In this document: piece by piece, positions 1 to 41,148 of the stretch | Numbering within the stretch: position 1 is the first letter of the stretch | Layout: each line of letters starts with the position of its first letter | Assembly: GCA_017854655.1 (NCBI GenBank) | Contig: JAFMHF010000009.1 | Coordinates: 1 to 41,148 of the forward strand | Length of the DNA: 41,148 nt | Source of the DNA: Puniceicoccaceae bacterium | Lineage (GTDB): Bacteria > Verrucomicrobiota > Verrucomicrobiia > Opitutales > Coraliomargaritaceae | Reading direction: 5' to 3' | Position numbers and translations under genes: made by a program | Notes under the pieces: model-generated | What the model saw: the letters and a program-made list of their open reading frames with translations, nothing else | Databases searched by the model: none | What the model was told of the DNA's origin: nothing

Positions 1-57
1 GAGGGCGAGTCGCCCACATTCAATCTGTGTTAGTGTAAATGAGGGCGAGTCGCCCTC
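1..57. repeat. Direct repeat of palindromic unit GAGGGCGAGTCGCCC(TC), copies at 1-15 and 41-57
   Basis: Identical 15-mer gagggcgagtcgccc at 1-15 and 41-55. The second copy completes the palindrome GAGGGC-GAGTC-GCCCTC. The array may extend left of the window. Confidence 0.7.
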
Positions 58-86
58 CCTCCTTTGCCCGCCAATTAACTATAACC

Positions 87-116
87 AAAAAAGCCCTGCT
101 AAAATCTAGCAGGGCT
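87..116 (-). terminator. Rho-independent terminator downstream of acs
   Basis: 11-bp stem aagccctgcta/tagcagggctt with loop aaatc. The minus-strand T-run comes from + strand aaaaaa at 87-92. Confidence 0.85.
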
Positions 117-141
117 TGTCAGTTTTTAAATCGAACAGAAG

Positions 142-2112
142 TTACTGACTCATTGCAATATACTGTGCCTGCAAAGCCTCTACCACGCTCGGATCGGCCA
201 GTGTGGTAGTATTGCCCAATTCTTTACCCTCTGCAATGTCACGCAAAATACGCCGCATAATCTTACCGGAGCGTGTCTTCGGCAGATCCGACGAGAACAA
301 GATGCGCTCAGGACGAGCAAATTTACCGATACTCTTATCGATCATAGTGACGAGTTCCTTGCGCAAGTGATCATCATAATCACGGCCGTCAATCACAGTC
401 ACAAAAGCGATCAGGCCTTGGCCCTTAATCTCATGCGGCACACCCACCACTGCAGACTCTGCAACATCTGGATGCTCGACAAAAACGCTTTCCAGCTCAG
501 CAGTGCCAATACGGTGCCCCGATACGTTGACCACGTCATCCACTCGACCTGTAATCCAGATGTAGCCATCTTCGTCGCGACGGGCGCCATCACCAGGGAA
601 ATAGTATTGCCCACCCCACTTGCACCAGTACGCCTCCTTAAAGCGCTGCGGATCACCATAAATCCCTCGCAACATCCCCGGCCATGGTTGCTTAATTGCC
701 AAAATGCCCACATCGACTTCCTCTCCGTCATCGGTAAGAATCGCAGTCTCGATGCCGAAAAAAGGCAGCGTCGCGCAGCCTGGCTTGGTCGGTGTTGCGC
801 CTGGCATCGGCGTAAGCATATGCCCACCAGTCTCAGTCTGCCACCACGTATCTACAATCGGGCAACGTTCGCCTCCGATCATTTTGTGATACCACATCCA
901 TGCTTCTGGATTGATTGGCTCACCCACTGTTCCTAGTAAACGCAAGGAAGATAGGTCGCGATCGACCAGCCATTTGTCGCCCCATTTCATAAAGGCACGA
1001 ATCGCTGTCGGTGCGGTGTAGAAAATCGAGACTTTATACTTTTCTATAATCTCCCAGAAGCGCCCTTCATCTGGGTGATTGGGTGCACCTTCATACATCA
1101 CCTGCGTGGCGCAATTCTGCATGATGCCGTATATTATATATGTGTGTCCGGTGATCCAACCGACATCCGCAGTACACCAGTACACATCGTCCGGCTTCAA
1201 ATCGAACACATATTTTGAGGTCAGATAACTGAACACCTGATAACCTGCAGTGGTGTGCATCACGCCCTTGGGTTTACCGGTGGTGCCGCTGGTATACAGC
1301 AAAAACAGCAGATCTTCTGCTTCCATCTCTTCAGCAGGACAATCCACACTCATCGCTGCGACCTCTTCATGGTACCAATAATCACGCCCATCCTGCATCG
1401 GACAATCGATCGGATGTGCTTCACCACGCTGCACCACGATCACATCTTTGATGCACTGACAATTCTCAACGCCCTCATCGACGATCTTCTTTAATTCTAA
1501 AATCTTACCACGGCGATAGCCGCCATCCGCAGTGATCACCATACGCGTCTCACTATCGAGTACACGATCGCGAATGGCGTCCGCAGAGAAGCCCGCAAAA
1601 ATGACTGAGTGCACCGCACCAATGCGCGCACAAGCCAGCACAGACACCGCCAACTCAGGAATCATCGGCAGGTAAATCCCAATACGATCCCCTTTTTGCA
1701 CGCCCTTGGCTTTCATCGCATTGGCCAAGCGACAGACTTCTTCATGCAACTGTGCATAGCTGATCGCACGTATGTCGCCTGGTTCGCCTTCCCAGTGAAT
1801 CGCGATTTTCTCGCCCCGACCTTCATTGATATGACGATCGAGACAGTTGTAGGAAAGGTTGGTGCGACTACCATCAAACCACTTATAGCACGGCGCTTCG
1901 GAAGCATCGAGCACGGTATCCCACTTTTTAAACCAATGCAGATCCTCTGCAGCTTCTGCCCAAAAGGCCTCGGGATCCTTGATGCTCTTATGGTACAGCG
2001 CCGTGTAGGCCTCCATACTGCCAATGTGGGCATTTTCTGAAAAAGCCGCAAGCGGGGCAAATTTTCGATTCTCGTGGGATACGGATTCCATTGAAGAAGG
2101 GTCAGTCGACAT
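142..2112 (-). CDS. acs: Acetyl-CoA synthetase (AMP-forming)
   Basis: 656 aa; LLYTSGTTGKPKGVMHT AMP-binding motif, TWWQTETGG, C-terminal PKTRSGKIMRRILR (acetylatable Lys). Confidence 0.97.
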   Translation of the reverse strand: MSTDPSSMESVSHENRKFAPLAAFSENAHIGSMEAYTALYHKSIKDPEAFWAEAAEDLHWFKKWDTVLDASEAPCYKWFDGSRTNLSYNCLDRHINEGRGEKIAIHWEGEPGDIRAISYAQLHEEVCRLANAMKAKGVQKGDRIGIYLPMIPELAVSVLACARIGAVHSVIFAGFSADAIRDRVLDSETRMVITADGGYRRGKILELKKIVDEGVENCQCIKDVIVVQRGEAHPIDCPMQDGRDYWYHEEVAAMSVDCPAEEMEAEDLLFLLYTSGTTGKPKGVMHTTAGYQVFSYLTSKYVFDLKPDDVYWCTADVGWITGHTYIIYGIMQNCATQVMYEGAPNHPDEGRFWEIIEKYKVSIFYTAPTAIRAFMKWGDKWLVDRDLSSLRLLGTVGEPINPEAWMWYHKMIGGERCPIVDTWWQTETGGHMLTPMPGATPTKPGCATLPFFGIETAILTDDGEEVDVGILAIKQPWPGMLRGIYGDPQRFKEAYWCKWGGQYYFPGDGARRDEDGYIWITGRVDDVVNVSGHRIGTAELESVFVEHPDVAESAVVGVPHEIKGQGLIAFVTVIDGRDYDDHLRKELVTMIDKSIGKFARPERILFSSDLPKTRSGKIMRRILRDIAEGKELGNTTTLADPSVVEALQAQYIAMSQ

Positions 2113-2325
2113 AGTAAGGTGGTATTAGAGGTGAGACTTGCAGTGGCACTGAGGTAGCAACATAGTGTAGCTCACAGAGGCTTACCACCCAATGAAACAG
2201 CAATCTAAGGTCAATGACTTTCGCTTTACTAAAACGGAATTTCAGACTTTCTCGAAAGCTATTGACAAGCCCACCTGCGCTGAGCATCAAAACCTGCTCT
2301 TCGCGTTAAAATGACGCCTTTCGAT

Positions 2326-4103
<1,778 letters not shown>

Positions 4104-4126
4104 GACTTCGTTACCAACAAATTTCT

Positions 4127-4163
4127 GAATGCCGCAATCCTTCGTTTGCGGCATTCTTTGTTT
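4127..4163 (+). terminator. Rho-independent terminator after the 591-aa ORF
   Basis: Perfect 11-bp stem gaatgccgcaa/ttgcggcattc followed by tttgttt. Confidence 0.85.
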
Positions 4164-4195
4164 ACAGATATCCATTCAACTTTTTATCTTCTGTC

Positions 4196-4957
4196 ATGCT
4201 CTCAGTCCGAATCATTCCTTGCTTAGATGTTCATGAAGGTCGCGTTGTCAAAGGCGTCAACTTCGTCAATTTGATCGACGCGGGTGATCCCGTCGAGCAA
4301 GCCAAAGCTTACGAGCTGCAAGGTGCCGATGAACTCGTGTTCCTCGATATCACTGCTTCCAGCGACGAGCGCAATACTATGATCGACGTCGTCAAGCGCA
4401 CTGCCGACCAGTGCTTTATGCCACTCACTGTCGGTGGCGGACTGCGCAACGTCGAAAATATTCGCGATATGCTCAATGCTGGAGCGGACAAAGTCAGCCT
4501 TAACACTGCAGCCATCATCAATCCGGATCTCATTCACGAAGCATCCTCCAAGTTCGGTAACCAGTGCATCGTCGTCGCAATCGATGCCAAACGTGTCAAA
4601 GGCGAAGATCGCTGGGAAGTTTACACCCATGGCGGGCGTAATAACACAGGACTCGACGCAGTCGAATGGGCCAAAAAAGTCGTCGCACTTGGAGCAGGCG
4701 AGATTCTCCTGACCAGTATGGACTCTGACGGCACCAAGGCGGGATTTGACAACGTGCTCAATCGCGCCGTCAGCGAAGCCGTCGAAGTGCCCGTCATCGC
4801 CTCTGGTGGCGCAGGTACGCTCGATCACCTTGCTGATGCCATCGACAAAGGTAAAACCAGCGCGGTACTCGCGGCCTCGATCTTTCACTTTGGTACCTTC
4901 ACGATTCGCCAAGCTAAACAGCATCTGCAGAGCCGCGGGCTACCCGTGCGACTATAA
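4196..4957 (+). CDS. hisF: Imidazole glycerol phosphate synthase subunit HisF
   Basis: 253 aa; [44 protein letters not shown]. Confidence 0.97.
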
Positions 4958-4964
4958 ATTCATT

Positions 4965-5035
4965 GCGGCATAAACCCGCTCGCTACAAACTCTAGCAGTT
5001 GGGGAAACTCATAGCGACTGGTTTACGCCAGCCGG
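4965..5035. repeat. REP/BIME-like pair of hairpin modules (family B), locus 1
   Basis: gcggcataaacccgctcgctac (4965-4986; reverse complement GTAGCGAGCGGGTTTATGCCGC) and atagcgactggtttacgccag (5011-5031), facing each other. Both match modules at 28101-28197. Confidence 0.75.
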
Positions 5036-5093
5036 AACCCTCTGCAGGTTGATTCGTCAATCAAATGATATAGACTTCACTACAACACTCCCC

Positions 5094-5987
5094 GTGAAAA
5101 TCATCGACAGCCATAGCCATTGCTACCCAGCCCAACTCGCGGCAGCTCCGCGGGCATGGGCAGAGGCTCAGGGCGAACCACACTGGGCTGAGCTCGTCGC
5201 CCCACTCGATCGCCCCTCCATTCAAGGTTGGGCGACGATCGAGCAAACTTTAGCCGCGATGGATGCCGCGGGCGTCGAACAAACCGTCTTACTCGGTTGG
5301 TATTGGCAAAACGAAGCCACCTGCCGCTGGCAAAATGGCGTGATTGCTGATTGGATACAGGCAGCACCCGAGCGCTTTATTGGCTTCGCCTCGATCCATC
5401 CGGGTGGCACCGCAGCGTCAGTCATCGCTCAATGCGAAGATGCGCTCAGTCTCGGGCTGCGCGGCGCGGGCGAGCTGCACCCAGGCATTCAGAATTTCGA
5501 CTCCAGCAGCATAGGCTGGCAGGCACTCGCGGATTGGTGCGTCGCGCACGACTGGCCGATCAATCTACACGCCACCGAAGCCGTGGGTCACCAGCACCCA
5601 GGCAGCGTGCCTACCCCGCTCAACGATTTTTTGCACATGGCTGAAGCGCACCCACAGTTAAAACTGATACTCGCACATTGGGGCGGAGGCCTAGCCTTCT
5701 TCGAGCTCAATCCACGCCTGCGACAAGCATTGAAAAATGTTTACTACGACACTTCTGCCACGCCCTTGCTCTACGAGCCATCGATCTTTCGACGGCTAAT
5801 CGAAATCGTCGGCGCAGAAAAGATCCTATTCGGCTCAGACTTCCCGCTGCGAGTGTATCCGCGCGCACAAAAGACGCCCGACTTCAGCACGTTCATCGAA
5901 ACGATACAAAACCAAGCAGACTTAAACCCCGACGAGTTTGCTGCGATCATGCAACACAACATGCAGCGCTTACTCGGCAAAGCGTAA
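5094..5987 (+). CDS. Amidohydrolase (amidohydrolase_2 family, TIM-barrel metal-dependent hydrolase)
   Basis: IIDSHSHCYP metal motif, INLHATE, LILAHWGGG, ILFGSDFPLR. Start probably GTG 5094 (MKIIDSHSHC); the track extends to TTG 5049. Confidence 0.88.
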   Translation: MKIIDSHSHCYPAQLAAAPRAWAEAQGEPHWAELVAPLDRPSIQGWATIEQTLAAMDAAGVEQTVLLGWYWQNEATCRWQNGVIADWIQAAPERFIGFASIHPGGTAASVIAQCEDALSLGLRGAGELHPGIQNFDSSSIGWQALADWCVAHDWPINLHATEAVGHQHPGSVPTPLNDFLHMAEAHPQLKLILAHWGGGLAFFELNPRLRQALKNVYYDTSATPLLYEPSIFRRLIEIVGAEKILFGSDFPLRVYPRAQKTPDFSTFIETIQNQADLNPDEFAAIMQHNMQRLLGKA

Positions 5988-6010
5988 GGCGCTCCTTGCC
6001 GCGCTAATCG

Positions 6011-6094
6011 TTGGAGGGATTGCTCCGCTTTTGCCGCGCCTCTAGTGCAATCGCGCAAAATGTCAGCGGCGACGACGGAGCGTTGCCCTCACAA
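6011..6094. repeat. Imperfect inverted repeat (family A stem-loop) between convergent genes
   Basis: Left arm ttggagggattgctccgcttttgcc; right arm ggcgacgacggagcgttgccctcacaa pairs imperfectly with it and resembles the right arm at 14053-14077. Confidence 0.55.
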
Positions 6095-6115
6095 ACCCAA
6101 GCACCCGCACCAAAC

Positions 6116-7057
6116 CTATCCCTCCGACAAGACCTTATCGAAATAAGCAATCGTCGGCTTTAAGCCTTCGTCCAGCGATACCTTCGGCTCCCAACCAAGC
6201 ACCTTTTGTGCCTGACGAATATCCGGCTGGCGCTGCTTTGGATCGTCTGATGGCAAGGCTTCGTGGATAATTTTCGATTGACTGCCCGTTTGAGCGATCA
6301 CCTTTTGCGCCAGCTCCAGAATAGTAAACTCGCCGGGATTGCCGATATTCATCGGGCCAATCACTTCGTCTTGATTCATTAGGCGCACAAAGCCTTCAAT
6401 CAAGTCGTCACAATAACAGAAGGAGCGCGTTTGAAGCCCCTCGCCGTAAATCGTAATGTCGTGCCCCTGCAGTGCCTGCACGATGAAATTTGAGACGACG
6501 CGTCCATCATCTGGGCACATGCGCGGGCCATACGTGTTGAAGATACGAACAATGCGAATATCGACACCGTTCTGGCGGTGATAATCCATAAACAAAGTCT
6601 CGGCGGCACGCTTGCCCTCGTCATAGCACGAGCGAATGCCGATCGGATTGACGTTGCCCCAATAGGACTCTGGTTGTGGATGCATCGCCGGATCGGGGTC
6701 GCCATACACCTCAGAGGTAGACGCTTGAAAAACACGCGCATTCACGCGCTTCGCAGAGCCGAGGCAATTGATCGCGCCCATGACCGACGTCTTAATCGTC
6801 TTGATCGGGTTGTGCTGGTAATGCACCGGCGAAGCTGGGCAAGCGAGATTGTAAATCTGATCGACTTCGACTTTAAACGGGTCCGTCACATCATGCCGCA
6901 TCAGCTCAAACATCGGGTTTGCCATCAGATGCTGCACATTGCGTTTACGTCCCGTAAAGAAGTTATCCATACAAATGACTTCATGCCCTTCACCCAACAG
7001 ACGGTCACACAAATGACTACCAAGAAACCCGGCACCTCCAGTAATTAAAATACGCAT
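6116..7057 (-). CDS. UDP-glucuronate decarboxylase (UXS-type, extended SDR)
   Basis: 313 aa; [41 protein letters not shown] (YxxxK), [10 protein letters not shown]. Confidence 0.95.
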
Positions 7058-7111
7058 AGTTAAATCAAGTTGTGATTATAAGAAATTTACGAACAATAAA
7101 TACCTGACACT

Positions 7112-7945
7112 ATGAAATGTTCATATTTATGCGCGCTTGCTCTTGCTCTCGGTTTTCTGGTGCCCTCCTCAGTTGTCGCTCAGACAGAAGCGACAGTCGC
7201 GCCCGAAGTGGTAGCCACTTTTCGTCCGCAGCTCAGCGATACAACCAGTAAGCAGCTAATTAAGAATTACCTCGCGGTCTCTGGAGGTAAGCAAGCTTAC
7301 ATCAAACTAAAAAATGTCATAGCCACCGGCAGTATTGTCGAGGCTGGGAAGTTAAAATCCTTCCGCCTAATCGAAACACAGGATGGCCGCCGCCAACTCA
7401 CCTACACATGGAAGCACCTCGGCCGTACCTACAAGACGCTATATTCATTCGATGGTGTGCACACCTGGCAACAGCAACTCCTGCCAAAAGAGGAACACCC
7501 TGAGCTATTCAGTGGTCGTGACGCCATACACTTTGCGCATCAGCATTGGCTAATCCAACCCTTCGTCGAACCTCTCATAGCCGACTATGTATTTAAATAT
7601 CAAGGCATGTCCAAAGTTGCGGGCCGCCCTGCCTACATTATTACTGTCTATGGAAAAAATAATATACGCAGCTGGTTTTATTTTGATAAAGAAAAGCATC
7701 TACTCACCCGATGGGGCGGCAAAGGAACGATCGCTGGAATCGAGGAATATATGGACTACCGCGCCACACGATTCGCGGCAGTCAACGGCGTGCTCCTGCC
7801 TAAACAAATCGAACTTCTCGCCGAAAACTCTCCATTCGGCACAATCACCTTCGAAACCATCAGCGCCAATCAACCGATCGACTCGCAAATCTTCTCCATG
7901 CCACCGAGCACCATCCCGACGCTTCGGCAGAAGATCGCTCGCTAG
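7112..7945 (+). CDS. Exported protein, LolA/outer-membrane lipoprotein-sorting-like
   Basis: Signal peptide MKCSYLCALALALGFLVPSSVVAQ; beta-rich body with NYLAVSGGKQAYIKLKNV and IEEYMDYR..NGVLLPKQI. Confidence 0.65.
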   Translation: MKCSYLCALALALGFLVPSSVVAQTEATVAPEVVATFRPQLSDTTSKQLIKNYLAVSGGKQAYIKLKNVIATGSIVEAGKLKSFRLIETQDGRRQLTYTWKHLGRTYKTLYSFDGVHTWQQQLLPKEEHPELFSGRDAIHFAHQHWLIQPFVEPLIADYVFKYQGMSKVAGRPAYIITVYGKNNIRSWFYFDKEKHLLTRWGGKGTIAGIEEYMDYRATRFAAVNGVLLPKQIELLAENSPFGTITFETISANQPIDSQIFSMPPSTIPTLRQKIAR

Positions 7946-8019
7946 TTGAATCGCGCAAACCTCACCTTGCCATCGCCAAGGCTTGACCTCTTCGCTTCAT
8001 TTGTCAGCCATGACGGGCG

Positions 8020-10353
8020 ATGCATATTGATCCAACCGCCCGAACTGTTCGCCTAAGTGTGCGCGAACTCGCCACCTTTCGTCAGGTGCCGTCGAGCGGA
8101 GGGCATGGAACTACATCTTGGCGTGCCGCAGTCGGCCAACAATGGCACACCACCGCCGCCCATCAAACGCGCGAAATTCACGCCGACGTGCGCTTCGAAG
8201 TGCCACTCAAGGCAAAGTGGCTTTACCGCGACTGGTGCTTTGAAATCCAGGGGCGTATTGATCAACTCATTCCTGAGCAGAATCAGTTATGTATTCGTGA
8301 AGTTAAGACTGTGCGTAATGGCGTGCCCGCCAGTTCGGAAGAACTCGCCAGTCGCTATCCCGATTATTTCGCCCAAGCCGCGATCTACCTAGGCCTCGCA
8401 CGGGTACTCCCTGAGTATGCCGACACCACGCTCCGTGCGGAGCTCTACTTTATCGAAATCGAGACTGGTGGCGTTCAAATCGTGCCGCTCACCGAAGCTG
8501 ACGAGCGCGCCTTTAATAGCCAACTCGATACGCTTCTTCCTTTCCTCGAAGATCGGCGCACTAGCCAACTTCGACTACAAGGAGTCGAACTGCAGCCTGC
8601 ATTTGAAACTTTGCGCGAAGGTCAGGCTGAGCTACTCACCACGCTCGACCATGCCACCCTAAAAAGCAAAACCGTGCTCCTCGAAGCGCCCACTGGTTTT
8701 GGCAAAACCGGCATTGTGCTCGAACATATGCTACGTCAAATGCAGAACGGTGTCTATGATCGTGCGATCTACTTGACCAGTAAATCAACAGGTCAGCTCG
8801 AAACGATTCGCCAACTCCGCAGTATGATCGGCGACAATTTACGCTACATTCAGATGCGCAACCGCACGGAACATCGCATCGAAAGCGCCGCCCACACCTG
8901 TACTGGCGATGAGCATTGCAATGAACGGATCGGACAAAGCTGGCGGGCCGCTGCCATCAACCCACCGGATCTGTTCGAACACGGCACTCTGAGCCTCAAT
9001 CGCAGTAAAGAGCTCGGCGAGTCCACTGGTGTCTGTCCCTATGCGCTAACCAAGGGCTGCTTGCCATTCGCCGAGGTCTGGATCGCTGATACCAACTATG
9101 TATTTTCGCCCTCTAGTCGGGCTGTTTTTCTTGAGCAGCATGGGTTTGATCCCGCCAAGACATTACTCATCGTCGACGAAGCGCACAATCTTCCCGACCG
9201 CGCGGCCGATGCATTGAGTGTCGAACTCAGTGCAACCGACCTACTCTTCGCGCTCGAAGAACTACGCAGCGCAGGGGCATCACACCATCTTCTCAGTATA
9301 GGCGAAGAGCTCATCCGCTGCCTTGAATTATTGACCACCAATGAGCCACTCCCCCCTGCTACGCTCTGCGAAATGCTCGACTTGTGCGAAGATTTTACGC
9401 AGCAACTCAAAGACGCCCATTTCGATCACACAACCACCGCCCCGTTTGCCATCGACATCGCTTGGCGTATTCCCGATTTAGCACAACGCCTTGCCGAGCC
9501 TGCGCATCAATGGCTGCACTGGTCACCTTCGAAAGGCACGCTCCGAGCCACTAGTCTGAATGCCAGCAACTGGATCGCAGACTGCGTCGCACCCTTCGGT
9601 GGCAGCATCTTAATGTCTGCCACGCTCACGCCAATCCAGAGTTTCCGTGAGCACTGTGGCCTGACCGCAGAAAATGCCACACTCGCGCTAGGCCATGCTC
9701 CGTGGCGCGAAGACGCCTATCACGTTGCCATCGATACTCGTGTCGATACTCGTTATAAGCAACGCGACAAGTATTACGAAACTACCGCACGCACGATCGC
9801 CGCACTGATCGCTCAAAGCCCTAGTGTACCCGTCGCTGTTTTTTTTGCCTCCTATCTTTACGCCGAAAATATCAAATCCTATCTCGACGCACTCAATCCT
9901 GGGGCACGCGTTCAAGTGCAACCGCGAGGTGTCGATCTAGCCGAGCAAGAAACCTTTATCGACCAAGGCCTGCTGATGGCCGACGCCCTCTTTCTTATTT
10001 TAGGCTCCAGCTATGCCGAAGGCGTCGACAAGCTTGGCGGACGAATCGACATCGCGATGGTGGTCGGTCCCGCGCTACCAGAAGTCAACGCCATCCAAGA
10101 CGCCAAGATGGACATTCATCCTAGCACCGAGAGAGACGCGGCCTTCACAGATATTTATATTATCCCCGCCATGCGCCGCATCCACCAAGCCCTCGGTCGT
10201 ATCGTCCGCGCTCCTGGGCAACGCGCCAAAGTGTTACTCCATGGCAAACGCTACAACCAATCCGCCTACCACCAACAGCTCGCTCCCGAATATCTTCAGG
10301 CCACCACGATCACCAGCGACAACGAGTTACTGGAGTGGCTCCAACAAAGCTAG
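8020..10353 (+). CDS. PD-(D/E)XK nuclease-DinG/XPD (Rad3-like) Fe-S helicase fusion
   Basis: 777 aa. N-terminal GRIDQL...LCIREVKT (Cas4/RecB-like D, ExK); Walker A EAPTGFGKT; VDEAH box; Fe-S Cys candidates CTGDEHC..GVCPYALTKGC; motif VI QALGRIVR. Confidence 0.88.
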   Translation: MHIDPTARTVRLSVRELATFRQVPSSGGHGTTSWRAAVGQQWHTTAAHQTREIHADVRFEVPLKAKWLYRDWCFEIQGRIDQLIPEQNQLCIREVKTVRNGVPASSEELASRYPDYFAQAAIYLGLARVLPEYADTTLRAELYFIEIETGGVQIVPLTEADERAFNSQLDTLLPFLEDRRTSQLRLQGVELQPAFETLREGQAELLTTLDHATLKSKTVLLEAPTGFGKTGIVLEHMLRQMQNGVYDRAIYLTSKSTGQLETIRQLRSMIGDNLRYIQMRNRTEHRIESAAHTCTGDEHCNERIGQSWRAAAINPPDLFEHGTLSLNRSKELGESTGVCPYALTKGCLPFAEVWIADTNYVFSPSSRAVFLEQHGFDPAKTLLIVDEAHNLPDRAADALSVELSATDLLFALEELRSAGASHHLLSIGEELIRCLELLTTNEPLPPATLCEMLDLCEDFTQQLKDAHFDHTTTAPFAIDIAWRIPDLAQRLAEPAHQWLHWSPSKGTLRATSLNASNWIADCVAPFGGSILMSATLTPIQSFREHCGLTAENATLALGHAPWREDAYHVAIDTRVDTRYKQRDKYYETTARTIAALIAQSPSVPVAVFFASYLYAENIKSYLDALNPGARVQVQPRGVDLAEQETFIDQGLLMADALFLILGSSYAEGVDKLGGRIDIAMVVGPALPEVNAIQDAKMDIHPSTERDAAFTDIYIIPAMRRIHQALGRIVRAPGQRAKVLLHGKRYNQSAYHQQLAPEYLQATTITSDNELLEWLQQS

Positions 10354-10461
10354 TGCGCTTTGGCCTAAGCGGATCATACCACGCCTCAAACTCGAATAAT
10401 CGTATTGCTTGTTCAGGCAAAACTGCTTTGTTCGTCGATTCTCGAGAATGCGGAACGATAT

Positions 10462-10535
10462 GTGGGCGTAGCTCAGCTGGATAGAGCATCGGTTTTCTAA
10501 ACCGAGGGTCCCGGGTTCGAGTCCCGGCGCCCATA
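10462..10535 (+). tRNA. tRNA-Arg (anticodon TCT)
   Basis: Cloverleaf read by hand: acceptor GTGGGCG/CGCCCAT, D stem GCTC/GAGC, anticodon stem TCGGT/ACCGA with loop TTTCTAA (anticodon TCT at 10496-10498), T arm CCGGG-TTCGAGT-CCCGG; no encoded CCA. Confidence 0.96.
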
Positions 10536-10612
10536 CGTTCCGATGTGCTAGTGATAATATAATTATCCCTTGAAACTTTCCCAGCTAGACTAGAAAAAGT
10601 GCCTGCTAGCCG

Positions 10613-11317
10613 CTACTCGAGTGACTGCTTCTTGTGCGAAACGGCGGTCCAATCGAGGCCACCTTTAGATTTGACGACGCCCTTTTCGAAGGCGAATCGC
10701 ACCAGACTCGCTTCGTCGCTGATCTTGAGTCGCTTCATCACATTGTGCTTATGGCGACGAATAGTGAACTCACTAATACCCAATATGTCACCCGCACTCA
10801 CATGGTCATGGCCTTGCGCAATTAAGCGCATAACCTGCAACTCCCTATCAGACAGAACCTTGTAATAAGCATCTGGATTCTGCCACATTCCAGCAATGAC
10901 TTCTTGCGCATTCTTTGAATAGTAAATCTCCCCGGCAGAGACGTCGTTAAATGCGGTAAATAATGTCTCGAGCGACATTTCTTGCTTATGTACAAAACCA
11001 AGTATTCCACTGCGAGTGACTTCGCGAATCGTATAGTCATCGCACTCACTGGAAAGCGCTAAGATTCGAACATCTGGAGCAACCTTGAGTATGCGACGCG
11101 CTAGACTCAGGCCATCAAGTTTAGGCAGCATTAAATCCAGAACAACAAAATCGAATTTCTCCTTCTGAAACAGCTTCCATGCTGATTCGCCATCCCTTGC
11201 TTCCTTAACGTAGCTAAACTCAAATTCGCGGGATACGACACTCGCCAGCAATTCACCAACCAACTCTTCATCTTCTACAATAAGTGCCTTCATTTCAAAA
11301 AACATATAAAACCCCAA
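10613..11317 (-). CDS. NarL/LuxR-type response regulator (REC + HTH)
   Basis: IVEDEELVGELL, DFVVLDLMLPKLDGL phospho-Asp, LSDRELQVMRLIAQGHDHVSAGDILGISEFTIRRHKHNVMKRL HTH. Probable start MKALIVEDEE. Confidence 0.93.
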   Translation of the reverse strand: MGFYMFFEMKALIVEDEELVGELLASVVSREFEFSYVKEARDGESAWKLFQKEKFDFVVLDLMLPKLDGLSLARRILKVAPDVRILALSSECDDYTIREVTRSGILGFVHKQEMSLETLFTAFNDVSAGEIYYSKNAQEVIAGMWQNPDAYYKVLSDRELQVMRLIAQGHDHVSAGDILGISEFTIRRHKHNVMKRLKISDEASLVRFAFEKGVVKSKGGLDWTAVSHKKQSLE

Positions 11318-11521
11318 AATAATTACGAGATTAAATTACGTTATTTTTATCACAAAAAACTAACTGAAAAACAGGTAATTTAAATATATACATAATATAG
11401 CAGGCATTTAAGCTATAGACAATGAACAAAAGCGTTTGACATGCTTCCTAGCTTAATAAGCTAATCGCACCGACAGATTCTAAACGATTTCTAATGACAG
11501 CCAAACAGAACCAATTACACT

Positions 11522-11887
11522 GTGACTATGATTACAAATGTCCATGAAATAGTGCCTGAGGTTGCCGAAGATGTTCGTGGTGGCACAGGAACCGCTTACG
11601 CGCACAAGCTGTTGGATTTATTCCCTGGCAGTGCGATCAAAAGTGTCGGCCTCGTCCGCCTTGAACCTGGTGCCAGCGTCGGCGCACATTCGCATAATGG
11701 CGATGAAGACTTCTACTACTGTATTTCCGGTATTGGTATCGTCGTCGATAATGGCGTCGAACATCCTTTCACACCTGGCACCTTACAAATAACACGTGAC
11801 GGCGAGACTCAGGCAATTCGCAATACGGGTGAAACTGAACTCGTATTCCTCGGTGCGCTGATCGATATTCCAGCAGAATTTAAATAG
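11522..11887 (+). CDS. Cupin-domain protein
   Basis: GASVGAHSHNGDEDFYYCISGIGIVVDNG and PGTLQITRDGETQAIRNTGETELVFLGAL cupin motifs. Confidence 0.88.
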   Translation: MTMITNVHEIVPEVAEDVRGGTGTAYAHKLLDLFPGSAIKSVGLVRLEPGASVGAHSHNGDEDFYYCISGIGIVVDNGVEHPFTPGTLQITRDGETQAIRNTGETELVFLGALIDIPAEFK

Positions 11888-11991
11888 CGAAGTGTTAATC
11901 CAGTTTGAGCCAAATGGCCCATAAACACTACGATCCACGCCCTTACTGGTCAGCAATTTAGTATGCTGACGTACGGTTTATTGCTCAACGC

Positions 11992-12450
11992 CTACCCTAC
12001 CGCGAGTTGACGCAATGCCTCGTAAGTCCCAATGCCAGCCGAAGTCGAAAGATTCAGTGAACGAAGATCCGTGTTTTTATGCGGAATGGTCAAGCGTTGC
12101 CCTTCCAGTTCAGCATGCAACCAGTCTGGCACGCCGTGCCCTTCACTACCAAAGACCAAACCATCGTCCTCTGCGTATTGCACATCCCAATACACATGAT
12201 CTGCCTTAGTGGTAAATAACCATAGACGCCGAGGAGCAAATTCGCTTGACTTAAATGCTGCCCAATCATCGTGATGATGTACATCGAGCGAGTGCCAATA
12301 GTCCATACCGCTGCGCTTGAGGTGCTTATCGGTAACGGTGAAACCCAGCGGATGAATCAAATGCAAGCGCGTCTCAGTAATCGCACACAGTCGACCGATA
12401 TTGCCCGTATTCTGAGGGATCTCTGGATTAAATAAAACGATGTGCAGCAT
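11992..12450 (-). CDS. trmL: tRNA (cytidine(34)-2'-O)-methyltransferase, SPOUT family
   Basis: Starts MLHIVLFNPEIPQNTGNIGRLCAIT; VFGSEGHGVPDWL; SLNLSTSAGIGTYEALRQ. The track start at 12660 is over-extended. Confidence 0.93.
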   Translation of the reverse strand: MLHIVLFNPEIPQNTGNIGRLCAITETRLHLIHPLGFTVTDKHLKRSGMDYWHSLDVHHHDDWAAFKSSEFAPRRLWLFTTKADHVYWDVQYAEDDGLVFGSEGHGVPDWLHAELEGQRLTIPHKNTDLRSLNLSTSAGIGTYEALRQLAVG

Positions 12451-12464
12451 TGATCCATTTATTC

Positions 12465-12494
12465 TACGTTTAACGTCATACGTCGAACATTGAA
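12465..12494. repeat. Degenerate heptanucleotide repeat (ACGTNNA)
   Basis: acgttta-acgtcat-acgtcga-acattga in consecutive 7-nt units between dgkA and trmL. Confidence 0.45.
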
Positions 12495-12653
12495 TTGATT
12501 GGTTGCATCTTTTAATGCCCACTTCAGCGCTTCGCAAGCGAAGGTTCGCCGCCTTAATCCTTCGGTGCGGAATTGTGCAAAACATGCTGCCACTAAGCCG
12601 CTTGATGTATGCACAACCTGTGCTGCGCTCAGCATTAACAAGGAAGTGAGCGC

Positions 12654-13040
12654 CTACCAATTGGTGTAGATCAAGGTCGTCCAGCAGATGCCGCAGTTAA
12701 CCAGCGCAATAAAGACCGCAGCACTGCCCATATCTTTCGCCTGTTTAGCGAGTGCTCGGTGTTCGAGTGAAATATCGTCGACCACCGCTTCGATCGCAGA
12801 GTTCAAGACCTCGACGATCAGTACCAGTAACACACTACCAATTAGAATCAGACGCTCAACTAGGGTCAGTGGTAGAAATAATGAGCCGATAATGAGGATA
12901 CTACCGACGACAATTTCCAAGCGAAATGCCGCCTCGTGCATCGCATAGCCAAGGCCAGCCAACGAACAGGCGCCAGCTTTTAAGAGACGGGTGCAGCCAG
13001 TGTGCTTATGAACTGATGGATCGATATTATTTGAACTCAT
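12654..13040 (-). CDS. dgkA: Diacylglycerol/undecaprenol kinase
   Basis: EAAFRLEIVVG, VEVLNSAIEAVVDDIS, HRALAKQAKDMGSAAVFIAL. Confidence 0.93.
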   Translation of the reverse strand: MSSNNIDPSVHKHTGCTRLLKAGACSLAGLGYAMHEAAFRLEIVVGSILIIGSLFLPLTLVERLILIGSVLLVLIVEVLNSAIEAVVDDISLEHRALAKQAKDMGSAAVFIALVNCGICWTTLIYTNW

Positions 13041-13264
13041 AACATTTGCGATGATGCACTTTTTAAACGATTTAATCTAGGCAGTTTCAGTGGAAACGTA
13101 CTGGCAAAAAATAGAACCTTGGATATGCCATAATATACAACTCAAAATAGCCACAAGACAAGGCAGTAGAATAAACCGTGCAAATCGGCATAGGCATTTA
13201 GCACGCGTACGGTACGGACTTTCCAAATCTAACGCATAAAAGAGCAACACGACCTACAAAAAAA

Positions 13265-13984
13265 TTACGAGCGCCCCACACGCATGATCGCTGCGGTTAA
13301 CGCATCGAGTTGGGCCTCATGTAACTCACGCTTCGGATCATACTGATCCAGTAACCTCCAAAAACGCTTTGAATGATTCATCTCAGTCAAATGCGCTAAC
13401 TCATGTAATATTACATAATCTTGTAATTCAGGGGCGATCAGCACCAAGCGCCAATTTAATGAAATTCCGCCAGTCGATGAGCACGAGCCCCAGCGACTCG
13501 CTTGATCACGCACGCTGAGTTTGGAGAATTCTAAATCCAAACATTTGGCGTGATACGCGACTCGACAAAGCATCGCGTCTTTCGCAAAACGTCGCACTAG
13601 GGCCAACAATGCCGCGTCGGCATCGACACTCTGATGAGGAACGCGCAAGACGATCTCCGCCCCGCCCTGATCAAAGATATAATCCGCCCGTAGACGTTCG
13701 GTCGACTCAACACGCACGGTAAACCGATCGCCGCTGCCGGTCAGTTGCGGATGCTCATTAAACCAATCAACCACCGAGCGCGCCTGCGGCACCGTTGCCA
13801 ACTGCGCCTCCAACCAGTCACGTTGCTTCTCTATGAATTTTAGTGCTTCCCGATCCGAGCAACGCCACGGCACCGAAACCACCGCTTGATTACTATGATT
13901 CAAACTGAGCCGTAAATGTCGCGTGCCCTTACGGCGTCGCACATCGATCGACACTGATTCACCGTTATTGAGACTTAAAAACAT
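13265..13984 (-). CDS. YgjP-like metallopeptidase (SprT/M48-like zincin)
   Basis: RWGSCSSTGGISLNWRLVL and HELAHLTEMNHSKRFWRLL. Confidence 0.9.
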   Translation of the reverse strand: MFLSLNNGESVSIDVRRRKGTRHLRLSLNHSNQAVVSVPWRCSDREALKFIEKQRDWLEAQLATVPQARSVVDWFNEHPQLTGSGDRFTVRVESTERLRADYIFDQGGAEIVLRVPHQSVDADAALLALVRRFAKDAMLCRVAYHAKCLDLEFSKLSVRDQASRWGSCSSTGGISLNWRLVLIAPELQDYVILHELAHLTEMNHSKRFWRLLDQYDPKRELHEAQLDALTAAIMRVGRS

Positions 13985-13995
13985 TTATCATTAGT

Positions 13996-14077
13996 TGGGA
14001 GGGACGACCTCCGCATCGTCTGCAGTGTGATGGTTCAGCACTAGCCTCGACTGACGAGACGGAGCTCAGCCCTCCCA
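13996..14077. repeat. 25-bp imperfect inverted repeat (family A stem-loop)
   Basis: 13996-14020 tgggagggacgacctccgcatcgtc versus reverse complement of 14053-14077 tgggagggctgagctccgtctcgtc: 20/25 identical, 32-nt loop. Confidence 0.8.
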
Positions 14078-14113
14078 ATGGATCAAATACATCAGCCATT
14101 ACTCAGAAATATC

Positions 14114-14785
14114 TCAGCCCTCAGCCGATGCTTCTAGCTGATCAACCACGTTTTGCGCATAGCGGCGTAGCGCTGTCTCAGGTTCTAGTTTTTTGATTCG
14201 ACAGGCCGCTGCGATCTCAAACAACTGCTTGCCGAGCGCCAACTCATCATCAGCCAACGCCTGCGCTGTCATCGCAATGCCACCCGCATCAATCACCTCG
14301 GAAGCGTCCATCTTTTGTTTTTGAATCTGCTTATAGACATCCTGTGCATACATCAGCGCCGGCAATTGATTCGGTAAATCCTTAAAACGTCCGACCTGCT
14401 GAGGTCCGCGCTTCTTTTCTTCCGCTTTAATTTCGTCCCATTGCTTAAGCACCGCGTCCGAGTCGCCGAGTTTCGCATTTTCGCCAAACACATGCGGGTG
14501 CCGTGTAACCAACTTCTCATTCACCACTGCACACACCGCTTCGAAGTCAAAATGCCCCGCCTCCTGCGCAATCTGGGTATGCATCACGACCTGTAGCAGC
14601 ACATCGCCCAACTCCTCTTCCATGTGGTGCATGTCGAGCCGATCAATCGTCTGCAACAACTCGCAGCACTCATCGACTAAACATTCGGCCAGCGATTGGT
14701 GGTCTTGCTCGATATCCCAAGGGCAACCTGTCTGCGGTTCACGAAGCGCCGCCACTGTTTGAATTAAATCATTAATAGAACTCAT
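14114..14785 (-). CDS. mazG: Nucleoside triphosphate pyrophosphohydrolase MazG
   Basis: LREPQTGCPWDIEQDHQSLAECLVDECCELL, EEELGDVLLQVVMH, TRHPHVFG. Confidence 0.95.
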   Translation of the reverse strand: MSSINDLIQTVAALREPQTGCPWDIEQDHQSLAECLVDECCELLQTIDRLDMHHMEEELGDVLLQVVMHTQIAQEAGHFDFEAVCAVVNEKLVTRHPHVFGENAKLGDSDAVLKQWDEIKAEEKKRGPQQVGRFKDLPNQLPALMYAQDVYKQIQKQKMDASEVIDAGGIAMTAQALADDELALGKQLFEIAAACRIKKLEPETALRRYAQNVVDQLEASAEG

Positions 14786-15007
14786 ACCCTAATCCGCTAA
14801 ATGGCCGCCGCCGAATTGGCGAATGAAAAGCGTCGGCATGCTGATTTAGCAACACTGTGGCGTCCGAGCTCGCTCGCGCCCTCAACGCGAGGACATCTCC
14901 CACGCAGGCTCAAACAAGCTCAAAAGTCACGAAATGGAATACAGACCAGCGAAGCGCTCCCCCGTCTCACCACGTAGGCCAGACTTAAAGCCTCAAGTGA
15001 TTCGCTC

Positions 15008-15044
15008 ATAAAAAAGGGCGGACTTTTTAGTCCGCCCTTTAAAA
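15008..15044 (-). terminator. Rho-independent (bidirectional-looking) terminator of the DEAD-box gene
   Basis: Stem aaagggcggact (15013-15024)/agtccgcccttt (15029-15040), loop tttt, A/T runs on both flanks. Confidence 0.88.
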
Positions 15045-15047
15045 TGA

Positions 15048-16490
15048 TTATCGGTTTCGACCGCGTGAACGACTCGGCGCAGCGCTCGATCCGCCACCAC
15101 TGGAACCGCCGCCTTGTGGACGACCGCCGCCACCTTGTGGACGACCACCGCCGCCTTGTGGACGACCGCCGCCACCCTGTGGACGACCACCGCCACCCTG
15201 TGGACGCCCACTGCCGGAGCGACCACCACCACCTTGTGGACGACCACCGCCAGAGCGACCACCGCCACCTTGCGAACGACCACCGCCACCACGGTTCTGT
15301 TGACCCGGTGCGGGGCGTGATTTCTTCGAGCGTGTCGCTGGGCGTGGCACAGCTATCTTTTCGCCGCGGTCATCGATTCTGAAGAGTGGAATGTTTTTCT
15401 TCATCGTCTTCTCGATGTCCCAGAGGTAGCCCTCTTCCACATCACTGACGAGTGAGACTGCGTTACCCGCCTTACCGGCACGACCCGTGCGGCCGATACG
15501 GTGCACATAGTCTTCGGGAATATTGGGCAGCTCGTAATTCACTACATGCGGCAAATCCGCGATATCGAGACCACGTGCTGCGATATCGGTCGCGACCATC
15601 ACACGGATCTTATTAGACTTGAACATGCTCAGCGCACGCTCACGGGCAGACTGGCTCTTGTTGCCATGAATCGCCATTGCGCCGATCCCTTGCTGATCTA
15701 AATACTTGGCGAGCTTATTAGCGCCATGCTTGGTGCGAGAAAAGACCAGCACCTGTGTCCAATCCCCCTGCTCGATCAATTCGGCTAGAAATTGTGGTTT
15801 TGCATTTTGAGCGACGACATACGCCTCTTGATCGACACGATCCGCAGTGGCATTACGCGCAGCGACTTCGACTTCGACCGCATTATGCAACATGGAATCT
15901 GCAAGTTTCTTGACCTCCTTGGTATACGTGGCCGAGAAAAACAAGTTCTGACGCTTGGCAGGCATCAGTTGCAGAATTTTCTTAATATCGTTGATAAAGC
16001 CCATGTCTAACATGCGGTCAGCTTCGTCGAGCACCAGTATTTCGATGTTCGAGAGTTGCACGTCACCACGCTGACAGAGATCGAGCAAACGACCAGGGGT
16101 GGCGACGATGATGTCGAGCCCACGGCGGAGTGCATTGATCTGAGGCTGGAAGCCCACACCGCCAAAAATCACAAACGAGCGAATGTTCACATGCTGACCG
16201 TAATCAACGATACTTTGGTGCACCTGTGCAGCGAGCTCACGAGTCGGCGCGAGGACGAGCGCACGGGGGCGCTTGTTTTGGCCGTTAAACTCAGCGCCGG
16301 AAAGAATCTGCAGCATAGGCAAACTAAAGGCAGCGGTTTTACCCGTGCCAGTTTGTGCGCCGCCGAGGACGTCGCGGCGATCCAGCACAGCTGGGATAGC
16401 GCGTGCTTGGATGGGCGAAGGGATGGTGTAGCCTTTGGCTTCAACGGCTGCAACGAGTTCGGGAATGAGTCCCAGTTCAGAAAATGACAT
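15048..16490 (-). CDS. rhlE: DEAD-box ATP-dependent RNA helicase, RhlE-like, with Gly/Arg/Pro/Gln tail
   Basis: GGAQTGTGKTAAFSLP, VLDEADRML, FSATYT, HRIGRTGRAGK; C-terminal GGGGRPQ repeats. Confidence 0.94.
   Translation of the reverse strand: MSFSELGLIPELVAAVEAKGYTIPSPIQARAIPAVLDRRDVLGGAQTGTGKTAAFSLPMLQILSGAEFNGQNKRPRALVLAPTRELAAQVHQSIVDYGQHVNIRSFVIFGGVGFQPQINALRRGLDIIVATPGRLLDLCQRGDVQLSNIEILVLDEADRMLDMGFINDIKKILQLMPAKRQNLFFSATYTKEVKKLADSMLHNAVEVEVAARNATADRVDQEAYVVAQNAKPQFLAELIEQGDWTQVLVFSRTKHGANKLAKYLDQQGIGAMAIHGNKSQSARERALSMFKSNKIRVMVATDIAARGLDIADLPHVVNYELPNIPEDYVHRIGRTGRAGKAGNAVSLVSDVEEGYLWDIEKTMKKNIPLFRIDDRGEKIAVPRPATRSKKSRPAPGQQNRGGGGRSQGGGGRSGGGRPQGGGGRSGSGRPQGGGGRPQGGGGRPQGGGGRPQGGGGRPQGGGSSGGGSSAAPSRSRGRNR
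15100..15295. repeat. 21-bp tandem repeats encoding GGGGRPQ heptads
   Basis: Repeated cgaccgccgccaccttgtgga-type 21-nt units within the rhlE 3' end. Confidence 0.8.
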
Positions 16491-16846
16491 AACGATTTGC
16501 TTTGAGTAGTGAGGCGCGCTGGCTGTCTAAATAGACGATACTCCGATCATGCGACTCGTAGATGGCTGAGTCATTATTGACTGCAGCTTGGATAATAAGT
16601 GCATGCTAAAAAAGTCGGATCTCTCCCGAAGCATGCGGCCGCCTTTTAACGGTACGGCGAAGATAGAGCGGCAGGTGTATCGCAAAGAATGCCATTCGCC
16701 TAGCAAAAAGAGTCAGGCCACCGTATCGTCAGTGCATTTAAACAAAATCCAAGTTGCTCGATTATAGCTTAATCAAGAGATTTGGCGCCAGTGCCTGTTA
16801 GGCTGAGCTACATCCACTACTTAAAAAATCACTCTTTTCTTGCGAT

Positions 16847-17341
16847 CTACCGCTTCGGGTTGACCTCGCAAAAGGTAGTGACGAAGTCGCCCATCATATC
16901 ACGCAATTCTGCTTTAATAACTTCCACTTGTTTCGATCCGGAACTGGAACTGCCACGGCGGCGCATTTCAAAAACTGTCGCGACAGTCTTTTCACCGTTA
17001 CGATCAATCGTTACAAAATCGCGCACCTGCACAATCAACTCAAATTCACCAGAAGCGATACGACTGGAGGTATCGATTGAAAGTCGAATGAGCGGGATAT
17101 TCACCTCAGGTTGATTCAACACGTAGGTATTCAAAGCGACATTTCCGCGCCTGAGTTGGAGTTCCATGATATCATTTAGATCGAGACGTTCACTCGATTG
17201 AATATCAGACGCCATGGATGTATCCACAGTCATGTACAGCGAATAGATGCCTTTCAAATGAGCACTCGTAGCCTCATCAGCAGCGACAGAAAATTGAACA
17301 GAAATCAGGAACGAAAGTAACAGGCAAATACGGCGCATCAT
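16847..17341 (-). CDS. Exported hypothetical protein
   Basis: 164 aa with signal peptide MMRRICLLLSFLISVQFSVAA; family not recognised. Confidence 0.65.
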   Translation of the reverse strand: MMRRICLLLSFLISVQFSVAADEATSAHLKGIYSLYMTVDTSMASDIQSSERLDLNDIMELQLRRGNVALNTYVLNQPEVNIPLIRLSIDTSSRIASGEFELIVQVRDFVTIDRNGEKTVATVFEMRRRGSSSSGSKQVEVIKAELRDMMGDFVTTFCEVNPKR

Positions 17342-17519
17342 AAGTTTATAGGGGTTGAGTGATAGTGATCGAAAAGAAGCTTTTCTGTACTATAAAAGTA
17401 ATAACTCCAAAACTTAATCGTGAACTAATCTAAAACAACCCAAAAAATGCTGCAGTGAATCATGCGATAGTCTACACGTGGCTATTGACAAGCTTCCGCC
17501 CCTCACGAACCTACTCGAT

Positions 17520-18002
17520 ATGCGCATACTCCTACTCGCCTTTTTCAGTCTCCTATGCATCGCTTGCACTTCTACCAAGAAGCCCGTGCTTACCAGCGTC
17601 ACTATCCTCGATATTAAACCACGGTATATTGAAGCCGAGGCTTTCAAACGAGTCGCTGAGTATTTGACTGGCAAGGAAAACCTCGGAAATCGAGTCATCG
17701 TTCGCACTGATCGAAGTGAACGTGCGGGCTACTACTTCGTGCTGATCCTCGACGAGCAAGTGCGCGACCTTCCAGCGGGTACCTATATCGAAGGCGAAAT
17801 CTATTCGCCACAATCACTCGATGCGCAAGAACACACCTTCAAGCTACCCTCAGAACTACCAAAAAATAATGAAATATTCATCGGTCTAACAGGTGAAGAC
17901 TGGCCGAATCAAAGTGCCATACCTGCAGCTTGGCGTTTCACGATCAAGAACTCTAATGGTGAGGTGCTCGCCACAGAAAAGAGCTATCTTTGGAGTTTCT
18001 AA
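17520..18002 (+). CDS. Hypothetical lipoprotein
   Basis: MRILLLAFFSLLCIACTSTKK: lipobox LCIAC in frame of ORF 17478-18002; ATG at 17520. Confidence 0.72.
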   Translation: MRILLLAFFSLLCIACTSTKKPVLTSVTILDIKPRYIEAEAFKRVAEYLTGKENLGNRVIVRTDRSERAGYYFVLILDEQVRDLPAGTYIEGEIYSPQSLDAQEHTFKLPSELPKNNEIFIGLTGEDWPNQSAIPAAWRFTIKNSNGEVLATEKSYLWSF

Positions 18003-18013
18003 GCTTAGCAGGC

Positions 18014-18928
18014 TCAGGCCACGACGCCACACTGCTCGCCCATCTTGGCATATACTTCACGGCCAAGCGCGGCATGGTCTAAAAGATCATTGTCAAAATG
18101 GATGGCGCCTGGCTTGTAAACCGTCGTCACACACGAACCGCCGAAGGAAAAATGCCCTTTGGCCGCCCCCTTCTTAACCTGAGACCCAGCTTGATAAGTC
18201 TGATGTATACCACCGACGCACGTCGCGCCGACTTCCATCACGATCATCTTGCCGAATGCATCCGACTCAACCTCGGTGATCATACGGCGATTCTCCCACA
18301 GGATCGACAGCTTACGGCGTAGCGCCAACGGGCTCACGGAGCGCAAACTACCGTCCAAAATACGTGCCGCACCAGATCGCCCTGCCACCGGAAAGTGAAA
18401 TCGGTGATAATCCACTGGGCACAAACGAGAGATCAACATCGAGCCGCCTTCAAACTCAGCGGCCAATTCGGCACTGCCGAGGAACTTTGCTAAATCGAAA
18501 CGCTGCCCTTTGATATAAAAACTGTCCGCCGCACTGACGTCTGCAATAGCCAGATGTCGCCCATCCGCCGGAAACGCGGCGACCGAGTCACCTGCCGCAA
18601 TCGGCCGTGCGCTTGGTTTAAGCTTACGATAGAAAAATTCGTTAAAGGAACCATAGCTATCGGCATCAGCCGCGAATTCTGCGACGTCCACCGCATAGTC
18701 GCGAATGAACGGCGCCACCTTCTCGCGACTCGCAGAGCGATCCATGCGCCAGCCATACCAACGCGAAAACCACAATCGCTTCACGGCGACCGCTACAGTC
18801 AGGCGACCCAATGGATTACCATATGCCCAGCGCAAGAAAGCTTCGCCATAAACTGACTCGGTTTCTACCAAGCCAGTGTGACGATTAAAAAATTCAATTG
18901 GTGCCTCAAATTGTTCGTTCAGATTCAT
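18014..18928 (-). CDS. psd: Phosphatidylserine decarboxylase proenzyme
   Basis: [30 protein letters not shown]-like [14 protein letters not shown], processing motif [13 protein letters not shown] at 18928 ([10 protein letters not shown]) lies just after the upstream clc stop. Confidence 0.92.
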
Positions 18929-18932
18929 ACCG

Positions 18933-20297
18933 TTAATCGATGGCTGGGCTGCGGCCATATTCTCGTTGATTCGTGTTAATTTCCTGCAGCGTCGATTCCT
19001 TCGCCTCAGTGGTGTGGAACTTTGAGACTGCCACACGCTGCGACGTATAGATGCCAGTATGTCCGCTAAAGTAATAAGCCGTGAAACAGGCGACGGCGTA
19101 GTAAACAGTATTTTCAGCGCCAAACAGCTCGATCCCCATCATCGTGCACGCCAGAGGCGTATTCGTGGCACCCGCAAATACAGCAATAAAGCCGAGCCCT
19201 GCAAACAGATCGACCGGTGCGCCCGAAAGCATGGCGAGCGTATTACCTAGGGTGGCTCCGATGAAAAACAACGGCGTCACTTCCCCGCCCTTAAAGCCGA
19301 AGCTTAATGTGATTGCCGTCAGCAACAGCTTCCAAAACCAACTAAAAGAATCGGCACCGCCGGCGGAAAAAGCCGACACAATACTCACGCCGTCTGCGTT
19401 TGGCGAACTCACGCCAAGACCAAGATAATCGGTCGTGCCCAAGCAATAACTAATGCCCAACACCAACGCAGCACCGACTGCAGGGATCAGCCACTTGCGG
19501 CCAATCAACTGCTGGCTCTTTGCCTTTAGGCGATGCGACAACGCGGCAAATCCATAACTGGCCAGACCAAAACAAGCACCAGCGATCAGTACCTTGAGTA
19601 ACAACAACACATCAAACGAGATAAAGGACATTGCCCCCATCGCCTCCTTTGCGGAATAGCCGATCGAATAGTGCGTATGATGAATTGGAAACGAAGTACA
19701 AGTGATGTCGGCCACCAAACTCGCAATCAAGCACGGCATCAGCGCATCATATTTAATTCGCCCAACAGCCAGCACTTCCAAGGCAAAAATTGCCCCTGTG
19801 ACTGGCGTGCCAAATACCGCGCCAAAGCCCGCGGCCATACCAGCCATCAACAAGATGCGCTTATCCTCATGACGAAGACCAAATTTCTTAGCGAAATAAT
19901 CGGCCACACTGCCGCCCATCTGTACCGCGGTGCCCTCGCGTCCAGCCGAACCACCAAACAAATGCGTAATTATAGTCGTCACCATTACCAGCGGCGCCAT
20001 CCGAAACGGAATCCCACCGCCGGGTTCATGGATCTCATCCATGATCAAATTATTACCCGCTTCGGTATTTTTACCGTATCGGCGGTACAGCCAGTAAATA
20101 CCGATACCTGCCAGTGGTAATAGCCCAAGTAACCACAAGTGGGCCTGACGAATCTGCGTCGCCGACTCCAATAGCCACAAAAACAACGCGACCAGCGCAC
20201 CCACCGTCACCGAGACTGGCAGCACTAGCAGTGACCAACGAATTAATTGCCGCGCGATCCTTAATTGCTCAAATCTGTATTTAGTGGGTGCAAACAT
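18933..20297 (-). CDS. ClC-family chloride channel/transporter
   Basis: [41 protein letters not shown], multiple TM helices. Confidence 0.92.
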
Positions 20298-20645
20298 ATT
20301 TTACCACAACTTGCTTGGCTTGAATCGTGCCAGCTGTAAAGCCTCACGTTCGGTCGTGCCAGTTGATCCGTTACATCAAAAGTACGGTATACCTGCACTT
20401 TGGTTAAATTGTAGCCACGCCACTTTATCATGTCCTTGGTTCTACCGTCGGGTTTGAACTGGATGTATACGAAAGCACCGTAAGAGCAACGTGACTACAC
20501 CCATCACAGGTATGGGGCAGGATACTCCTGCGCTACCTCGATTCTAGAATCACGGAAATACCCGAAATAAATTGCGATTAGGCCTTGATCTTTCGTAGAG
20601 GCACCCGTTTATTCCTCCGCTTTCACTTTCAACCAAGAGCACACC

Positions 20646-20807
20646 ATGTCACAACACAACAGTTTCAGAGCAACCACCGGCGGCGGCGGTAAGAAAAACA
20701 GAACAGTCCTCAAGCGTTTCGAACGCGTGGACCTACTCCGCGAGCGCGGTGAGTGGAAAGAAGGCGATCGCGTGGTCGGCATCAAAAAGACCAAGCCAGC
20801 TGAATAA
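20646..20807 (+). CDS. PVC-type small basic protein (53 aa)
   Basis: Manual translation MSQHNSFRATTGGGGKKNRTVLKRFERVDLLRERGEWKEGDRVVGIKKTKPAE*; matches the Chlamydiae/Verrucomicrobia small basic protein family from memory. Absent from the ORF track (under 60 aa). Followed by a terminator. Confidence 0.87.
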   Translation: MSQHNSFRATTGGGGKKNRTVLKRFERVDLLRERGEWKEGDRVVGIKKTKPAE

Positions 20808-20831
20808 TTTTTTTGGTATAAGTATTTTAAG

Positions 20832-20862
20832 AAGCCCTTTCGTAATTGGAAGGGCTTTTTTG
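20832..20862 (+). terminator. Rho-independent terminator after the small basic protein
   Basis: aagccctt...aagggctt followed by T-run. Confidence 0.87.
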
Positions 20863-20877
20863 TGTCTGGCGGGACCA

Positions 20878-20951
20878 CTGGGAAGGGACGACCTCGGTAT
20901 TGTCCGCAATACCCCTAAACTCGTGCAACTACAGTCCGCTCGGAGGCGGAC
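20878..20951. repeat. Family A repeat plus two hairpins
   Basis: tgggaagggacgacctcggtattgtc matches 13996-14020. Hairpins ggtattg-TCCG-caatacc (20896-20913) and gtccgc-tcggag-gcggac (20934-20951). Confidence 0.65.
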
Positions 20952-20968
20952 ACTCACTATAACTCACC

Positions 20969-21028
20969 AAGTGACCAGTAATCACAAAAAAAACCAGCAA
21001 GTGATCATTAACCACAAAAAAGCCCGGC
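20969..21028. repeat. Imperfect 30-bp tandem duplication
   Basis: aagtgaccagtaatcacaaaaaa... and aagtgatcattaaccacaaaaaa... spaced 30 nt. Confidence 0.6.
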
Positions 21029-21052
21029 GTCCACATCGTGAAGGCCGGACTT
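21013..21052 (-). terminator. Probable terminator of gpmI
   Basis: Minus strand agtccggc...gccgggct followed by TTTTTT. Confidence 0.75.
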
Positions 21053-21073
21053 TGTGATTAAAATGTGTCTGCC

Positions 21074-22651
21074 TTACTTGAGCAGACAGTTACCTGTCAT
21101 CGACTCAGGTTGTTCGAGGCCCATCAGCTCAAGGATCGTTGGAGCGATGTCGCCCAGTGCACCGCCCTCGGCAATTGCACGTCCCTTGCAGGCTCCACCG
21201 TAAACAACGATCTCGACTGGGTTGAGTGTGTGCGCGGTGTGCGGGCCGTTGTTCTCTGGATTCCAGAGTTGATCGGAGTTGCCATGATCTGCAGTAATCA
21301 CTGCATGACCGTTAACGGTGTCCACCGCGTCGAGCAGATCTTGCACGCAGCCGTCCACGATTTCGCACGCCTGGATACAGGCTTCGATCACACCCGTGTG
21401 ACCGACCATGTCAGGATTTGCGAAATTCACTACAACTAGGCCGTACTTGCCAGACTTGATCGCTTCGACAGCCGCGTCACGGATGCCATAGGCTGACATT
21501 TCCGGCTTCTCATCATAAGTCGCGCAATCCTTGCGGCTGGGGATGAGTGCACGGTCTTCGCCGGGGAACGGCTCTTCGCGGTAATCGTTGAAGAAGAACG
21601 TAACATGTGGAAATTTCTCCGTCTCAGCGCAGCGGAACTGTGGGATGCCTTTATCGGAAATGTAGCTCGCAAGGATATCCTTCATCTTCTCAGGTTTAAA
21701 GAAGATGATGTTATCGCAGAGGCCCTTTTGATATTCGCTCAATGTCGAAAAGTGAATGTCGAGCTTCTCGCCGCGATCGAAACTATCAAAATCGTCTTGG
21801 ATAAAAGCTCGGGTCAATTCACGCGGACGGTCGCCACGGAAGTTGCAGAAGATAACCGAGTCGCCCTGCGCAATCGTCGCAACGGGCTTACCATCTTTGT
21901 CGAGCACTGCGGTTGGCGGGCAAAATTCGTCGCCCTTAGTGCCTTCAGTCTCAGGGTTATCGTATTGATACTGTATGCCAGCTTCGGCAGAAGCGGCAGT
22001 GGTTTCGATATTGCGGCCAGTGAGGCAGTCGTAAGCGCGCTGAACTCGATCCCAGCGGTTATCGCGATCCATCGCCCAGTAGCGACCAGACAGGGATGCA
22101 ATCTTGCCGAGACCGATCTTCGCCATTTCGGCTTCGGCTTCTTTGATGAATTGCCTGCCACTAAATGGCCCAGTGTCGCGACCATCCGTGAAGGCATGCA
22201 AGTAGAGCTCTTGAATGCCCTCGTCTTTGGCAATTCGGATCAAACCGTAGATATGCTCCAGCATCGCGTGCACGCCTGCGTCAGACACGAGGCCCATGAG
22301 GTGCAGTGCAGTGCCCTGAGCCTTAACATTGGCAAGCGATGCCTTAAATGTAACGCTATCCTTCACCGAACCCGTTTCGATCCCCTTGTTGATACGGACG
22401 AGCTCTTGATCTACTACACGACCAGCACCGATGTTTTGGTGTCCTACTTCGGAGTTGCCCATGATACCAGCGGGCAAGCCAACATCAAGCCCACATGCCA
22501 TAATCTCTGTGCGAGGCCACTCGGCTGTAAGGCGGTCCGCGCAAGGCGTCTTGGCAAGCTTCACCGCATTATAAGAGTCTTGCTCCGAGTTATGATTCTC
22601 CCCCCACCCGTCACGGATGATAAGGACTACTGGTTGATAGGAATTAGGCAT
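21074..22651 (-). CDS. gpmI: 2,3-bisphosphoglycerate-independent phosphoglycerate mutase
   Basis: [38 protein letters not shown]. Confidence 0.97.
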
Positions 22652-22687
22652 AAAATGTGTATTAGTGTGTGAAAACTCTAGAATTTG

Positions 22688-23698
22688 TTATGAAAAATAG
22701 CCGAATTGAGACAGGCCAGAGATCGACAGAATCGCAAGGTATAGAAAAAGTAAGAGCGCACCCTCACATCGACTGACGATATGTCCGCTCTTAAATATCC
22801 ATAGAAGCAGTACTGAAAATAGCACGAGTGCGGGGAACTCGATCAGTAGCAATTCATCGTGCACTTCCATACCGGCAAAAACCGACGCGCCGCCACCGAT
22901 CAGCAGCATATTAAACAAGTTGGAACCCACGATATTACCCGCACAGAGATCACCATGACCAGCTCGCACCGCCGCGATCGAAGCGGCCAACTCTGGCAAA
23001 CTCGTACCAATCGCTACGATCGAGAGTCCGATAAACAAATCACTGATGCCCATCCGAGTCGCAATCTCGACACTACACCCAACTAAAAAACCCGCTCCCA
23101 AGGCCAACGCTCCAGCGCCAAGTACAACAATCAACAAAGCCTTGCCTGTCGATTTATGCTGAACCTGCTCAGCATTTTTTGCAAAATCATCTGCAACTGC
23201 TTGAGAATCCTGCTGTTTGGCACCACGCACGATATAGACTAGATAGGCCACTGTCAGACTAAGCAAAACCATGCCCTCAACGCGCTGAAACCCACCGCCA
23301 AGCGCAAACGCGGCAAATAACAGCGTGACCAAAATCAGAATCGGCACCTCGCGTTGGATCAGGCGTAGGTTGATCTTCAGAGGTGATATAATCGCCGCGA
23401 CTCCCAAAATGAGGCCGATATTGGCGATATTACTACCGAGGATATTGCCCAACGCGATACCAGGATTGTCCTCCGCGGCCATCAGCGAAGTCGCCATTTC
23501 CGGCATCGATGTCGCAATCGACACCACAGTCAGGCCAATTACCACTGGATTGATCTTTAAGTTAGTCGAAATCGCCACGGCACCATGGGTCAACCAATCG
23601 CCGCCGAAAGCCAGCGCGACAAATCCCACTAGCATCACAGCGAAGAGCGCTAACAGTGGAAAATCGGGATACGGAAGACTAATAAATGCGAGTGTCAT
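22688..23698 (-). CDS. Calcium/sodium antiporter (CaCA family, YrbG-like)
   Basis: [16 protein letters not shown] and [16 protein letters not shown] alpha repeats; [17 protein letters not shown] and [17 protein letters not shown]. Confidence 0.93.
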
Positions 23699-23849
23699 TG
23701 GATTTTAAAAGAAAGGCACAGCAGGTGCCTGATCGAGCGCAACCTAACAAGCGCGAAAGCTAAACATCTGCGAGAAAATTCTGTGTGCTTGACTTGAGAA
23801 GTCAAAAAAACACATTCGCCGTTTTTACATGGCCCTCGGTATCTAAATC

Positions 23850-26678
23850 ATGGCTCTAGACCTCAAAAATACGCTCAACCTCCCAGAAACCGCCTTTCCA
23901 ATGCGCGGCAACCTCGTGGAACGCGAACCCGCTCGTATTGAGCACTGGGAGAAACTTGACCTTTACGGCAAAATTCAAGCGAAGAATACCGTGGGTCCGA
24001 GCTTCATTTTGCACGACGGACCACCGTTTACCAACGGCGACCTGCACCTCGGCCATGCCCTCAATAAGACGTTGAAGGACACCATCTTACGCTTCAAGTG
24101 GATGCAGGGTTACAACGCTCCTTATATACCAGGTTGGGACAGTCATGGCTTACCAATCGAGCACAAAGTCTCCCGTGAACTGCAAGAGACCGGGCGCACC
24201 GACTACACCGCGCTCGAAGTGCGTGAAGCCTGCGCAAAATTCGCCGATAAATACCGTCTGAGCCAGCGCGAGCAGTTCAAACGCCTCGGAGTTTTAGCCG
24301 ATTGGGACAACGAATATTGGACGATCCACCCAGATTACGAAGCGACTGAACTCGAAACTTTCGCCAGCTTCGTCGAAAAAGACATCGTTTACCGCAGCAA
24401 AAAGCCAGTTTACTGGTCAATTCCTTGCGCGACCGCTCTAGCAGAAGCCGAGATCGAATACCGCGACCACAAAAGCGTTTCGATCTATGTAAAGCTCGGC
24501 CTCTCCGCTGAGGCACTCAAGGCACTCGCGCTCGAAGAGCCTGCTTCGGTGCTGATCTGGACCACCACCGCATGGACCTTGCCCGCTAACATGGCAGTCT
24601 CGGTGAATCCAAAGATCGAATACAGCGCGATCAAGACCAGCAACCAAGGCACGATCATCGTCGCCACTGCTCTACGCGACGCGGTCATCGAAGCCTGCGG
24701 CCTTGAAGATGCTGAAACGATCAATACTTTCCTCGGCACCGCGATGGAGAAGCTCGAAGCGCGTCACCCATTCATTGACCGCCCGAGCCCTATCCTACTC
24801 GCCGACTACGTCACTACCGAAAGTGGCACAGGCTGCGTGCACACTGCACCAGGTCACGGTCAAGACGACTATATTACCGGTATCAACAACGGCATCGAAG
24901 TGTATTGCCCACTCGATGACAATGGTTGCTACGTCGACGATGGCCAAGTGCCTGCCGAATTGGTCGGTCTCTCCGTGCTCGAAGATGGTAAGATCAGCGA
25001 TGCCAACCGTGGCGTACTGAAAATTATCGGCCAAAACGGCTCATTAATCGCCAAAAAGACCATCACCCACAGTTACCCGCATTGTTGGCGCTCCAAAACT
25101 CCCGTGATTTTTCGCGCCATGGATCAATGGTTCATCGCGCTCGACAAAGGCGGCGACCGCCAATGCGCACTCGACGCACTCAAGGATGTGAACTTTATCC
25201 CAGCTTGGGGTGAGAAACGCATCCGGGCTGCTGTTGAAAACCGCCCAGACTGGTGCATCAGCCGTCAGCGTACATGGGGCGTGCCTATTCCAGCGTTTTA
25301 CAATCAAGACGGCGAAGCATTCATCGACGCCGGCGTCATCCGCGCCATCGCTAAGAAAGTCGCCGTCGGTGGCACTAATATTTGGTTTGAGCAAACGACC
25401 GTCGAACTACTCGAGGGCATCACCTTGCCAGGCACTTGGCCAACTGCGGATCAGCTCAAATCTGGCACAGATACACTAGATGTGTGGATCGATTCAGGCA
25501 CTAGCCACCGCGCCGTACTACAGAAGCGCGCCAACTTAAGCTGGCCTGCAGACCTCTACCTCGAAGGCAGTGATCAACATCGAGGCTGGTTCCAAAGCTC
25601 ACTCTGGACTTCCGTTATCGCCGACAAAGCAGCGCCCTATAAAAACCTGCTCACCCACGGTTTCGTCGTAAAAGAAGATGGCACCAAACTCTCCAAGAGC
25701 GACGGAGCGGCCCGCCCACTTCCTGAATGGATCCAAAGTTACGGTGCAGATGTCGTACGCCTATGGATCTGCTCGCAGGATTACCGTGGCGATGTGCCGG
25801 TATCCGATAAGATCGTGCGTAATGTTTCAAACAATTATCGTAACATGCGTAATACGCTGCGCTTCCAGATCAGTAACCTATTTGATTTCGACGCAGCCAT
25901 CAATGCGGTGCCACTCGCCGAGCTCAATGCTATTGACCAGTGGGCGCTCGACGAACTCGCACAACTCGTGCGTAAGGTTACCGAAGCCTATGAAGCCTAC
26001 GAATTCCACCGCGCATTTAAGGATATCATTGATCCATTCTGCGCGAATGTACTTTCGGCCACTTACCATGACATCCTCAAAGATCGTCTCTATACCTGTG
26101 CGCCTAATGATCCACTGCGCCGCTCTTCACAGACTGCGATCAGTATCATATTTAACGTGTTCACACGCTTAGTCGCGCCATTGATCCCACACACCGCCGA
26201 CGAGGCATGGAGCTATGCTCAGAACGATAGCGATTTCACCGACAAACCGATCGCACTCAGCGACTGGCCGTATGTGGATAGCGCATGGGATCAGCCCGAA
26301 GTCGCCAGCGACATCCGCGCCCTACGCACTTTCCTTTCCGAAAAGCTCAACGATGGCTTAGAAGAACTGCGCCAAAAGAAGGCAATCGGACAAAGCCTCG
26401 ACGCGAAAGCAACGATTACTGGTTCGCTGAGTGATCCAGAATTCGCTCGTCTCAAACAATATGAATCCGATCTACCAGAACTCTTCATTCTTTCTCAGGT
26501 CACTGTCGTCGAAGATGCCACTGTAACCGAGATTACAGTCGAAGTCGCGCATGCTGATGGCGTACGCTGCCCACGCAGTTGGCGCTGGGTGCCTGCGCTG
26601 GTCCAGACTGACACTTGGGGCGCCGTCTCCCCTCGTTGCGCTAAAGCACTTAAACAAATTTCAGACTCTACTAAATAA
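23850..26678 (+). CDS. ileS: Isoleucyl-tRNA synthetase
   Basis: 942 aa; HDGPPFTNGDLHLGHALNK (HIGH-type), DGTKLSKSDG (KMSKS-type). Confidence 0.97.
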   Translation: MALDLKNTLNLPETAFPMRGNLVEREPARIEHWEKLDLYGKIQAKNTVGPSFILHDGPPFTNGDLHLGHALNKTLKDTILRFKWMQGYNAPYIPGWDSHGLPIEHKVSRELQETGRTDYTALEVREACAKFADKYRLSQREQFKRLGVLADWDNEYWTIHPDYEATELETFASFVEKDIVYRSKKPVYWSIPCATALAEAEIEYRDHKSVSIYVKLGLSAEALKALALEEPASVLIWTTTAWTLPANMAVSVNPKIEYSAIKTSNQGTIIVATALRDAVIEACGLEDAETINTFLGTAMEKLEARHPFIDRPSPILLADYVTTESGTGCVHTAPGHGQDDYITGINNGIEVYCPLDDNGCYVDDGQVPAELVGLSVLEDGKISDANRGVLKIIGQNGSLIAKKTITHSYPHCWRSKTPVIFRAMDQWFIALDKGGDRQCALDALKDVNFIPAWGEKRIRAAVENRPDWCISRQRTWGVPIPAFYNQDGEAFIDAGVIRAIAKKVAVGGTNIWFEQTTVELLEGITLPGTWPTADQLKSGTDTLDVWIDSGTSHRAVLQKRANLSWPADLYLEGSDQHRGWFQSSLWTSVIADKAAPYKNLLTHGFVVKEDGTKLSKSDGAARPLPEWIQSYGADVVRLWICSQDYRGDVPVSDKIVRNVSNNYRNMRNTLRFQISNLFDFDAAINAVPLAELNAIDQWALDELAQLVRKVTEAYEAYEFHRAFKDIIDPFCANVLSATYHDILKDRLYTCAPNDPLRRSSQTAISIIFNVFTRLVAPLIPHTADEAWSYAQNDSDFTDKPIALSDWPYVDSAWDQPEVASDIRALRTFLSEKLNDGLEELRQKKAIGQSLDAKATITGSLSDPEFARLKQYESDLPELFILSQVTVVEDATVTEITVEVAHADGVRCPRSWRWVPALVQTDTWGAVSPRCAKALKQISDSTK

Positions 26679-26698
26679 CACCCCACTCTATCCTATCA

Positions 26699-28054
26699 AT
26701 GACTACCAAGAAGACCAAGGCATCCGCCGCAAAAAAAGCTGTCGCTAAAAAACCTGCTACTAAGGCTAAGGCGAACAAGACTGTCGCTAAAAAACCTGCT
26801 ACTAAGGCTAAGGCGAAAAAGACTGTCGCTAAAAAACCTGCTACTAAGGCTAAGGCAAAAAAGACTGTCGCTAAAAAACCTGCTACTAAGGCTAAGGCAA
26901 AAAAGACTGTCGCTAAAAAACCTGCTACTAAGGCTAAGGCAAAAAAGACTGTCGCTAAAAAACCTGCAACTAAGGCTAAGGCAAAAAAGACTGTGACTAA
27001 AAAACCTGTGACTAAGGCTAAGACAAAAAAGACTGTGACTAAAAAATCTGCAACTAAGGATAGGGCTAAGGCTAAAAAAGCTGTCGCTAAAAAACCTGTA
27101 ACTAAGGCGAAAAAGACTGTCGCTAAAAAACCTGCAACTAAGGCTAAAAACACTGTCGCTAAAAAACCTGCAACTAAGGCTAAGGCTAAAAACACTGTCG
27201 CTAAAAAACCTGCAACTAAGGCTAAGGCAAAAAAAACTGTCGCTAAAAAACCTGCAACTAAGCCTGTTGCGAAGAAAGCTCCGGTTAAAAAAGCAGCAAC
27301 GAATCAAGCCACTAACCCTATTCCTTTAGCCAAGAATCCGTCGGTCGCACGCGAAGGCGAAGCTGCTAGTAACAAGGCCACACCGATCGCTTTTTCTTTT
27401 GATGACGTCGAGGCTCTCGTTGCAACTCGTAAAAAAGAAATTAAGTCGATACCCGATGAAGCCTCGGTAAAAAAGAAACTCGTACCGGTTAAAAAGAAGG
27501 CAGTCGTCGAAGATAAGCCTGTTAAAAAACGCGTACTCGGCGCTGCCTCACTCGCAGACATTTTAGGCTTCAACCCAGCAGAGAAGAAAAAAGTCACTTC
27601 ACTCGAAGATGAATCGATCCCTAAAAAGTGGAAGAAATATTACAAGCTTTTGCTCAATCTGCGTCAACATGTCAGCGATGAACTCGACCTCCATACCTCC
27701 GACACGCTGCAACACGCATCGCGCGATGAAGGAGACCGTAAACTCGAGTCCGATGCTGGCACCGATGCTTTTGACCGCGACTTTGCACTTAGCCTCGTAT
27801 CAAGTGAGCAAGAAGCCCTCAACGAAGTCGAAGAAGCGATTCTTCGCATTAAACAAGGTACTTATGGCGTCTGCGAAGTCACAGGTAAAACGATCAGTAA
27901 AGATCGCCTCGCAGCCGTGCCCTTCGCTCGCTACTCAATCGAAGGCCAAGCTGAATTCGAAAAAAACCAACGCCGTAAGATCGAACGCATTGCAGGTGGA
28001 CTTTTCGCTGACAGTGCCGATGCACCAAAGATCACGTCGGACGATGACGATTAA
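26699..28054 (+). CDS. DksA/TraR-like protein with Lys/Ala-rich histone-H1-like N-terminal tail
   Basis: N-terminal KTVAKKPATKAKAK repeats; C-terminal KWKKYYKLLLNLRQHV..LSLVSSEQEALNEVEEAILRIKQGTYGVCEVTGKTISKDRLAAVPFARYSIEGQAEFEK (DksA-type, degenerate Zn site). Confidence 0.9.
   Translation: MTTKKTKASAAKKAVAKKPATKAKANKTVAKKPATKAKAKKTVAKKPATKAKAKKTVAKKPATKAKAKKTVAKKPATKAKAKKTVAKKPATKAKAKKTVTKKPVTKAKTKKTVTKKSATKDRAKAKKAVAKKPVTKAKKTVAKKPATKAKNTVAKKPATKAKAKNTVAKKPATKAKAKKTVAKKPATKPVAKKAPVKKAATNQATNPIPLAKNPSVAREGEAASNKATPIAFSFDDVEALVATRKKEIKSIPDEASVKKKLVPVKKKAVVEDKPVKKRVLGAASLADILGFNPAEKKKVTSLEDESIPKKWKKYYKLLLNLRQHVSDELDLHTSDTLQHASRDEGDRKLESDAGTDAFDRDFALSLVSSEQEALNEVEEAILRIKQGTYGVCEVTGKTISKDRLAAVPFARYSIEGQAEFEKNQRRKIERIAGGLFADSADAPKITSDDDD
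26745..27270. repeat. 42-bp (14-codon) tandem repeats within the DksA-like gene
   Basis: aagactgtcgctaaaaaacctgctactaaggctaaggcaaaa repeated with minor variation and shortened units. Confidence 0.9.
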
Positions 28055-28100
28055 TCGGACGGCACACGTGCCCCTGATACTAACTTCAATATAGTTTGAT

Positions 28101-28197
28101 GCGGTCCTGGCGTAAAGCCAGTCACTACCAAAGCGACTTATCCTGGCGTAAAGCCAGTCACTACAGGTTTTTGTAGCGAGCGGGTTTATCCCGCGAT
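28101..28197. repeat. REP/BIME-like hairpin array (family B), locus 2
   Basis: Exact 24-mer tcctggcgtaaagccagtcactac at 28105-28128 and 28141-28164, then opposing gtagcgagcgggtttatcccgcgat at 28173-28197. Stems CTGGC/GCCAG and GCGGG/CCCGC. Confidence 0.85.
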
Positions 28198-28229
28198 ATC
28201 CTGCACCACAAAAAAAGCCCCATTCCACA

Positions 28230-28775
28230 TTGAACTCAAACATTCCAGACACTTCTTATAAGCGGCTTCTTATCACTGCGCTGATCGTGTTTGCGGCCGA
28301 TCAGCTCAGCAAGATCTGGATTTTCAACACTATGGCGCTGGATAGTTATTTTTATCCACACGATGCCGATGTCATCGAAGTGATCAAAAACTTCTTTTAC
28401 ATCGTACATATTGGCAACGAAGGGGCGGCATGGGGAATGTTCTCAGGCCACGGCGAGATTCTCGCCCTATTCGCATTGATCGCACTCTCTGCGATCTACA
28501 AATTTCGCCACACACTCGAACTCCACCGCATACCAATGCAATACGCATTCGGCCTATTGATCGGCGGAGTAATCGGCAATCTGATCGACCGCCTAGTGCA
28601 TGGCCATGTGATCGACTTTCTCGATTTCCATTTCGCATTCACCATTCCCTGGGTGCTGCCGACAGGCCGCTACCCCGCGTTTAACGTCGCAGACTGTGGC
28701 ATCGTGATCGGCGTCTTCACCTACATCACCTTGAGCTTCTTTCAGGCCGAAGCCTCTGAAGATGAAGGTAAATGA
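28230..28775 (+). CDS. lspA: Lipoprotein signal peptidase (signal peptidase II)
   Basis: VFAADQLSKIWIF, IHIGNEGAAWGMF-type region, GGVIGNLIDRLVHGHVIDFLDF, YPAFNVADCGIVIG catalytic Asp motifs. Start codon may be non-ATG. Confidence 0.95.
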   Translation: MNSNIPDTSYKRLLITALIVFAADQLSKIWIFNTMALDSYFYPHDADVIEVIKNFFYIVHIGNEGAAWGMFSGHGEILALFALIALSAIYKFRHTLELHRIPMQYAFGLLIGGVIGNLIDRLVHGHVIDFLDFHFAFTIPWVLPTGRYPAFNVADCGIVIGVFTYITLSFFQAEASEDEGK

Positions 28776-28842
28776 CGATTAACAATAGGTAGGCATCCAC
28801 AATAAGACCCAATTCGAACTGACGTTCTCAGTATTTAATTTA

Positions 28843-29826
28843 TCATCTGATCACCGAGGAATCAGTGCTCAGAGCAACCAATGCCTGTTCGAGTTCATTC
28901 GGGACATTATTGTTCGATTTCTTGCAGGCAACGACAACGGCACCAGCGATCGGGCTCATCAAAATATTCTGTATCTGAATATCCGGCTCTTCAATTTTAA
29001 GGGCGGCGCTTAGCTGGTCACGGAAGAGCTTAGACTGCTCGAGCAGTCCGCCCACTAGGATCAGCGGCGCGGGGCGGAGCTTCACTTTAACGTAAGTCGT
29101 GGAGATGGCCGCGACCAATTTGCGGACTGCATGATTCAGGATGTCGACTGCGTCACTGACTCTTTCCTGAGACAACTGTATCACCATCGGCGCAAGTGCA
29201 GCGATATGTGAATTGTTAATCTCGCCGGTCTTTAATTTACACAGTAGGTGCTCAGTCGTATTGCAGCTTAGCAGCTTTAAGACATTGCTTTGCCATGGCC
29301 CCGAGGGTCGACGTCCATCGGACTCTTGAAAAGTCATTTGCACGGCTTTTCGGCCAATCCAATAACCGCTGCCCAAATCGTCGAAGGCAGCCCCCCAACC
29401 TCCAGTTCGATGAATGATACCATCGGCATCGCGTCCCAAGCAAATCGAACCGGTACCAGCAACTAGCATTAGCCCTGGGCAATCACCAAGCGCCCCAATC
29501 AATGCGATGTGCGCATCGGAAGTCAGTATCGGGGGCTCAGAAGGCACTGGAATTAAGCTGCCTAAGATGTCGCGAATATCGTTTTTGTTATGAGCAGAAG
29601 CAGCACCCGCTAGACCAAAGCACGAAGCGACACACTCAATCTCATCGGGTAAGTTTATAAATGTCTGATCCAATAATTGCTGAAGAGTCCCCCGGAGCGC
29701 CTGACTACTTACTTGTTGAACATTTGACGGACCAGTCACAGCACGGCCGAGAATATGGCCGGACTCCGAAATAAGAAGACTGCGCGTGTGTGTGCCACCA
29801 CCATCAATACCTAAATATGCTCTCAT
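28843..29826 (-). CDS. BadF/BadG/BcrA/BcrD-type ATPase, N-acetylglucosamine kinase-like
   Basis: MRAYLGIDGGGTHTRSLLISESG, LVAGTGSICLGRDADG, GGWGAAFDDLGSGYWIGRKA. Confidence 0.9.
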   Translation of the reverse strand: MRAYLGIDGGGTHTRSLLISESGHILGRAVTGPSNVQQVSSQALRGTLQQLLDQTFINLPDEIECVASCFGLAGAASAHNKNDIRDILGSLIPVPSEPPILTSDAHIALIGALGDCPGLMLVAGTGSICLGRDADGIIHRTGGWGAAFDDLGSGYWIGRKAVQMTFQESDGRRPSGPWQSNVLKLLSCNTTEHLLCKLKTGEINNSHIAALAPMVIQLSQERVSDAVDILNHAVRKLVAAISTTYVKVKLRPAPLILVGGLLEQSKLFRDQLSAALKIEEPDIQIQNILMSPIAGAVVVACKKSNNNVPNELEQALVALSTDSSVIR

Positions 29827-30277
29827 GATTTCGATTATACATCGATTCCCTCGGAACACTCAAGGCAGGTAATTTAAAAACCATTCAACGAGCCGACAGC
29901 AGCATATCAAATTTGACCGAAAGATAATTTTCGCAGACGCATTCATCCAAGAATTTACTACCCTAGGCACTGCATTCACTGCAGTTACCCTTTCAGATGC
30001 ACGACTCATGCAGATCGCTTCGCTCCCACCCTACTTCATTGACCGAGTGTCACGCGTACGCGAAGAGGAGGTGTGGATTCAATTTAGTCCAACGCCTGAC
30101 AAACTCTGCAGCTCACATCAAGCCACCCGCTAAGCCTACACGGTATCTGCGCCGCTGATGGAGTCTGAATACTACGAACTGCTATCAGTGGCCTGCTTTA
30201 GCAACTACTGGCATCATCGACGTGAGCGCAGGCTACTTTGCAAAAATTGTACTACTGTCACGAACCCAGCGAGCACT

Positions 30278-31420
30278 TCAGTAGCCACGTAAGTCGAGGC
30301 CGTCGCTCTGAACCATTAGTACGCGCTGGCCCATCTTTTTTTGAATGACATTAAAGTGATGCACTTCACCTGGAGTAATCAGCGAAATCGCCGCACCTGA
30401 GGCGCCAGCACGGCCGGTTCGACCGATACGGTGAATGTAGTCTTTTGGCGAACGAGGAAGTTCGTAGTTGATCACGTGCGACAGGCAATCGATATCAATC
30501 CCGCGCGCCAATAAGTCGGTAGACACCAACACCGCAACTCGCCCATCCTTAAACTTTTTCAGGGCATCGCGTCGCACGTTCTGCCCCATCTTAGAATGAA
30601 TCGCACAGGCATTAATTTTATTTTTAAGCAATTTAGCAGCCACATTATCCGCCTTCTTGTGTGACGACACAAAGACCAGCACCTGCTGCAACTGCTCATG
30701 CTTGATCAGATAGCGCAGCAATACACCCTTGCGTTCTTCAGTCACAAAATAGCCCTCTTGGTGAATTTGCTCGAGCGACTCTCCCACTTCATCAATCTGC
30801 AACACTACAGGATCATTTAGGATCAGTCGCTGCATCGCAGATACATCCTCACTGAGCGTGGCCGAGAACAGTAAGTTCTGACGTTTGACGGGCAGCAACC
30901 GCAGCAGCTGATCCACCTCATCTTGAAAGCCAAGGCTCAATATCTTATCCGCTTCATCCAATACCAACGTCTGCACACTAGTAAGCCGCACAGCATTTTT
31001 ATCGAGCAAGTCGAGCAGTCGACCCGGCGTCGCCACCAAGACATCCACGCGCCGCAAGGCCTGCATCTGCGTGTTGATCGAAACACCGCCATACACCGCG
31101 ACGCAACTCACGCCGGCAGTCAGGCTCGGCAAGAATTCACGAAAGACCTGCGTCACTTGATCCGCCAACTCACGCGTCGGCACTAGAACCAACACTGTAG
31201 GGTCTCGATGTTGTGAGATTTGTGCCTCTTCCAGTTGCTGTAAGATTGGCAAAACAAAGGCCGCCGTTTTTCCCGAGCCGGTCTTCGCAATCCCTAGAAC
31301 ATCGTGATCTTTAAGGATCGCTGGAATCGCCGCAGACTGAATCGGCGTCGGCTGGGCATAGTCAAAGTGCGCCAGTGACTTAGAGAAGAATGGCGCAAGT
31401 CCGAATTGAGAAAATGGCAT
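30278..31420 (-). CDS. DEAD-box RNA helicase, RhlE-like (second paralog)
   Basis: MPFSQFGLAPFF, GIAKTGSGKTAAFVLPIL, VLDEADKIL, LFSATLSE, HRIGRTGRAG. The track start at 31474 is over-extended. Confidence 0.93.
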   Translation of the reverse strand: MPFSQFGLAPFFSKSLAHFDYAQPTPIQSAAIPAILKDHDVLGIAKTGSGKTAAFVLPILQQLEEAQISQHRDPTVLVLVPTRELADQVTQVFREFLPSLTAGVSCVAVYGGVSINTQMQALRRVDVLVATPGRLLDLLDKNAVRLTSVQTLVLDEADKILSLGFQDEVDQLLRLLPVKRQNLLFSATLSEDVSAMQRLILNDPVVLQIDEVGESLEQIHQEGYFVTEERKGVLLRYLIKHEQLQQVLVFVSSHKKADNVAAKLLKNKINACAIHSKMGQNVRRDALKKFKDGRVAVLVSTDLLARGIDIDCLSHVINYELPRSPKDYIHRIGRTGRAGASGAAISLITPGEVHHFNVIQKKMGQRVLMVQSDGLDLRGY

Positions 31421-31613
31421 AAGCAAAATAATAATATGAAAGCGCTTGAAATAAATCATAGCAGCGGACTTCAAAGTTTATAGCAGAACTCAGAGATCAA
31501 TCGATGTCGAAGTGTTTTCCACCCCGAATCGAAATCGGTTTCAGGTTAAGGAATGGCGCAGTCGTTCGCTACCACCATTCAAGTACAGTCAGCACTGCTG
31601 AGCAGAGTAGACC

Positions 31614-31832
31614 TCAGACAGGCTTATTGTAGCGACGTATCTGCGACACACCATCGAGCAAGTCGCAAACCGGCTCACTACCAGGAAACGCTTCAAAGCG
31701 CTCTGTTTGATGAAATTCCACGAGCAAACGCCGCGCATCTTCGGAATGCGCAGTGCGCACCAGTTTATAACTCAAAAAACCCTCGACCAAGGGAATTGGC
31801 CGCAGGTCTTTCGGTAAGACTCGATTAAAGTC
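31614..31832 (-). pseudogene. 5'-truncated ORF remnant of an unidentified gene
   Basis: Open frame DFNRVLPKDLRPIPLVEGFLSYKLVRTAHSEDARRLLVEFHQTERFEAFPGSEPVCDLLDGVSQIRRYNKPV* preceded directly by a stop (TAG), with no ATG. Confidence 0.45.
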
Positions 31833-31918
31833 CTATTGCTATTGATTATTTGATCCGACTTCGTTTTTCTCGCGATACCTTACAATCTTTAAGTCAGTAA
31901 CTATATCGTAAATTTTAA

Positions 31919-34822
31919 GTGAATACATATCTCATCCTATCGTCGCTACTGACCTGCTTAACGGCCTCCTGCTATGCTGTTTTTATTATAACGACTAAAA
32001 AAAGGGATCAAGTCAGTCGCTGTTTTTTAAATTTCCTCATATTCGTGACGGGGTGGTCATTCAGTTACTTCCTGTGGCGTGTCTCCAGCAGTGAACATTA
32101 TGCGGATTATTTTTGCCGATTACTGACGTGCTTTTCGATTTTACTCTCGGTTGCAGCGTATCATTTTTCGATTGTTTACGCTGGTGAAAGAGTAACCCGA
32201 TCTCTACAATATGGCTATATCGGAGCATTTATTTTATGCCTACTGCTGCCATCAGGATTAATCATGCAAGGCGTATCGCCTAAATTTGGGCATCGTTATT
32301 GGCCAGATGCAGGTCCGTTATCTTGGTTATACCTGACTTACTTTTTCGGGTATTTATTAGCGAGTGCTGGGGTATTCATTAAAGCAAGGCGCCTCCATCT
32401 GGGCCAACATGCGACAGGACAAACTTTCATTTTATTTACCATCTTTTCTGCTTTCATTGGAGGTGCGACCAACTTTCCACTTTGGTATGACATTAATATT
32501 CAACCCTATGGGAATGTATTAAGTGCTGTATACCTTTTCCTGTGGGGACAAGGCTTATATAATAATCATGTATCCAAAAAAAATATTAGATTCTATAAAA
32601 AAATATTTAATCTAATCCTGTGCGCTTCTGGAACCTTGCTTTACCTACTAGTTATAACCCATCATTCCAGTAGGTTAAACACCCCCCTCTCACCCGGGTC
32701 GACCTGGATCCATGGCATCGGCGCATTCCTATTAATTGCTTTAACTTCCTGGGTCGTCTCCACCATTAAATATCAGGTCGAACGTGCACTAGAAGCTGTA
32801 TTTCTAAATGAACCAACGATTGGTTTAACTAAGTTAAAAGAACTGCCGGCTAAATTTGCTGAATTTAATGACAACCTGTCGCTGCTTAACTTTGTTGCAA
32901 ACAGCCTTGAGCAATTTGTTCCGACCCAAAATTTAGCAATTTTCACAAAAGAACCCGAAAGTGACAGCTATCGCACAGTGGCTAAGCGTGGTCACTTTCC
33001 CGATGCAGCGCCACTTCATGAGTTAGCCAGTAATGATCCGCTGATAAAATCGCTCACTAACAACCCAAGAGCCTTAGACATTAACAAAGTAACTAAGAGC
33101 ATCGACCCGCCAGTTTATCAAAGCTTAGTTGATCTACGCAATGCATCGAATGTTTCGATGCTCATCCCGATTTTTTCAAATAAACAACTATTTGGTCTGA
33201 TCTTACTCGGGCCACTTAAGAGCAAGCAAGATTGGGACAATCAAACGACTGCGATTTTATTCACTCTGAGTGCCCAAATAGGGATTCATTTTCGTACGAT
33301 GGAATTGGAAAAAATCGTCGATCTGCGCAGTACCGAATTGGAACAGCGCAATGAACAACTACAGAAGGCACACATAGAAAAGCATAATTTCTTAACCAGT
33401 TTCAGCCACGAGATTCGAAATCCTCTCAATGGTATAATTAACATATCGCAACTGTTAGCTGAAGAAAAAGGCTTAACTAAAGTTCAATCCGAACTAATCG
33501 ACTACCTCATTTCTTGCAAACAGCATCTAGAGCAATTAATTATACCCACGTTAGACTACAGCAGCCTCGAAGCTGGAATCTATAATTGTACTGAAGAAAC
33601 GTTTGATATAAATATCATCCTCAAAAGTATAATAGCCATGCATACTCACCAGGCGAAAAGCAAGGGCTTGCAGATAAGCATGAGTACAACTGAAGTGCGG
33701 AATAACTGGATCGGGGCAGTCACTCCACTGAGGCAGATACTCATCAACCTGACATCTAATGCGATTAATTATACCACCAGCGGGTCTGTGAGCTTACAAT
33801 TGAGCTATCAGCAGCTTGATGATAATATCACTGCTACTTTCCTTATCTCAGATACCGGGCCAGGAATTTCAACTGACCGGCATAAAGACATATTCGAGCC
33901 ACTAACTCGCCTGACAGAAAACCAAAATAGTCAACCAGGCTCTGGAATGGGGCTTTCGATTTCTCGAAGGATTGCGCAAACCCTGCAAGGCACACTGAGC
34001 CTCAAGGAATCCAGCCCTGCAATTGGCAGCGTCTTCGAACTAACACTCCCTTTCAAATTAGGTGCGTCCATTGATGTAAATATCAGACCCAGCACCACTC
34101 CGCAAATTCTTAACGACAAAAGAGTCTTGCTTGCGGATGATATGGATTTCAATCGCTACGCCTATCGTATTTTACTCGAGAGAATGGGCGCGATAGTCTC
34201 AGAGGTATGTAACGGTCAGCAGGCATTAGAGAAACTACAATCTGAACACTTCGACGTGGTTATATTAGATATTAATATGCCCATGATGAGTGGCATCGAA
34301 GTTGCCCGAGAATATTTTTTAACGCCCACAATCAATCCCCCTGTATTCATCGCATATAGTGCTCTAAATGATAAAGAAACTGCAGATAATTGTCTAAATA
34401 CAGGGTTTCACCACTTCATCGAAAAACCTCTCACAAATGAAAAACTACGCCTTCTGTTTAACTCGAAAGAATTTAACTCGAAAGAATCTAAGTCGATTCC
34501 ACCTCAAGGCGATTTGCTAGATTATCTCGGAGGGGGCGATAGCGCTAAGGTTGCGCAGCTAAACAAACGCTATCGGCAGTCGTTCAACCATGGTCTAGCA
34601 GAACTAACCAAGCTTATTAAACAAAGAGAACAGAGTGAAATGCATAGCTGCATGCACAAGCTACGGGGCCTTGCATGCCTGCAAAATAATACAAATGAAA
34701 TGAGGATACTGGACGAGATGTCAGTTTTGATCGCAGCAAATGCGTTACCGCATAAATATACCGAACTACTCGACCAATTAAAAAATTCTGTCACCGATAA
34801 TGCGGTTTCTGTAAGTAATTAG
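31919..34822 (+). CDS. Hybrid sensor histidine kinase: 7TM-like N-terminus, GAF-like, HisKA-HATPase, REC, HPt-like
   Basis: 967 aa, GTG start; multiple N-terminal TM segments; SFSHEIRNPLNG H-box; ISDTGPGIS and GSGMGLSISRRIAQ; REC VVILDINMPMMSG; C-terminal MHKLRGLACL HPt-like. Confidence 0.9.
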   Translation: MNTYLILSSLLTCLTASCYAVFIITTKKRDQVSRCFLNFLIFVTGWSFSYFLWRVSSSEHYADYFCRLLTCFSILLSVAAYHFSIVYAGERVTRSLQYGYIGAFILCLLLPSGLIMQGVSPKFGHRYWPDAGPLSWLYLTYFFGYLLASAGVFIKARRLHLGQHATGQTFILFTIFSAFIGGATNFPLWYDINIQPYGNVLSAVYLFLWGQGLYNNHVSKKNIRFYKKIFNLILCASGTLLYLLVITHHSSRLNTPLSPGSTWIHGIGAFLLIALTSWVVSTIKYQVERALEAVFLNEPTIGLTKLKELPAKFAEFNDNLSLLNFVANSLEQFVPTQNLAIFTKEPESDSYRTVAKRGHFPDAAPLHELASNDPLIKSLTNNPRALDINKVTKSIDPPVYQSLVDLRNASNVSMLIPIFSNKQLFGLILLGPLKSKQDWDNQTTAILFTLSAQIGIHFRTMELEKIVDLRSTELEQRNEQLQKAHIEKHNFLTSFSHEIRNPLNGIINISQLLAEEKGLTKVQSELIDYLISCKQHLEQLIIPTLDYSSLEAGIYNCTEETFDINIILKSIIAMHTHQAKSKGLQISMSTTEVRNNWIGAVTPLRQILINLTSNAINYTTSGSVSLQLSYQQLDDNITATFLISDTGPGISTDRHKDIFEPLTRLTENQNSQPGSGMGLSISRRIAQTLQGTLSLKESSPAIGSVFELTLPFKLGASIDVNIRPSTTPQILNDKRVLLADDMDFNRYAYRILLERMGAIVSEVCNGQQALEKLQSEHFDVVILDINMPMMSGIEVAREYFLTPTINPPVFIAYSALNDKETADNCLNTGFHHFIEKPLTNEKLRLLFNSKEFNSKESKSIPPQGDLLDYLGGGDSAKVAQLNKRYRQSFNHGLAELTKLIKQREQSEMHSCMHKLRGLACLQNNTNEMRILDEMSVLIAANALPHKYTELLDQLKNSVTDNAVSVSN

Positions 34823-34897
34823 GCCACGCCGCAATTGGCGATTATAGGCATTCTAGTCGAACCCTCGCGACGCGATGCATACATACCTTAAAGCCCT

Positions 34898-36364
34898 CTA
34901 GCCTGCATCAATCAGTTGCTTCAATAGCTGATCCAGCATCGCAGGATTTGCCTTACCTTTTGTGGCTTTCATCACGGGGCCCTTCAAGGCGTTCAGCGCC
35001 TTCTCGTTGCCATCTTTATACTGACCGACTGCTTTGGCATTGCCGGCGATCGCTTCGCGGCAGAGGGCTTCGATCTCGCCGCTATCGTTGCTTTGCTTTA
35101 GGCCCTTTTTTTCGACGATGGCGTCGGGCATCTCGCCGCTGGCAAACATTTCAGTAAAGACTTCCTTACCGATCTGTTTAGAGATGACGCCTTCATCGAT
35201 AATCTTGGCCAAAGTGCCAATGTGGGCAGGTGTCAATTTCGAGCGGGTCACACAATGCGCGCTTTCGCCATGCTCGGAAACCGCAGAGAGTTCGCGCAGT
35301 AAATCGTTGGTGATATAGTTGGCGATCACCTTGGGTGCGTTGTGCGTCTCTAGCGCAGTTTCGAAGAACTCACTGAGCACGCGGTTTTGGCAGAGCACTG
35401 AAGTGATTGTAAATGGTAGGCTAAAGTCTGTCTGATAGCGGCGTTGTTTGTCCAATGGACGCTCCGGCAGCTCGGCTTCGAGCTCGGCCACGCGGGCACG
35501 ATCCATCTGCACGGGCATCAGGTCAGGATCTGGGAAATAACGGTAGTCGTGCGCCTCTTCCTTGCTGCGTAGCGAGAAGCTGATGGCTTTGTCGACATCC
35601 CAGCGGCGGGTCTCTTGCGTGATCGTACCGCCCTCTTGCAGAATCTCAGTCTGACGTTCGATCTCGTATTCGATCGAGGCCTTGACATTGGACATGGAGT
35701 TGAGGTTTTTCATCTCAGTGCGGGTGCCGAGCTTATCGGAACCGACTGGGCGGATCGAGACGTTAGCGTCGCAGCGCATTTGGCCTTTCTCCATATCACA
35801 ATCAGAGATGCCCGCATAGATGATCATATTGCGCAGACAGTTGAGAAAAGCGACGGCTTCGGTGGACGAGCTCATGTCAGGCTCAGTCACGATTTCAGCG
35901 AGTGGAACTCCTGCGCGGTTAAAATCGATTACGGTATCGAAGGCCTCGTGTGTGAGCTTGCCAGGATCTTCTTCAAGATGAATACGATTGAGGGTTACCC
36001 AACGGTGCTCGCCCTCAACATTGCGCGATGGTCCTGGTAGTTCGATCTCGACCTTACCACCGATGCAAAGCGGCTCTTCGTTTTGCGTGAGCTGGTAGTT
36101 CTTCGGTGAGTCCGGATAAAAATAGTTCTTACGATCCCACTTGCAGACTGCGGCGATCTCGCAGCCGAGCATGAGCCCGAGCTTGGCGCACTGCTCGATG
36201 GCGGCGTGGTTGAGCACTGGCAGCGTGCCGGGCAAGCCAAGCACCACGGCGTCGGTTAGCGTATTGGGCGCAGCACCATAATGATAAGGTGCGGCGGTAA
36301 ACATCTTGGTGCGGGTTTTAACCTGCACGTGAATTTCGAGTCCGATGACTGCTTCGTATTCCAT
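34898..36364 (-). CDS. gatB: Asp-tRNA(Asn)/Glu-tRNA(Gln) amidotransferase subunit B
   Basis: MEYEAVIGLEIHVQVKTRTKMF; RCDANVSIRP; EMKNLNSM. Confidence 0.97.
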   Translation of the reverse strand: MEYEAVIGLEIHVQVKTRTKMFTAAPYHYGAAPNTLTDAVVLGLPGTLPVLNHAAIEQCAKLGLMLGCEIAAVCKWDRKNYFYPDSPKNYQLTQNEEPLCIGGKVEIELPGPSRNVEGEHRWVTLNRIHLEEDPGKLTHEAFDTVIDFNRAGVPLAEIVTEPDMSSSTEAVAFLNCLRNMIIYAGISDCDMEKGQMRCDANVSIRPVGSDKLGTRTEMKNLNSMSNVKASIEYEIERQTEILQEGGTITQETRRWDVDKAISFSLRSKEEAHDYRYFPDPDLMPVQMDRARVAELEAELPERPLDKQRRYQTDFSLPFTITSVLCQNRVLSEFFETALETHNAPKVIANYITNDLLRELSAVSEHGESAHCVTRSKLTPAHIGTLAKIIDEGVISKQIGKEVFTEMFASGEMPDAIVEKKGLKQSNDSGEIEALCREAIAGNAKAVGQYKDGNEKALNALKGPVMKATKGKANPAMLDQLLKQLIDAG

Positions 36365-36380
36365 ACTGGAGTAGTGACGC

Positions 36381-36542
36381 GCTTCGCGCGAAGTGATGGT
36401 GAAAGTGAGAGTGGCTTAGGTTGCGTGAGTTTAAACCGCAGAGTTCGCGGAGAGCGATAAGTGAAACTAGTAAGAATTAAGAAAAAGTGAAAGTTAAGGC
36501 TCAAGTGTTTCGCACTCTTCACTATCACTTTCACTCGTCACT
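36381..36542. repeat. GTGA/CACT-rich inverted, periodic intergenic element between gatA and gatB
   Basis: gaagtgatggtgaaagtgagagtgg versus reverse complement of cactcttcactatcactttcactcg; includes aaaccgcagagttcgcggagagcg. Confidence 0.55.
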
Positions 36543-38009
36543 CTATAAAGCGGGAACCGCTTTGTAGTAGTCGTGCGCTTGCTCGAAGGCATTCGCGACG
36601 GCGAACATTTCGGCTTCGCCAAAGGCTTTACCGATGACTTGCAAACCAATCGGCAGACCGCTTTCGGTAAAGCCGCTGGGCACGGAAATCGCCGGCAAGC
36701 CAGCGAGATTGACGGAGATGGTGTAGATGTCGCTCAGGTACATGGCGAGTGGATCATCGGCGCGCTCACCGCGCTTGAACGCTGGTGTCGGCGAGGTCGG
36801 TGTAAGGATCGCGTCGACTTGCTCAAAGGCGGACTCGAAGTCGCCAAGAATTAAACGACGGACTTTTTGCGCGCGCAAATAGTAAGCGTCGTAGTAACCG
36901 GAACTCAGCACGTAGGTGCCAAGAATGATGCGGCGCTTCACTTCATCGCCGAAGCCTTCGCCGCGGCTCTTAGTGAAGAGAGTGAGTGCATCCTTCGCCT
37001 CTTCGCTGCGGTGCGAGTAGCGCACACCGTCGAAGCGAGCCAAGTTGGAAGAGGCCTCCGCAGTTGCCACGATGTAATAAACTGGCACGGCCAACTCGGA
37101 ATGCGGCAGCGAAATATCAACGATCTCGCAGCCTTGGCTCTTATACCAGTCGATGGCTTGCTCGATATTAGCCTTCACCTCAGGGTCGATTCCTTCAGCA
37201 AAGAATTCACGCGGCACGCCAAGTTTCCAAGGGCCTTTCTTTTCCTTAAGAGCTTGCGCGTAATTGGTGTCACCTTGCGGCGCGATCGAAGTGGAATCGA
37301 GTGGATCTTTGCCGAGCATCGCTTGCAACAGCAAAGCAGCATCTTCGACGGTGCGCGCAAAGGGACCGACTTGATCGAGCGACGATGCAAACGCGACCAG
37401 GCCGTAGCGAGAAATGAGTCCGTAAGTGGGCTTCATGCCGACCACACCGCAAAGCGCGGCAGGTTGACGAATCGAACCACCCGTATCGGTGCCGAGGGTA
37501 GCGATCGCCTCGCCAGCTGCCATCGCAGCGGCACTCCCACCGGAGGAACCACCGGGGATGGTATCGAGGTCCCATGGGTTGCAGGTAGTATGGTAAGCGG
37601 AATTTTCTGTGGAGGAGCCCATCGCAAACTCGTCCATATTCAGGCGCCCCCAGATCACGGCACCGGCCTCGCGCAACTTGACGATACAAGTCGCGTCAAA
37701 GGGAGAGACATAGTTCTCGAGCATCTTGGAAGCGCAGCGCAGCGGCTGATCCTTAACGGCGAGCGTGTCTTTGATGCCGATGGGAATACCATCAAGCGGC
37801 CCAAGGACCTTGCCAGCCGCGCGGCGCTGATCAGAAGCCTGCGCTTGCGCGAGTGCGTCGTCGGCGTCGGACGAGAGGAAGGCTCGCACTTGGCCGTCGA
37901 CTGCTGCGGTGCGATCGATCACTGCTTGAGTGATGGCAACCGAGGTCGTTTGACCCGCAGCGAGCATCGCGGCGAGTTCGGAAATAGTTTTGAAATGGAG
38001 ATCGGACAT
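36543..38009 (-). CDS. gatA: Asp-tRNA(Asn)/Glu-tRNA(Gln) amidotransferase subunit A
   Basis: PLDGIPIGIKDTLAVKD, PGGSSGGSAAAMAAGEAIATLGTDTGGSIRQPAALCGVVGMKPTYG amidase signature. Confidence 0.97.
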   Translation of the reverse strand: MSDLHFKTISELAAMLAAGQTTSVAITQAVIDRTAAVDGQVRAFLSSDADDALAQAQASDQRRAAGKVLGPLDGIPIGIKDTLAVKDQPLRCASKMLENYVSPFDATCIVKLREAGAVIWGRLNMDEFAMGSSTENSAYHTTCNPWDLDTIPGGSSGGSAAAMAAGEAIATLGTDTGGSIRQPAALCGVVGMKPTYGLISRYGLVAFASSLDQVGPFARTVEDAALLLQAMLGKDPLDSTSIAPQGDTNYAQALKEKKGPWKLGVPREFFAEGIDPEVKANIEQAIDWYKSQGCEIVDISLPHSELAVPVYYIVATAEASSNLARFDGVRYSHRSEEAKDALTLFTKSRGEGFGDEVKRRIILGTYVLSSGYYDAYYLRAQKVRRLILGDFESAFEQVDAILTPTSPTPAFKRGERADDPLAMYLSDIYTISVNLAGLPAISVPSGFTESGLPIGLQVIGKAFGEAEMFAVANAFEQAHDYYKAVPAL

Positions 38010-38041
38010 GCGACAAAAAAACTCAGGTCATGTGTAACTTG

Positions 38042-38170
38042 AACCACGAATGGACACCAATTAGCACGAATATTTTTTAGAAATTATATATTAAAAATGA
38101 AAGTCCAACCAAGGATACTACAGTCACTCACCATGTATGATTCGTGTGTATTCGTGTCCATTCGTGGTTT
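38042..38170. repeat. ~30-bp inverted repeat (AACCACGAATGGACAC type) between gatC and gatA
   Basis: Left arm aaccacgaatggacaccaattagcacgaat (38042-38071); right arm attcgtgtgtattcgtgtccattcgtggttt (38140-38170). Confidence 0.8.
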
Positions 38171-38188
38171 TACTAGAATAGAGTGCAC

Positions 38189-38482
38189 TTATTCGACGAC
38201 TTTGGGCACGACGACTTGATTGTCGCGTTGCTCGGGAGCCATATTGAGCAACACTTCGGGTGCGTAAGTTGGGCCGGGCTCATCGCCTTCGCGCCAGACG
38301 TTGAAGACACGATGTGCGTGGGCCATCGGTTCGACGCCTGCGACATCGACAGCGTTGAGCTTGTCAAAGTAGCCGAGAATGTCGTCGAGCTGGGTGCCGA
38401 GCTTGGACTTTTCGGCGTCGGAAAGATCGAGCCGCGCTAGGTTGGCGACGTAGTCGATATCAATGTGTGGTGTTTCGCTCAT
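38189..38482 (-). CDS. gatC: Asp-tRNA(Asn)/Glu-tRNA(Gln) amidotransferase subunit C
   Basis: HIDIDYVANLARLDLSDAEKSKLGTQLDDILGYFDKLNAVDVAGVEPMAHA. Confidence 0.95.
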   Translation of the reverse strand: MSETPHIDIDYVANLARLDLSDAEKSKLGTQLDDILGYFDKLNAVDVAGVEPMAHAHRVFNVWREGDEPGPTYAPEVLLNMAPEQRDNQVVVPKVVE

Positions 38483-38829
38483 TAGAGACTGAGGGTGGAG
38501 GTTTCGCTGAGAGTGACTAAGTGTGATTCAATTGATACTGTACACGCAGGCACCGCACAATAAATCACAGCAAAAAATGACCCCATAGACAAACAGCCTC
38601 GAGCGCCTCGCGCAACTAAGAATCGCTGATCAGCGGCTAAAACCTGAGCACGCCGACGCCGTGCCAGCGTAGCGTAAGCAACAGCACGCTGTTTCGAGCG
38701 ATTTTTCGCGCTTAAGTTCGTGCCATTTAGTTCTGTCGATCCTGACCATACAGCTAACGAACACTGAGTGTTATCCGCTAGATTGAACCGACGTTATCTA
38801 ATCGGATACACATAGGTACTTCGCACTGA

Positions 38830-40728
38830 TTATTCAACTGCCAAGGCCGCAGTGGAGTACGGGTTCTTACCATTTGCCTGGCCGCGCATGTCCATCACTT
38901 CTGGGTAGCTTTCGAGAAAGTTGTTTTCGTCGATCAGATTGATAAAGTAATGGCTGGTACCTGCAGGCAACTGCGCGACGACCTTGGAACCAGGCAACAA
39001 CTCTGCGGGTTGACGAAACCACTCCTCGTACCGCTCGCCGCCATTTAAGGTGTAGAGCAAGTTGGCACGCACCACTTTGGCACCGTGCTCCTGGTAGCTA
39101 AATTCGACCCGGTCGCCCTGCTGCGTATGTGAATTGATCGTGCAGACCTTGTCCTTATTCGGCAACGGGTGCATGAAGTCGGGATTGTAATACGGGTAAC
39201 TCGCTTCCATTTCGGTGAGTATCTTGCTGAGCTTCGCATTCAGCGCCTGCGCTTTTTCGGGCATGGCATCAGCCAGATTATTGGCTTCTTCAATATCGCT
39301 GCGGGTTGGCTCACCGGCCTGCGTCTCATACAGGCGATAGAGTTCTAACTCGGGGGCATGCTGATTGCCCACGTGATCATAATTGCGCACCAGCTTCCAA
39401 TCGCCGACACGAATCGTGCTTTCCAAGGCGATACTGTTGGGAAAGTGCCAGACCATGGTGTCGCGCACCTGGCCATTCGCTTCGTGCACCAGTTCTGGAT
39501 TGGTCGGATCGTTGGTTAACAAGGCACTCAGATCCGCACCGTCCAAGTGCTTTTCGGCAGGCCGTTCGATTCCAGCCAGCGCCAAAATGGTCGGGTAAAA
39601 ATCGAGCCCATTGACCAACACATCAGACTGCACATCGGCGACAATCCCCGGGCCGCGAACAATCAACGGCACACGCGTGCCGCCTTCCATCGCGGAGATT
39701 TTGCCGCGGGCCAGCGGAAAGTTGTCGGTAATAATCTCGCCCGGATGCCGCTCCATGCCGCCATTATCCGAGGTGAAAATCAAATAAGTATTTTCGCGCA
39801 AGCTATGTCCCGGCCAGCGGGGATCCTCGGTCACATCGAGATACTTAAGCAGACGGCCGACATAGTAGTCCAACTCCTCGACCATCGCACAATAAAATGG
39901 GTTGGATTGCCCCTCACCTGTCCACTCAGCAGGATTTTCCGGCAGTTCGACGCCGAGTTTCTTAACATACTTCTGCAGCAACGCTTCGCTTCGCGTATGG
40001 ATCGGCGTATGCACCAGCCAAGTCGCATAATAGAGGAAGAACGGTTGATCCGCGTGCTCCGCAATGAACTGTATGGCGTCTTCACTGTTCTGATGATAAG
40101 GGAAACCATTTTCATCCAACCGGTAAGGATCGCCCTCCTCGGCCGTAGCAAAGCCTGTCATGCGATGTGGGCGCATGCGTGCCGTGGTGCCGAGGTTGTG
40201 CCGTGTCCAATCAAAGCCCTGATCCTCGGGCTGCGGATACGCATTATGATTAATCGCCATATGCCACTTTCCGCAATGCCCGGTCGCATAGCCATTCTGC
40301 TGCAGCACACGCGCCAGCGTCAGTTCGCCCTCTGGCATGCGTCCGCTATACCAAGGTGGCATCATACGGTGCTGCTCCTTGTTATACGGGGTCGGTGGCC
40401 CGCCACCCACTACGTGCGTCTTCTGCGCACGCGCCGGATGGTTGCCACTCATGATCGCACATCGCGTCGGGGCACATGTCGGCGCCGGCGAATACGCCTG
40501 CCAAAACAGCACGCCCTCTTTGGCGAGCGCATCGATATTAGGCGTCTCCATCGGCGAAGGCTCGTCGATGTCGTAGCATTTCACATCTTGCCAGCCAAGG
40601 TCATCAGTCAGCAGTAAAATTACATTGGGCTGCGCAGGCCGCGACGCCTCAGTCGCAGCACACAACGGTGCAGACAAAGCAGCCGTAGCCAACACAACAC
40701 AGATTATAGCAAATTTAGAGCAATTCAT
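38830..40728 (-). CDS. Sulfatase (S1/arylsulfatase family), secreted
   Basis: Signal peptide; PNVILLLTDDLGWQDV; formylglycine motif CAPTR in APTCAPTRCAIMSGNHPAR; HCGKWHM; FTSDNGG. Confidence 0.95.
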   Translation of the reverse strand: MNCSKFAIICVVLATAALSAPLCAATEASRPAQPNVILLLTDDLGWQDVKCYDIDEPSPMETPNIDALAKEGVLFWQAYSPAPTCAPTRCAIMSGNHPARAQKTHVVGGGPPTPYNKEQHRMMPPWYSGRMPEGELTLARVLQQNGYATGHCGKWHMAINHNAYPQPEDQGFDWTRHNLGTTARMRPHRMTGFATAEEGDPYRLDENGFPYHQNSEDAIQFIAEHADQPFFLYYATWLVHTPIHTRSEALLQKYVKKLGVELPENPAEWTGEGQSNPFYCAMVEELDYYVGRLLKYLDVTEDPRWPGHSLRENTYLIFTSDNGGMERHPGEIITDNFPLARGKISAMEGGTRVPLIVRGPGIVADVQSDVLVNGLDFYPTILALAGIERPAEKHLDGADLSALLTNDPTNPELVHEANGQVRDTMVWHFPNSIALESTIRVGDWKLVRNYDHVGNQHAPELELYRLYETQAGEPTRSDIEEANNLADAMPEKAQALNAKLSKILTEMEASYPYYNPDFMHPLPNKDKVCTINSHTQQGDRVEFSYQEHGAKVVRANLLYTLNGGERYEEWFRQPAELLPGSKVVAQLPAGTSHYFINLIDENNFLESYPEVMDMRGQANGKNPYSTAALAVE

Positions 40729-40858
40729 CGCTATTACTGAACCACCTCAGATCGGAACCGCAAGCTGTATGTTAATTCTAACAATAGCACTATTTAAAAA
40801 CGACGCAGGCCGATCAACTAGCGTTTATTCACAAACGCTCTCCCTGCCTCAGCCCACT

Positions 40859-41148
40859 CTAATTCGCGGTGAAGCCAATCACTCGCAACGCCGTGCCACC
40901 AGGCTGGATACGTCCTGCCCGATTTTCTAAAATCTCCAATTCGAGAGTATGTTGACCTGCCGGCAACTCATTGAAAAACATCACCGTCATAGGATAGTTG
41001 AAGCCACTGAAACGATGCAGCGTATCGATCTCTTTGCTGTGCTGGCCATCCACTGTGCAACGGATGATGGCCGAATCTTTTCCTGCCAGTAGATAGGCGC
41101 CAATCGCTGTACCGCTAAACTCAATCGTCAGCTTGGCGTGCGCCGCAG
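40859..41148 (-). CDS. C-terminal part of a secreted hydrolase (SGNH/GDSL-like beta-domain), truncated by window edge
   Basis: Frame stays open to the window edge: AAHAKLTIEFSGTAIGAYLLAGKDSAIIRCTVDGQHSKEIDTLHRFSGFNYPMTVMFFNELPAGQHTLELEILENRAGRIQPGGTALRVIGFTAN*. Confidence 0.6.
   Translation of the reverse strand, partial: AAHAKLTIEFSGTAIGAYLLAGKDSAIIRCTVDGQHSKEIDTLHRFSGFNYPMTVMFFNELPAGQHTLELEILENRAGRIQPGGTALRVIGFTAN

Follow-up and report, generated by a model that had tools for sequence, protein, structure and literature searches.

The intergenic region between a dksA/traR-type gene and lspA in a Puniceicoccaceae bacterium (Verrucomicrobiota; Opitutales; Coraliomargaritaceae; GCA_017854655.1) carries a cluster of short hairpins with a GTAG foot, and the question is what these hairpins are and how they came to lie there. 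The window, that is, the whole stretch of DNA analysed, is contig JAFMHF010000009.1, positions 1-41,148 (41,148 nucleotides), from a 2.3 Mb draft of 141 contigs (G000) which is one of the 12 incomplete draft genomes compared. A sequence-only reading had proposed a REP/BIME family with covarying stems, mobilised by a RAYT. We conclude that the hairpins are very probably REP elements in BIME arrangement, which would be copied in trans by a cognate RAYT encoded beside prmC on contig C45 of the same genome, hairpins and gene together making up a REPtron. The relevant features of the window are as follows.

4963-4986, minus strand: decayed REP, GC type, GTAGCGAGCGGGTTTATGCCGCAA, with 4/5 stem pairs
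5011-5031, plus strand: decayed REP, CT type, ATAGCGACTGGTTTACGCCAG, shortened (read directly from the sequence)
26699-28054, plus strand: dksA/traR zinc-finger gene, 5' neighbour of the cluster region
28055-28229, no strand: intergenic region bearing the REP cluster, dksA/traR gene to lspA (gene calls)
28105-28128, minus strand: REP, CT type, GTAGTGA-CTGGC-TTTAC-GCCAG-GA (exact pattern match, fold)
28141-28164, minus strand: second CT-type REP, lying head-to-tail with that at 28105-28128 (exact pattern match)
28173-28196, plus strand: REP, GC type, GTAGCGA-GCGGG-TTTAT-CCCGC-GA (exact pattern match, fold)
28230-28775, plus strand: lspA, 3' neighbour of the cluster region

All three modules of the cluster are present as the sequence-only reading described them, and its account of the stems is likewise accurate: three of the five pairs differ between the two module types, all three by compensatory changes. 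As single-stranded DNA each module takes the drawn fold, at -4.9 and -6.4 kcal/mol (z about -3). One hundred shuffles of the window yielded no match to a stem-agnostic pattern (GTAGYGA-N5-TTTAY-N5-GA, which places no demand on stem pairing). The GC-type module and the nearer CT-type module form an inverted heterodimer with the GTAG ends inside and a spacer of 8 bp. The decayed copies at 4963-4986 and 5011-5031 are also heterodimer partners, in the usual polarity. The dksA/traR-type gene encodes 451 aa, with a long Lys/Ala/Thr-rich repeat region preceding a C4 zinc finger.

The modules belong to a genome-wide family. The stem-agnostic pattern matches G000 48 times and its reversed control not once, and although the pattern ignores pairing, the five stem positions are fully paired in all 48 of the matches listed; relaxed scoring finds 65 copies in the stretches examined. 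More than 100 copies per genome are described as usual for REPs and the G000 family falls below that, but it has the many dispersed copies, and the GTAG foot 5' of a short palindrome, that characterise REP/BIME elements. Across approximately 286 kb of stretches from six genomes we counted 149 copies against one match to the reversed control, most with GCGGG/CCCGC (75) or CTGGC/GCCAG (47) stems, followed by CTGGG/CCCAG (9) and rarer others. A search of Rfam returned no family for these hairpins, only a tRNA being matched. Gene context in the same stretches, assigned with a simple home-made codon-score gene caller, places one of the 149 copies inside a called gene compared with 74% of random positions; the gaps occupied are mostly co-directional or convergent, with few copies between divergent genes.

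Among 33 distinct stem-agnostic matches, 87.9% of stem cells pair, compared with 67.7% on shuffling; covariation scores 0.60 for the real copies, 0.27 for shuffled copies and at most 0.11 with slid partners. The claimed covariation holds over distinct copies, but it had been stated too strongly: most of it comes from two master subfamilies that contrast with each other, indicative of copying and hairpin upkeep more than of repeated independent compensation. Additional cases come from the rarer stems of the CT subfamily, in which columns 11/19 and 12/18 change on both sides (CTGAC/GTCAG, CTGGG/CCCAG). Further copies, a frequency above chance and covariation, the absence of any of which was to count against the sequence-only reading, were thus all found. 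In the 135 copies with completely paired stems and no more than one departure from TTTA in the loop, loop positions 1 and 4 are never changed, position 2 is changed in two copies and position 3 in 12, some of these copies being related by descent rather than representing independent events.

Neighbouring copies follow a strict arrangement, with inverted pairs and mosaics of the kind seen in BIMEs. Inverted neighbours are always heterotypic (57 pairs) and direct neighbours always homotypic (38 pairs), and in each of the 374 pairs of copies lying up to 1 kb apart the polarity is the same, the CT type and the GC type occupying opposite strands; beyond 1 kb polarity is mixed. No relation was found between the polarity of clusters and the direction of flanking genes. 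A REPIN of the Pseudomonas type consists of two near-identical inverted REPs able to form one long hairpin, and since inverted neighbours here are never identical (0/57 homotypic), the pairs are not strict REPINs but BIME-like heterodimers. One could propose, with more doubt than confidence, that each stem type marks a functionally distinct end of a single directional unit, the two ends being handled asymmetrically by the RAYT so as to fix cluster polarity, rather than that heterodimers are only the survivors of the removal of long perfect palindromes. Why heterodimers are preferred had no obvious explanation in the 2013 survey (PMC3733652), a question on which a rule that has no exception up to 1 kb and does not depend on gene direction bears directly.

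The gene expected to act on such hairpins was found on another contig. A search with Pfam Y1_Tnp identified three genes in G000, one of which stands among hairpins of this family:

G000:C45, 278-841: RAYT-type gene, 187 aa, adjoining prmC (Pfam, NF047646 and PDB match)

Nine same-family hairpins surround this gene, three upstream and six downstream, the first downstream copy overlapping the reading frame at its 3' end, which is the flanking by cognate REPs that is typical of a RAYT gene; no such hairpins were found in the examined flanks of the other Y1 genes of the genus. In the protein, PDHFH aligns with the HUH histidine motif and Tyr121 with Tyr115 of E. coli TnpAREP (the Y115 named in PMC8266576), as required of a Y1 HUH domain with a tyrosine at the catalytic position. 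Its nearest PDB match is E. coli TnpAREP (4er8, E 6.6e-8) and its nearest family model NF047646 REP_Tyr_transpos, at 79.7 bits against a cut-off of 80, with two orthologues scoring 87.1 and 82.5 bits. All computable hallmarks of GTAG REP/BIME elements with a RAYT are present, bar this 0.3-bit shortfall of the G000 protein. Orthologues do not share the C-terminal tail that a REP encodes in the RAYT, and a role for this tail was accordingly discounted.

Orthologues of the C45 protein keep company with the same hairpins. Identity is 95% in G006, 68% in G004 and 60% in a Puniceicoccaceae MAG (LCM1.Bin39), and the genes are accompanied by 15, 7 and 2 same-family hairpins respectively, the last with one loop variant in addition; a scan of the named genomes found only two close relatives. 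The link to a RAYT that the sequence-only reading had drawn is supported by these associations, in which mobilisation itself would be the implied step. The gene adjoins prmC in G000, G006 and G004, and only one close homologue was found in the G000 draft, so that it has the single copy and stable place of a RAYT. The arrays beside it differ between G000 and G006 despite the 95% identical proteins, G006 having eleven GC-type hairpins in tandem approximately 51 bp apart. At the prmC site of G011, G009 and G005 no RAYT was detected and hairpin remnants are kept; in G011, a few dozen bases after a CT-type hairpin, comes TAGCGAGCGGGTTTATCCCAATG, the string with which the hairpin group beyond the RAYT closes in G006, as would be expected if the intervening stretch had been deleted. 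The prmC sites of G010, G001, G007, G003 and G002 show no such hairpin (the contigs of G002 and G007 end close by), and prmC was not found in the G008 draft. Loss of the RAYT in G011, G009 and G005 would be the simplest reading of this distribution. Exact copy counts in the three RAYT-positive genomes (48, 69 and 35) are the top three of the 12, the others having 0-33, a pattern with a chance of 1/220 for independent genomes, which these are not fully. Many copies also occur where no close RAYT was detected, as in G008 (33) and G011 (28, with its prmC site assembled).

Insertion sites were compared between relatives: at dksA-lspA and at sites C46, C42 and C109, some relatives carry copies and others lack them. 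Those at dksA-lspA are intact in G000, nearly intact in G008 (at contig ends) and decayed in G006, G005 and G011, while G009, G007 and G002 lack copies and in their place have a hairpin that leads into a T run (stretches L088, L089 and L093). As the window has no such T-run hairpin, the cluster may have replaced a terminator. We searched for a clean empty site at dksA-lspA, C46, C42, C109, C14 and C104, comparing the first four in detail; none with matching junctions was found at these four, where copy-free relatives differ beyond the repeat, in the surrounding bases. The dimer at G009:C37 (L169) has apparently been shortened, relative to G000:C46 (L054), by deletion between TCC repeats that left a CCCGC stub. 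For the window cluster, insertion between its two flanking genes is the most plausible reading, and the analyses done showed no separate function for it.

The genus has several further RAYT-type genes set among GTAG/GTGG hairpins of their own. A second such gene in G000, R2 (C93; L032 1489-2073, minus strand), lies among GTAGAAGCGACANNNNTGTCGCTT hairpins, and its palindrome GTAGAAGCGACACTCTTGTCGCTTT (L032 1386-2231) defines a second REP family of this genome with approximately 39 copies of the core, the symmetric pattern counting nearly every copy on both strands. At site C46, R2-family copies flank a dimer of the CTGGC/GCGGG family. Six further pairings of RAYT and hairpin (L067, L071, L072, L073, L075, L081, L065) each have their own foot, loop and stem set, and within a RAYT locus foot and loop are common while stems differ. 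Two stem types lie on opposite strands at R3 (G006:C26, G005:C3), R4 (G006:C30, few copies), R5 (G005:C24) and R7 (G004:C78), and the same stem occurs on both strands at R2 and R6 (G005:C47), indicating that the polarity rule is common rather than general. Having two homotypic sister families in the genus makes competing explanations of heterodimers testable side by side, and the different loops of the hairpins at several RAYTs make recognition by foot and loop testable by swapping pairs.

A mechanism of copying can be proposed for the family. When DNA becomes single stranded, on the lagging-strand template or during repair, each REP would fold; the RAYT would recognise the GTAG foot and the TTTA loop, use HUH/Tyr chemistry, with a 5'-phosphotyrosine link, to nick at a dinucleotide adjacent to the hairpin, and join the cut fragment elsewhere, copies surviving where they land in intergenic space. 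If foot and loop matter more than the letters of the stem, any stem that pairs may be tolerated, which would account for the two subfamilies (CTGGC/GCCAG and GCGGG/CCCGC).

The hairpins might instead be terminators or mRNA-stabilising structures of the neighbouring genes, kept for that role. The scarcity of copies in divergent gaps, the hairpin and T run in the dksA-lspA gap of the three REP-free relatives and the RNA-level roles proposed for REPs elsewhere (PMC3733652) are in keeping with this, but no terminator-like site was found at the window cluster, for which an intrinsic terminator is accordingly rejected. The polarity of clusters ignores gene direction, orthologous sites in relatives lack hairpins or hold decayed ones, and a role in the neighbouring genes leaves unexplained both the constrained loop and a RAYT set among the hairpins; we regard it as very unlikely. 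The protein shares its Y1 superfamily (Pfam PF01797) with the transposases of IS200/IS605 elements, of which the hairpins might be the ends, with miniature derivatives. This we consider exceedingly improbable: the GTAG foot is a mark of REPs, the protein scores only 22.2 bits with the IS200 model against 79.7 with NF047646, and an insertion sequence moves whole, so that the constant single place of the gene refutes such an origin.

It is less easy to set aside the idea that the hairpins are relics, amplified long ago and now static and decaying, on which the RAYT no longer acts. Decayed copies occur at 4963-5031 of the window and in relatives, and G005, G011 and G009 have copies in the absence of a detected close RAYT. 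Against this, all G000 sequences that match the foot and loop have stems paired throughout, the arrays at the RAYT have diverged between G000 and G006 while the proteins barely have, and the three RAYT-positive genomes hold the highest copy numbers, making wholly static relics an unlikely account. Family, copy number, intergenic bias, covariation and a RAYT among the same hairpins all support REP/BIME elements served by their RAYT. This provides uncultured Opitutales with a REP system complete with its transposase, and with a ready-made comparison in which the RAYT stands beside prmC in three species and is absent, with hairpin remnants, in three others.

A close parallel is the Mb REPtron of Marinomonas sp. 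MWYL1 (group 3 TnpAREP; PMC8266576), which has a GTAG foot, short spacer, perfect 5-bp stem and TTTA loop, and copies concentrated at the tnpAREP gene. SELEX and mutation showed that Mb requires loop bases T12, T13 and A15 with base 14 free (PMC8266576), and the positions needed there are those conserved here. In Mb two bases separate GTAG from the stem and the loop has 4 bases; in the present repeats the spacer is three bases (YGA), the loop is TTTAY, there are two stem types, and copies occur at a distance from the gene as well. Mb has demonstrated activity, whereas the present case is argued from sequence. In Pseudomonas REP families (for example that of P. putida GB-1, TGTGGGAGCGGGTTtACCCGCGAA; PMC2817692 Table 1), the GTAG/GTGG foot is again accompanied by a RAYT in the genome, and a very similar string is shared, GAGCGGGTTTA-CCCGCGA; homodimers predominate among the HH and TT dimers of P. 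putida and P. entomophila (PMC3733652), whereas no homotypic inverted neighbours occur here. The E. coli REP/BIME system with its TnpAREP (group 2; 4er8) shares the GTAG foot, a homologous RAYT and BIMEs of different REP classes in inversion, but its REPs are long and require a bulge for activity, unlike the short and perfectly paired repeats of this family. Our literature searches found no paper on repeats of this genus. In the same order, GTAG repeats were reported in 2013 from Opitutus terrae, with several GTAG families in one genome (PMC3733652), a likeness drawn from the description rather than from consensus sequences. The hairpins of the window are a known kind of bacterial repeat in a new lineage, for which Opitutus terrae provides the precedent within the Verrucomicrobiota.
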